DNA of 64,000 bases from Polytrichum commune (taxonomy: Eukaryota; Streptophyta; Polytrichopsida; Polytrichales; Polytrichaceae): positions 31,901,666 through 31,965,665 of the forward strand of contig OX485807.1 of assembly GCA_950295325.1 (NCBI GenBank). The letters are read 5' to 3'. Of this stretch, positions 1 to 64,000 are shown in pieces; the stretch's first letter is position 1; every line of letters begins with the position of its first letter. Made by a program: the position numbers and the translations under genes. The notes under the pieces are model-generated. The model made no database searches, had not been told where the DNA came from, and saw only the letters and a program-made list of their open reading frames with translations.

Positions 1-2350
1 TGGGTGGGATTTTGGTTTGAGTAAGGAATGTGGAGAGGAGGGTGGATTGGGAGTGGGCTAGAATGTGGATGTCCAAGTGTTGTTGGTGGAGTGGATTTCC
101 TTTGTTGTTCCAGCTTGGTTTGGGACTAGAAGAATGATCATAGAATAAATAAAAATTATATGTTGTGAGTTGTGCTCATTCTCAACAAAAACTCAAATTG
201 GGTTTAGTAGGTGTCACTCACAAGTGTAGAAGTTGACTTGTATCTCTTAATTCACTATGAATTCAATGCATGGCTTATTTATTACAGGATACAACTTTGT
301 TTGCTCATACTTATGGGATATGATTGATGGGTAGTGGATGAGGGGACATTTCTTTTGACAAGCTGATTTTTTTGTTGACCTTTCCATGTGATGGACATTT
401 TTTATTTTTGTTTTTCTTTCAACGGGCAATATTAATTTCAAACCTTATATGCCTTCTTTTTGCTTGTGACCGGTGGAAAAAGGAGTTTTGATTTGGATGG
501 TTATTTTGTGTGTAGTTTGATTTCTTGTATGAGGAGAATGTTGGGGGCATATATGTGTTGTTGAGTGAAATGTTGAGGCTTGGTACGGTGATGTGCAAAG
601 ATCTTATGTTCCATGTAATGAACTTGGTGTTTGAGAATGATGGACATCATGTTAAGGGTAGGGGTTAAGCGTATGGGAATAGAGGGAGGCTTATTTGTGG
701 TGGTGGGGGGAGAGGGGTTTGTGATGTTGTCGGGGGAGATCCGATAAGAGGGGTGTATGGGTGTGGGTCATCATACTGGTAGATATAAATGTAATTTATT
801 CTACAGGTCCTAAGTGAGGGAGGTACTTCTTGTGGATGTGTGAGAGGGTTGTCTTTGGGGTGTGTGGGAGTTTGTTTTAGAGAGTGGTGTTGACTGTGGA
901 GTAGAGCCCTACATTGGGTGCCCATACCCATACCCACCCATGCCCATGGGTTTTGGGTGGGCATGGGTGCAATATTATTGTTCATGGGTGGGCATGGGTG
1001 GGGCACAATTACACAATCATACAAGACACATTACACAATTACACAATACACATTACACAATTTTTGAATACATGGGCGCAATTTGAATAGCATGGGTGGG
1101 CATGGGTGCGCACATGTCATGCTATGGGTGGGCATGGGTGGGCATAGGTCACTGCTGATGGGCATGGTCTGGGTATGGGTGCAATTAAAAAGGAAAATGT
1201 TGGGCTCTGCTGTGGAGGGTGTGTGTGTATGTGTGTGGGGGAGGGGGGGTCATAACAATGTAGGGGAGGATCCGGATGTAGGTTGGTTAGGTCTATTAGT
1301 AGATTAATGATCATACCATGTTCATTTCTTAGGAAGAAGTTGCATAGTCTTGGGGTGGGGTCTATTGAGCATATTAGTGAAAATAACACATGTGGTTAGG
1401 AAAAGTTGTGGCATGTATCATAAGGCTTTGATGAGGTGCGGGGATTGTGCGTGGAGGGCATAGGGTGTTGTGATGGAGAAAGGCTTGAATGTGTCTATTA
1501 GATGTATGTATGGGAGCCTAAGCCTTGCGGAAACTTGCCATTCTGGAAGTGTTTGATGCATCCTTTCCTTATATAATTTATTATTATTCTCTTGGTCATA
1601 TTTAACAAGACATTGCCAAGTCCGGGATTAGTTTCAATATCCCATCCAATTAGAGAAGGGGCCTATGGTATACTGTGGTAGGTTGTCTTGTATGAAAGTT
1701 TTACGAGGCAGTTGTGTATAGTTGGTTGTATAGTTGTCACATTATTTTTGTTGCGGGGGTTGGTTCTTTTATGTCCTTTTGTTGTGATATGAGTTGGTGT
1801 GTTAGGTATGAGTGTTTTGTATGCATGTTGGATATGTTGAGTTGTGAGAGAAGATTTGTTTGGTGTATATTGTAGGGTGCGGTGTATGAGTTGGGGTTTG
1901 GTATGTAGGGTGGGTGTGGGAGTTGCATGTGTGGCGTAGTGGTTTGTTGTGGTGACATGTGGCCTAATGCCATTGGATGATTGTCTTGAGATTTGTGTGG
2001 TCATTAGAGGTTTTATGTGGTTGGAAGAAGGGATGTGGATGTGTGTGCATAGTATGTATGTTGTAGTATTGTAAGTTTTTGTATTGTGAGCTGGTGAAAT
2101 TGTTACAAAATCTAGGTTTTGATCAAGTAGTAATACTTGGTCATTTGGTAAGTTCTGGACTAGTACATATTTTGTAGCTTAGTAAGTGTTTTAGGACCAA
2201 CAATAACTTAGTGCTTAACTTTTGGTTTACTGGAATAGTAACTTTTGATTTAATGTGATAGTAACTTATTAGTTACTACCATGGTAATTATTGGCTTAAT
2301 TCTTAAATTGGTAGGTTATGGTTTTCATGTGGTTAGTTATGGTAAACGGG
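1..2350. other. Strand-skewed low-complexity region
   Basis: The plus strand is strongly rich in G and T and poor in C over most of this stretch, with GT-rich runs such as 1215-1250. Reading frames on the minus strand exist only because the composition removes stop codons; their translations are Thr/His/Pro/Asn-rich and show no recognisable domain. Apart from the minisatellite at 912-1185 I see no gene. It may be an old transposon body with asymmetric decay. Confidence 0.4.
912..1185. repeat. GGGCATGGGT minisatellite with inverted ends
   Basis: The units ATGGGTGGGC and GGGCATGGGT recur about ten times, in two clusters (about 918-1005 and 1090-1185) separated by an ACACAATT-rich spacer. The left edge is in inverse orientation (CCCATACCC) to the right edge (GGGTATGGG), so the block could be a small inverted-repeat element as well as a minisatellite. 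Confidence 0.55.
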
Positions 2351-2882
2351 GTGACTTCTAGTTAGGGTTAGGGTTAGGTTTCGACTTTTGCTACATAAAT
2401 ATAGGCAAAAGGACTTTGGAAGAGAACTAACAGTTGTTAGAGTTAGTTCAACTAATCTCAGATTTAGAGTTTGTCTTCATTGGTGCTCACTTGCTCTCAA
2501 TAGTGTGAGCAATTGTAAATTGGCAATGCTTGAAGTGAATTACCAAGGGAGGAATGGTGCTAAGAAGAACTCAAGCCACTGACTCAAACCAAGCAAAAGT
2601 TTCCTCAAAAGCTCATTGGCTTGGACCCACAAAATAAGAGCTTGAACTCTTGGCATTCCTAAGTGACCTTCATAAAGTGGCTTAGGATTTTGATCAAGAG
2701 ATTGTCATAGTTGTTCCACATAACATTCATCTAGATGCCATACATACACTGTAAGCTTAGTAAAATATTCAAAATTTAAAGAGTAAACCTCAACTTTAAA
2801 GTGGATTGAGTGAACAAGTGTGTGTAAGAGGCTCATGTCTGCCAACTATGAGATTCCTTTCTTCGAGCTCTCAATCTCTTCA

Positions 2883-3091
2883 AGGTCTCTGGGTGTTATT
2901 TGGTTATTTTTTCTCGATAAAAACCTACATTTAATCGGTGTGTGATTTGGTGCAGAACAAAAAGCAGCATTATATTGACAATCTTTATTGGACTACACTC
3001 TCAGATTTTATTAACTACTCAACACTCATCCTCATCGCGTGTTTCATATCAGGCTAGTAAAAAAAAGTAACCATTCAAGTCCCATCTACCT
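2883..3091. mobile_element. TA-flanked MITE copy (family T)
   Basis: A 209-bp copy of the family also seen at 50540-50902, 60557-60937 and 63560-63935. The left edge begins AGGTCTCTGGGTGTTATTTG, like the copy in the transporter intron. The right edge ends in CCCATCTACCT followed by TA. The left flank is CA instead of TA, so one target base has changed. It is internally shortened relative to the other copies. Confidence 0.55.
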
Positions 3092-3099
3092 TACCAAAC

Positions 3100-4040
3100 A
3101 TTGGAGCAGCCACAACTGCTAATGCCCCCTTCCCACTTGAATTTACCAAATAACCAAAGTATTTCCTAAAAACCGGGTAAAGCTCCCTTGGTTATAGCGG
3201 AGGCATCTGACTATCCCAATGCACCTACAAGAACTTGCTCCGGAGATTTTCAAGTAGATTTAAGTCAAGTAACTTTCACACATGTTCATTGTTTTATGTA
3301 CCAAGTGATGAATGTTGGGTAGTTTTGGTCCCATCTCCAAATGCCTTACTACTCACCTATCTTACCATCAGTTTGTGTTAATGAAGCTCCTCGTGCCCTC
3401 ATAGCTAAGACTAAAAAGCAACCAATCACAAAGGGCGATGGGAGGGTCGCTGCTTGAGGCTTAAAACCTCCACTTTTAAGCCATGCCACATCATGCCAAC
3501 ATCATTTGCCAACATCATAGATTATGTCGATGGTGTGAAGGCCAATCGAGGTCCTAAGTCAGAACCAACTTTTAGTCTTTGCTAAAGTCAGGTGGGAAGG
3601 GAACATAAACTGGTAACTGTATGTGCTTGAATTTGACTCGGAACAGTTACACAAAGTTACAAACTTGGTGACTTCCTGCAGGCTCTGGTAGAATTCGCTC
3701 AGAAATTGATGAAGCCGCTGGAAGAGCCATTGTTGTGTCTTTTGGTGCCATTCAGAAGCCGCAGCTCAGTAAAATGCCATGCCCACAACCTCAAACTCCA
3801 AACTCTGGCACCTGTTTCCAAGTCCGAAAGGGTAGGTTAGGAGGCAGATTGTCCTGCATGATTGATTTCTTGGTATTTCCTGAGGAGGGCGAAAGAATTC
3901 ACTCGGGAGATTTTAGCTACAAGCATCTACAGTAGTGCAGAACAACCAAGCATGCAGATCCAAAACTCCATGGCTTCGGCAATGTTCTACGAGGCTGAAA
4001 ACAAATATCGTAATAAATTGTTGTATGCAGATAGGCTTCC
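3100..4040. other. Intergenic stretch, no gene assigned
   Basis: No recognisable protein. From about 3660 the GC content rises towards the secreted-protein gene. A splice-like CCTGCAG at about 3675-3681 precedes a short open stretch, but nothing ties it to a known exon. Confidence 0.3.
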
Positions 4041-4042
4041 TT

Positions 4043-4049
4043 TATAAAT
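4043..4049 (+). promoter_or_regulatory. Possible TATA box
   Basis: TATAAAT lies about 310 bp upstream of the start codon of the secreted-protein gene, at the beginning of a GC-richer block. If used, it would give a 5' leader of roughly 280 nt. No other evidence supports it. Confidence 0.35.
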
Positions 4050-4358
4050 GAGCTGCGTCAGCAGTTATTGCATCCTGTCGATTTCCTCCATGTGGAAGGG
4101 ACCAGAAGAACCGGATCCACATTGAATTCAAGAATGAATTCGAACGAAGGTACGGAGGATAATGCCGACATTGGAGCAGCCGTTGATATGGTTGATGCCG
4201 CATCACCTGCTGATGGACTCTCTGGCACTTTAAAATCTCACCGTGGGGCCCTAATTGCTCACTTCTCATCACTTCTCTAGACTACATTCCAAAACCGCCT
4301 AATCCTGCAAGCATCTCGCATTTCGCAACGAACAGATTCGAGCATCCACACATTTGCC

Positions 4359-4796
4359 ATGGCGCAGATTCTGTTTGTACTTGGACTTGTGGCGGCCGCA
4401 TTGTGCATGGCGGAGGCCACTCGTCCTGGAGACTCCCTGCCCACAGTGCCCGTGAAATTCGAGGTGGATGTTAACAACAAATGCAACAATTTCGATGTGG
4501 AACTGAGCGTCGAGATTTCACCCGGGAAGGTGCACAAGCCAGTGCGTTGCAAGAAACACAAGTTGACGACCGTCGGTCCCATCGAAGTGAAAGTGAACGT
4601 GCTTGAGATTATCAACTGCGAGGTGTCGCTGTGCAACAAGAAGGGCAAGAAGGTGAAGCTGAGCCTGGACCTCCTCAAGCTCGCCCACATCATCGCCGAA
4701 GTGAAGTACTTGGCTCTGGACCTCGTGGAGGATGTGGCGGAGGGAGTTGTGAAAATTCTCTGCGGCCCAATCCTGGTCGCTAAGATCACATTATAG
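4359..4796 (+). CDS. Small secreted protein, unknown family
   Basis: Single-exon ORF of 145 residues. Residues 1-20 form a typical signal peptide: a short N-terminus, a hydrophobic core rich in Leu/Val/Ala, and Ala-Glu-Ala before the likely cleavage site. The mature part has five cysteines (42, 64, 87, 92, 135), a Lys-rich middle with several KK pairs, alternating Val/Lys/Glu stretches that suggest beta strands, and an amphipathic helix-like segment around 103-130. The ATG sits in a good context (GCCATGG) and the local GC content exceeds that of the AT-rich surroundings, as expected for a real exon. The protein is probably exported to the apoplast or vacuole. I do not recognise the family and do not assign a function; a cysteine-rich defence-type or cell-wall protein is possible but only a guess. 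The antisense frame over the same bases is a shadow. Confidence 0.72.
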   Translation: MAQILFVLGLVAAALCMAEATRPGDSLPTVPVKFEVDVNNKCNNFDVELSVEISPGKVHKPVRCKKHKLTTVGPIEVKVNVLEIINCEVSLCNKKGKKVKLSLDLLKLAHIIAEVKYLALDLVEDVAEGVVKILCGPILVAKITL

Positions 4797-4799
4797 AAT

Positions 4800-6640
4800 G
4801 ACTTGCTCCCACATTCGGCAGCTCTTTCATAGCATTCAGCCTAATTCTTCTCCGGAGCTAAGAAAAGCTATGTTTCATTGGGGTCTGTCCAAAAATCCTT
4901 GTTTGTCATGATGTTTCGGAGAGATGCCCTAAGGTTATTCCTCCGAGCACTTACTTAATTTCTCAGTACTGAGTCAATCAAGTCAAGACAGGTGTGGTTC
5001 ATATGTGATACGAGTTTTACTAGTTTGTAGGAGGACAGGCTAGTAGGGATACAACCCTGATGCAAAGTAGAAGGTAATTGTCGGCACTCTGCGCAGTTGG
5101 CACATGCATCATCATGTGTGATAGGCTGAGAGGGGTCATGGTGTACACAGAATAACATTCTTTTGGCAGATCCATTCAAGCCGCTACAATAAATCTTAAC
5201 TTCATTCAAGCTAGGTACTCGCCTGCTCAACGTCAGTGCTCGGAGCAAGGCCATGTGTTCGTATGTAATCTTGGAACATTCCTTCACAAATATTGGTCCA
5301 TCCTATCAGTGTTTGGGTCTCACCTTGCATGGCTACCATGTGAATTCGATCACCACTGAATTTCCACAATGTCCACATCCCCCATCAACTGCTCTGAATC
5401 TATACAGCTATGTGCATCGACGATGTCATTGTTGTTGTTGCACTTGTTGTACGCTGTTGAAATGCGCAAGTAGGAAAGCCATCAGGTATCTGGGCCTTAT
5501 GTGGTCGCTCTTCTTGAATCGGACGTCCATATTGGAGTGGTATTTAGCAAGGCTTAAAGTTTAGAACAGACGCCGAATAGGCATGGTTACAATGACATTG
5601 AACTATATGTTCAAAAATATAGACAACAATTCAGGTTCAATAGCAAACACAATTGTGAGGGCCTATGCGATCGCGTAAAGAGTAAGAGAATGTTCACTTT
5701 GGACTCTCGTAACTTCTATCTCTCAAGTCAGATTTTCAGAACCAGAAATTAAAATCCTTAAATTTTATTCACAATTTGTAATTGGATAAGACATCTCCCA
5801 ATCCAATCCAATGGCCAGAAACACCATGGAGTTGGCCACTATGACACATACCTGAAGTCTGGAACGTGCAAACTTTAGTGAGCAGTGCGAATCTGGAATT
5901 GGCTACTGAGACTGGATCGATAGGCGCTTACATTGACAAAGAACTTGATCATAAGTCTTGTCAAAGCCTATTCCCCAAATATTGTATGCAAGATAGTTGA
6001 GATCAGTATAAATCCACAAAAGTTATGCAACTTATGAGTTAGTAATCAAGGGCTTTTCCAAGCGCACCAAAGCATACAACTCCAACCCTCACAATTAGCA
6101 ATGGTCCAAACAGACAGAGAAGCATTTACTTTTGAGGAAAACAACATCAGCGACAGGCACCACCTAAAATGGTAGACCTATCTCCCAAAATCCTACTTCC
6201 AAGTTCCATGAAGCATAAACACCATTCATTGAAGTTTGAACATTGCGGAGTCTGAGTCCATGATATGCCCAGTTCTTCTTATTGTTCGTCAAAGATTCGA
6301 GTGAAATTGGTCTTTCTGGAAATGCAGAAATCGTCCATGATGAAATTTTCAATCGCAGTAAGATTCTTTGTGCATAACTGTTCTTGGGACCAAAGATGTC
6401 CTTGAAGCAACCAATTAGGTCAGATAGGCAAATTTGTCTATGGAGATAGTTGTCCTAGTGTTGACTTTATAGATTGTAAATGACCCCAACCGTACATACT
6501 TAATGTGTTATATTTTTCTGGTCTTCAACTACATGAAATAAGAGACATTACAAGACTCATGCAAAAGATGTGATTTCCTATATCATCTAGTGTGATTTTC
6601 CAAAAATCCAATTTTACATTCGGGATGACCCTAGATTACC
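4800..6640. other. Intergenic stretch, no gene assigned
   Basis: This begins with the probable 3' untranslated region of the secreted-protein gene. Short frames at 4955-5287 (-) and 5253-5564 (+) have no recognisable domains or supporting signals. I see no repeats beyond short low-complexity tracts. Confidence 0.3.
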
Positions 6641-6646
6641 GGATGA

Positions 6647-6722
6647 TAGTGGAGAGGTGCCCAAAACCAAATGAAGTGGGTAGCAGTCCGATTCCCAGCT
6701 GTGAAATCTTCTCTACTTGACG
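6647..6722 (+). repeat. SINE-like fragment (family S1)
   Basis: The segment GTGGAGAG...CCCAAA followed by TCCGATTCCCAGCTGTGAAA matches the reverse complement of 19180-19345. That copy contains an intact GGTTCGATTCC, the tRNA-type B box of RNA polymerase III promoters. Here the B box is reduced to AGTCCGATTCC. Two dispersed copies in opposite orientation support a tRNA-derived SINE. Confidence 0.6.
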
Positions 6723-6986
6723 GAAAATTAGCCATATGGTCACATGTCTCATGTGTTCCAAAAACTAAAAATTATATTAAATCCAATTTTACTTGAATAG
6801 CAATTTTACTTGAAATCAGTGGGTTACAAGTTATTGTTTTCTTGCAGATCAAGCCAATCAATTTTTCTTTAGGTATTCCGCTCCTTGTAAATTCCTTTAT
6901 GATGTTGAGTTGATCAAACAACATCTAAGAGCTTTTGTTGACACCTCCTCATTATTTTGACTACTTGTATTCAAACTCTTTAAAAA

Positions 6987-6997
6987 GGGGGGGGGGG
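6987..6997 (+). repeat. G11 homopolymer
   Basis: Uninterrupted run of 11 G, followed by AGGGG. One of five G or C runs of 11 or more in the first 21 kb. Confidence 0.9.
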
Positions 6998-7029
6998 AGG
7001 GGTGGATAACCCACAACCTTGATTGAAGT

Positions 7030-7560
7030 ATTGTATCTTTTGATCACAATGGACATATATAATAATCTTAAATATCCGATACGCCCAATATATGGGAAAC
7101 CACTAAAAGAACATCTTTTGGCCACTAACATATTCCAACCCCAACCGCACACTTTGCCCAAACCACAACATTGACACTTGGCCACACCTACTCTCCACTT
7201 GCACCCACTCACACATAAATGACCTTCGCATAGCCTGACACAACAAAGCAATGCACCAAATAGCCCACATGCACATGCATGGCCTGGCCAAGACCCGACA
7301 TGTTATGTATACTAGGGGCCCTCATAGATACCATAAAACACATACATCAAATAGCCATAAAATACCTCACATACCTTGTCCTAAATAAAAGAAAGCTTGA
7401 CAACCACCAAGCCCCAGTTGACCTGCCCACATGAACCCAAACACCCACACCTAATTCATCAAAAACTCACAAACGGCACACCCTCCTTCCCCCAAAACTA
7501 TTACTTAAAGAACCCATCTCCTAGAAGGTAAAAAATATGCCTACCCTGTCACCTGATAAA
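7030..7560. other. C/A-rich skewed stretch, no gene
   Basis: The plus strand is rich in C and A and poor in G, the mirror image of the skew at 1-2350. Minus-strand frames here are by-products of composition. No domain is recognisable. Confidence 0.35.
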
Positions 7561-7956
7561 ACGAGATTAGAATAAGAAAGAACGGGCTCTCATTCACGTT
7601 GGTGCAAATAAAAAGCACCGATGTTATTTTTATTTTATTTCATTTATATTATGAGGTTTGTCCAAAGATTATTAGGACTTGTCAAATCTCGAAGCTCATG
7701 GCCCCCATTTGATTGATGTTGGTGCATGTCAATTAACACTTGAGGATGTCAATTACTTAGTGAGATCCTTGACAATGCATGCAAATCAATTGAAGGGTTC
7801 CTAACTTATTAATCACATTACTGCAAGGATACTAGCTTTGAATTTTTACCAATTGAATGATATAGCCTAGATTGTTAATACTTGATAAGGAAACCATAAC
7901 TACATGAGATCAACATTTTATCAAAGCTATGGAAAATCTGCTTAGGCTTCAGAATA

Positions 7957-8370
7957 TTAGGTATTTGGCCTCATCATGGGTACTTCCAACTCCACATGCA
8001 ATTATGACTTTTGGATCAAACTGGGGATTTTTTTCATCTAGTAAGCAATTGTAAATTTAATATTTATTAACATTTCAAATTGTAAAATTGAAGCTAAGTT
8101 GCAAAAGTTATAAAAGGTGGAAGTAAAAAAAAAAATTTGTATGAATGATCACATAGGCTCATTCAATTTTGTTTGATATTGAACCTTGAAAGGTGTACAT
8201 GTTGAGCTGATAGTCTAATCTTATCATAACACATGTCTTTATGATGTTTGTTTCTAGCTACAAGCCTTGCCGTTTACCACTCCAATAGAGGTGTGGAATT
8301 AAGAAGAGTGCCACATAATTCCCACACACATTAAAGTCTCCACATAAATGAGACCACATGCAAGAACTAA
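7957..8370. mobile_element. Degenerate family-T MITE copy
   Basis: The left part (GGTATTTGGCC...GGGTACTTCCAAC) parallels the left end of the element at 54651. The middle (ACACATGTCTTTATGATGTT and the following CAAGCC...ACCACTC) parallels 54900-54960 and 60840-60890. Ends are approximate and the copy is old. Confidence 0.45.
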
Positions 8371-8379
8371 GGTAGAGGG

Positions 8380-9475
8380 TGCTTGAACTATGACATTTGC
8401 AAAATTGGTAAGTGGGATGCAATACCTCATCACCGGTAATGTGGCATTAGTCTTCATTATGAGAGGCTCATATGATTCTACGATACACTCTCCTTAAATA
8501 CCATTATTCTAATAATCATGCACCTTTAAAGCATCAGCTACATGCCCAACTACCGGTTTCATCTCAATCTAAAGTGTTGACTATGACCCCCTTTTCCTTA
8601 AGGAGGACTCTCTTATAATATTCTTACTCAACCTTCTCGAGTTCTTCTTGCTTCCTTGTACGAATCCAATCCTAGGTTGGGATCTATGTTCGGGGAAAAC
8701 CGACGGCTAGTTCATTATCAGCCGATGGATTTCTCCTCATGGCCGGTCCAAATTTCCAACCATCAGATGGCAATCCGACTGTAATTTCAATCCTCCGGCA
8801 ATTAGCCAATGAACCATAAAATGTCCCGGAAATGTAGCCGATTCTTCTTGTGAGTTACTCGATTTCAACCAGAAGCATCCAGAGTGCTATTTGTCTGGGG
8901 CATCTGATGATGCACTTGAGGAAGTACCCTTAACCTTAAACTTTTTGAATTATGCAACCTTTCCATGACCAAATCCAATTGCTTCTATGAAGAATTGGGG
9001 GACCCTTGGCCTTCAAGCGGTGAAGGCATTGCTAGGTTCAATTCCTGCCAAGGATATTAACTCTTCAAATTTAAAGTTTTGAACATGCCTTTCTTTTCAC
9101 TTATTCAAGATTTTGTACTAAGAAATGATTTCTAATAACTTTTCATACATTTTGTAAACAACTAGTGCCGATATGAAATCCATTTAATCGGATATTGGCC
9201 AATGAAAATATGAAAATATAGGCAATTGGTCGATTGACTTTACACAAGACCGGCTCTTGCCGATGTAAATTGGGAAAAATCCGACCCTTCGTAGCAACTA
9301 CCGGCAATTAGCCATTAAGGCTTCAAAAACTTCCCGAACTCTGATTGGGATACTCCTAAACTCTTAGACCTCTTCGTAAGTTATTGCTTCCTTAATCACG
9401 CTTACCAAGACTTCCTTAAATTGATTGACCTTCTTTGCCGTTATTAGTACTTATGAGAATGAAAATTCAATCAAG
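8380..9475. other. Unassigned stretch with a 14-bp direct repeat
   Basis: CCGGCAATTAGCCA occurs at 8795-8808 and again at 9301-9314, and CCGA/CCGG words are locally frequent. Decayed retroelement sequence is possible, but no coding domain or terminal pair can be shown. Confidence 0.3.
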
Positions 9476-9487
9476 TCATGCAACACA

Positions 9488-9851
9488 GGATAACATTACC
9501 CAACCCAATACTCTTAACTCCGGCGCGGAGTTCGATGCGGCTCCGATGCGGCTCCGGGGAGGTTCGGATGCCAGCTCCGGTGGGTTCGGGTGGGTTGGGG
9601 CAAAAATTGCCCCCTATTTTTTTGATTGGGTGGGGCCTTACTTGATCTCATAAGGGGCCTCCTAGAGTAATTTGGGGCCATAGAACCCAAATTTAACAAA
9701 AAAAACCAAAAAAAGTCATCAAGGGGCCAAAACAGGGAGGGCCAGAAAAATGGACCCACCGGAGCTGGCATCCGAACCTCCCCGGAGCCGCATCGGAGCC
9801 GCATCGAACTCCGCGCCGGAGTTAAGAGTATTGGGTTGGGTAATGTTAGGG
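9488..9851. mobile_element. MULE-type MITE with perfect 95-bp inverted repeats
   Basis: Bases 9491-9585 and 9754-9848 are a perfect 95-bp inverted repeat, starting TAACATTACCCAACCC. Three further bases at each end do not pair. The element is flanked by the direct repeat TGCAACACA at 9479-9487 and 9852-9860, a 9-bp target duplication as expected for the Mutator superfamily. Its arms are GC-rich (CTCCGGCGCGGAG) within AT-rich DNA. Perfect arms and an exact duplication indicate a recent insertion. A 133-residue frame crossing it is produced by the repeat arms. Its termini differ from those of the large MULE at 25595-37264, so it belongs to another family. Confidence 0.9.
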
Positions 9852-10416
9852 TGCAACACACACCTTCAAGGTAGAACTCGTCATCACTACCATACAATTC
9901 TTTTGTGATATACATACTTGGAACATAACTTCAACATACACTCATTCCAAGAGGCAACCTAGTATATATTCTTCACACCAAAACTAGTCACACAAAAAAT
10001 TGTTCCTCTTCTCCTAAAATCTCCCGCAAGTCTTAGCCTAATTCCACTCCCCATCCTCACCAATGCAAAAAATTGTGGTCCCTTTTTTATGGAACCTTCT
10101 ATCTTATCCTCGCCTAATTTTTTCCTAATCCTTGTCTACTTACTTTTTTCCCTTTCTCTTACCACTAGTAATCATAAGACATGTTTTTTGATTGTTAACA
10201 CAACCTAATATATAAATTGTAAACAAAAAGCACTGGAACAACATGGCAAGAGTGAAAAAAAACTACACTAAATATTGTATATAGTGTCATATGGCATCTA
10301 TGTCAATGTGGTAAATTTTCTAATGATACTTCTTATGAACAAGTTCACAAATATTGTTATAGATGATTGAGATTTGGATGAAATCCAAGCCAATTATTGA
10401 AACAAAGTTTGGTATA

Positions 10417-11312
10417 CAGTCCACCCTCTATAAGTGTTAACAATTGGGAGTGGTAATATTGTTAACACTTATAGAGTGTTAACACTTATAGAAATATAGA
10501 GTTTAACAAATCAAAACATAACACGTAAATGTAACACAAGTAAAATATTGTTATAATACCAAATGAAGTTCCAAAATACAATTGAGGAGTCTAACTCCTC
10601 CATTTCCACTCCTCTAGGATGGAAGAAGGCATCTATAGAGGTTTGAACTCTGAAGCCTGAACTCTGAAGCCTTCCCCATCTCTACTGTCCTAGATTAAAT
10701 TGAAAGACAGATGCAAACTGACTCTAAACCACAAGGACACAAACCCTATCCACGAAAATAATACAACACCCTCAAAATTAATCAGACAAAACTCGCCGCC
10801 GCTGCCGCGGGAGACTTGGAAGGCAGATTTCGGCCAACCATAACTCACTCGTTAGAAGTCGGAATTCGACAAAACTACTACCATTGGAATTGTCTCCTCA
10901 ATAGCTTTCTAATGGTATGTGATTCGCCCTACAAGTCTGAAATTCGAAAACAACATTCTCATAAATTCGAACGTTGGTAGACTGGCTCAACCTGCTAGGG
11001 TAAACTGAGTTGACGAGGGAGGGACTTGCAGTCAATATCCTAAACCCTAATAATTTCTAAATGGGGGGTATGTTATAGTATGTTACAGTATATTACATGT
11101 GCTATGTTACAATATATTGTATTGTATGGTATTATATAGTATAATAATAAGTTAACAGATATAGAGGGCAAAATTACAAAGAGGGGAGTAGCCAATCAGT
11201 TAACACTTAACACTTAACGTTATTGTAGTCTCCCCAAGTAGGGAGTAGAAAAAATGTTAACACTTATGGAATTTTAACACTTATAGAGGTAACACTTATA
11301 GAGGGTGGACTG
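10417..11312. mobile_element. Pogo/mariner-like non-autonomous element
   Basis: The termini form a perfect inverted repeat of at least 23 bp beginning CAGTCCACCCTCTATAAGTG, each bordered by TA (10415-10416 and 11313-11314), the target duplication of the Tc1/mariner superfamily. The word TTAACACTTATAGA and its complement recur near both ends (about 10464, 10482, 11258, 11275, 11292), as in subterminal transposase-binding repeats. No transposase is present. The interior has a GC-rich patch (10787-10815) and a palindromic AT-rich segment (11067-11150). Confidence 0.85.
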
Positions 11313-11646
11313 TATTCAACATCCCAAATTATCTATAATAAAATATTGTCATGGATGGTTGAAATTTGGATGAAAAATAACTTAGTTAGTGACAGTAATT
11401 GTTACATTTTAAATCAATTCTACCAAAAACAAACTTACAAGGAATGAAAAATATTGTTAGATTTACATTTAATGTTGAGTAAGACAAATGGAATCGGTGA
11501 CACAAATACAAAATTTATTGTAACAAGACAACAAGCTTTTTCTTACTCCAAATGATTTTCACGATTTTTTTGGGCCCGAAAGATGGCCCGAAAGATAGCC
11601 TTCAGCCCGTACACAATCAATTTTAGGACCATCTAAGACCTATATA

Positions 11647-12335
11647 AGGTAGAGGGTGCTAAAACCAACACCCCATCCAAAACCAACACCTATAAACGCC
11701 TCCCAATTGCCAACACTCTACAACCTTGAACCATACTCAGCAGTGTAGGAGTGTCTGGGCCCACGGAGTGACGGGTGCCATTAGTGGTGCTACCTCATAG
11801 TGACCTCCACTACCTTCATGTAGGGTAGGTAACGGGCTCCACTCTATCTTGGGTTGGCTCAAGGTGGGATTAGGGTAGCTTGTCAATGCCTATTCTAGCC
11901 ATTCTATTCACAACGCCAAGGAGGTAGCCCACAAAGCACAAAACAGTCATTTCCTGGGATGCAAGGTGATGGTTTTGCAAGTGAATTGGGTGGGATCATG
12001 GAGGTAGTTGTGTGGCTTTGCATACCATTACTACTCGGGCTTTGATGTAGTTTGGGTCTAGTACCCAACTTTGTTGTGTTGGTTCTAGGCAATGAAGATG
12101 GGGGTCCTCATCATATGCGAGGTTGCCATACACGGGGCCTATGAATTGGTTTAAGGAAGCTAGTAGTTTTGACTTTGAATATTCATCAAATATTCAATTG
12201 AGACTAAAAATGTTTTTTCTTTCTTGATACCTATGTTTAGACCAAAGGCTAATATGAATATATATTTTATATATCAACCACATAGCCATATGTATGTGTA
12301 ATAGCTTAAAGTGTTGATTTAAGCACCCTCTACCT
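11647..12335. mobile_element. TA-flanked 689-bp TIR element
   Basis: The left terminus AGGTAGAGGGTGCTAAAACC and the right terminus AGGTAGAGGGTGCTTAAATC (reverse complement) match at nearly all positions over 25 bp. TA flanks both sides (11645-11646 and 12336-12337). The first bases AGGTAG are shared with the 380-bp family-T MITEs, suggesting a related mobilising transposase. No coding region is recognised inside. Confidence 0.8.
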
Positions 12336-12583
12336 TACCTTATATTCAAAGACATTAAATGTGTCAAAGTCTGCATGTGTTGTGTTGTCAACACCCTCAT
12401 CGCATATAAGTCGGGTATCCTTCTGATGAGTCTGTTGACTACCACCTATCCCACCCAAGATAAGGTTAACCACATTGGGGTTGATGTTGTATCATTCTTA
12501 TAGAATCTCAATCTAGGATATTATTTTCTTCTTGTTTTTTCACTCCACAAGTTCTCACAATCATAACATGATTTGTAATAAAA

Positions 12584-12597
12584 GGGGGGGGGGGGGG
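12584..12597 (+). repeat. G14 homopolymer
   Basis: Uninterrupted run of 14 G after AAAA. Confidence 0.9.
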
Positions 12598-12951
12598 ATG
12601 TTATGCTAATTCTTTTGCCAAAGTAGAAGCTTATGGTTTAGGGCATGGTTATGATAGTTTCTGTTGAGAACAAGACTCTTGAAATCAGATTGAGTTTACT
12701 GTATTGGTTCATGATTTCCGAAATTAGGGCTTTTGATATAAGGGAAAACCGTCATTAAGTGATTGAACAATAGAGTTATCTTGAAACTCTAAGGGTGGAC
12801 CATCTTTAGTTAGGGCCTCTATCCTGTGTATGAAGCCTCACCCACAAAAAGTCTTGGTGAAGGCTTTAACAAAATAAGGGTCAATAGATTCCAATGTCAA
12901 AATGTACCCTAGTGTCTAGCTAGGTACCCAACTGTCTCGACACCCCTTGGC

Positions 12952-13305
12952 GTTCCCACGTCTATATCAACGTTCCCATTGTTATAACCGCGTTTCCAAC
13001 TTGATAACAACATCCCCACATCTATGACATCATGACCATTTTGATTGCAATGTTCCCACGTATATAACGGTGTTCCCAATTCAATAGTCGCGTTCCCACA
13101 TTGATAGCATCGTTCTCATTGCTATATATGTGTTTCCAAGTAACAACATTTCCACGACCACAACATCATTCCCATGTTGATATCAATGTTCCTACGTGTA
13201 TGACATTGTTCCCGTGTCAATAGCAACGTTCCCACACTAGTGATAGTGTTCCTATGGCTAGAGAGTGTTCCCACATCAATATCAATACCCCTACCGCTAT
13301 ATCAA
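12952..13305. repeat. 20-bp periodic array, about 18 units
   Basis: About 18 successive units with consensus close to GTTCCCACRTNGATANCAAC. By eye, 16 of 18 are exactly 20 bp; one is 16 and one 19. Individual units differ at many positions, yet spacing and the GTTCCCA head are kept. The array ends about 120 bp before the start of the Harbinger transposase relic and may be its 5' subterminal region. Confidence 0.85.
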
Positions 13306-13424
13306 CTTTCCCATGCTTTGCAGGCCCAACATACCATCACACATTCCCAATCCTCACTCAACATCATTCCCATTTCTCATACAAACTCACACTCAAACCT
13401 TTCACGTCATCTTGAACATCGAGC

Positions 13425-14543
13425 ATGGAGTTTGCACCCTTTGTTGAATCGGACGATAGCTCAAGTACGGACATTGACGAAGAGATTTTGCTCGAGTGGA
13501 GGAGGGCATCTTGATTGTCTTCACAATGATGATGCTTTTGTTTGATAGAATTCTTTAATTCCAACGAGTTGGAGGAAGGATGACATACTATTGTCAACCA
13601 CAACATTGGCATGAATGAAATCATGGCGTGTGCAAGAGTGGTACCACCTTTATTGAAGGTTTCTTACAATTTTTTCCATTCTAGAGTTTGATGAGTTATG
13701 TTCTCTTGTATGTCCTACAATCCGTAATAATGCTCATTCTATAGGTGATTTTAAGTTACATCGGGGAGATCAACGAAGCTTACACCTGAGCAACATTTGT
13801 TCAATTTCATAATGTACATGAAGCACGATAATATGATACCATACAATTCGTTTCGTTGGAATGTGTCACATTCATCTTTGTGTGATGATACTCTCTTCAT
13901 AGCTTCATACATCAATGGCTCTATTGAACACAAATTTTTGTGACCGGACGAAAATGAGAGGCGACATTTGAGTACCCTAAACCCTCATTTCCCGGGTTGC
14001 GTTGGTATCATGGATGTTACATTTGTGGAAACTCGCCATCCTTTGAATAACCCACCTCACTCCAAGTGGTTTAATGGGAGGGGAAAAATTCACATGAGAA
14101 TTTGTTTATGCATTTGGATTTAGGTTTTTTGGATTTTTTTAATGATGTCACAATACCCTAGAATTCCAAATCTCTACAAAGCGGCATGATCATCTCACTA
14201 ACGCATAGTCCTATTTGAATATCTCTTTCTGGATCCAAGATACCAAGGTGAAAACATGTTCATAATGCGGCCATTGAATATTGATGAAGATGCCTTGAGT
14301 ACTTACAATAAGATACACATTGGGTTTTGTGTTCGGGTTGAACGGGGAATTGGTGGGTTGGAGCACAAGTTTTGAAAACTCATGAAATGGTATAAGGCTT
14401 TAAAGGTAAAATACGACCACCTCTTTTGAGCCACAACACTTATGACCAACTACCTTCACCATAGGCACATGGACTTTGCCAATGAGGTCACTGGAGCCCA
14501 TATAATCAATGAGAATGAGCATGGGTGGGAGGAATATTATTAG
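13425..14543 (+). pseudogene. PIF/Harbinger (DDE_4-type) transposase relic
   Basis: The relic starts with ATG at 13425, encoding MEFAPFVESDDSSST followed by an acidic stretch and LLEWRRA, then a stop. Further downstream, in shifting frames, come GCVGIMDVTFVETRHP (about 13993-14040) and HSKWFNGRGK, which fit the first catalytic Asp region. A FNDVTI segment (about 14138-14155) fits the SFxD block around the second Asp. Then YQGENMF, NIDEDALSTYNKIH, VRVERGIGGLEHKF and MTNYLHHRHMDFANEV follow, typical of the C-terminal Glu block and tail of Harbinger transposases. The frame ends at TAG 14541-14543. Several stops and frameshifts make it non-functional. The role in an intact element would be cut-and-paste transposition, usually with a Myb-like second protein. 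Identification is from motif order; no search was run. Confidence 0.8.
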
Positions 14544-14674
14544 TTCCTATCAATGTATCATTGCACTCAAGATTGTATTGTATTTGACTTGTGGACACAA
14601 TTATGATTTCACAATAAAATGGGTTACAACAATGATTCTCACTCATCATGTGAACCATCATCAATTTGTGTCAA

Positions 14675-14845
14675 CATCCACTCACATAAGCCTCAAGTCA
14701 CATATCCTCAAGCAATCCACTCACATAACTCAAGTCACATACTCACCTCCAACAATCCACTCACATAAGCTAAAGTTATATAGCCTCAAGTCGCATAGCC
14801 TCAAGCAATCCAATCACATAACCTCAAGTCACATAGCCTCAATAT
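14675..14845 (+). repeat. Degenerate tandem repeat, ACTCACATAA..CTCAAGTCACATA
   Basis: The words CTCAAGTCACATA and CAATCCACTCACATAA alternate about five times with a loose period near 39 bp. Confidence 0.7.
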
Positions 14846-15517
14846 GAGCAAAACAATTACTTCATGATAAAAATGTGGTATATAAATTTGCATTAATGCA
14901 CTAACCAACCAACTAGGGCTCATACTTAAAATCCACATATGTAACCACACTACACAAGAACCTACACTCGCCTCAAAAATCCTCAATAAGTCATGAGCTT
15001 TATTTTTCCATCCTTCTCACTCAACACTCTCACGTACCTCTACCATTTTCATTATGTTGGAAATCTCCACACTGGTTGCTTTTGTATTGTTTTTCCTATA
15101 TCTAGCCACTAGTAAGTATTCCCTAGCCTCACATGAAGACTCTAATAGCTTGGTCGTGGCAACTATACTCTTTGCTTGAGTTGATCATAACAAAATCTTT
15201 GCTTTTGTTTGTGATTTATTATAACCACCAGTGTCAATGGAATTGCATCGGTTGGAAGTAGTGACACAAAGTTTACTGAAGATTCTATACCGGTGCACTA
15301 CTTGATATATTCAGTGCATCGTTTTTCCGATGAGCAGTAACTCATTAGATAGGAGGACCCTCCATAGATTGCATTATTTTCAACATATTCTATCTTGCAT
15401 GACCATCCGTTTGTCACAATTGCACGAACACCACATCACTTTGCAAACATGTTCTATCACCTGCATCGTTCAAATTCCCAATTTTTACTTCCTTGAGTGC
15501 ATCTCTTAACCTCTCCT

Positions 15518-15886
15518 TCAAAGTGTCCCTTGCAAGATGTTGTGCGGGAAGTTTTGAATGTAATCTACATACACCTTCTTCTTGCATCCTTTAGAGTATT
15601 TGCCAAAATGTAGGTAATAAGCTCCAACCAATATACCCAGTTGCACGGATTCCATTACGGCACATGGATCCTTGGGAGGTTTATCATCGTGGATAGCACA
15701 TGATTGCGTACCCATGAGGGCATGTGCCTAGCCTAGCCCTTCCACCACACACTTGTCCTCACTATTGGAGGCAAGAGTCTCCAAAATAATAAGCTCATTG
15801 TCATCCAATGAGCCATCCATGGTGTTGGTGCCTTTATAACGAGCGTCTTGTATAAGTTGCTTAAATGGAGTGCCACCACAATCCAT
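15518..15886 (-). pseudogene. Decayed ORF of unknown origin
   Basis: From ATG at 15886 the minus strand stays open for 123 codons except for one TAG in the middle. The translation begins MDCGGTPFKQLIQDARYKG and continues through an acidic segment to GAYYLHFGKYSKGCKKKVYV. The amino-acid mix looks coding, unlike neighbouring random frames. No family is recognised. It lies about 1 kb beyond the Harbinger relic and could be part of the same or another transposon. Confidence 0.4.
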
Positions 15887-16151
15887 TTAAAAAGGCCATG
15901 CCACTCCATTCTCTACATATGCACATTACAACCAAATTAGCAAAATAGTTTACAAAAAAACAAAAAAAAAGTAAAAATCGTATCAAAAGTTCCATGAATT
16001 TGTATTAAAAGAAACAATCACCTCTCATGTCAATTCTTAGGATTTCCAGTACATTACTTCCCTATTGGTAATTATAAATGTAGAATGCATTCAATATTAA
16101 ACACCTTATTTTTCTTACAAATTTTTGATAGCCTTTAATTTTTAGCTGATT

Positions 16152-16162
16152 GGGGGGGGGGG
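16152..16162 (+). repeat. G11 homopolymer
   Basis: Uninterrupted run of 11 G. Confidence 0.9.
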
Positions 16163-16726
16163 TTTGCATTGTGAATTGGCATTTTAATAACGGGATTGCA
16201 TTGTTGTGGTATGGCAAGAAGAAAACACAATAGAAATTAATTACACCAACAAGATTGTAATGAAGAATGCAAGTAGAGTGCAACCTTAAATTTTAGTGGT
16301 GTATACACTCACTAATGAAGGAGCATTTCCAAAGTGCATTGGAACTATAAAGGGGGAGGATGAAGATTCCTTAGCTTACCTAAGATGCGCCTAGAAGAAA
16401 AGAAGGTTCTAAAGTTTGAATCCTAGTATCTTGATAAGATTGGAGGGTGCATAGTTATTTCCTAACCCTTCACACCATAATTGTTTGTTACAAGGTTTGA
16501 ATGGGACTATAGTTGAATGTGTTTGTGAACACAATTAAAGTAAATGTTTTTATTTCTTGTATTTATCTTTCTTGTATTTGAATGCAACCTTTTTTTTTTG
16601 GAGTAGGTAGTTGTGCAAAATTTCATGTATTGTCATAATTGATTGTATTTCTTGTTTTGTTTTATTTGTGTTTACAACTTGTCTATTTCAGCTTGTATGT
16701 TTTGTTATCTCCATGTTTATTGGTAA

Positions 16727-16932
16727 CCCTTTACCACCCAACATTTCCACCCATTGGATGTAACTCTCAAACTGGACCGTCTAATAGATGTCAACATATG
16801 CCAGTGACTCCTTAACCATTGTATCAACCAAGTGCCTTGTGTTCTCATTATAATCCTCCTAGTTGATTTTTGGCACTTGATGTGGAGTCCAGTCATTGAA
16901 GCCATAACCACTCTGCGACACAAATGAATCAA
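16727..16932 (-). pseudogene. Decayed ORF fragment of unknown origin
   Basis: In one minus-strand frame the peptide runs SGYGFNDWTPHQVPKIN, stop, EDYNENTRHLVDTMVKESL...VDIY, stop, TVQFESYIQWVEMLGGKG. It is preceded by a splice-like TTTGTGTCGCAG. Coding-like composition with two TAG codons suggests a dead transposon-borne exon, possibly belonging with 15518-15886. Function unknown. Confidence 0.38.
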
Positions 16933-16939
16933 TATTCAC

Positions 16940-19170
16940 TTTATTGCATTTCACAAATGAGATATTAAACACATATGCTACTAAACCTCTCAATCCATGC
17001 CTCAATAAGAGTTGGGGCCCACCTTTGTGGTGACATGTAGAGTCATGTTATTGTAGGATAGTAATAGTACTAATCCTCAGCATTTTATGGGTCTCCTTCA
17101 CCATTATGCTCATCCTTCAAGACTCCTCTAAGGAGAGCCAACTGACAACTCACAAATGGTCAACAATGGGAACAGAGCCACAAGGATATACGCCAGAAAA
17201 CTACAATCTAACTTGGTTTCTGTCTTGAAATTATCGAGGTAGTGGTTAAATTTCCTAAAGAATTGAATTCAAACCAAACATGACCATGTTGACCACATAA
17301 CCTCTTTAACCGATTGTTTACGACTCGGAAAGAAGAAAAATTAGATGTTGACCTATGAACCATCGCCATTCCCGATTAACCCCACGAAGAACCCACATGA
17401 CCTCCACATCCAAAGCCCGGACCTAATTGAGAGGGTTGCATGGCTCCAACAAAGGAGGAAAATGTTGTGCGCCACAAGACTGTTGAGGAAGCCCGGAATG
17501 TATGAAACGTTATGATCCTCTCATGTGTACCTAAAGGACGAGGATGTCGCCACAAGGGGGTTGAAAGAACCCCAAGACATGTAGCTTGTTATGGAGTAGC
17601 ATTAAGCAGCATGTGTACATGGAATTGGATAACATAAGAATGGAGACATGACAATTACGTGATGTTGAGGCAAAGCTCACACACCAAAATGATACAAGAC
17701 TATGGAGTTGATTGCATTTTGGAATCCCAGCCAATTGAATGTTGCATGAGCCCTACAATATTAAGGAGGAGTTGATGTCAAATGGTCATGGTGTGATCTC
17801 AACAATTGGACATGAAGTGTTTCAATTGCATATTCACCAAATTAACCATCATACACCAAGTGTGCGTGCAAACATGCTCAATAGCCGCACCATTTACAAG
17901 TGGCAAATTTGCATTCCAACACATAATATATATTTGTTCACAATAGCCACACATGGAGCTGGAAATGAAATGAGTTCCACATTCAGATCATTACACAAAG
18001 TTGCAACCACACATGGTGCTTATATTGTTCATATATGTGTCCACATGTTTGCTATAGTCACACATGGAGCTTGTACAATAAACTGCCTACTTGTAGTGTC
18101 TAGAGTCCACAATGATACATGGTGGTGATTTTATTGAAACATCTCTGAAACATAGTTGTGCGTGAAGTTGTCATGTCCACATATGCGCATCAACTCAAAG
18201 CATGCACAACCCTAAGAAATGAACGAGTGTGCATGCAAGCTGATACAAACCACCAAAACCCAAAACATTTATGGCAATGGTAGAATTAACTGAGGAGGAA
18301 TGAAAACTAGTTTCTTCGATACCTCAATCTTCGCTCAACAACGCCTGACCTAACAGATCATATCGCATAACCTAACGCATCAGATCCTTAGCCGTGGCTA
18401 GAGGTAAACAAAGAGGAGCTCGTCTGGAACATTGAAGCTCCCTTGATCTCGCTTCTCTCAATCTCGCTCCAACCTGGTGCTCCAAACATTCAATCTCGCT
18501 CCCTCGATCTCGCTTCAAACCAGTGCCCGGGAAGTTTTTGGGCATAGTCGGTCAAGATCCTAGTGTGTCTAAATCCAGCCGCTTACATTTTGACATCTTC
18601 CGGTTCTGCTTTCATTCAATTTGGGCATATTCTATAGATTCCTCTTAAATGATCGGTAATTCTCCTGAAGTCTCCAACTTCAACCGGTTATTTCTCAAAC
18701 TCAACCAGTTCATCTGTAACTAACTGACAGTTCTCCCCGGACAGTGCTCCAAACCTCAGCAATTCACTTGATCGGCAACTCAACCTTTGATCGCGACTCA
18801 GAGTAGCCCACCTTTCACTCACAATATCTCATTGGATCATCTTTTCACTCACAATAGCACATGATCTCATAAGAGCACATGATCCTAGAATAACACCTGA
18901 TCTCACAAGAGCACACGGAGCACTCGGAGAAGAGCTCAAGCTTGGAGAGGAAGCAAATGAATTCGGTTGAATCAAGAAGGGGTGGGTGACGATCCATATG
19001 CAGGACTGAGGCCCAAACTACGTCGCAACCCAATTAATATAGACACCACCAAATTTTGCTACTGAGTGTAAACATGGACCTTTGACATGTGACACCAAAA
19101 TAAAAAGAGCTATGAAACCCCGTACTACAACCTCTATTCGAGCCGATTACAACGTATTTACGATTTTTTA
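16940..19170. other. Unassigned transposon-like debris
   Basis: A plus-strand frame around 17380-17680 gives coiled-coil-like remnants (YMELDNIRMET, QLRDVEAKLTHQND) broken by stops. The words CACACATGGAGCT and CACACATGGTGCT repeat at 17940-18080. The stretch 18290-19030 has repeated CTCGATCTCGCT and GATCTCA..AGAGCACA words. No intact gene is seen. Confidence 0.3.
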
Positions 19171-19179
19171 TTTTATTTT

Positions 19180-19345
19180 TTATTATTATTTTGGAGACAA
19201 ATGGTCAACAGGCCAGCGCCAAAGCACAAGAGGCAGTTGACCACCTGGCAAGTTCTACGTCATGTAGAGAGGAGATTTCACAGCTGGGAATCGAACCGCC
19301 AACCTCTTCCTTGAGATTTGGGTATCTCTCCACCATTTACGGATA
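19180..19345 (-). repeat. SINE-like element (family S1)
   Basis: Read on the minus strand, it runs TGGTGGAGAGATACCC, then GGTTCGATTCC (a full polymerase III B-box match), then CAGCTGTGAAATC and a 3' part unrelated to tRNA. The fragment at 6647-6722 is a second copy in the opposite orientation. The A-box-like GTGGAGAGATA lies a suitable distance upstream of the B box. The 3' end is uncertain. Confidence 0.65.
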
Positions 19346-19507
19346 ATTCTAATGTTATGAATTTGATCAAAAACAAGACTCGCATTGTGTTGTATACAAT
19401 TTTATACCATAGCAATTGGACAGTTATTAACTGATCACTCGGCAACAAAACAATGTAGTAGGAGTGTCACCCTAGTGTCATGTGTGATTATGTGTGGTGT
19501 TTTATTT

Positions 19508-19519
19508 GGGGGGGGGGGG
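19508..19519 (+). repeat. G12 homopolymer
   Basis: Uninterrupted run of 12 G. Confidence 0.9.
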
Positions 19520-19529
19520 TTACTCTCGT

Positions 19530-22180
19530 GCATAGATATGAACCACTTGAGATGAAAACAAATTTCAAGGGGACTATGAATAAATGCGCATCTTCATAAA
19601 ATAAAAAATTATATGCTTGATGAATATTCTTGAATATATTTAGTTTATTTTGAAAATGATTTCCAATATCCTACATATTGACTTTGAAACATACATAAGA
19701 CTTTAGTTTATCATATTTTGTAGGGGAAGATCGGTTCCCCCCTCCACATGCTTTTACTCCTCGGAAGGAGCATATAATCGACCAACAAACATGAAGTTCA
19801 TGGGGTCCTTACAACTTAGAGCCGACAATCACCTCCTCTCAATCAAATTTGGGGACACCCATAACTCTATAGAATTTTGTTTCCATTTATGTCATTATCT
19901 TACGCATTGCGTGTTGTCTTGGCGCACACATTTCGATGAACTTGGAATTTTCATAATAGTCTTCATGTTGAGATAACATAGTTTGAATCGCACTAATTGC
20001 GGTATCCCATGGTTATATTTGCGGGGCCCTCATGAATGAATGCATACTGCTTAATAATGTTATGAATGGCATATGAATTGCCATATTATTTTTTATATGC
20101 CCATGTGATTTCCAACCTATGAATGGGAAGATCCAACCACTAGTTATGTATTGGCCAGTTTAGTTGAGAACCAAGTGTTTTCAAGGATATTTTATTCCAT
20201 GTTGTGAGCACCAAAATTTCCTTGGACACTAGTTACGACCTTCTACACCCTAACCTTTATAATGCCACCCTCTATAATGTCACTCCCTCTCTTATATCCC
20301 GAAACTCTAAGGAATGGATGTGCTCAATTTAAATATCTTCCTTGTTGTCACATTTCCCTCTCGTATATCAAGGCCAAAGAATTTAGACCACATATTCTTA
20401 CACCCATCATGTTAACGTCTCTGTCATTATTGCAATGTTGACTTTGTGTTATTCCATAATGTCACATGCTATACTTATTTTATTATTCTCACATATCCGT
20501 GTTAACACTATAGACCTCCTTCATATTAAGTGCACTTTGGTTGCCACAAGCATGATATTATGAAAGTTACAATGTAAATTGATGCCCCCTAACCCCTCCC
20601 CCCCCCCCCCCCCCCCCCTCAATAGTTTTGAGAAGATCCAAGGGTCACATGGTTGAAGTTTTAAGTTTGGCAATTGGTGGTATGTTCTTTCCACATGCAC
20701 ATATCCTACTTTAAATCCTAAGAATCTCTCAAAGGTTTGAGAGGCAAAAAGAGGTGGTCTCAAAAATTTCACTCAACTTTCAAAATAGGCTCCAATACAT
20801 GATGAACTAACAAGCTCTTCATAGAAGGTTTTCTCAAAGGAGGATCAAACCCACGGTTTTGTCCCTTTTTGAGAGACTTTGCATATGATTATGATGTACT
20901 CATGCATTTCGCACGTGCTCACAACATGGAACAAAATCTCAAAGAGGTTATACCCAACTATCATAGAATAAATAAATAAAAACAAACAAACCATAAGGGT
21001 TTCAATGCACTCGAGAAGTCATTCTTTGCAATAATTGTGTGGTCTTATGTACATTGGGAGCATGTACTCAATCATTCATATATTGAAACCACCAAAATGA
21101 AGGACAACGGGCAGGCCGAGGACACAAGGCTGTTTGAACTTTGAAGCCTATCCCAAATCCAAACTTCAAAGCATAATTTTTTCAAAAAATCCAATGGATT
21201 CAATTAGCATCTTTTCAATCTCAAGTAAGTCCTAAGCATAATTATGTACCATCATAAAGTATGCTTCAAGAATACTCCTATCAATGTTGGCCATTGAAGG
21301 CAACAATGAGTGAGAGGCAAGGCATGTATGGGAAACTCACGACAAGTTGTTGTTGTGATGTGGATGCCACAATTTTACGTTTCTCAAATCGTACGGCAAA
21401 AGTGTCATAATTTGCAAAGGAGATGAGGATTGGGGAGGAATTAAAAAAGCTGCACCCTAATGGTTTGTTGTACCTCATTTCCATTGGACTGATTTAGGGT
21501 TTACTTTGGTCAAAAACAACGACTTCGGACTTTACATAGAAATGAGCGTTTTTACTCTCCCCTTTGGTAAGTGCTAGAAAACATCACTTGAAGACGAGAG
21601 CAAGTGAGAGGGACGATGAGGATTACAATTCTAAAACCCTTGTTACATCTCAAACTTTTGTACTATTTTGAGTACATATATTTTGTCAAATTGTGTTTCC
21701 TTGGCCCACAAACTTGCAAGATTGAGCTTTAGCTTAAGTTGTGTGTGACAACCCCACGTGTGTTAAGTACACTCCTACCTATTTAATACAATACTCAATA
21801 ATATGACAACCTCAATAGAATGACACAAGTTTTGTAAACCAAACTTTCTAGTTACAATCTACCTCTATAATACGACCGTGACATTGTTAATATTACACTC
21901 CTAAATCTCCAAAATATCATATCATAGAGGTAATAAATGCATATATGGTAGGTCCCACACATGTATAAGAACATAGTTAATATTAATTTTATGTGACTTT
22001 CACAGATGAGATGTGGATTGAATAGATTTCAATGTAAAATGATGTTAAAACATGGGAACTAAGGGAACTAGGTTTTCTATCTCGAAACCTAATCAAGAAA
22101 CCCATTAGCTATTGTCTCTTTTACATTCGTTTTTCACCTAAACCCTAATCCAAGGTGCACAATATGTTTATGAGCATTTT
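19530..22180. other. Intergenic stretch, no gene assigned
   Basis: No recognisable domain on either strand. It contains the C21 tract at 20598-20618 and otherwise unique AT-rich DNA. Confidence 0.3.
20598..20618 (+). repeat. C21 homopolymer
   Basis: Run of 21 C bordered by CCCCT blocks on the 5' side. The length may be imprecise if sequencing slipped. Confidence 0.85.
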
Positions 22181-22194
22181 GAACTCAATAATTA

Positions 22195-22555
22195 TTAGAT
22201 TGCTTTGATCTACATATTGTTGGAAAGCTCTTAAGAGCATAGTTCTTATGGTGGTAGTTTTGTATGATTCCAAGTTATATTGGCAGAGTTATGAGCATTT
22301 GAAGGCATGTAAAGTTTTTGGAATTGATTTCTAGACATTGGTCTACTTTTGCAGATTTTGAGGTCATTTCAAATATGATATTCTTCATCTATACATTGTT
22401 GAAAAGTTATTGAAATTTCTCTTCTTTTGGTGTTAGTTTTGCTCACTATTGAGTTGTATTGGCATAGGTATGACTATTTGAAGGTTAATTGAGTTTTAGA
22501 ATTTGATTTCAAGACAATGATCTACTTTTGCACAGTCTGAGGTTAGTTTTGATCT
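22195..22555. repeat. Two diverged tandem copies of about 180 bp
   Basis: The order TACATTGTTG.AAAG, TAGTTTTG, AGTT.TATTGGCA, TATGA..ATTTGAAGG, then GATCTACTTTTGCA appears at 22205-22355 and again at 22390-22540. A leader or untranslated region of an old retroelement is possible, but no LTR pair or coding region supports this. Confidence 0.55.
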
Positions 22556-23084
22556 GATTATTCAGATTTGCAAATTTTTGCAAATTTATTGAAATATCAC
22601 ATTATTTGGTGGTTGAAATCATGCTCAATTGTTATTTACATTTTTATGGACAAGGGTGCAAGCACGGTAAAGTGGACAACTCTTGATCCTTGCACAAGTT
22701 TAAGTGAAAGTAATTCAAAACAATATATTAACTTTGAATTTTGTGATGAAATTAGAAAAACAATGTTGATCTACAAAGCCAAGCAATTTATGTTGACAAA
22801 ACCAATCATAAAAAATATATACATACTTTAGAAGACAGTGCAAGTGGGTGTGCAAGTGGTCATATTGAATAAGTAATTGTTAAAACTTTGTTTGAAATAT
22901 GATAAAATTACATTGAATAGATGATTTATTAAAAACATATTTGATGATGAACTCAAGCGTATAATAAATTCAAGGAATATGAAAATTGAAATCAAGTTCA
23001 AAATAATTAAGGTCATTGTCGCAACCCTTGCTAGCCCCCTTAACAATCTTGCCAATTTCCATTTCTAGCAAAGGTTACGAGTGC

Positions 23085-23770
23085 TAACCATTTACATTCC
23101 GCCATGCTAATGGTTAGCTCCTCCTACCCCGGACCTTATAGTTCATAGGAGGGGAACCAACCCTCCTACTTTGCTTTTCAGGACTCACCCCTTAATCGGT
23201 AACCAATTCTTAGATGTGGACTTCCATCCATGGAAGTCCAATCTTATGTTGATCATCGCGTTGCCGAAGCAACACTACAACAACCCGAAGTGTACTAGGC
23301 AACTATGGCCTCACATTGGGCCAATGCCCATGGAGGCCGTGCCGTTCGGCCTCGGGTGGGTGAGGCCACACCACCTCACCCATATAAGCCTCTAGGACTC
23401 TAGGCAGGGTCCCTACCCCACCATCAAGAAACCTCTTGTCTCTCTACCAAGAGTTGGGGCCAAGTGGACATTTTCCTTTAGCCGCTGGGCTTAGAAGCCC
23501 CTAGCAGCTTCAGGCCATCATAACTTCTTTGTTATGATCTTTAATGCTAACAAGCGACCACTCCATCTTCATCTGCGCTTCACGTAGATGCCGATAGACT
23601 CATCACTTTCCCCATTCGGGCACGTATTGAGGGAGTTATGCTTGTTTAAACCTTGGCAGTCCCGGGAGGCACTCCCAGGCCATTGCTCTGTATCAGGGCG
23701 CTATCCCAGGACAGCGCCCCACTCAAATTGCCATAACTCCTAGCTCACATATGTAGATTTCATGAGAAAA
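23085..23770. other. GC-richer block, possible retroelement LTR or leader fragment
   Basis: This block is GC-richer than its surroundings. It has a TATA-like CCCATATAAGCC at about 23380 followed by TCTCTCTACC, and repeated weak inverted words (GGACTTCCATCCATGGAAGTCC at about 23218-23239). It resembles an LTR promoter region but has no partner, primer-binding site or coding domain in view. Confidence 0.3.
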
Positions 23771-23779
23771 ATCTACATA

Positions 23780-25585
23780 TTTGTAAAGATATTTGAAAAG
23801 AGTATTAATTTTGTATCTATGGCAAAATAAACAATGTGTGTTTTCATGAAGTACCTCGTTGATATGACAAAGATGTCTAGTTTTCATATTATTGAATATG
23901 TGACTCGTTTCTCGATTCTCAAATGTGTCATATTATATACATATGGTTGTAGTGTGAATGAGAATGAATTCATTGTCGGCTTGGACAACAATCTCGGTTA
24001 GGTCTAGACGTGGTCGAGTGGAATTCAATGTCGATGGGGATTCAAGTACACACAATCATTTCTAGCTCGGGCCCTACACAAATAAAAAATAAAATAAACT
24101 TTCGTGTTTCATGCACCGATGTAAATGGGAAGCCAATGCAATCTCCTTTACAATGCTCATGTTTTACTGAACTTTAGGGCAAGGATACTACCTTTTCTTT
24201 TGGAGTGTGGTCTCCACGGTCCTACTAGATGTGAAGTTCTTTGGGTCCAATTTTGTGCTCATGAAAAGCTACCTCAAAGTTAGTTTTGCCAAAAGGATCG
24301 GATCCTTCCATACGACTAGGAGGGATTCTTCACAAATTCAAAGTCCACTTGAATGTTGACTCCACCATTTTCTTTGTCGTGGTGGGACATCCTTACTACA
24401 TACGTTAAGCTTAGAGACAATCAAAATATGCAGTCCCAAATGTCAACAAACAAACAATGGCCATGTATTTGATTTAGTACCGGGTACTACCGTACCATAC
24501 GCTTGGAAACACTAATAAGCATCAATATGTTGGTTTTCCCTCCAAAGAAAGAGGTTGCTATTAGAATACTCTAAATTTATAGTTGTTTGTCTAAAACACT
24601 CCATTACTCAGCCATAGTGCTCCTCAAAAATAAGGGATTTTCATGATTAAAGGAGATTTTTTTCCCACGTGATAGCTTGTCCCACAACTTGTAATTAATG
24701 AACTGAGTAATGTTATGTTCTTGCTCTACTCATGTTAACCCTTAAAACGTTCAATGAGCCATCTTACATGATACATGTTCACAACACCTACCATTAGGGA
24801 AGGGGAGGGGGGGTACCAAAATTATGATATTAGTCATATTATGATATTTGATGGGTATGTCAAGGTGAGAAAATCTTTGTATAACCAAGTTATTATTTGG
24901 GTAAAAAGCACTCTAGACCATATTTATATTGGGGGTGAATTTACGTAGGTATGAAGGCTCTTTGATGATATATGGACCAAAATGAAATCAAATACACAAT
25001 TTTGAAATATTGTCAAATAGCCATATCCTAATGGTATAGAAACTGTGAAATATTCATTATAGATACCCAATTGATATTGAGAAAAACAATACCAGCCTCA
25101 CACAAGTTTGAGGATTCATTTGTTTTGGCCAACTTAGAACCTAAATCAAGGTCAAAGGTCCCAAATTAATCTACAAAAGTTAATCTAATCTTAATTACCG
25201 ATGCATCTATAGCTTGACATATTTTTACTACACCCTTGATGGTAGGGTGTTGAAAAACAAGGTCAATAACTAGTTTAGGATTTGGCAACCATCTCAAGGG
25301 GGTATTGTGAAAACTTGTATCCTAAAAGATTTATGGTTGATGCATCCTAACTTAATCTCATTAGGCTAATTTGGGGTCTCTCATTTTGATTGCGGGTTCA
25401 AATCCACTACAAAGAAAACGTCCAAACTTTGAGGGGTGCCAAATGTTTTCACCTTCAACTTACACAAATCGTTGACCTTATCTTATTGGAGTAGATTATT
25501 CTTCTTTAATTTGTCGTTCACTTTTCTCCAACTCAAGGCATAGCACTATTTAAGGAGAAGAGTTTGCTTTCTTTGTAAAGGAACA
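23780..25585. other. Intergenic stretch, no gene assigned
   Basis: AT-rich DNA without recognisable coding content. It ends at the target duplication AAAGCGCAC (25586-25594) of the large MULE. Confidence 0.35.
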
Positions 25586-25594
25586 AAAGCGCAC

Positions 25595-25632
25595 GGAGGA
25601 CGCTAAACACCCCCCCCCACGAACTTCTAGGG
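25595..25632 (+). repeat. Left terminal inverted repeat of the MULE
   Basis: 38 bp, paired with 37228-37264. The C run is 9 here and 8 in the partner; otherwise there is one C/T difference at position 7. Confidence 0.92.
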
Positions 25633-25799
25633 ATTCCCTCTGACAGCGCCAGGGCTGCCCGCGAGGTGACGACAGCAACGAAAACCTTCTCCGTCAACTC
25701 CGCTTTCACGTCCATACACGTCCGCGGTGAAAGCGTATTCCAGGCAACAGATCCAGATCTGAATATATACGGGACCACGTATATCGTACCACGTATACA

Positions 25800-26135
25800 T
25801 ATATGCATAGCTAGTTCTACATACCCAGTTCTGCATAGATAGTTCTACATACCCAGTTCTGCATATCTAGTTCCACATACCCAGTTCTGCATAGCTAGTT
25901 ATACATACCCAGTTCTGCGTAGCTAGTTCCATACCCAGTTCTGCATAGCTAGTTCTACATACCCAGTTCTACAAATCAAGATCTACATAGCTAGTCCAAA
26001 AGATATAGTTCCACATAGCCAGTTCTATAAATCAATATATACATAGCTAGTCCTAAAGATATAGTTATACATAACCAGTTATACAATAGCAGTTCTGCAT
26101 TTCTACAGATCTGCACGGCTGCAGTTCTGCACTTC
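25800..26135 (+). repeat. Left subterminal tandem array
   Basis: About six 28-bp units, CATAGCTAGTTCTA plus CATACCCAGTTCTG, each made of two 14-bp halves ending AGTTCT(A/G), followed by more degenerate units and paired CTACAGATCTGCA words. It carries seven GTTCTGC copies. The position just inside the terminal repeat suits a transposase- or regulator-binding region, or the transposase promoter. Confidence 0.88.
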
Positions 26136-26419
26136 TACAGATCTGCATTTGGCGTGATTTGCGGATCTAGGGTTTAAGGGTGTTGGAGCGACGACACACA
26201 GTTCTTTGCTCTGCGTGTGGTGGTTGAGGGTAGAGAGTCACTTATTCATTGGGCCTCGCTTTACTGATTTTGAGTTCTTTGCAATGCGATATACAGATTG
26301 TTGGATCGAATATTGAGGAATGAAAACCTTTAGGGGCATGTGAAGTTCTTCTGTACTCCAAACTGCCGGTTTAGGGCTTGTTCTGAAATTGCCTTCATTG
26401 CACGCACTTTCCTTGCAAT

Positions 26420-29400
26420 ATGTCTCATCCTCCATACATTGTAGAGTCTGACGATGACCTCCATGTACTTGCTCTTGCCACATTTCGTGCAACGCAGGCT
26501 GATCGTATAATTTCGCTGAGAGAGAGAGTCCAGAATCCTCCTCCAGGTCCATTTGCTATGGACGACTTGGTGTGGACCAACCACGTTTCTCAAGGCCAGG
26601 GGATACAGAAAACGTCTAAGCTGGCTGTCATTTTGTGGGATAGACTTGAGGATTTCATAAAGGGGGAGCAACAACATCCTCATTTCCCCTGCACTTTCAA
26701 CAAGAACATAGTCCGTGTTAACTTGCCACACTCATTGCGAGCACCTCGTGCACACAGTCCGGCAATTGTACTGAGGTTTGACATACTGCCTACATTGAAA
26801 TAGGAACCACACAAATTTCAAGTTCTGCAGTTTAGGGTTTAGCATAATGTGCTCGGTAGGAAAATGGCTAAAATATGCATTTCATTGTACACTCAAAATT
26901 TGGTTATCCATGTTACATTGCAGGTACAGGTGCAACTTTGGCCCTGAAGACAAGAGTGATATCGTACCAGATGACACGCAAGCTCTATTGAAATCCACGC
27001 AAAAAAAAAACAAACAGGCAATGGTGCACAAGAAGAAGCGGGGGAGGAAGGTAGTACCTGAATATGATTCCTTCCCATTAACCACATCAATCCGTCCCAA
27101 GGCCACGCGCATTGGCAAGACAGTAGCAGGCTATTCGGTGAAGAGAGGGTGCCAACGTTGTTTTGTTGCGAAGAAGCCCTACCTGGACCACTCGTTGTGT
27201 TTGCTCATTTACGAAAATGCAGAACACCTGAATGCTGCTGGAGAACACTGTCATGGCACCATGGTCTGTGGCTTCAGATATGCTCTCGGTGCCTGTGTAT
27301 CGGAGGAAATGAAACTTAAAATTGCTGAAATGCATGCCTATGGGTTATCCCCTGCCCAAATCATGCAACAACACACCAAAGAAGTGAGGGAGTTGGCACT
27401 CTCCAAAGGTTTGGTCACACGTGACACCTTCTTGTTGCCGTCGGACATCAAGAACATATGCCGTAAGAGGGCGGAAGACCTTTGGGAGAAACACCCGTCT
27501 GACCCCATCAGCGTCCGTATGTGGACAGCTGAGAATCCAGACAGCGTGTTCCACTACCAGGAACACTCGCTAATGGACCTTAATTCTCAAACACAGAACG
27601 ACTCACCTTTCACCATTGGCATACAAACTGAATGGCAACTTGAAATGATGGCAAAGTTCGGTCACAACAGCGCTCTTTCCATTGACGCGACATTTGGCAC
27701 GAGCCAGACTAGGGTGAGATGTTCTCCATGGCCTTTAGTGGATATAATAGGGACGCTTGCTACTACCTGTTGCCATTGTAAATTTGTTATCCTATCTGTA
27801 TGAAACATTGTTTCACCACTGTTGTAACAATTATGTTCCACGTTTTCTACAATACCCACTCTACACTGTGATGGTGTTTGACGATTGGAGGAATGGCATA
27901 CCTGTGGCCTTCTTTGTCATTTCACGGACACGTGAACAAGACCTCCGCCCAGTTCTGCAAGAGTTGCATCACAGGGTCCAAACAGTCAACTCAGACTGGA
28001 ATCCATCATCTATTATCGTTGACAATGCTCAAGCAGAAATTAATACGTTGGGGTAAGATAGTTTTTTTCCTTTTGTTCTGCATTCATTAAGTTGTATTGT
28101 CAAGTCGTGACGTACGTCTTTGACCACCTCATCCATCTGACACCTTCATATGCTCTGTGATTTTTGCAGCCTGGTGTGGCCCCAATCCAAAATCTTTCTG
28201 TGCTTGTGGCATGTCAGAAAGGCATGGGCAGAGAATGCAGTAAAGAAAATTTCCAACGCTGCAGAACGCACCACTGTTCTGCAAATGCTTGGTGATATAA
28301 TGTACGGCAAGGGTTGCAATGTTGACGATGATCCTGTCGATTGGGCCCTTTACCAATTGGACAGGATATCAAACAGTCGTCCATTGGCAACTTCATTCAT
28401 GAAATACATGAACGAGGTTTGGCGAGCCAAGACACCAATGTGGTGTGTTGGAGCTCGACGGATACCACATGCAGGACAGAACACTAACGCTGCTATTGAG
28501 TCTTACCATTGCAACTTGAAGAGTGTTCTAAACTCTGCCAAAGAGAGGTTTGTGGGTAGGCGCATGGATTGGCTTATATATCATCTGACGGGGGACGTTT
28601 TGACTCATTATTGGTACAGTGTACAGTGCAAGGCATTCGGATTCATACGCAACAGGAAGCAAGAAGGTATTGTTGCATCTGCAATTATAAGAGCAAACGA
28701 CATACCTGACACAAACGTCCTCATTTGTGAGGACGAAGATGTTGCATACGTTGGGTCTGTGAACAACCGCCTGAAGGTGTGGACCGTCAAGTGTCCGAAC
28801 TCCGAATGGGCACAATGCGACTGCCCAGTCGCCAATGAGGGCATGATTTGCAAGCACACCATCAAAGTCTTCAAGATGCTCCACCCTGGGATTGAGGATG
28901 GTGCTATAGTTCGTGAAGCAGGTACAAGACACGGAACCCAACGCGATACTCCTATGAAGCATGTGTACGCGAGGCTCTCGCAACAAACAACTCAAATCCA
29001 TGTTCCGGACAACGTGGGCAGCCCCTTCGAAGTTGAAACTGTGGTGCAGGACAATGTTCTGCAGTTGGATGTAGATGCAGAACACACCCCTCTAACTCCT
29101 GTGGAGCCTCTGTTTGTTGACTCTGAGAACCCCTCCCAGTTCTCAGCTCATGTTACACATGTTGACCCCAACGCGGTTACACTTTCCCAGGAGAGTTCTT
29201 CACATGCAGCTCCTGCCGCAATTGCGCGATGCTTATACAATTCCCTTGCTCTGAAGGCCGATCAGCACCCTGTTCTGCAAAATCACTTGATTGCTGGCCT
29301 TAGGCACATTAGGGGCAAGCAGAACCAGCTCATAGCACAAGGTGTTGCACATACACCACTGTCTCCTACGACGACCTCGTTCCCGGAGCGGTCTGGGGAC

Positions 29401-29472
29401 AACTCTTTAAAACGCCGTCGAGGTTTTCTGGAGTACCCGTTGAGGAAGAGAAGACTATCCTGCTCCAAATAA
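26420..29472 (+). CDS. MULE transposase with SWIM zinc finger (multi-exon, splice-defective)
   Basis: Proposed exons: 26420 to about 26710 (N-terminus, donor uncertain), 26924-27713, 27853-28052 and 28170-29472, about 860 residues. Exon 2 has a basic KKKRGRK segment and a Cys/His-rich region, and ends with SIDATFGTSQTR, whose Asp (27684-27686) is the first catalytic residue. Exon 3 begins YPLYTVMVFDDWRNG and contains IIVDNAQAE with the second Asp (28021-28023). Exon 4 has LCLWHVRKAW and NAAIESYH with the catalytic Glu (28498-28500). It then has a SWIM finger CDCPVANEGMICKH (CxCx8CxH, 28816-28857) and a basic KRRR...RKRR tail, probably nuclear targeting. The last intron (GGGTAAGA...TTTTTGCAG) is normal and in phase. 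The middle intron has donor AGGGTGAG, but the acceptor that would keep phase reads ACAA (27851-27852), and there is no AG at all between 27751 and 27886. The protein would cut and paste the element at its terminal repeats. It is convergent with the minus-strand genes. Confidence 0.87.
27851..27852 (+). other. Mutated 3' splice site in the transposase gene
   Basis: The phase-0 junction TCAGACTAGG/TACCCACTC restores the family sequence TFGTSQTR-YPLYTVMVF, but the acceptor dinucleotide is AA instead of AG. A single G-to-A change explains it. Confidence 0.75.
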
Positions 29473-29787
29473 TACACCTTCCCTCTGCCATTGTTTGGAT
29501 CGTTATTGTTATGCCCACTGGAGTTCTTATAGGGAGTTTATCGACTTACAATAATTATAGCATGTATTGTACTTATGTTCTGCTATATCAAACTATAAGT
29601 CATAATATATATGCAATATAATTGTACATGTTATTTTAGTTTATATAAAAAGTTTTTCCCAGTCACTCATCGCGTCCAAAGAGTCGCCTTCTCCTCCGTC
29701 AAAGCTCCTCGCCAACTCTCGTCTAACCACATCATTGACAAAGATCTTTGTGTAAGTTTATGTTCATAGAACGTGTGTAATAATATA

Positions 29788-29879
29788 TCAGTTGGCGATG
29801 TTCTGTAGAAGACCGGTATGTGTTCTGCGTTTAGTGTGTTCTAAAAAATATGTTCTGTATACAGAACATCGCCAACTGA
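29788..29879. repeat. Hairpin between convergent MULE genes
   Basis: TCAGTTGGCGATGTTCTGTA (29788-29807) and its exact reverse complement (29860-29879) form a 20-bp stem around a 52-bp loop that contains GTTCTGC and several TGTTCT words. It lies about 320 bp beyond the transposase stop codon and 570 bp before the end of the opposing gene. Confidence 0.85.
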
Positions 29880-30447
29880 TCCATCATAAGGCTGTTCTTA
29901 ATAAACAAGATTGGCAGACAATGTTCTACAGAACACACTCATGATGGTACCCAAAACACAATGTTGATCCTAATAATGTTCTATATACATACAGTGAAGA
30001 ATACTTTAGAGTCATAGCATGGTTGGGACATACCTAATATCGTGGTGCATGATGTCCTCCAACTCTCATGTTTCCGGCTGCACTCACGAAGAAACAATGT
30101 TAATCAGCTCTCCAACAGACAAGCATCCTCCCCAAATTGTAACAGCTATGCACCCCTCACAACTGCCAGAATGTCTCCAAAATGAAAATGCTTTATATAA
30201 AAGTGTCACATTTTCAGTGCAGTACAAGTGGTCTTTGACCATTCAATGCTATGTGTTTCAGGCTCCTTTGTATGCTAACCTCTGTATCCTGACCTGTTTG
30301 TGCTAGCATGTGTACCATGATCTTCATTATGTGTTCTGTGTTCTGTTCTAAACATGTGTTCTGTTCTAAACAACTATACACTATCTGGAGTTGTACAGTG
30401 TAATTTTCATTACACTTCCATTATACAACATGATACATATGTTACGA

Positions 30448-33400
30448 CTACACTCTACCGCTGTCGACTAGCTTCCGACTCACTTTAAACCTTGTTCTGC
30501 GATGACGTTTGCCGCTAGGTTTTCGGCGTTCTGGACTCTTAAACACAACTTTGACGTTCCACTCGGTCTTGTTCTTTCGTCCTTTCTCGATGACGTCAAT
30601 CAATGCGTTTCTGAAAACCTTCCTTGTACGCAAAGCATCGCTCCCACTATACTTCAACTCAAACGCCTGCAAGAACACGGCGAACATCAAAACATAGGTT
30701 GTAGAACATGGTCACCCCCCCTTATGGAAGTATTATACTTCATCTACGCAGGACTTTCTAATTATATAAGTAGGCTCTATCTTTATGTTGGTCTTTGGAG
30801 AGTTCTAAGTCCGAATTACCTCACACAATGATTGGGGACTATCTCTCACGGTCTTTGTGTACTCCATTATGTTCTTCAGCATGTAGAAACCGTAAGCCCA
30901 ACCCGAGTTTTGTTGGGGCACTCTTGCTTGTATCCACTCATGCGAAGAGCTAATAGCCTGCCAAAGACCTTCGTCGCTGTCGTGGCCACTCCATGCAGCC
31001 CACAACTTCGCGAGTCTCTTCTCAAGTTTGATGTCGGAATGGAGTTTAGAGCCTACCAACGAGTCCATATGGAAGAACCCATGTTCTCCTACTACGTACA
31101 CTGTCCAGTGTTTTCCGCAGGTGTAAGGAACTATTAGGGTTTTAGTATCTTGTGAGGGAAGCGAACCATACTTGTCGTGTATGAACGTTACATAAACCCC
31201 TAATGTTTCAGACTTTAATTCATCCACATGCGACATTAGTAGTGGACCAAGATAAGGACTGCAGATATGACATCCGTATTTCTCTATCTGGGGATTCAGC
31301 CACGCCGCAATCCACTCCATCATGTAGTTAGTCATCTCCCCATGATGTTGCACCATTGGCTTCAAGTCCTCTTTCCATTGCAGACTCAAAGGATCACCAC
31401 GATACTGAAACTCAAAACTTTTGACTTTCTTCCCACCTGCTTCAGCGACGATGGTGGCCACGAGTTCTTCAAGTCTGCAGATCACATGTCATCGTGTCAG
31501 GTGCGTTGTCAACAACCATGCAGAACACGCCAAGAAATTATACCTGAAGTAAAGAAACAATAAATAATTTACCTTCCATCAGTTCTATGTGTGGTCTTTC
31601 CCAGTGTGTCGTCCAGAATTGGGATGGGAGACTCTTCATTCATTGGTGATACGTGGTCCTCCTCCTCTGGTACTTGGTCGCATGCGGGGGGGAGTCGAAG
31701 GGGACACGTACTTGTGGGGGGAGGAACCTTCACCCAAGTGACTCACCGCGTGGTATGCGTCATTGAAGAGGGTGTCGGTTTCGGTCGATTGTTCTGCAGT
31801 GCCAGGCGAGCTGTCGGCGGAGGCCATTGGTTGGTCGACTGCAGAACTGGGGGGGTTGCAGTCGTTAAGATTGAATTTCCGAGCAGGCGACACCATAGTC
31901 CTGTCACCCGGAGGCCCTATTGCAAGCGTGAGCGACGGTGTCCTGTAAAACCACGATCCTTGAGATAAACCTTAACGTGCATGAGGAACATGCAATTTGC
32001 AGAACACAAAGGACGGTCAGTGAGTGGGACGAGACGTGAACTTGTTTGTCGTGTTCTGCAAATCTTTTGAAAGCTCCGTTAGTGAGAGATCCTGAGTGCT
32101 GATGCCTTCGACGCCCTCAAAGTCGCAATGCATGGGTATTGCGTCCAAGGTGTCTAGAGTCATGGCTTCGTTCACCTCGGCCACGAACCCCATAGCTGTC
32201 TCTGGTTTCTCGACTGGCATCACCACCTCCTTTCCCAGCAACGCCCTGGTGCAGTGTACGTCTGGGGCAATGTCGTCTGTTGCCTCCTCCACTCCTATTC
32301 CACAATTGAACAGTCGCAATTGTGTGGCCCTAAACTGATGCAGGCTCTATAACACCTCCTCCACCCGCAACTGCACGCAGCGGCTCTTAGTGTGCAGGTC
32401 GCCCAATGTCCATGAGCCTACGTCAATGTTTTCGCGGAAGACCATTGCCGAACACAATACCTGCGTCGCAGAGCGTTCACTTAGTTTGGTGTTCCCAGTT
32501 CCCAGTTCTACAATCGTTGTTCTACAATTCCAGTTCAACAAGCCAAGTTCTACCAAACACAGTTCTACCAAACCAAGGACGTTTGTGAATTGGGTCAGGT
32601 CCCTACCTCTTCGCAATCCCGTTGACGCTGCGGCTCGATGTCTGCGTTGAACCACATGTCCCCAAGTTCTGCTGCACGACGCATACGAACCATGTCTGCA
32701 AGGGCTCGCTGCGCGATCCTGCCGATGAAGGACTCCACCTTCACAACCACTGCATTTTGCACTGAAGGGTCGCATCCTAGCAGTGCTGCAACGTCCTCGA
32801 ACAATTTGTCCATGTGTTCTGCTGCATTGTGGATGCCAGGGAAGGTGCTCCACCAAGTCGTAGACAAGTTGGTCGCAATTCTCCTCAATGCGGCTGAGTG
32901 CTGCGGATGTCGAGCAAGCTCCATGATATATTCGCCATGCAGACCTCTCGTTGGGTGAGAGAGTGGACGATTGAAGCCCTCCAGACTCCTCACCAAATAC
33001 AACAACGCCCTCAAGATATGTGGGCATTCGCCTTCAAGAGACGGGGGCTCAATTCTTGTGTTCTGCAGCAGAACAGCAGACATGTCCCGCCACTCCGACT
33101 GCGTATGGTCCCATGGAGCAGCCCTAAAGTTAGGGAGAGGCCACTTCCTTAGAAGTTGGTACACGGGAGACCACTTCCACTTGGTTTCCTCCTCCTTCTC
33201 CTTGTTCGCGCGGTCATAATCTTCTAACGCCCTGTCGACGTGCTTCCTCCGCAATCCCTCGAAGTTCACCCTTGCGGCTACGACCTTCTCCTCCCACTCC
33301 TTCACTGCTAGCTTGTGAAGTATGTAGCTCCTCAACTCCTTGAGCTCCTCAAACACGCACATCTCCTTGTTCTGCTTAAACACCCTGACCTGTGCCTTCA

Positions 33401-33795
33401 CCTTCTCGACCCATTCGTTGTCTTCACCAGTTTTGTCTGCCTGCATCCACTGCAAAATAAAACATGGTTTATAAGTGGCTTCACACAATACCAATAAATC
33501 CCTAAACACTATAAGAACACAACAGCAAACCAACAACCAGATCATGCAGAACACGATAACCTTGCAGGACTACATAACTGCAGAACTGTACCTTAGCGTT
33601 GCCATACAAGTACCACTGCCCGAATGCGCTCCACATACGGGCTCCAATTGTGCCATCGTCCAATTGTTTCTTAAGGAATTGCACGCAGCCGTCCGGGTCC
33701 TCTAATAGGTGTTTGGGCACCCACGGCTCGGTCTGCAGGATGAGGATGTACATGCCGTTCACTGGTTTTGGCTCCGGAGGGGGCCCAACCTGATT
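30448..33795 (-). pseudogene. Ulp1-like (C48) cysteine protease gene, catalytic Cys replaced
   Basis: Probable exons on the minus strand: about 33791-33592 (NQVGPPPEPKPVNGMY...), 33449-32607 (charged helical region, WMQADKTGEDNEWV...), 32460 to about 32030, 31942-31573, 31474-30820 and 30666-30448. Most junctions have GT-AG signals in phase; the donor near 32030 was not found. The C-terminal domain has the C48 pattern: GKHW then HMDSL with His-to-Asp spacing of 15, and VPQQNSG with the oxyanion Gln. The catalytic site reads WAYGFYML where the family has DCG or ACG, so Cys is Tyr (codon 30894-30892). The last exon is very basic (KSPERRKPSGKRHRR). One TAG interrupts exon 3 (EEVL, stop, SLHQFR; about 32350). 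A C7 run (31692-31686) puts the upstream frame one base off the downstream frame PEEEDHVSPMNEE. Ulp1 relatives remove SUMO; the role of transposon copies is unclear. It may form one gene with the upstream finger ORF. Confidence 0.75.
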
Positions 33796-33810
33796 CTGCA
33801 CACTATAAAT

Positions 33811-35566
33811 TTATGTTGCCTCCTCGTACGTTTTTTTCTCACACTCCTCTCGCGTGAGGGGTTTATGTTGGAGGGGTGCAGGATGAACATTAGGTTGTTC
33901 CTCCGGCGGAGATTCGGACTCCAGCACAATTTCGTGGACGTAATATGGATGCTGCATATTGGCACTATGAGGACTGTGAAGGACAATACCTTCGTGCGCA
34001 GTGAGAGCACCAATGTAGTTGTATGCTTCAGCCTCTGGTTGGCGCAGTTCTGCAACCGGTGGCTGGCCATGTTCTGCACTCGCAGGTGTTGCCTGCAGAC
34101 GGTCGTGCTTGACAACACGGAAGTCTTTGTCTCCACTCTGTTGCGAATCTGGCGTTCCATCTGCAGAACTTGAATCGGACTCGCTACGCGAATTGCCCGA
34201 AGTCAGTTCCTCTTCGCTGGAGACGATGATAGTTCTTCGGGCTTGCTTATTCGTCTTCGTTCGTTGCCTTGAACATGTGGGTGACTTTGGGACTTTCGGC
34301 GCTGCCTTCACTGCCAGGTTGTATACCTTCCGAGGTGGTGATGATGGGAGAACTTCAACCGACGGGGTCCGTGTTCTACCAGCCACAAGAGGAGCCGCCG
34401 TCCTCGTTGGTAGCTTGCGTTTTCTTGATCCTGTACCCTGTTCTGCAGGGACAGCGGCCAACTTAGGGACAGGGACCAACGCAGAACCACTAGCCCCCCC
34501 TAAATCCAAAGGCGGAGGGAATGCTGACGGTGACTGGGACCGTGCAGCATTTGGGGACGACGCCTTCCCGTACTTTAAAGCAATCCTCTGCTTCTCACCG
34601 TGATTGTTTGGCTCCCAAGTAGGATACATCTTCAATGGTTTCGCCCCCTTGTAGCCCTTGCACATGTTGAACATCCTGTGGTGGGAAATCGTGTTCTTGT
34701 CTTTCCCGGACTCCCTACAATGAATGCAAATAAACATGTACCTGTTGTTAGCCTGTTTGTGCGTGTCCTTGGCCTGCTAATATGCCTCTAGCACCAGTTC
34801 TTCATACTCTTCCTCGGTGTAGATTGCTGCACAGTTCTTCCTGTTCTGTTTCATCGTACAGCGAAAAATCTTGGAAGTTCCTTTAGGGCCACCGAACACC
34901 TACAAAACATTATCAATGCAGAACATACCAATATGAGCTACCCACGCTGGAAGGAATAAATGGCATAAATGGCACAAACAACATGGCATAAATTCACATT
35001 CTGACCACACTTATACCAATAGCATAACGATGGTTGTGTTGAAGCAGCAATACACTAAGACCGATGCTAGAGAAAACAACAAAGAAAGAAAAATCAATAA
35101 TAAATTGCAGAACTGTCTTCAAGTGTGCATAATGCAGAACATGGGAGTGTATGTGGGTGGGCCTGTGGGTGACTGACAATGTGGATGTGTGCACCAGAAA
35201 ATTGAGCAACAACAACAACAACAACAACACGTAGTGGCTGTGCACAATGACATATTCAGGCGTTGAGAGTAGCTCATTTGCGAAGGAGCAGGAGTAGATA
35301 GACAGTTCTGTATGCGAATTTCTAAACACATAAAATAGGCCAATAAACATAAACAATAAGGGAATGTATGTGAAGGCGCTTACCCCTTCTTGAAATCCTG
35401 GCTTCCCATGTATACACAAGTCGACGAATTTTTCCCTCCCCAAAGACTTGATCATGTCTTCGTCCTCTACTACGTGCAAATCCACTGCAAGCGCCTCTGG
35501 CAGGAATTTCGCACCTGATTTATGCCTAGCAGATTTTGGTGCCGCTTTCCCTTCGGTCGACGCCAT
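33811..35566 (-). pseudogene. BED-like zinc-finger protein ORF of the MULE, one internal stop
   Basis: Exon 1 (35566-35384) starts at ATG with MASTEGKAAPKSARHKSG and ends FQEG. The donor GGGTAAGC and an acceptor TTTTGTAG place exon 2 at 34899-33811, giving QEG-VFGGPKGTSKIFRC in phase. Exon 2 contains CIHCRESGKDKNTISHHR followed by MFNMC, i.e. CxxC, a His pair and Cys with BED-finger-like spacing (BED: Cx2C, variable, Hx3-5 H or C). The rest is Ser/Pro/Ala-rich and basic, then Ser/Glu-rich. A TAG (34779-34777) lies between EELVLEAY and QAKDTHKQ just before the finger, so this copy is broken unless it is read through. The frame ends at TAA, about 15 bp before the first Ulp1-gene exon. A DNA-binding regulatory role is inferred from the finger only. 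Confidence 0.62.
35202..35229 (+). repeat. (CAA)n microsatellite in the finger-gene intron
   Basis: About nine CAA units within the intron between 34902 and 35383. Confidence 0.85.
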
Positions 35567-35609
35567 TTATTTGTGGAGGTATTACGCAGGAATTGTACCC
35601 AAAAAACAC

Positions 35610-35690
35610 TCAAAAGTACACTCAAAAGTACACTCAAAAGCACACTCAAAAGCACACTCAAAACTATACTCAAAACTGAGAATGCACTCA
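35610..35690 (-). repeat. 12-bp tandem repeat ACACTCAAAAGY upstream of the finger gene
   Basis: Five to six units of ACTCAAAAGTAC/ACTCAAAAGCAC directly upstream of the start at 35566. Related ACTCAAA words recur at 36010-36065. They lie in the likely promoter region of the minus-strand gene. Confidence 0.8.
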
Positions 35691-36324
35691 ATAAACCCTA
35701 CTCAATGAGTGTGTGAATTCAATGTGAGCGCATTTATGGTGTCTTAAATTCTACAATGCAATGGAACCACTACGATGCTATACAACAATCATCCACACTA
35801 AACACTATACTGCAAACCCTAACAGTTTCTACGCAGTGTATCTTCGCCACCACAATGCAACTACAAAAAATGCCCTCAACCCAACAAAAACACAGTGCAA
35901 GAATGAAAACCTGCTGCAGCGATACCCTAAAATTGCTTAAAGAATCTCTGAAGACGGCCATAAACAAACCGCGCGGAAACAGTTGTAACTGCTTAAAGCA
36001 TTTACTGCGTCCACACTCAAGTGCCACTCAAAACTCAATTGCCACTCAAATGCCACTCAAAACTCTTCGATTCACACTTACACCTCTACGAAACACACTC
36101 AAAGCGCTTCGAAACCGCTCGCATTCGCACACCATGCACTCAACAATCGCTCAAACCCTAATCGAATCCTCGCCTCACACACCTGAGAATGAAAATATGC
36201 GTAAATGAACCTACTGCAAGCGATTGAAGCTCCTGACGACATCTCCACGACGTAGACAGGAACCCTAAAGGTCGCTTCACTCGAATGCAATCAAATCGTA
36301 ATGATAGTTGGATCCACCATGCGT

Positions 36325-37076
36325 AGAACTAGCTTACCAGAACTGACTAGTTATAAGGGTATGTGCAGTACTAGGTTAGCAGAACTGACTAGTTATAAGG
36401 GTATGTGGAGAACTGGCTACGCAGAACTGACTAGTTAGAAGGGTTTGTGCAGAACCCCCTGCAGTTTTGCTAAATTACCCCTTGGAGTTCTGCAAATATA
36501 CCCCCTGCATTTCTGCTACCATGCCCTTGCAGTTTTGCTAAATTACCCCTTGGAGTTCTGCAAAAATACCCCCTTGGAGTTCTGTTCAAATACACCTTGG
36601 AGTTCTACAAATATACCCCCCTGCAGTTCTGCTACCATGCCCCCTGCAGTTTTGCTAAATTACCCCTTGAAGTTCTGCAAATATACCCCCTGCATTTCTG
36701 CTACCATGCCCCTGCAGTTTTGCTAAATTACCCCTTGGAGTTCTGCAAAAATACCCCCCTGCAGTTCTGCTCAAATACACCTTGGAGTTCTGCAAATATA
36801 CCCCCCTGTAGTTCTGCTACCATGCCCCCTGCAGTTTTGCTAAATTACCCCTTGCAGTTTTGCTAAATTACCCCTTGTAGTTCTGCTAACTTACCCCTTG
36901 GAGTTCTGCAAAAATACCCCCTGCAGTACTGCTAACTTACCCCTTGGAGTTCTGCAAAAATACCCCCTGCAGTTCTGCTAACTTACCCCTTGGAGTTCTG
37001 CAAAAATACCCCCTGCAGTTCTGCTAAAGTATATCCTCTTGTTCTGCTAAACATATCCCTTACCTGTTCTGCTAGT
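36325..37076 (-). repeat. Right subterminal tandem array
   Basis: It begins with about two and a half units of 48-50 bp (CAGAACTGACTAGTTATAAG...). These are followed by many 22-24 bp units of the form CCCTTGGAGTTCTGCAAAAA or CCCTGCAGTTCTGCTAAATT. It carries about 19 GTTCTGC copies. In reverse complement the outer units share ATACCC, CTAGT and AGTTCTGC with the left array, so the two arrays face each other like the terminal repeats. The translated peptides here are only repeat products. Confidence 0.88.
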
Positions 37077-37227
37077 ATTCGTATGTCCTACCGATACTCA
37101 TGGGAGTACGTACGAGTATCACATACAAAACTAGTATGGTATACCGGGGTTCGCAACGTCCGTCCGTGACGACCGGTTCGACCGGTACCCCCGCGACGGG
37201 CAGCACTGGAATTTCCTTCCAGGTGCC

Positions 37228-37264
37228 CCCTAGAAGTTCGTGGGGGGGGTGTTTAGCATCCTCC
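37228..37264 (-). repeat. Right terminal inverted repeat of the MULE
   Basis: 37 bp, complementary to 25595-25632. It is followed by the target duplication AAAGCACAC (37265-37273). Confidence 0.92.
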
Positions 37265-37279
37265 AAAGCACACTTGGTC

Positions 37280-38140
37280 ATTTGTTCCGGATGAGATTAT
37301 TCAAGATAGACACTTCATGGACATCCTTCCTAAAGCAGTCAACAACTTCAAGTACAGTATGTAGCCATGTCTATTCAACTTAAAAACACAAATCTAAGAA
37401 GTTATGAATTGATACTTAACTGCTTTAAGAAGGTTGCACGGGGAGGTCACTTCATTGTCAAGTTGACACCACGTGCGGACAAAGTTTGCTACCCCTATAT
37501 TACATGCCATATATAATTTCAAAATTTATGATATTTTTTCCACATATACATAACCATTGATAGTATCTTTTGTATATTTTTTTGAAATTTTTAGTCATCT
37601 TTATTTTTTTTAGTAATTGTTTTAGTTCAATTTTGTGTCATTCTAGTTAGAAACGGTATGTTTTATGAAAAAAACAAATCATCAAATTTAGTTACCACTT
37701 TTAACTATGTCATAGGTACTAATTATATCTACTCATGAAAAACATTTGATAAAATTTTGACCCATTTTGGTGGTGCAACTTACCAAAAGAAGATTTTCTT
37801 TGGTCGCACGTGGTGTTCAACTTGACAATGGAGTGATCTACCCGTGGAAGGTTGTTCATGGCAAGTGCTCATCTCTTAGGTATAGCCAACACTCGTGATG
37901 CTCACCACTTTATTGTGGCGAGGCTTGGAAGTTTGAGACTTTAACATTCTTCGTCTCCACATTCATTGTGGGGGAAGTCTCATCTAGAAATAAAGAGGAT
38001 TAGCTTGAATCTACATTGATTATCCCAATTAATGCATGTTACTAATCGGAGTTATGCAGTGCAATAATGTCTTACGCATTTATTGTTCTCTCACACTAAT
38101 AAGCATAGTCAGTATAGTAAGAATCTCATTCACCGAAAAA
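37280..38140. other. Intergenic stretch, no gene assigned
   Basis: AT-rich. The words around 38045-38065 (GGAGTTATGCAGTGCAATAA) match the arm of the inverted-repeat element at 47151-47378, so a fragment of that family lies here. Confidence 0.35.
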
Positions 38141-38147
38141 GAACAAA

Positions 38148-38324
38148 CACTAGAAGAAAATGTGTCCATTGCGATTCACGACTAAAAAATGCATAAAAAT
38201 CATTTTGGCTGCGGTTTTCGGATAACTAAAAACCAAAATTATTTTTTTAAGCATTTCCTCGCCATGAGAGTTGCAATGACCAAGTCGCAACAGACGGTTG
38301 TAATAGACAAGTTTTCTTCTAGTG
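38148..38324. mobile_element. CACTA-type MITE
   Basis: The ends read CACTAGAAGAAAATGTGTCC and, in reverse complement, CACTAGAAGAAAACTTGTCT, an inverted repeat close to the canonical plant CACTA terminus. The length is 177 bp with no coding capacity. A clean 3-bp target duplication is not evident (AAA versus TAA). Confidence 0.75.
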
Positions 38325-38329
38325 TAAGT

Positions 38330-40100
38330 TCATATGCATACTAGGGACCACAATGAATGCTTAATTTTGTCTAGGTGGAAGATTAACATGGACAATTGTG
38401 AGTGTGTCTCCCACGAGTTTGTGTGGCTCCATGTGAGGATTGTTAGAATGTAGTTGAGAATTCAACTACATAATTAAATCAAGAACTTGGTGTAGCCTCA
38501 AAATTCTCAAAGCTCTCAAAATTTGAGCCAATGATTTTCAAATTGACATTCTCATGTAAGCCACGTGAACACGTAGTGTTGGATCAATTACAAGTTGGCA
38601 TGCACTACAAAAATTGCAATTCCTTACCACTTGTCTCATCCACTGGATCACGAGTAGATCACTCTAAGGCATTTTTGTGCACCACGTGCGGCTAGGGTTT
38701 TTTGTTTTGGGGCTATTTACCTTCAAGGGCTGAATTAAAACCTCCCTATAATTACTTAAATTTCAAAAATGGCCCATTTGTTTGCACCCTTCCATTACTT
38801 ATATTGTCCAAGTCACTGCAATTTTTTGTACTCTATATTCCTTTTAAGTAATAAAAGCTAATCTACTTCCTAACGCAATTGACGAGTGTTGAGGGAAAGC
38901 ATGGAAACAAAGAAGGGTGCAAACAGTAATACCATTGCAAACAGAGTTATGAAGAAAACACATAGGAAACCATAGCAAACATACTAAACATACCTTCTAG
39001 GATCCTTATCTTCAACCCCTATATTAATTTTACAAAAAAATAATGGCCCACGTTTTATGTCCATCTAATTTACTTATAATGGGATTATCTACATTTAATG
39101 GCCCCTTCATTATTTGGAATTCCTTCATAATTTTTATTTCAAATGATTTCAATCCTCTCTATATTATGCCCCACGTCGTTTTAAAATGCACTAAGTGATC
39201 TACCCGTGCACTGGATGGGTTTGAAATCTATGAAATTTGAATGGAAGTTTTGTATTGTAAGTTCAATCGTAAAACTATCATAACATTATTTAGATCCATA
39301 ATAGTGTTCCATGGGACTGACAATATTCCATTAAATATTCCTGGATATTCCCGTATTTAATCCGAGTGATTGAAAATATTCCCTAGAATATTGTTAATCC
39401 CACATAACATTGTTATGAATATGAATAATGTTATGACAAAATGTTGTATCGGTTGACACTAGACAACCCAACATGTGAACCTCGGGAACACATAAATGTT
39501 GTGTCAATTGGCAAGAAGCTCTAAGAACAATCCCACTAGTCCCTCCCAATTCACTTGCTAACTTACGGATGGTTTTTGAGGCTTTTAAAGAAATGACCGC
39601 ATATTTGTCCCTCCATTTGTAGCCCAAAAGAAATGCTCAATGTCCACCGATTATGTATAGAGGGGTCTTCCTTTAAAGGTCTTGGTTGGATAGATGTCCT
39701 CACATTTACGTTCCAAATATCATATAAACATAATGAAGTTCTTTCTTTTGTTACTTGGAGGAGGTAATAGATTTTTTTTAAACATGGAAACTACGAGAGT
39801 TTCCCCCACAACAAATTGCTCACAGAGGTTTTAATCACTATATTCTCCCCAAATCGGTAGTTACAATAGGTCCATGATATGATAGAACATAACATTATGT
39901 AGTTGTATGGTTGTGTTTCATTCTATATTTAGCATATGACATGGGGCTCCACTATCTTACCTTCACGGGAAGAAATTGACATTGATACGAATAATGAATA
40001 GTGCCAGTTTGAATAATAAGAATATTATGAATAATGTCGGTATTTCCAATGATAATTTTTTTATTAATAATAAGTTTGAGTAATAATATTGGGATGAACA
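38330..40100. other. Intergenic stretch, no gene assigned
   Basis: AT-rich, with repeated AATATTCC/GAATAATGTT words around 39300-39430 and 39980-40110. No coding domain. Confidence 0.3.
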
Positions 40101-40116
40101 ATGTTCCAAGGATGAA

Positions 40117-40455
40117 TAGATAGATAGATAGAAACTCCGGTCCCTTTTTAGCAAGGGGCCAGCTTGAATAAAGTGTCCATTCGTAATGCCAATGACCCGA
40201 TGCCCACTAGACAAGGGGACATTGGGATAATACTACTCTCCCCTTTTGAGGATGTACACTATAGTGACACAGTATACTAGTTCCTAGCTAGCCATTAGTG
40301 CCTTGAAGATACCGGACATGGTATCCCCCCAAAGGGCTTTGAGGTCCAAGGACCCCCCACCATAGTTGGGTGGACTAAGGTGGTGAGCACCACGCCGGCA
40401 TGGGGAATAGAACCCACAACCTCCTAGACATAGTGCCAAGAGTATAACTCCACCC
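40117..40455 (-). repeat. Full-length SINE (family S2)
   Basis: On the minus strand the head carries TGGCACTATGTCTAGG (A-box-like) and GGTTCTATTCC (one or two changes from the B-box consensus). A body of about 300 bp and a simple tail of TATC repeats (40131-40117) follow. TTCCAAG occurs just outside both ends (about 40105 and 40460) as a possible target duplication. A 5'-truncated second copy at 45755-45926 ends in the same tail. Confidence 0.75.
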
Positions 40456-40459
40456 AAAT

Positions 40460-43400
40460 TTCCAAGTTCAGCTTGAATGTGTGAATATTGAACAAATATA
40501 CCCTATTTGTTGGAGGGGCCTATGGGATGTAATTGACATATTTCAAGGTCATGGAACTGATCCATATGGATGAATAATGTTATGAAACGATCTCCTAGGT
40601 TTGAACAAATGAAATTCTCCTTTAATAAGGGCTACTTCCTTGCATATTGATTTCACCCTTGTGCAAGGAAGCCTTAGACTAGGGAACTCCCTTGTTGAAG
40701 GGCCTTCTCATTTACAAATTAGCATATGGTAGCAAGAACATTTTGGACGGACTGATGGGCACGCTCTAAGATTTGTGTATAATGTATGAACCAATGTTGC
40801 TATTGTATATAGGTGAATGCAAGTTATTCATAATCACCATCATTGATGGTATCAAAGAACCTACTCATGGGTATCAAAAATTTAATACCATACATATTGT
40901 TATTTGGTGGGTATGTCAAGGTGAGACAATCTTTGTATATCCGAGTTATTACTTGTGTCATTGTAAACCATATTGATACAACACTGAATATTCCAACTAG
41001 TGAGGGAGGGCTAATAGTGTGTGTGGAAAATTAGTGAAGGTGATATTAAATTCTTAGCACTATGAATTTGTGCCACCAAAACATCTAGGAAGCATTATTC
41101 ATCTCAACACTATTCATTGAAAATATTGTTTATAACAACACTTGCACTGAAAGTATCGACAGTATTCATTGACAAGCATGTGTTTGCAAAAAAAGAAATT
41201 TTGTATCACTCTACAAGCACCTTAGGTACACTCTAATTTTCTTGAATGCATGGTACATGAGCATATATTCATGAATTTAATACCACTAAGTAAAAAGTTC
41301 AAGCCTCACTAATTTTGAGATTTGGCAAAATAGTGAGTGTTTTGAGAATTAGTACCACTTGCACTAATTATGATGATCAACGTAAAATGATTTTTTGTAG
41401 ATTTTAATTTCTTTTCCATATACATAAACCCCAATGATATCAAAAACTAAATATCATCAAATGTCCATACCCTAATAGTATCAAAGAATGTGAAATCCTC
41501 ATTATATATATATATATATATACACCAAGTCAACACTAGTGTGAACCACGCAGGGCAACTCATATGCATTTGAAATATAAAATGGTCACATATGCACTTG
41601 CTCAAATTTGCGGATGCTTTAATTTTGAGCTTTTGCCACAAGTAACTTATGTCAACTTTCTCTCTCAGTCAATGGAAGCTCTAAAAGCGACATTCGAGAA
41701 TTAGGCATAGGTACGGTATGGTATGACTCCTCACTTTTTGCCTCCAAGGAAGGTGCACTTTGGTAACAATATCAACCCCCAACCCACCCACCCTTCTTAT
41801 AACACAAGAATATTTGATTTAGTGTGGCCCACACTATTGATCGTTGATCCATTTTTTTTGTTTTACTATCATTAGGTTGTAACTAGAGAGGGTATTTTTT
41901 GACACAATGTTAAAAGAACAATTCACGAAGACCATTTTCATTTACATTCAATCTATTTTTTAGTGTAGTGTTTAACAAGTTTATAATTATCAAGTTATGT
42001 AACAAGTTGATTTAGATTTTGAAATTCAGGGGTTTGAGATTATTGTTCATAATTATGTCAACCTTGTTGCCCAGAAAATTATACTAGAAAGGAGACCTTT
42101 CCAATGCGACATCCTCGTATAATGTAATTTTATCAACAAATGCAATACTTAACAAACAAAAGTAAACTTGGTGATACATGAGATTACGATGTCGGTGGGT
42201 GGTTGTGTTTGCTTCGTGTGAATAGGGTTTCATGGAATACGTAGCTGATGAGATTAGGTACATGATAGAATAACAATATGGGTCGGGTGGGAAAATAACA
42301 ATTAAGTTTGATAGAGACAAATTGTGACACTTTGCAATCAATAGAATAGACCATGTTCTTATTTGTGGGAGGGTTACATTAACATCCAAACCCACCTTGT
42401 AGTGAGGGTGTAAGGCCATCATTTTGGTTGTGCTCTACTCTGGGTGTCAAATTGTTGGAAGTTACTAATGTTTTGGTACCCTCCATCATATTGGCAGTAG
42501 CTCACGACCATTGCTATTGAGGTTTTGGCTATTGGTTCTTCTAGTATATGAGTCATCGTTGTCCTCTAACACTCAAATGTTGGATTTGTAATTCATGTCT
42601 ACTTAATACTTTCATATCGTTCTCTCTCATGAACTCATTTTGGGTGTTGTTGCGGTACATTTCTACCTCGTCAATGGAATCAATGTCCATTCTTATTTTA
42701 ATTTATCATCAAATAACCTATATTGGATTCATATTAAATTATGACCCTCCTCACGTTCATGGTTGCCAATAAGCCAATGACCCTCATTTATGACATTTAC
42801 ATTGCCAAGGCCATTAACAATTAGCATGTGTTGTGCATGATGAATCACATTTTCATTCAAACCCTATCATATTATCATATACCAAAGGGCATCCTTTGAA
42901 CATCTTAGGACTAAAGGACTCCCATCCACATCGATGACAACTTTGATGTTTCGTTTTCTTTCTTTTATGTCATGTTATTTTCTTTCATTTTATCAAATAT
43001 TGGACGTGTCTAAGTTCTCCTTGATAGGGAGAAAATTAAGTAGGCGTGATCTCAAGGAATGAATTGATCTATCGTACTTGATTTCATCACTCACTACGTT
43101 GATCAATTCCAATATCCAACACTTTAAATGACCCTCTATATGATTCTTAGTTGTTAACAGGACGAGACAATTCACGAACGGATCTAACGGTTATCGTTTG
43201 GGAAGTTGGAAATGCCCAAAATAAGACCACAAAACTTATGTATAAAATTTCACACGTTTTCATAGAATGTTATCATGTTAGGATGCATTAGTTTATATGT
43301 TATCACAACACTTCTAACACTACCAACATATGAGTCCTAGTATGTAGACGATTGTCATGCATTGATGAAAGAACAATGCAAACCTACCACTATAGTAGAT

Positions 43401-43465
43401 TCATAAGTTTTTCTTAAATGACATAGTACAAATTTCCAATGATGCATGACAATTAAGCCAACCTA
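40460..43465. other. Intergenic stretch, no gene assigned
   Basis: A (TA)n tract lies at 41506-41522. No recognisable protein domain; short frames are AT-rich and random-looking. Confidence 0.3.
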
Positions 43466-43468
43466 GTA

Positions 43469-43680
43469 CGGTAGATGGGCCTTAAATGGTCATTTTTTTC
43501 CACTAGCTCACTCTCCTAAGATATGAAACACATTATTAGAACGAGGTGGTTAGCAAATCCAAATCGAGGTTGTAGCCACTTTCCTCATGATTTTTGGAAC
43601 TCATGTGAATATCTTTTTCATTATTAAAGTGAAGATTATTGTGCTCCTTAAACGGTCATATAGCCCCCCTCTCCCAAGTA
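43469..43680 (-). mobile_element. Partial family-T MITE copy
   Basis: CGGTAGATGGGCCTTAAATG after TA at 43467-43468 matches the left end of 60557-60937. Similarity continues through CACTTTCCTCATGAT and TTATTAAAGTGAAGATTATT to AACGGTCATATAG. The other end is not found. Confidence 0.6.
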
Positions 43681-45432
43681 TGTTGACTCGGGAGTAATAA
43701 AGTGTTGCAACTTGCAAGTAAGAGGGCGCCCAACAAGTACATACTCTGAAGAGTTGGGTAATGACGATCCACGACTTTAGGAAGCGGGCCCGGAAAAAAT
43801 GTAGACCAACATTCCCCACTTTTGCCTATGGCCCTTGGCCACTATGTATAGAAGACGTGCCTATTCCTTTTCATGATCCCATCCGCAATCTATAGGGTAC
43901 CAAAATTTCAATCAAGCTATGATTGAATTTTGGTTAGGTCAGAACCAAGACTGCCATGACACATGTCTTGGTTTGGAGTGCTAAAGTGAGGAGGAATGAA
44001 CGGTTATGACAAACTCTAGACACTGATAACATGTTTGGACGAATTTCTAGCTTCAAAAAATCATAGTAATTTCATTTAAGGAATAAAATCACAAAAAAAA
44101 ATTTGCAGTCCCCATGATTTCTATCTTCCTACACATGAAAAATGTGCAGTATCTTGTAGTTCTCCAAATTTGGCACAAACCCCCTTAAGTGATCAATAAT
44201 GGGCACCTCTTCTCTAGGTCATTTTGTCATGTAGAGCCCGTTTTTGCCATCTCCGTGCCTTGCCGTAAGACTACCTTGCAACCATCCTTCTCCAAATCAT
44301 TGTGGCACTTGCATGTGGTGATGGAATTTGGATAAGTAGCTCACAAATGAACCATGACTGCTAGATTAAGAAGATTGCAAACTCAAGAAAAACCTAATTC
44401 CGACCCCTCACAAACCCATAACCCTACTTGCATTGTTGAGTTAATTAAGGTAGTGGGAGTTGCTCACAACATCGGAGAACCTATTCTAGCTCATGAATTG
44501 AATTTTGCACCACCTTAGCACCCCAATGAAGTGCATGGTGGTAGATTGTGCAATTTGACAATGAAGGTTGGAAGCATTTTAGGCAATGATTCTTTGAGCA
44601 TTCACAACTTCTCTCCAAGATGGAAGAGAGGCAAAAGTAGAGGAGAGGAAGGCTTATGAAATCTTATGGGATCGTAGATATGGTGATAATTTTGGAAGAT
44701 GGGTTTGGATCCTCCTTTGGGTAAATTTAAGGGGGTTTCAATAATGACACATGGCGCAATGCAAGAGTGTGTGTTGACTTCTTTCGTGGTTTGCATTCAT
44801 GTCAAAACCCATGATATAAGGGAGGAAAATGTGACAATAAGGAGTGATATTTGGCTTGAGAACATCCGTTCCCTGGGATTTTGGGATATGGAGGATCATT
44901 ACGGGGCTTGATATTACGGAGTTTAGGGTGTAATTTAATGATCGTGCCTTGGCATTGACAAAGGCAGGTCGACTAAGCATCCTCTAAATCAAGGTTTGAA
45001 GTTCAAAACCTTTGTTTAGTGTTCTTCATAATGGTGTAGATTTTACCAACGGTATGTATGTACCAAAAATTGGTGATGCATCCATTACCTATAAACTCAA
45101 GCATCACTCTCAAATTGCAACACTAACACTAGAACTTAACCATAAATGATGTGGATCCACACCAAGTTGATGTCACGGTGATGTTTTGCCAATACATCCA
45201 TGGCTAGCTTGTTGCAAAAACTTGAGGCACTAATGACTCTACTAAACAAACATGTTCAAACATGTTCTAGCTTGGTCCCTCTTGCTTGCATTGAGACCAT
45301 ACAAATTGAAGCTATATTCTTTATCTTGTAGTGCCCACTACCCATGCAGGTGGGCATCCAACAAAGTGGGGGTGTCAACGAATTAAAATAATCCTCTGCT
45401 ATGGTCTTCATGTAAACAACTCTTAAGTTAGC

Positions 45433-45730
45433 ATGCCGTTCAATGGCATTCTTTTGGCTTCAATTGAGGTAAACATGCAAAACATGATCATTTATCATAA
45501 TTGGACACATATATTTGAATGGGTTGAGAATCTAAGAATGAGCACCATAAAGACAAGTGTATTGAAAGGGATTGGACTATGTGCTCAATATTCGTTAATT
45601 GTTCTAAGTTCAATAGTCACCACAATCGTGGGACACTTTTATTGTTAATCATGGGAAAAAATAATCTTCACTTTGATAATAAACAAGATATTCACATGTA
45701 CTCCAAAATAAGAAGGAAAATGATGATGGC
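45433..45730 (+). mobile_element. Partial family-T MITE copy
   Basis: The order ATATTTGAATGGGTTGAGAA, ATTGGACTATGTGCTCAATA, TTCTAAGTTCAATAGTCA, AATCTTCACTTTGATAATAA parallels 63590-63780. Ends are diffuse. Confidence 0.55.
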
Positions 45731-45754
45731 CTCATTTTGAACTCGTCCTTGAAA

Positions 45755-45926
45755 AGGCACTAGTGGCTAGCTAGGAACTTGTATAGTGTGGCACTATAGT
45801 GTCCATCCTCGAAAGGGGAGAGTAGTATGTCCCCTTGTCCAGTGGACATCGGGTCATTGGCATTACGAACGGACACTTTATTCACGCCGGCCCCTTGCTT
45901 GAAAGGGGTTGGAGTTTCTATCTATC
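45755..45926 (+). repeat. 5'-truncated SINE copy (family S2)
   Basis: Collinear with the 3' half of the minus-strand SINE at 40117-40455 and ending in TTTCTATCTATC. GTCCTTGAAAAG before and GTCCTTGGAAAAG after look like an imperfect target duplication. Truncation at the 5' end and a shared tail are hallmarks of reverse-transcribed insertion. Confidence 0.72.
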
Positions 45927-46802
45927 TTGTCCTTGGAAAAGTGGACCGGTGAGCTTGGAAAACATGTGTGTTTTAGGTAGGCCCACTCACCTTAAGGTAC
46001 GTGGGCCTAATTCGGGTACTTTTCTTCACCGAAGACATGTGTATGGAGTGATGTGTGGTCCTTAGGTGAATCAAAGAACAGACACCAATTTGACAAGTGT
46101 TTTAAATAGATTAATCTACGTGCTCTAAATTTGTTACAGTCAACACAATTGGGGGGATTTTTTTGATCGTCATAATATTATTCAACTATTATCGACCGTT
46201 TCATTCTAATAATATTAGTACACTGCTTTACCCGAGTTTTCTCAACCTAAATATGCTAGTGCAGTGCTATATTGTGAAAATCATGGATCTCACATTTTGA
46301 ATATTCATGTGAATATTTGATATTTGATTCATGTGATTTGGGAATTTGCTATTTGTCTATCTTCCAAATCAACCATCAAGTTGGTATTAGCCTCTATTTC
46401 ACATAGGCTATTGTAATTCACTACTCTAGGAGATTAGCATGTTTGACACCATCTTCATAATCTTTTAAGTAATCCCATAAGCCTTTTGGCTTCTTGGACT
46501 TTGGAGCCAATTTTTCATTTTAATCCATTGCTCACAAAGACACTAGTCTATTCTATAGAGTATTTATGAAAGGTGACAACAACCTCAATTTGGTTTATTT
46601 GCTATCCATCCCATACAAAACTACTAGTCATGTGTTTAATATTGTAGGAGAAACAATCTTATTAGAACATATCTCTGTGTCAGGTAGGCCCACTTACAAG
46701 TTGAGGTCTGTCAGCTAGGGCTAGACACCGGCCTCTTTGAGTTAGGCCCCTACCACTATCACCAAGGTAAAGGGGGTCTAGAAAAAAAAAACACTTCCTC
46801 AT

Positions 46803-46857
46803 TTACATGTGTCGAGTCCAATCTATCACAATTATAGTTTGGACTCGACACATGTAA
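46803..46857. repeat. 19-bp perfect hairpin
   Basis: TTACATGTGTCGAGTCCAA and its exact reverse complement are separated by 17 bp. It lies in otherwise featureless DNA next to AGGTAGGCCCAC words. Confidence 0.88.
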
Positions 46858-47150
46858 ACAGGGTCGTGTCGCAACAACTGCACATGGTAAATGGGAAGCG
46901 TGCTTAAGGCCAAAGTTTCTAGTACATCAATTATCCCAACTAGCACGTGTCACTATTCAGAGTTTCGCCATGCTACAACTATCAGTCAAAAATGTAATAT
47001 CTTACCAAGAAAAACCAGTACTATTCTATAATGTCCAAACAACCTATCGAGCTTTGGTAAGTGCAAAAAAAAAAAAACACTCATGAGTAAGGCATTAGTG
47101 CAATGCATAACTCCAAACAATGACACACATACACACTAATTGGGATAGCT

Positions 47151-47378
47151 CCACATGGTTTATGGTATTTAGTGTCGCTTACGATTTGGAGTTATGCAGT
47201 GCTATAACTTTTTACCAAGAATGCAACTTTTTACCAAGTAAAGTCATTCATGTTGCATATTGTCTGTATAACTTACTTAATCTTTGTTGGTAACAAATGA
47301 AATCTTTAGCGAGAAGCTATAGCGCTTGCGTAACTCCAAATAATAAGTGACACCAAATACCATGAGCGGTGTAGTGTT
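47151..47378. mobile_element. Inverted-repeat (MITE-like) element
   Basis: About 58 bp at 47151-47210 (TTATGGTATTTAGTGTCGCT...GGAGTTATGCAGTGCTATAA) pair with 47320-47378 (GCTATAGCGCTTGCG...GACACCAAATACCATGAG) with several mismatches. Related arm fragments occur near 38045, 46940 and 47090. The superfamily is unclear because target duplications are not evident. Confidence 0.6.
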
Positions 47379-47389
47379 GCATAGTGCTC

Positions 47390-49030
47390 TCTGAAAAGGG
47401 AAAGCACTGAACAGGATGATGTTATGAGTGTATTGAAGTCTGCATATCAGGCAAGCCCACCCAATATTAGTTCAATGTGAAGCACACACCTCCTCATAAT
47501 CATGGCATGAGGGAAGGACTGACCTCTTCTGCAAGCGGCAAGCGGCAACAATGTCCACAAATCCACTTTGAAACCTTGAGGATATATAATTTAACTACTT
47601 GTAAGCTAAACTCAAGCATATTTTGAAGTTGAAGTTGAACCTCGATCATGTCATACTTATTATTATTAACTCACATCACAATCACACTGCCAGCCTCCTC
47701 CGGCTCATCTCTGCCACCATAAGCTAATTTGTGCAGCAATTGTCAACAAAGACCACATGTCAAACTCTCTGCCTCTGCCTCTGACATATGTCACCGAATT
47801 TCATACCTAACCTGTAGCCTGCAGACAGGCTGCACTTAACTTGCAGGAATACTTTATTGTACTCATGAGGTGCTTACCAGCTGTGCACTTCCTATGCTCA
47901 ATTATGTTTAGTAGAGGTGTTTTGGAATTTCAAGCACCGAAACCACCTCGCGGATTGCTGTATTTGTCATGGTAAGTAACAACATTGTACTTTCCTCAGC
48001 TTGCACATGTGCTGCAACTGCAAGTGTTGCAGGATTCCATTTGTTGCAAATGGGTTGGTTGGGAATGGATGTATTTCGATTAACTTAAGTTACCTTGCCC
48101 ACGCCGACGTTCAAGTAATGCAGTTGTCACCGTTGAATAAAGTGCATATAAGAATCAGGGGCGTTTTTTTTACCAACTTATATTAAGTGTCGTACTGAGT
48201 TTGCCTGGTTGTCCTTGCGTTACTGGTGGCTCTCTGACTAAACACGAGTCCTTTCTGTGAGGTGAGTCGGCCAAATTCAGAGAACAAAGTACTTAAACAT
48301 GTATCCGTCGTGGCCCCTTGTGGCGGGTAAGTTCTTCATCACGAGTACTCCTGGATTCTGCGTCTTGGTGGTGATGATCATCAAGAGGTTTTCACTGTAG
48401 GGGACACTTGATTTTGCAGCTGACCACTAAATTCATGCCTTGTGATTGCGATGGAAGGGAGAAAGAATTAAGATAAAGTTTGTGTGGAGATTTGGTGAGA
48501 CTGCCGGCCACATGATGCTGGCCGATTGATTTTTCCATCTGATCTCTCCGTGTCCGGGGTCAGGTGCAGGAGGTGAGATATATGTATTTGTGGATTTTTT
48601 TTGGTTGTTTTTTTTGTTTTTCATGTCTTCTCTGTGGAATATCGGAGTTGTTGTTTTCCTCTTGGCGAACGGCTTCCGCCATAGTGGAGTATCATAGCAC
48701 GGTGGCCATGGTTTCGAAGATGGGAAGTAATGGCGGTGTTCTGATCGATTACACTCGGGGTAAGCTAGGCTTATAAGTGCATGATGAGGCCAACATTGCT
48801 TCTGGAAAAAAAAGGTCTCAAGAAATGTCTTGCTTGTGCCACAACCTCGTAACGGTGGACCAGACGTGACAGGTGCACTGTATGCCATTCCCATTTGCGG
48901 AATATCTAAAAGCGACTCAGACTTTTTGGAATTGATCAGTTTGAGGTTTGCAATCAGTAGAGGTGGACAACTCAACTTAGCCTTCCTGACGGTTTTGAAG
49001 CATCCATTGCTTTCCATTCTTGGATGATTT
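47390..49030. other. Upstream intergenic region of the transporter, no gene assigned
   Basis: Somewhat GC-richer from 48000 onward. A 194-codon minus-strand frame at 48433-49017 has no domain and a simple Lys/Asn/Pro/Ser-rich composition; I do not count it as a gene. Confidence 0.3.
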
Positions 49031-49034
49031 AAAT

Positions 49035-50025
49035 CATGGCGAGTGCTCTGCTTCGCAAGTTTTGAAACCTGAACTAGGTCGTCTATAATTTCCTGCAGTG
49101 GGGCAAATAGTCCTTCTCATTTTTCTCATTGAAACCAGCAAACCCCCCAAGTGAAATGCGAGGAGGATTGTGACCCAGTGTGTCATCTTATATCATATTT
49201 GTCTATCCTCTCTTTTTCCCTGTCCATTGGCTTCTAACCATTTTTTATTTATCTCGGCTATTTTTTGGAATTGCCCTCGTATTCTTGATTGTGCATAATC
49301 GACCTCCGACGAACAAACAATGATCGGGAGATATGGAGTTCCAGAACAAGTTCTCTTTTTTCATGGCGAATCTTTGATGAATCCATGGCGAGTGATGTGC
49401 TTCGCAAGTTTTGAGACCTGAGGGATAGCCAGAAATCCCTGAAGTTGGACATCCATTAGCCCTTCTCATATTCTTCCCCATTGAAGCTAGCAAATCGGAA
49501 CTGAAGTGCGAGGTTTACGACCCAGTGTGTCTTATCTCCTGTTCGTTTCTCTTGTTTTTGCATCCAAGTGATGTGCTTCGCTTCTCAACTTTTGAAACCT
49601 GAGGGACAGCTAAGAGTCCCTGCAGTTCGGCAATAGCCCTTCTCATATTCCTCATTGAAGCCATGAGCATGTCCAGACCGAAGTGCTCGGGATTATGGCC
49701 CACTGTGTTATCTTATCATCTCCTGTTTGTTTCTCTTTATTTCTTCCATCCGTTGCTTCAACCCATTTTGCAGCATCTTTTGGTTTCCGTTCTTCGTAGA
49801 ATCCATGGCGGTGAACTGCTTCGCAACTTTGAAACAAGTGGGACAGATATAATTCCCAACAGTTGGGCAATTAGCCCTCCTCATCTGTCTCATTGAGCCC
49901 CGGAGCAAAACCAAACCGAAGTGCGAGGTTTACGACCCAGTGTGTCATCTTATCTCCTGTTACTCTACTTTTCTTTTTCTTCCACCCACTGCTTCAAACC
50001 ATGCTTTTGAGGTTTCTGTTTTGCA
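49035..50025 (+). repeat. Four diverged copies of an upstream module of the transporter gene
   Basis: Each copy has, in order: a GCTTCGCAA core, GAAACCTGAG or similar, a CTGCAGT..GGCAAT or AGTTGG segment, AGCCCTTCTCAT, CATTGAA, AAGTGCGAGG, then GACCCAGTGTGTCATCTTAT. Copies start near 49038, 49386, 49566 and 49806. The last two end in TTTTGCAG (about 49770 and 50025), resembling 3' splice sites ahead of the coding exon. They probably form the 5' untranslated region and promoter. Confidence 0.75.
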
Positions 50026-50072
50026 GTGCGCAGAGGGACTAAAATAGAGGAGAGGAGGAGGACGGCGAAATT

Positions 50073-53000
50073 ATGGCAGAGAAGAAACCTTCGGTATGGC
50101 TACCGGAGGAGTCATTCCAGAGCTGGGGAAACTACGGGCGGGCGATGGCGGACACACCACACAGGCTGAGGAACCGCATGTTCTCGCGGGCCGTAGTGTC
50201 GGAGGAAATGACGAAGATGAGAGCTCGCAGTGGCTCGGACATGAAGAAGAACTTGAATTGGTGGGACCTGATGTGGTTTGGGATTGGAGCCACGGTGGGT
50301 GCGGGCATCTTCGTCCTGACGGGTCAGGAAGCCCACTCTGCCGCTGGCCCCTCCATCATCCTCTCCTATTGCCTCGCCGGATTCTCTGCCATGCTCAGTG
50401 TCTTCTGCTATGTCGAGTTTGCTGTCGAAGTTCCTGTCGCTGGTATGTATGGCGCACGCCCCCTAACCTGCTTCCATTTATCCAGGAATTTCACCCTATA
50501 CACACCGTTTCTTGATGTTTTCGCGTCAAATCCTCCATAAGGTATGCGTGTGTTATTCGATTATTTTATTAAATCGGACACCTATATTTAATTGGTGTAT
50601 GGTTCGGTGAGGATCAAGGAATGAAGACCTTTAAAAACACGTGTTCAAAAGAGATTGCACAACATCTTCAAATATTATCAACTACCCCACAATCAATAAT
50701 GAACACAACTGGGAGGACCTATGTAAGCAGTTAAGGAATCAGCACACATGCACTTCCGACAACCATAACTAAATCAGGGGAAGTCCCATTTTTGCTGATG
50801 CTTAATCGTAGACAGGCTAATGCAACACAAGTCCCACTGCGTAAATCTAATCGATAGAAGTTAGATAACATGTAAAACGAACCGAGTAACACCCACATGC
50901 CTTGCCCTTTCTTGTGCACAATCTACTGTCGAGGAGCAGAAAATCTAAGAATCTGGAGATCTTGGTCGATGATCTGCTCATGGATGATCGAAATTCTGCT
51001 ACTACTTCATCCTGAATATTTGTAGTGCTAGGAAACACTAGCAAATCTCCGTACACACAAGAAATTGTATGGCGATACAAAATAAGGAGTCTCTTCGGTC
51101 CATGGTGAGCTCATGCATGAGTTAAACATATTTATAGTGCTAGGAAATCATAACAGGCTATCTTAATACACCGTTTCTTGATTTGCTGGCACCACAGCCC
51201 CCCGAATCCTCAATACCCTATCTTGTGCACAATTGACTGCCGAAGAGGAACAGAAAATCTGGAGATGTGGACTTACAAGATATCTTTTGCTTTCCGATCG
51301 ATGATCAGCTCATGCATGAGCTGCTTGAATTTCTGCTACTTGTTAATCATGAAAATTCACAGTGCTAGGAAACCTAGCTGGATTTCTTGATACATTGTTT
51401 CTCGATGCTCTTGCACCACAACCCACTATCTCTCCATTCCCTTTCATTTGTATCTCCATACACAAGAAAGGGTACAAGATAAGTTTTCTCTTCGGTCGAT
51501 GATGAGTTCATCTTTGACCTGTTAATCATGGATGTTTATAGTGCTAGGAAACAGGATTCCTTAACACACTGTTTCTTGATGTTTTTGCACTACAACGCAC
51601 CAAATTCTCCATACCCTTTGTGCACAATCGACTGTCCAGGAACAGAGAATCTGGAGATAGCAAAATAAGTAATCTTCCTATGCATCCGCTGCACCTTATT
51701 TGCGACTTATGAATCAAGAAATCCTTTGATGCACCTTACTTGATGTCGAGTTTACACATTCTTGAAATTTCTAGTCCTTGTGATCTCTGGGTAAACACAT
51801 TTGGTGACCGGCACTAATTATCCTCGCCGTGCATGTCCACAGAACAAAGAAAATGGCAATCCTGAATTCCAATGATTGTTATCAGAGCGGTGATTTGTGT
51901 TTGTGCTTTCTTCATGGTTTCAGTTACACCGAGAATGTATGACAAACCTTGTATATTTCTTTGAACAAATTTGTATTTCTGTGATGTAAACAGTACTTTG
52001 TTACATGACAGTAGCTCAAAGAGATTGCTCACCAGAATCCATGTGAGGTAAATGTGGGAATCCTCTTCTGTGTCGATAAAAAATGACAGCAATTCCTTGC
52101 TTAAATTGCAGGCGGATCGTTCGCGTACTTGAGAGTGGAGCTTGGTGATTTCTGGGCGTTCATTGGGGCAGGCAACATCGTCCTGGAGTATGTCATCGGC
52201 GGTGCCGCAGTTGCAAGGGGATGGACTTCATACTTCGGTTCCCTCATCCTCAACGTCGATAACCCGGGAGACCATCTTCGCATCCACACAAATCTTCAGG
52301 CCGGATACAACCTTCTTGACCCCATCGCAGTTGCCATCCTTTGCATCACTTGTAAGCTCCATTGAACCTTCACTAAGAATAAATTAATATAATGCATCTG
52401 TAATAAATTGACCGCATGAATGTGTTTTACATGCAGTCTGATGTGTGCTGCTCAGGAGATTATGTATGCTTGCACCCTAAACTAACCAAAAAGAAAAAAG
52501 AAAAAAAAAGGAATTAGCAATTTGACAGTTCTTTGAGTACCAAACTCAGATTCGGTACCATTCTTGTCTGCATTTGTTGCCGTCTCGCAGGTGCGATTGC
52601 ATTATGGAGCACGAAAGGAACCTCGTACGTGAACTGGATAGCGTCAATTGTGAACATGTTCATCATAGCCTTCGTCATCATAGCCGGCCTGGCACATTCA
52701 AATGTCCACAACCTGACCGACAACTTCCTGCCCTTCGGAGTGCGAGGAATCTTCAACGCAGCCTCGGTGCTGTTCTTTGCCTACTTAGGGTTTGATGCGG
52801 TGTCCACCATGGCAGAGGAGGTGAAAAACCCCGGGCGAGACATCCCCATCGGATTACTGGGATCCATGTTCATCTGCACATTCCTGTATGTGATGATGGC
52901 GCTAACCCTATCACTCATGGTACCATACACAAGCATCGATGTCAATGCGCCATTCTCGGTTGCATTCGAGAGTGTGGGGTGGACATGGGCTAAGTACATT

Positions 53001-53789
53001 GTTGCATTGGGAGCACTCAAAGGGATTACAACCGTGTTGCTTGTATCTGCAGTAGGGCAAGCACGTTACCTTACTCACATCTCAAGAGCACATTTGATTC
53101 CACCATGGTTTGCCAAAGTTAGCCCCAGGACACACACCCCTATCAACGCAACTGCCACCATGTGTGCTGGGAGTGCAGTGGTAGCCTTTTTCACCGATCT
53201 TAACATCCTTAGTAACCTCCTCTCCATGTCATCCCTCTTCATCTTCTTTTTGGTTGCGGTGGGGATTCTTGTGAGGAGATATTATGTCCCTGGTGAAACC
53301 TCCCGCAAGCATGGCATCCTCTTCATAGTTTACCTTACGGTTATCATCTCCGTTTCCATTGCTATTTCGGCCTACTGGGGTTTAAGTGCGAATGGATGGG
53401 TGTTGTATGCCATTTGTGCACCCATTTGGTTTTTGGCCACTCTTCTTCTCCATCTCACCGTGCCATCTCACCGAAAACCGGCGATCTGGGGTGTACCTCT
53501 TATGCCATGGATTCCTTCTCTCTCCATTGCACTCAACATCTTCCTCCTGGGATCTCTTGACAAGGCCAGCTTCGAGCGGTTCGGCTATTGGACGGCCATT
53601 ATGCTTGTTTACTATTTCTTCTTCGGATTGCATGCAAGCTATGACACTGCGATGCATCCAACTCTTGACTTTGGTCAAGGCAAAGAGGAAGACCTTGAAC
53701 CATATGATATCACCGGTCCTGGGGCTGCATTACCACCACCTCGTCACCATGTTGATGAGCCTCAAAAGATGGCAACCCCCGGGGTGTGA
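50073..53789 (+). CDS. CAT: Cationic amino acid transporter (CAT family, APC superfamily)
   Basis: Exons 50073-50442, 52112-52351 and 52591-53789 join in phase (donors GGTATGT and TGTAAGC; acceptors ATTGCAG and CTCGCAG) to 602 residues, the usual CAT length. The N-terminal tail of about 60 residues is cytosolic and basic. The first membrane segment contains WFGIGATVGAGIFVLTG (68-84), the substrate-binding glycine motif of APC transporters. CYVEFAVEVPVAGGSFAYL spans the first junction, and AYLGFDAVSTMAEEVKNP (267-284) is the conserved segment of helix 6 and the following loop. LVSAVGQARYLTHISRAHLIPPWFAKV and THTPINAT follow, and about 14 hydrophobic segments fit the family. CAT proteins import Arg, Lys and related amino acids at the plasma membrane or tonoplast by H+ symport; location and substrate here are not decided by sequence. 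The short polar C-terminus has no clear sorting motif. The start is the first ATG after a purine-rich leader (GAGGAGAGGAGGAGG) and fits family starts. All exons look intact, so the gene is probably functional. Confidence 0.96.
50443..52111 (+). other. Transporter intron 1: degenerate tandem array
   Basis: About four units of roughly 170-230 bp carry, in order: ACCGTTTCTTGATG, CTCCATACCCT, TTGTGCACAATCGACTG, AGAATCTGGAGAT, CGATGATGAGCTCATGCATG and AGTGCTAGGAAA. Units begin near 50500, 51170, 51395 and 51565. The first is split by the MITE at 50540-50902. Confidence 0.75.
50540..50902. mobile_element. TA-flanked MITE inside transporter intron 1 (family T)
   Basis: The ends AGGTATGCGTGTGTTATTCG and AGGCATGTGGGTGTTACTCG (reverse complement) form an imperfect inverted repeat. 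TA precedes (50538-50539) and TG follows (50903-50904). Neighbouring intron units read CTCCATACCCT where this one has CTCCATA, the element, and then CCCT, so the empty site is visible. Copies occur at 59620-60000 (reverse) and 63240-63505. Confidence 0.82.
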
Positions 53790-54420
53790 CAACAAAAAAT
53801 TGGAATTTGATGCAACTTAACCTTACTACTGTGACCATTTTATCTGCAGCAACATTATCCGAACCCCATCAGAAGAACAAAAAGGGCACAATATCATCGA
53901 CCATTGTATACGCTTCCACTACTTTCGATGCGGTGATCATTTTGTTTTCTCGCTCCGGTGGCTCTCAGTCTCAGAGAGTCAACTGTGATGACTCCCTTTG
54001 GCTGCATTTTTGCAGTTCCTGCAATTTTTCTGGTAGGCAAAATTTTGCTGTTGGTACTGATCGATATGCAGGATCCATCTGAAGGAGAATTGCAACTATT
54101 TCTGTATAGACTTCTTCTACGTGGTTGGGTAAAGTTGCTTTCTCAAACTTCAGCTTAATTATGATAAAGAGAGTAGATGCTCAGAGATAGAGAGAGAATC
54201 TGACATGCCGACATGGAGTGGAGGAAATATTTGTATTCTGATAGAGATTCATGGATCTCCAAATGTAATATATGTCTCATTGTACTTGGAAACAGATATT
54301 GGTCTCTGCTGTTGGGGCCAGATTTGTCAGCTGGCCAGTTTTCTGCTCGTTCTGCAACGAAGACCAGTTTGTTGGGTAAACTTGGTGGATGATGATAAAG
54401 GCATCTAGAAAGGAAAGGTT
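53790..54420 (+). other. Probable 3' untranslated region of the transporter
   Basis: Follows TGA at 53787-53789; GC content falls gradually. TTAATTATGATAAAGAG near 54155 and similar A/T-rich words could serve in 3' end formation. No ORF with a recognisable domain. Confidence 0.4.
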
Positions 54421-54650
54421 TTGGATCACTTACAGGGTTTAGGGTATAAGGAACTGACTTTGGGTTATGCTACTTCCAGACTTGCATCAGACTTCGGCAC
54501 TGCGAAAATTTGTGCTTCGTTATTTGGTTGAAAGCAAATTGACAGTGAACCTCTTTAACCTTCAGCTACATTTTAGAGTGTAGTGAATCGCGAAGAAGTC
54601 GACAAGTTGGAGCGAGGGATGAATCTACTCTTCAGTAGACATCATGGGTA

Positions 54651-55029
54651 AGGTACGTGGCCCTATTGTGGGCACTTCCAACTTCACAAACATTTCTGAC
54701 CTTTGGATATTAGGCTCAGAATTTGTCTTCTCAGGTGAGCAATTGCGATGATCGCATAGGTTGTCATTCCAAGTTTCAGAATCAGAATGCGAGGAGAGAT
54801 CCAAAATGATGACTTTCTACTGTAAACAGTCACAGAGGCCTTGGGTCCAAATGCGTTTAGTATTGGTTAAAAAAATTTGTGCATACAGTCCAATCTCATC
54901 ATAACATATGTCTTGTTGGTGTCCATTCTCAACCACAAGCCATGTCGTAAACCACTCAAATATAGGGCTCTCATTAACAAGGTGTCTCATTAGAAAAGGG
55001 ACCACATGACTTGAAGGCCCACATACCCT
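54651..55029. mobile_element. TA-flanked MITE (family T)
   Basis: Starts AGGTACGTGGCCC after TA (54649-54650) and ends GGGCC..CATACCCT (reverse complement AGGGTATGTGGGCC) before TA (55030-55031), 379 bp. The interior matches 60800-60940 and 7957-8370 (ATAACATATGTCTTG, AACCACAAGCCATG..AAACCACTCAAATATAG). Confidence 0.75.
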
Positions 55030-55034
55030 TAGTC

Positions 55035-56450
55035 AAAGCTCAGTTGATTCCCCAGCTTCACGGGGTGTGTGTGTCTTCGATGGTACTTCCAGTAGTTTGT
55101 GAAATTCCAAACAGGTGCTCATTTTCTTGGACTTAGAATGTGTTGCATCTCTAACATGAGAGAGCATGGTATGGCTCTAATCAACATTCTTCAGGGGACT
55201 ACACTAAACATAATATTTACAGTCGCCGATTCTAACTGTCTTGCTCAATACTAATTGTAAACCGCGGTATAGTGTCACCAACACTAAATGTTAACCCAAC
55301 ATTACTTGTCGTTCCTTGTAAATTTCATGGGGGATTATAGATATCCAGTGTTGAAATTACTGTCACTTACCAAGTAATTTTGCATCTAAATTCCAATCAT
55401 CCATGACAATACTTCATCACAAGTTGTTGACAAAAGAAGGTAGGGTTTTGGCCAATGGATAAACTCGTCCATCATCCATGACAATATTTGTGAACTTATC
55501 CATAAGAAGTGTCATCCAAAAAGTTACCATAGTGACATAAAATACCATATGACACTAAATATCATATTTAGTGTAGTTTTGCAGGCTAACTTGTCTTGCA
55601 GTATGAGGTTGAAGGTTTGATATGTCGACAAGCACTTTATGTGGGAACATAACATTATTGAGTAGTGTGTGTTCGTTCATGTGGGCCCTGAGAATATAAC
55701 CATGAGATGGCCCAACTTTTTGCAGAATCAAACTTGATCTATCTCTCCTTGCACTAGTTTGGGGCATCCCAGGGTTATATTCTCAAGGGCCACGTGAACG
55801 AACACACATTGTTTAATGATGTTATGAAATGCCAAGCATATTGCTATAGTATATGTGTGTGCAACTGCCTTTCATTTCTCAAGGTTCAAAGTGTTGTGGC
55901 AATAACCTACTTGCTACAAGCAACTACCCACATGTAGGTTAATTTCATTCACCTCCAAGTGGTGCATCCTTCTTGTATCACTATATTCGGTAATCGGAGA
56001 CTTTTTCATGATTTTGAGACTATTAAAGGACGTAGTTTTTCAAATAGAGAACAAGAAAAACACCAAAATATATTCAATATGACTTAATAAAGTGATTTGC
56101 ATGGGCGGCACTAACCAATTTGGCACAAACACATGTCATCACAATAAGAAATTGAACTGGATATTAAACCATTTGCATTTATTTTGAGACTTTCCAAAGT
56201 CTCTAATTAACGAATATAGTGATTTGTGGTTCACATGCTTAAATAAATCAACGACCAATATGAGATTTTATTTTCATTATTTTGCATTTCAAGTGCTCAT
56301 GTTTTGTAAAGCTGGGAGGTTCACCAATCAGAAGGCCCATTAAGGAAACAAGAATTGCAGGAAACATCAGAAACTGGAAGCACCCCGACACATTGGAACA
56401 TCAAATCACATGCAGCTCAAAGTGGACCAGAGTCATTCTGCATTTCTATT
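55035..56450. other. Intergenic stretch, no gene assigned
   Basis: Repeated words around 55365-55560 (CATCCATGACAATA, twice) and a split repeat of GGGTTATATTCTCA / TGAGAATATAACC (55690 and 55772) suggest old inverted-repeat elements. No coding domain. Confidence 0.3.
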
Positions 56451-56453
56451 TCT

Positions 56454-56879
56454 CAAATTCTCTCACATATCCCTCCATTTTATGAGTTCCAATCACAAAA
56501 ACACAGTAGATCTTGTATTCCATCTTTGATGACTAAGAGCAGTGCAGATAAGATTGTTTGAACAATCTCATGGTCTTTGGGGAGGCCAGTTGCACTCTAA
56601 AACGTGGAGCAGTGCTTTGACCTCAACCTCCTCCTCCTCCAATTTCCACCCTCATGAAAATCACAAATTCTCTCACATTTCCCTCCATTTTATGAGTTCC
56701 AATCACAAAAACACAATAGATCTTGTATTCCATCTTTGATGACTAAGAGCAGTGCATATAAGATTGTTTGAACAATCTCATGGTCTTTGGGGAGGCCAGT
56801 TGCACTCTAAAACGTGGAGCAGTGCTTTGACCTCAACCTCCTCCTCCTCTTCCTCCAATTTCCACCCTCATGAAATCCA
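56454..56879 (+). repeat. Recent 210-bp tandem duplication
   Basis: Two adjacent copies, 56454-56663 and 56664-56879, differ at about three bases and by a 6-bp expansion of a CCT tract. Each contains TTTTATGAGTTCCAATCACA, a GATTGTTTGAACAATC palindrome and GAGGCCAGTTGCACTC. Confidence 0.92.
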
Positions 56880-57337
56880 CAAACTAATAAGTTAGGCCAG
56901 GTCTTCTGCATCTGCTTCCGAACCTCATCAAATCCTTCACCTTAACTATTGGTTCTCTTGCAGTTTCTCACAACCCAACAACTCGAAGGTGCAATTTGCT
57001 CGTGAATCTGGCCTTCTTTGTGCATCTGTTTCACAGCTTTCGATCCACGAGGAGCCCACCTATGTGTTAAAGATTAAATTAGTGGGCAAAATCATGTGGT
57101 ATTTTGTGCTGTGGAGTGAAATATGGTGGACTTCTTGCATGCGGACAAGTGGCTCACAGTTTTCTTATCGCCACCTGAAGTTGTTGGGCGACAAGTGGCA
57201 TAGTTATGTTTTAATCCACCACATGCAGCGAAAAGATGGAACTTGTAGGCATTACCATGCATGACACTTTGATGAAATGTAGGGGGAGTGTGTTGGCACG
57301 TCGAATGCACCAAGCCATGCATCTTCGTTTCGGGTTA

Positions 57338-57720
57338 AGGTACAACTATGTGGGCCTTGTGTAGTCACCGTCTCTTTTCGATCCGACACTTTAGAGTAAG
57401 ACCACCTATTCCCGATGAGGACCCCATCGGAAATCTATATAGGGTATCATAATTTCGACCAGGTTGGGGTTGATTTTGGTAATGTCTTTTCGTCGGTGGT
57501 TAAAATAAGGTTCCATGTTTCACAGTTTCTAAGGGTCAGTTTTCATGTAGGTTGCTGCACCTATCAGATTCGAGTGGAACTGTAGATGCCGCCAGGCGGA
57601 ATCTACATTTTCATTAGAAATTGGTGGGCAAAGCAGCCTACATGGAAAGTAACCCTAAGTCTCCAACTTCAGTATCTATAGTGCAATGCCACATGTCTCT
57701 AGTTTTGAGTGGTAAAGTTG
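57338..57720. mobile_element. Family-T-like element containing a nested MITE
   Basis: Starts AGGTACAACTATGTGGGCC after TA (57336-57337). Its interior (CTATATAGGGTATCATAATT, CATGTCTCTAGTTTTGAGTG) parallels 43840-44000. The 3' end is uncertain. The MITE at 57533-57655 lies inside it. Confidence 0.5.
57533..57655. mobile_element. 123-bp TAA-flanked MITE (Harbinger-type)
   Basis: The ends GGGTCAGTTTTCATGTAGGT and GGGTTACTTTCCATGTAGGC (reverse complement) form an imperfect inverted repeat. TAA flanks both sides (57530-57532 and 57656-57658). The centre contains a small hairpin, TAGATGCCGCC-AG-GCGGAATCTA. Confidence 0.8.
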
Positions 57721-58591
57721 AAATGATTTAAATGTTAATTATCAAAGCATTAAAATTTAATAGTGAATAAGAAATGCAAATTGCATCATTTTGTATTGAG
57801 TTTGGTAATTTGTATCACCGAGATGAGTATGTATGCTTGGTAATTAATTTAGATCCAAAAGATTATCTTTGATGAACCGCATGGCAAGTTTTCAATTTTG
57901 TTAGCAAAAGTTGTTCACACTCTATACATATGATCGTATTCCTTTATGCGTTTAAAATGTGTCAAAAGCCTTCATACGATGAACATGTTTACAAAATATC
58001 CAAGCAAATTAGTGTCATCTTCACTTTGTGAATTTTTTCTTATTAAGTTTTTGCTTTGAAAATGCTTACACGAAACTCATGACCTTATAGAGAAGGTCCA
58101 ACAGTACAGAAGTGTTCAGACTTCAACCGACTTTGTGTCAACAATTTTGCTTCATTGATGTTTCATAAAGCAAGTTTGCAAGTCACTTCCTACCAACTCT
58201 TGAAAACAAAGAAAACCTTGGGAAAATAAGGGTTAATAATAGACACCAAAAAATAAACTTGTCATTATGATTGGACTACGTGCTCATAATATAGCTCAGC
58301 CACTCTAAGTTCAAAACTTACTTAACACAGCTGGAAGTAACTAACGTTTAAGTATACTTGGACAAACATTTTGTCCAAAAATAATAGGGGATGTGCACTT
58401 GTGGGGACGAAACATCAAACGACAACGGCAACGACAAAGACAACAACACAACAACCATAACTTCAAATGTTTGTAATCCATATTTCAACCACCATATTTG
58501 TGTAGTTTTGCAATCTAGTGTACATCATATTAGTGGCTGGAATTATCCAAAACTCATGCATAAATCCAAATATACTTAAAATCCTAGTTAA

Positions 58592-59183
58592 CCCCTAAAG
58601 GACCGTAAGGCCCCCAGGGGGCTTTTGATTGTACAAAAGTGCAAATTGGATGAGATTGTTCCAAAGAAGTCCAAATTTGCGGGGAGAGGACCCTGGCTGT
58701 TTTTGTGAGATGGATCCAATGGTCTTTTCCGATCAGAAAATGATGAAGGATTGGATTTTTGGCGAATTCTTTGAGTTTTCAGTTTTTGGGCCCAATCTCA
58801 AGAAATTGGAGACTTCAAAGTCCCATATCTTTTTTTCAACACCTCAGAATTTGACGAAAAAAATTCCACATGAGGGTCATAATGTTCTTTACATGTGGTA
58901 AAAAATTCAGATGTTTTGGAGCACTTCTAAGCAATCTGATTCCAGCATAAGCACGAAATACCCCCTGCCCGAACAATTTCCATCAATCTTCTCAACGGTG
59001 GCAATTTCTCAGAAATTATGCGATCTTGTCGATCTTTTTTTCATAAACGAGCTATGTAAGTCTTCTTTAGTTTCAACGGTGCCGATCGTGAAAATTACCC
59101 CACACTAATAAGAAATTGAGCTTGCTACAAGAGCTAATCAAGAAAACATGACCTAAGCTAAAACACCCCCGGTCCTTTAGGGG
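58592..59183. mobile_element. TTAA-flanked piggyBac-like MITE
   Basis: The ends CCCCTAAAGGACCG (58592-58605, and the reverse complement at 59170-59183) are a perfect 14-bp inverted repeat. Both are flanked by TTAA (58588-58591 and 59184-59187), the invariant piggyBac target. No transposase is present. A lone TTTAGGGGTTAA at about 60488-60499 could be an end of a second copy. Confidence 0.72.
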
Positions 59184-59619
59184 TTAAGTTGAGATCGAGT
59201 CGATATGATTGTATATAAAGAAATAACTTCTACAATCTCAACAACTCCGATTCTTGAACTCAATTTGTCAATATTGCGTGAATTGTAGTTGTGAACCGGA
59301 GGGGACAATTTTTCAGTCCAATCTAAAAGTCAAAATTGTCTGCGAAGTCACACTTTACCTTACCGTTTCCATGTCACTCACTGCAACTGGGGTGAAACTT
59401 CGAGGACACACACATTATAATTAAGAAGCCGAGGTCAAAAAGACCGCCAACACACATGTTGGGCCACCAATTTGCATTTCCTACTCACTTTGGGGAATTT
59501 CGTATCCAAATAGAACACACGTTGACTAAACCACTAAGACCTATTTCATGAACGTGAGGACCAAGTGCACACACATTGACCCACTCGGGCTTGCACTTCC
59601 TTGCTTCTCTTAACACATG

Positions 59620-60000
59620 AGCATCTATGTGGGCATTCTTTGGTTTGTTTTTCATGTTCTTCAACTTCTACCGATTAGATGTACACAACAAAACTCGTGT
59701 TACATTAGCAAATCTAAAATTGCAACCATATTTCAAAAACTATATCAATAATCAAACCTCCCCTTATTTAGTTATGCTTGTCAAAAGTGCATGTATATTG
59801 ATTTCTTAACTCGATACACAAGTCCTCCGAATTGTCATCATTATTGAGTGTAGAGTAGTTATTAATATATGAAGACGTAGGATCGTCTCTTTTAAAGATG
59901 TGTCTTTACGATGTTTGCTCTTTGATCCTTACCGAACCACATACCAATCAAACCTAGGGGTGCGATTAAGAAAAGTGGGTCACTTAAGACCCATCTACTT
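59620..60000 (-). mobile_element. TA-flanked MITE (family T)
   Basis: The right end CTTAAGACCCATCTACTT is followed by TA (60001-60002). Most of it is a reverse copy of 50540-50902. Peptides read from the two copies align (FYRLD, SPDLVMVVGSACVLI versus SPYLVMLVKSACILI), which reflects shared repeat sequence. The left end is approximate. Confidence 0.68.
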
Positions 60001-60009
60001 TAAGACATG

Positions 60010-60550
60010 TTTGTAGCTCATGTGACTGGAATAATAATAATAATAACAAAATGAATAAAGAAATTGTTGCCTCTCACCACCACCCCATCCATGCCATTGG
60101 AATATGGATTTTTATTCTTAGTCTCCACCACATTTTACAAGCATTTTCCTTCAGAAGATAACAAAAAATCCAAAATATATCAAATCGCTTGATCTGTGAT
60201 ATGATTGACTAAAAGCTTGAGTTGCATAATTTGGTGGGAAAAACCAATATAATCGTATCACTAACATTGTTACTTTTCCAAAATGGCTAAATTTGTAACA
60301 AAGAAAAATTAAGGATTCCAACCACTTCAAGGTCCATATCTTAGAGTCATTGCTAAAAAAAATTGATTCGTTTGCTCTAGACAATGCATAATTTTATTAT
60401 GTCAAGGTGCAAGAAAAAATAAAAATCAGCCTCGAGAGATATATCTTTGAAAAACTCTCGCAACCGTTTTTTTGACTTCTTGGGCATTTAGGGGTTAAAA
60501 CACTTCAATTGATTTTGGTTTTATTATAATGTCTTCACTTGCGTTATCCA
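60010..60550. other. Unassigned stretch between MITEs
   Basis: AT-rich with an ATAATAATAATAATAA tract at about 60029-60046. The TTTAGGGGTTAA near 60490 resembles the end of the piggyBac-like MITE. Confidence 0.35.
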
Positions 60551-60556
60551 AATATA

Positions 60557-60937
60557 AGGTAGATGGGTCTTAAATGGGTACTTTTTCCGACTAGCCCACT
60601 TCTAGGATATGGAACATGCTATCAATGCAAGATGGTTAGCAAAATTAAATCAAGGTTGTGGCCACTTTCCTTAGAATATTTGGAGGTCATACGAATATCT
60701 TAGTTATTATCAAAGTGATGATTCTCGTGCTCATTAAATGGTCATATATCACCCCACCACCACCCAATCATGTTCATTATTGAACTTAGGATGGTTATCA
60801 TGCTTTGAGCACACAAATCAAATCTCTTTTAAAGACATATCTTTTCTAGTATCCATTCTCGAAGCCACACCAAATCACAAACCACTAAAATATAGTTGTC
60901 CCACTAAGATGGGTAACCGAATTTGGCACGTCTACCT
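60557..60937 (-). mobile_element. TA-flanked MITE (family T, both ends clear)
   Basis: Left end AGGTAGATGGGTCTTAAATG after TA (60555-60556). Right end in reverse complement AGGTAGACGTGCCAAATTCG before TA (60938-60939). Length 381 bp. Inverted relative to 63560-63935, with clear similarity along the full length. Confidence 0.85.
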
Positions 60938-61143
60938 TATGTGTGTGCCTTGCAAGTCAATAACTTGCACATATAAAAGCATCTTCTTGCAAAGACTATT
61001 GACCCATTGTAGGTATTGATTCTATCACCTAAGGCATGCAAGCCTAATACGATGATTTCTCTTAACCAATCACCTTTAATTGAGTTATTTGTAGTTATAT
61101 GTGGATCAAAGAACATGCACATAAAGACCCGTTTTTACACTAA

Positions 61144-61660
61144 GGGCCTGTTTAGACTTGGGGCCAGGGCCAATATGAACGAAGGCCAATATGTCCCATG
61201 TGGCATGCAAATGGGCCCCCAAGGCCATTAATAAGAAAGTAACCTAACTCTGTTTATTGCTTTCATGTGTAAACCTATTTAGGTGGGGTTGGGGCCATTT
61301 GGACGCTGCAATTATGAGAGGGCTCCAACGTACTCATGAACTATTCTATGGATAATGATTAAAGTATAATAAATTTAGAATTTCTCCCTCCTATTCAATG
61401 CTCAAAGAATAAACTATTACAAGCAAATAAAAGCTCTGACAATGGCCTCAACTAGAGGGAAAGAGTCCACAAGGTTGGGAGCTCTCTTTTCCAAGGCTTG
61501 AGGCCATTGTCATGATGAATAAAATAATTTATTTGTTAATTGGCCCCAACTCATGGTGTAAACTTGAAGAGGCGAGTCCTAGCCTCTCTACCAATGAGAG
61601 GAGTGGATTTCTTGCACCCCAACCCATTTTTGAGCCTTGACTCCAAGTCTAAACCCGCCC
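61144..61660. mobile_element. Tourist-like MITE (PIF/Harbinger), 517 bp
   Basis: The ends GGGCCTGTTTAGACTTGGGG and GGGCGGGTTTAGACTTGGAG (reverse complement) pair with few mismatches. TAA lies directly outside both (61141-61143 and 61661-61663). GGGCCTGTTT is a common start of Tourist-like elements. Harbinger-type transposition is known to duplicate TWA trinucleotides. Confidence 0.88.
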
Positions 61661-61809
61661 TAACTCTCAAAACTTAGTCAGCATCTCACTACATTAATTT
61701 TCACACGCAATGCTAGGCAAATAAAAACAAGAACATGCGAACATTTACTTATGTGGGTTAATGGTCATAGTCTAGTAGATCATTCCCAAAACATCGTGTT
61801 TATTGCAAA

Positions 61810-63080
61810 ACTAAACATGGAGAAATAGTGATTTGAAAAGAACTATATACATTAATTCGGTTTTGTAGCTTACATTTACCTATGAATCAACAAATTTTCC
61901 ACCCTTCTTTAGAAGCTAAAACATCTTGGATATGATTGGGCATGCTATGATAGAACTTTCAACACTACTTTAAGAGTGATGAAATGGATCTAGCACACGC
62001 TCACAGAATTGAAGCATTCCTTTGGTTGGTGTTGGATACTCATTTAATTTTTGTTTCACAAGTGCCCACACATGCTCAATTGGATTCATGTCATGTGATT
62101 GAGGAGGCCTAGTAAGTACATCAACATTTTGCATTGACAACCACTGCTCAACAAATTTTTGCAATTGGTTTAGGATCGTTATCATGTAGAAATATGACAC
62201 GAAAAAAGGTTGAAATGGTACCATTCAATTGTCTACATGACCCCATTATGAAGAATGCTAAGATATAAAGTTTGTGTCATCTTCCCCTCTATCTTGCACA
62301 TGTAACCCATGACATGTAATGTCATATAACCTTACACAAAATTGCACCACCTCCATGTTTAGATGTTTGACTCACACGATGAGGTTGTATTGAGATTCTC
62401 CATCCCTCACCCAACACCAAGTGTGACCATCAAACTAGAATCCATTGATCTTAATCTAACTAAAAATCACCCTCTACCAATTGTGGATAGTCCAATCTTG
62501 ACAACGTTGAGCAAATTCCAACTTGCAACACACATTCTTGGCGGTCACCAACGGTTTCTTCTGCTTCTCTAATGACCCCAAGACTTGCTTCATGAAGTGC
62601 ATGCCTCACTGTGGTGGTGCTCACTACTACATTCATTGAAAGCATTCCTCATGTCTACATCATTATATAGTTCACCAATTGTGATGGCTCTTACACACGC
62701 TCGTCATTGAATAGGTGTGATGCTATTTAGGCGCCCTCCTCTTGAAGGCTTCACATGAGGAATACACTCTCTACAAATCCTAGAGCATGTAGATTTGAGA
62801 GATATCCGACAATTTTGAAACCTCACATGTGCTACGCCCATGTTGCAACAGGGCTATACCATTCAATCTCATCTCCTTTGGTAACGCATTCATGGGCAAA
62901 GAAAACCTTCACGAATTTAAGAGAAGATCTCCTAAGAGACCACACTACCACCCATAAGTGAGAGGAAGAACCCTAGGTGGTGTTGTGAACTTATTATTGT
63001 AATTGAAGGTGAGTGATGAAAACAATTCCAAAACTAAGTCAATAAACCTAAGTTCATTTGAAATGCAATTTCTCTCATGT
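61810..63080 (-). mobile_element. Decayed Tc1/mariner-like element
   Basis: The transposase relic on the minus strand is bordered by weak inverted repeats: ACATGGAGAAATAGTGATTT at about 61816 and, in reverse complement near 63080, ACATGAGAGAAATTGCATTT. Overall size of about 1.3 kb is typical of Tc1 elements. The exact termini and TA duplications could not be fixed. Confidence 0.55.
61970..62790 (-). pseudogene. Tc1-type transposase pseudogene
   Basis: Read from 62790 downwards: a basic N-terminal stretch ending near SITPIQ, RACVRAITIGELYNDVDMRN and STTTVRHALHEASL (paired helix-turn-helix region) come first. After a frameshift come LEKQKKPLVTAKNVCCKLEF and RVIFS (the first catalytic Asp region, with Asp-Glu lost to a stop). 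A HDNDPK block (62198-62181) has the second Asp. After another frameshift RPPQSHDMNPIEHVWALVKQ has the third acidic residue, and a KLNEYPTPTKGMLQFCERV tail follows. At least two frameshifts and several stops make it dead. Intact relatives cut and paste at TA. The NEYPTPTKGM tail recalls Tc1 elements of fungi; that affinity is from memory and untested. Confidence 0.82.
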
Positions 63081-63239
63081 TGTTGTAATAATCAAGCTAA
63101 AATTTGGTAGGATGATAGCCAACTTGATTGCACATCTGACTCAATTTACGGTTCGACAATAAGATCAATCTTTTTCTAGATATGACTTCCTAAAATTTGA
63201 TGTTTTGTTGATTGACTCAATTTTGAGAGTCAATGTAAT

Positions 63240-63505
63240 AGAGATTGGACTACGACTTCAAGTTTATTTAACTACTCTATACTCAATAATCAAAACAATG
63301 GAGGGACTTAGATATTCATGTAAGAAATCATCACACGTACACTTTCAATAAGCATAACTAAATCAAAGAAGGTTGAATTTTTAATCCAATTTTTGTCAAT
63401 GCTTCATCATATAATTCTGAATGCGACACAAGTTTTTTTGAATACATCTCGCTATTAGAAGATGAAGAACATATACAAATAACCAAACAACACCCACATA
63501 CCTCA
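63240..63505 (+). mobile_element. Family-T MITE copy
   Basis: Parallels the 3' part of 50540-50902 (ATTGGACTACG, ATTATTCAATAATCA, ACACGTACACTTTCAATAAGC, ACCAAACAACACCCACATACCT). The right terminus in reverse complement is AGGTATGTGGGTGTTGTTTG. The left terminus is unclear. Confidence 0.62.
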
Positions 63506-63559
63506 TCACTCATCTTTGTTGGCTCCCCTAAAGACATTATTCTAGTTCAACCGTTGATA

Positions 63560-63935
63560 AGGAAAACGTGCCTGACTTGATTACTTCTCTTAACCATACA
63601 CCTATATTTGAGTGGTATGTGGTTAGGTGTGGCTCCAAGGACGTATACCAAAAAGAGCTTGGACTATATGCTCAAAATATGATAACCATTCTAAGCTTAG
63701 TAATCAACATAATTGAAGGACCAATATGGCCACTTAATGAGCACGAAAATCTTCACTTTGGTGATATGTAAGATATTCATATGAAAACCAGAAATCATGA
63801 GGAAAGTGGCTATGGCGTTGATTTGAATTTGTTAGTCGCCTTATGCTAATAATGTGTTTCATATCCTAGTAGAAGTGGGCAAGTCGAGAAAAGTGGGCTA
63901 GTCGAGAAAAGCAACCAATTAAGACCCCTCTACCT
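63560..63935 (+). mobile_element. TA-flanked MITE (family T)
   Basis: Starts AGGAAAACGTGCC after TA (63558-63559) and ends AAGACCCCTCTACCT at 63935 (followed by AA). It is an inverted relative of 60557-60937; the shared words TTCACTTTGGTGATATGTAA, GAGGAAAGTGGCTATGG and CATATCCTAGTAGAAGTGGG appear in the same order. Confidence 0.75.
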
Positions 63936-64000
63936 AAATTGGGAGGGCCGATGTGGCCATTTTTTCCTTTAGAAAAATATTTTGTTTGACCTCTTGTAAG

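Follow-up and report, generated by a model that had tools for sequence, protein, structure and literature searches.

A short DNA word that fills a moss MULE, coding sequence included, and varies among its relatives suggests a self-recognition mark

Introduction

In plant transposons, short repeats that are bound by the transposase are arrayed in subterminal position near the ends of the element. A short self-word that occupies coding and non-coding DNA alike is known from the DNA uptake sequences of Neisseria and Pasteurellaceae, which serve DNA uptake and characterize whole bacterial genomes. The VANC proteins of VANDAL elements in Arabidopsis bind short family-specific motifs that form arrays and differ between related families, with the sub-types YAGTATTAC/YAGTATTAT and AGTTGTCC/AGTTGTAC given for VANDAL21 and VANDAL6, and these motifs are described in the same source as residing mainly in non-coding DNA (PMC5735166). 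Some VANC genes, KIU/Kaonashi of non-TIR MULEs, carry Ulp1, whose capture is dated to the monocot-eudicot split in a review (PMC13317346).

The element investigated here resides in the moss Polytrichum commune, rather than in Arabidopsis as the VANDAL systems. As far as these are described, it resembles VANDAL21 and VANDAL6 as a MULE-type element with a short motif that is dense inside and rare elsewhere, which forms tandem arrays, differs among related families and occurs in sub-types, in this case GTTCTGC and GTTCTAC in the arrays. Conversely, it contains terminal inverted repeats, the second-gene pieces that were scanned yielded no VANC domain, and 21 of the 33 dispersed motif copies are exonic, in contrast to the mainly non-coding location reported for VANC motifs. 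With KIU/Kaonashi it shares a second gene with a Ulp1-like part, here scoring below the Pfam cut-off, to which the moss gene adds a preceding CxxC-H-C finger; given the proposed date of capture, the moss case would be either separate or older. Short repeats arrayed near both ends are also found in elements with subterminal transposase-binding repeats, but the moss core additionally fills the interior, including coding regions. The DNA uptake sequences offer an analogy only, that of a dispersed self-word, and no relation is claimed.

A preliminary description of this DNA had proposed to compare 7-mer counts with Markov backgrounds and with codon-shuffled exons, and to follow conserved and gained positions in other copies of the family. 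These analyses were carried out and are reported below.

Structure of the element

The window, by which we refer to the entire 64-kb stretch of DNA that was analysed, harbors a complete MULE of 11.67 kb belonging to a group of copies termed subfamily A. Its assignment as MULE is based on terminal inverted repeats, a transposase domain (PF10551) detected at 59.1 bits compared to a cut-off of 27.6, and a target duplication of 9 bp, which is perfect in all seven other copies checked and agrees in 8 of 9 letters in the window copy. Its features are:

25595..37264, no strand: whole MULE, subfamily A, target duplication AAAGCGCAC on the left and AAAGCACAC on the right
25595..25632, no strand: left terminal inverted repeat, from inverted-repeat pairs
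37228..37264, no strand: right terminal inverted repeat, from inverted-repeat pairs
25748..26147, plus strand: left subterminal array of 14/28-bp period, units AGTTCTAC and AGTTCTGC, seven exact GTTCTGC
36325..37074, no strand: right subterminal arrays of 42-bp and 23-bp periods, 19 exact GTTCTGC
26822..35140, both strands: zone of 33 dispersed GTTCTGC (21 exon, 9 intron, 3 spacer)
26420..29472, plus strand: transposase gene, exons at about 26420-26775, 26924-27713, 27847-28052 and 28170-29472
30808..35566, minus strand: second gene, exons at about 35566-35385, 34905-33594, 33453-32600, 32495-32025, 31967-31639 and 31482-30808
34660..34728, minus strand: CxxC...H...C finger of the second gene, conserved among relatives, candidate DNA reader
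34047..34077, minus strand: second-gene exon 2, pair of motif copies at a distance of 24 bp
30808..31482, minus strand: Ulp1-like (C48) exon of the second gene, PF02902 below the Pfam cut-off
29780..29887, no strand: inverted repeat between the convergent genes, arms 29780-29807 and 29860-29887

The start of transposase exon 3, which lacks the usual acceptor, was set by eye, as were the exon borders of the second gene, which follow open frames. In the window copy, this second gene contains in-frame stops. The loop of the inverted repeat between both genes holds a GTTCTGC copy at 29822.

Abundance and placement of GTTCTGC

GTTCTGC and its complement GCAGAAC occur 63 times in the window, with 59 copies confined to the element and four in the other 52 kb, in close agreement with the about 58 and 4-5 copies previously counted by eye. 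Between the end arrays (26148-36318) we find 33 copies, where about 32 had been noted, compared to expected values of 2.4 in an order-2 and 6.4 in an order-3 Markov background, the latter being derived from counts that already include much of the motif. In both backgrounds, GTTCTGC ranks first among all 7-mers. As control, we inspected ten partly overlapping, repeat-masked 10-kb windows of the flanks, in five of which poly-C was the top 7-mer (z 5.6 to 21.3), while in the remaining ones the top 7-mer did not exceed a z of 7.3, compared to 19.2 for GTTCTGC in the interior. The flanks, a host gene included, show no enrichment, with 6 observed compared to 4.7 expected and 6 compared to 4.8. Gaps between dispersed copies appear random in size (CV 0.98), which speaks against an even spacing.

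The 33 copies outside the arrays are distributed over transposase exons (8), exons of the minus-strand gene (13), introns (9, two in the transposase gene and seven in the second gene) and spacers (3). The preliminary description had placed copies in exons, introns, the hairpin loop, the minus-strand gene and spacers, and each of these classes could be located; its claim that the motif enters coding sequence is borne out by the exonic majority. When codons were shuffled at fixed protein sequence and codon usage, 1.40 copies were expected in the transposase compared to the eight observed, a number reached in none of 20000 shuffles, and 3.89 in both genes together compared to 21 observed (none of 1000 shuffles). 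By z in these shuffles, GTTCTGC is first among 7-mers for both genes jointly and second for the minus-strand gene alone. Neither codon usage nor protein sequence thus accounts for its enrichment.

Variants of the word in related copies

A search of the 408 Mb host genome, which a host gene marks as that of a moss, for copies of the family identified five further members of subfamily A (96-99%), each containing 60-66 GTTCTGC. The enrichment is consequently a property of all six A copies and not, as the title of the preliminary description implied, of a single MULE, and it extends to related subfamilies in the form of variants of one 9-mer, TGTNCTNCA: subfamilies A and X have TGTTCTGCA, y has TGTTCTTCA among other forms, and w has TGTCCTTCA. 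By subfamily or copy, we counted GTTCTGC 22-31 times in A; GTTCTGC 19 and GTCCTGC 10-12 times in X; GTTCTTC 11 times in C2y; GTTCTTC 11, GTTCTGC 10 and GTCCTTC 10 times in C4y; and GTCCTTC 20 and GTTCTGC 2 times in w, while the enrichment in z is weak (10 vs 3.6). A further variant, GTCCTACA, is present in the left arrays of both C4y and C1z.

When transposase loci were subjected to codon shuffles, 13 of 16 showed an enrichment in coding sequence, while C2y, C1z and L031 had no significant excess. It is also found in the second gene of X and across both genes of w, where GTCCTTC alone occurs 4 times in coding sequence compared to 1.31 expected (reached by 64 of 2000 shuffles).

At orthologous positions, sites differ by single substitutions, and gains by point substitution occur within coding sequence. 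Sites gained in this way exceed the number obtained with permuted substitutions (8 vs 2.23; 0 of 3000), whereas the permutation from A to X showed no excess of GTTCTGC (3 vs 2.47). Among recent A copies, no constraint on the motif was seen, with changes in 30 of 1176 motif bases compared to 1048 of 46513 other bases, summed over copies. Of 31 masked interior copies, 21 have a T directly before the core, a position mostly taken by A in the arrays.

The second-gene protein

Both genes are conserved within the family. In the second gene, the finger precedes the Ulp1-like part, whose exon matches PF02902 with 17 bits compared to a cut-off of 20.7 (E 0.0055). The finger showed no Pfam match above cut-off and the finger piece no match to solved structures; its models suggest a beta-beta-alpha arrangement at low confidence (mean pLDDT 53.2 and 52.3). 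VANC-type domains (DUF1985, DUF287) were not matched in Pfam, at E up to 1 or, in a further scan, at 0.1, in second-gene pieces that lie outside exon 5 and cover exon 4 in part. A piece of the second gene has 14 database relatives at E up to 0.1. For the transposase there are five, none of them from a named plant and the one with a name from the fungus Entomortierella parvispora.

Interpretation of the word

The word inside the element and its altered versions in relatives suggest a self-recognition mark that has shaped the element's own codons. A mark acting at the level of DNA fits best because the word is specific to the family, both arrayed and dispersed, present on both strands and in coding and non-coding sequence, and because coding sequence acquired it through point substitutions and its letters differ among subfamilies. 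The earlier proposal of a self-recognition mark for an element-encoded DNA-binding protein is thus supported in part, with the encoded finger as a candidate for the reader, as is the transposase.

In the reading that we favor, with a probability of about 0.5, TGTTCTGCA with its core GTTCTGC would be the site at which a protein encoded by the element binds DNA in a sequence-specific manner. Through sites that are dense in the end arrays and dispersed in introns and exons, this protein may cover the whole element including its gene bodies, most likely to guard it against silencing, as VANC does on VANDAL elements of Arabidopsis. The leading candidate would be the second-gene protein with its conserved finger and Ulp1-like domain, and a joint drift of reader and site could have provided each subfamily with its own variant of TGTNCTNCA. 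Observations that weigh against this reading are the finger and Ulp1-like exon that stay below curated cut-offs, the lack of a VANC domain in the second-gene pieces scanned, motif bases that change among A copies as fast as others, long right arrays of X that are built from other units, the weak enrichment in z, the three loci lacking a significant coding excess, the low coding count of GTCCTTC in w and the permutation from A to X. Somewhat more tentatively, we propose a self-recognition code of non-VANC type in the coding exons of this moss MULE family, where the finger/Ulp1-like protein and its 9-bp site would have changed together among the subfamilies of one genome and selection on the site would have determined the choice of codons as well as some residues of the element's own proteins. 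If true, this would be a clear case of selection for a DNA word bending protein-coding sequence. The sites in gene bodies offer a testable case in a plant only distantly related to Arabidopsis, and since several natural variants coexist in one genome, residues of the protein could be mapped against them.

Alternatively, the transposase might bind these sites, with the arrays joining the ends and interior copies tuning transposition or preventing self-insertion. Subterminal arrays of other transposons are transposase binding sites, the core GTTCTGC also builds those of subfamily A, and the transposase gene is kept in the family along with the second one. Yet X has built its long right arrays from other units while retaining the dispersed word, and end-like sites in exons would have no obvious use in end joining, which leaves this explanation rather unlikely.

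A host transcription or chromatin factor whose sites the element has gathered for its expression would account for their density in gene bodies and introns, but it appears improbable in light of flanks that show no enrichment around a host gene and of a word that varies between subfamilies of one genome, which would be unexpected if one host factor read them all.

We consider a signal in RNA, for example in splicing, as very improbable. Although all nine intron copies of GTTCTGC are in sense orientation and all introns but two contain an exact copy, the lack of an overall strand bias in the genes (17 sense vs 13 antisense) led us to reject an RNA motif. In exons, 8 copies are in sense and 13 in antisense orientation, the motif abounds in arrays and intergenic spacers, and introns are not purely sense for TGTNCTNCA (7 vs 1) nor, in the second gene, for GTTCTNC (7 vs 4).

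Least probable is a by-product of composition, repeated peptides or scattered array fragments, which could draw on the free bases of TGTNCTNCA, two in number and third codon positions in a Val-Leu-Gln frame, and on the additional sequence at 34047-34077, where the other five A copies carry the motif in 24-bp repeats that keep the frame. However, the codon shuffles led us to reject composition and peptide bias, and scattered array fragments were rejected because orthologous sites differ by single substitutions and because interior copies and arrays differ in the base that precedes the core. Non-coding and antisense copies and the flank controls equally speak against it.

The GTTCTAC of copy C4a might reflect decay by methylation. 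Changes from CTG to CTA affect 5 of 35 positions within the motif compared to 11 of 326 elsewhere (Fisher p 0.013), and this excess, together with several sites that arose via other changes, speaks against such decay as sole source. At most, the pattern hints at a word that is shifting in this copy.

The element and its two genes

The element at 25595-37264 is a MULE, as is evident from its inverted ends, its 9-bp target duplication and a PF10551 transposase. The duplication retains 8 of 9 letters in the window copy and is complete in seven relatives from the same genome, five belonging to the same subfamily A (C2a, C2b, C6a, C5b and C4a) and two to subfamily X (C7x and C3x). The features of the window copy are:

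25595-37264, entire element, arrays near both ends
26148-36318, interior between the arrays
26420-29472, + strand, transposase gene
27714-27858, + strand, transposase intron 2
29780-29887, inverted repeat between the convergent genes
30808-35566, - strand, second gene

The transposase reading frame is open. Its intron 2 lacks a usual AG acceptor ahead of the reopening of the frame (TTCTACAATACCCACTC), and the mRNA of this copy may thus be mis-spliced at this position. The second gene encodes a conserved CxxC-H-C finger and contains a Ulp1-like exon scoring below the Pfam cut-off, with in-frame stops in the window copy within exons as we have set them. The inverted repeat, with 28-nt arms that are 89% complementary and the motif-like TGTTCTG in arm and loop, could possibly yield a hairpin transcript. 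The window also contains a cationic amino acid transporter gene, which identifies the host as a moss (72% identity to Ceratodon purpureus, 74% to Physcomitrium).

Enrichment of GTTCTGC in the window copy

Counting both strands, the window contains 63 copies of the heptamer GTTCTGC, of which 59 lie within the element and 4 elsewhere, close to the 58 and 4-5 that the preliminary description had counted by eye. Its estimate of about 32 copies outside the arrays, well above chance, is equally sustained by the 33 found in the interior, where 2.4 and 6.4 are expected from order-2 and order-3 Markov backgrounds, both built from the tested DNA itself. In the proposed comparison of all 7-mers of this region, GTTCTGC ranks first under either model. 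Among ten masked 10-kb flank windows, five had poly-C as their top 7-mer, with z up to 21.3; the leading z of the remaining ones did not exceed 7.3, compared to 19.2 in the element interior. The left flank (1-25594) is unusually rich in poly-C runs (CCCCCCC 41 vs 2.5 expected), and tandem duplications are found at 22273-22595 (179 bp, 74% matching) and 56454-56883 (210 bp, 95% matching).

The dispersed copies populate exons of both genes (21, of which 13 reside in the second gene), introns (9) and spacers (3), confirming the distribution initially described. Per kb, transposase exons hold 3.0 copies, second-gene exons 3.4 (13 in 3823 bp) and introns 6.7 (9 in 1334 bp). The excess in coding sequence withstands synonymous-codon shuffling, with 8 copies vs 1.40 in the transposase (0/20000 shuffles reaching 8), 13 vs 2.67 in the second gene (0/1000) and 21 vs 3.89 in both genes joined (0/1000). 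As had been noticed, the word is carried by Val-Leu-Gln and Ala-Glu-His/Arg, spelled in the transposase as GTT CTG CA in 4/4 and GCA GAA C in 3/3 instances. Intronic copies are all sense to their own gene (26822, 28075, 31520, 31999, 33546, 33580, 34918, 35107 and 35134), whereas exonic copies divide into 8 sense and 13 antisense.

Relatives in the same genome

A search of the genome (408 Mb, about 406 Mb in seven contigs of 42-78 Mb, which would agree with a chromosome number of seven in Polytrichaceae) identified at least 41 matches including the window, with 40 of 122 candidates scored. We examined nearly whole copies of subfamilies A (five further, 96-99%), X (two, 83%), y (C2y and C4y, 79%) and z (C1z, 76%), and five more in part (L029 to L034, with L029 and L034 comprising 11.5 kb of one element of subfamily w, 76%). 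The proposed confinement of the word to a single MULE did not hold, since each of the five further A copies contains 60-66 GTTCTGC in the stretches fetched, and the enrichment thus recurs in other genomic copies. Once tandem repeats are masked, TGTTCTGCA leads the 9-mers of 5/6 A copies (fourth in C4a), both X copies and C4y, and in C2y TGTTCTTCA comes first after poly-C. In w, the leading 9-mer is TGTCCTTCA (10 vs 0.33), with GTCCTTC found 20 times (vs 2.5) and GTTCTGC twice. Of TGTNCTNCA, the form common to the subfamilies, A copies contain 24-27 (expected 3.0-3.4), X copies 25-26 (about 3), the two y copies 30 (2.7) and 20 (3.3), and the transposase part of w 14 (1.5). There is little excess in z (10 vs 3.6), and the window flanks have 6 vs 4.7 and 6 vs 4.8. 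The word is therefore a property of the family, its letters shifting by subfamily. The long right arrays of X are built from other units.

In transposase coding sequence, TGTNCTNCA was considered in excess if its count was reached by <5% of 2000 codon shuffles, which applies to 13/16 loci.

Loci with TGTNCTNCA in the transposase above codon shuffles (observed vs shuffled)
Six A copies: 7-8 vs 1.45-1.79
Two X copies: 7 vs 1.2
L032: 6 vs 1.1
C4y: 4 vs 0.95 (6 stops)
L029: 4 vs 0.84
L030: 3 vs 0.47 (7 stops)
L033: 3 vs 0.66

No excess by this measure was found in C2y (2 vs 0.53), C1z (2 vs 0.64) and L031 (3 vs 1.03), whose transposases contain 10-28 stops. The second gene of X, with about 49-70% amino-acid identity to A, holds 6-7 GTTCTGC vs 1.3-1.4. 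Both genes of w together contain 9 TGTNCTNCA vs 1.74 (0/2000) and just 4 of its own word GTCCTTC vs 1.31 (reached in 64/2000 shuffles).

A putative reader of the word

In the Val-Leu-Gln frame, both bases left free in TGTNCTNCA fall on third positions of codons. This codon-frame account is incomplete, because intron, spacer and antisense copies exist. The pattern of the word, which is family-specific and subfamily-variable, lies on either strand, forms arrays as well as scattered sites and extends over exons and introns alike, is what we propose an element-encoded DNA-binding protein would select. This fit, the precedent of the VANC anti-silencing proteins and the Ulp1 domain of some VANC genes suggest the second-gene protein as reader, which would cover the element and thereby keep it active; the main alternative is that the transposase reads the word instead. 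Against the proposal stand the drift of sites among A copies, the differently composed long right arrays of X and the low excess in z. Fast co-evolution of VANC-type systems in eudicots was reportedly described in 2022. VANC proteins of Arabidopsis act likewise from mainly non-coding arrays (PMC5735166, PMC10398659), whereas in the moss element the word also occupies exons, and Ulp1 is present in some VANC genes (PMC13317346), whereas the moss exon is Ulp1-like at a score under the cut-off. A meeting report mentions unpublished work on VANC structure co-evolving with target DNA (PMC12859917). The literature searched yielded no description of such a motif scattered through coding sequence, nor one of this moss MULE family; we do not claim that there is none.

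Gain and drift of sites

Transposase alignments often pair an A site with GTTCTTC or GTTCTAC of X, y or z, as at 27952, 28276 and 29272. At 29077, the counterpart in y and z is GAAGAAC, with a changed residue (Glu vs Ala). When observed codon-to-codon changes were kept and moved among positions, 8 GTTCTGC were observed vs 2.23 from X to A (0/3000) and 7 TGTNCTNCA vs 0.91 from C2y to X (0/3000). The suggested test for conserved or gained positions thus showed gain from X to A, but not from A to X, where GTTCTGC showed no excess (3 vs 2.47); TGTNCTNCA did (7 vs 2.89, p 0.009). In C4a, GTTCTAC has increased, by several routes, to 15 copies outside masked repeats, against an expected 1.5. Among A copies, motif bases change about as fast as others (30/1176 vs 1048/46513, five comparisons summed), and sites thus drift once the element has inserted.

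The second gene of the other five A copies contains extra sequence with in-frame 24-bp motif repeats. At 8390-8528 of the C5b element (L017-L018), 5.8 copies, each unit including the motif, encode a repeated peptide. Among database relatives of the protein, a long repeat of similar kind occurs in P0126 and a related repeat in P0135. Val-Leu-Gln/His, the residues expected from GTNCTNCA, also appear in the read-through tails past exon 2 of P0131, P0134 and P0135, a hint that the following intron of these relatives carries copies of the motif.
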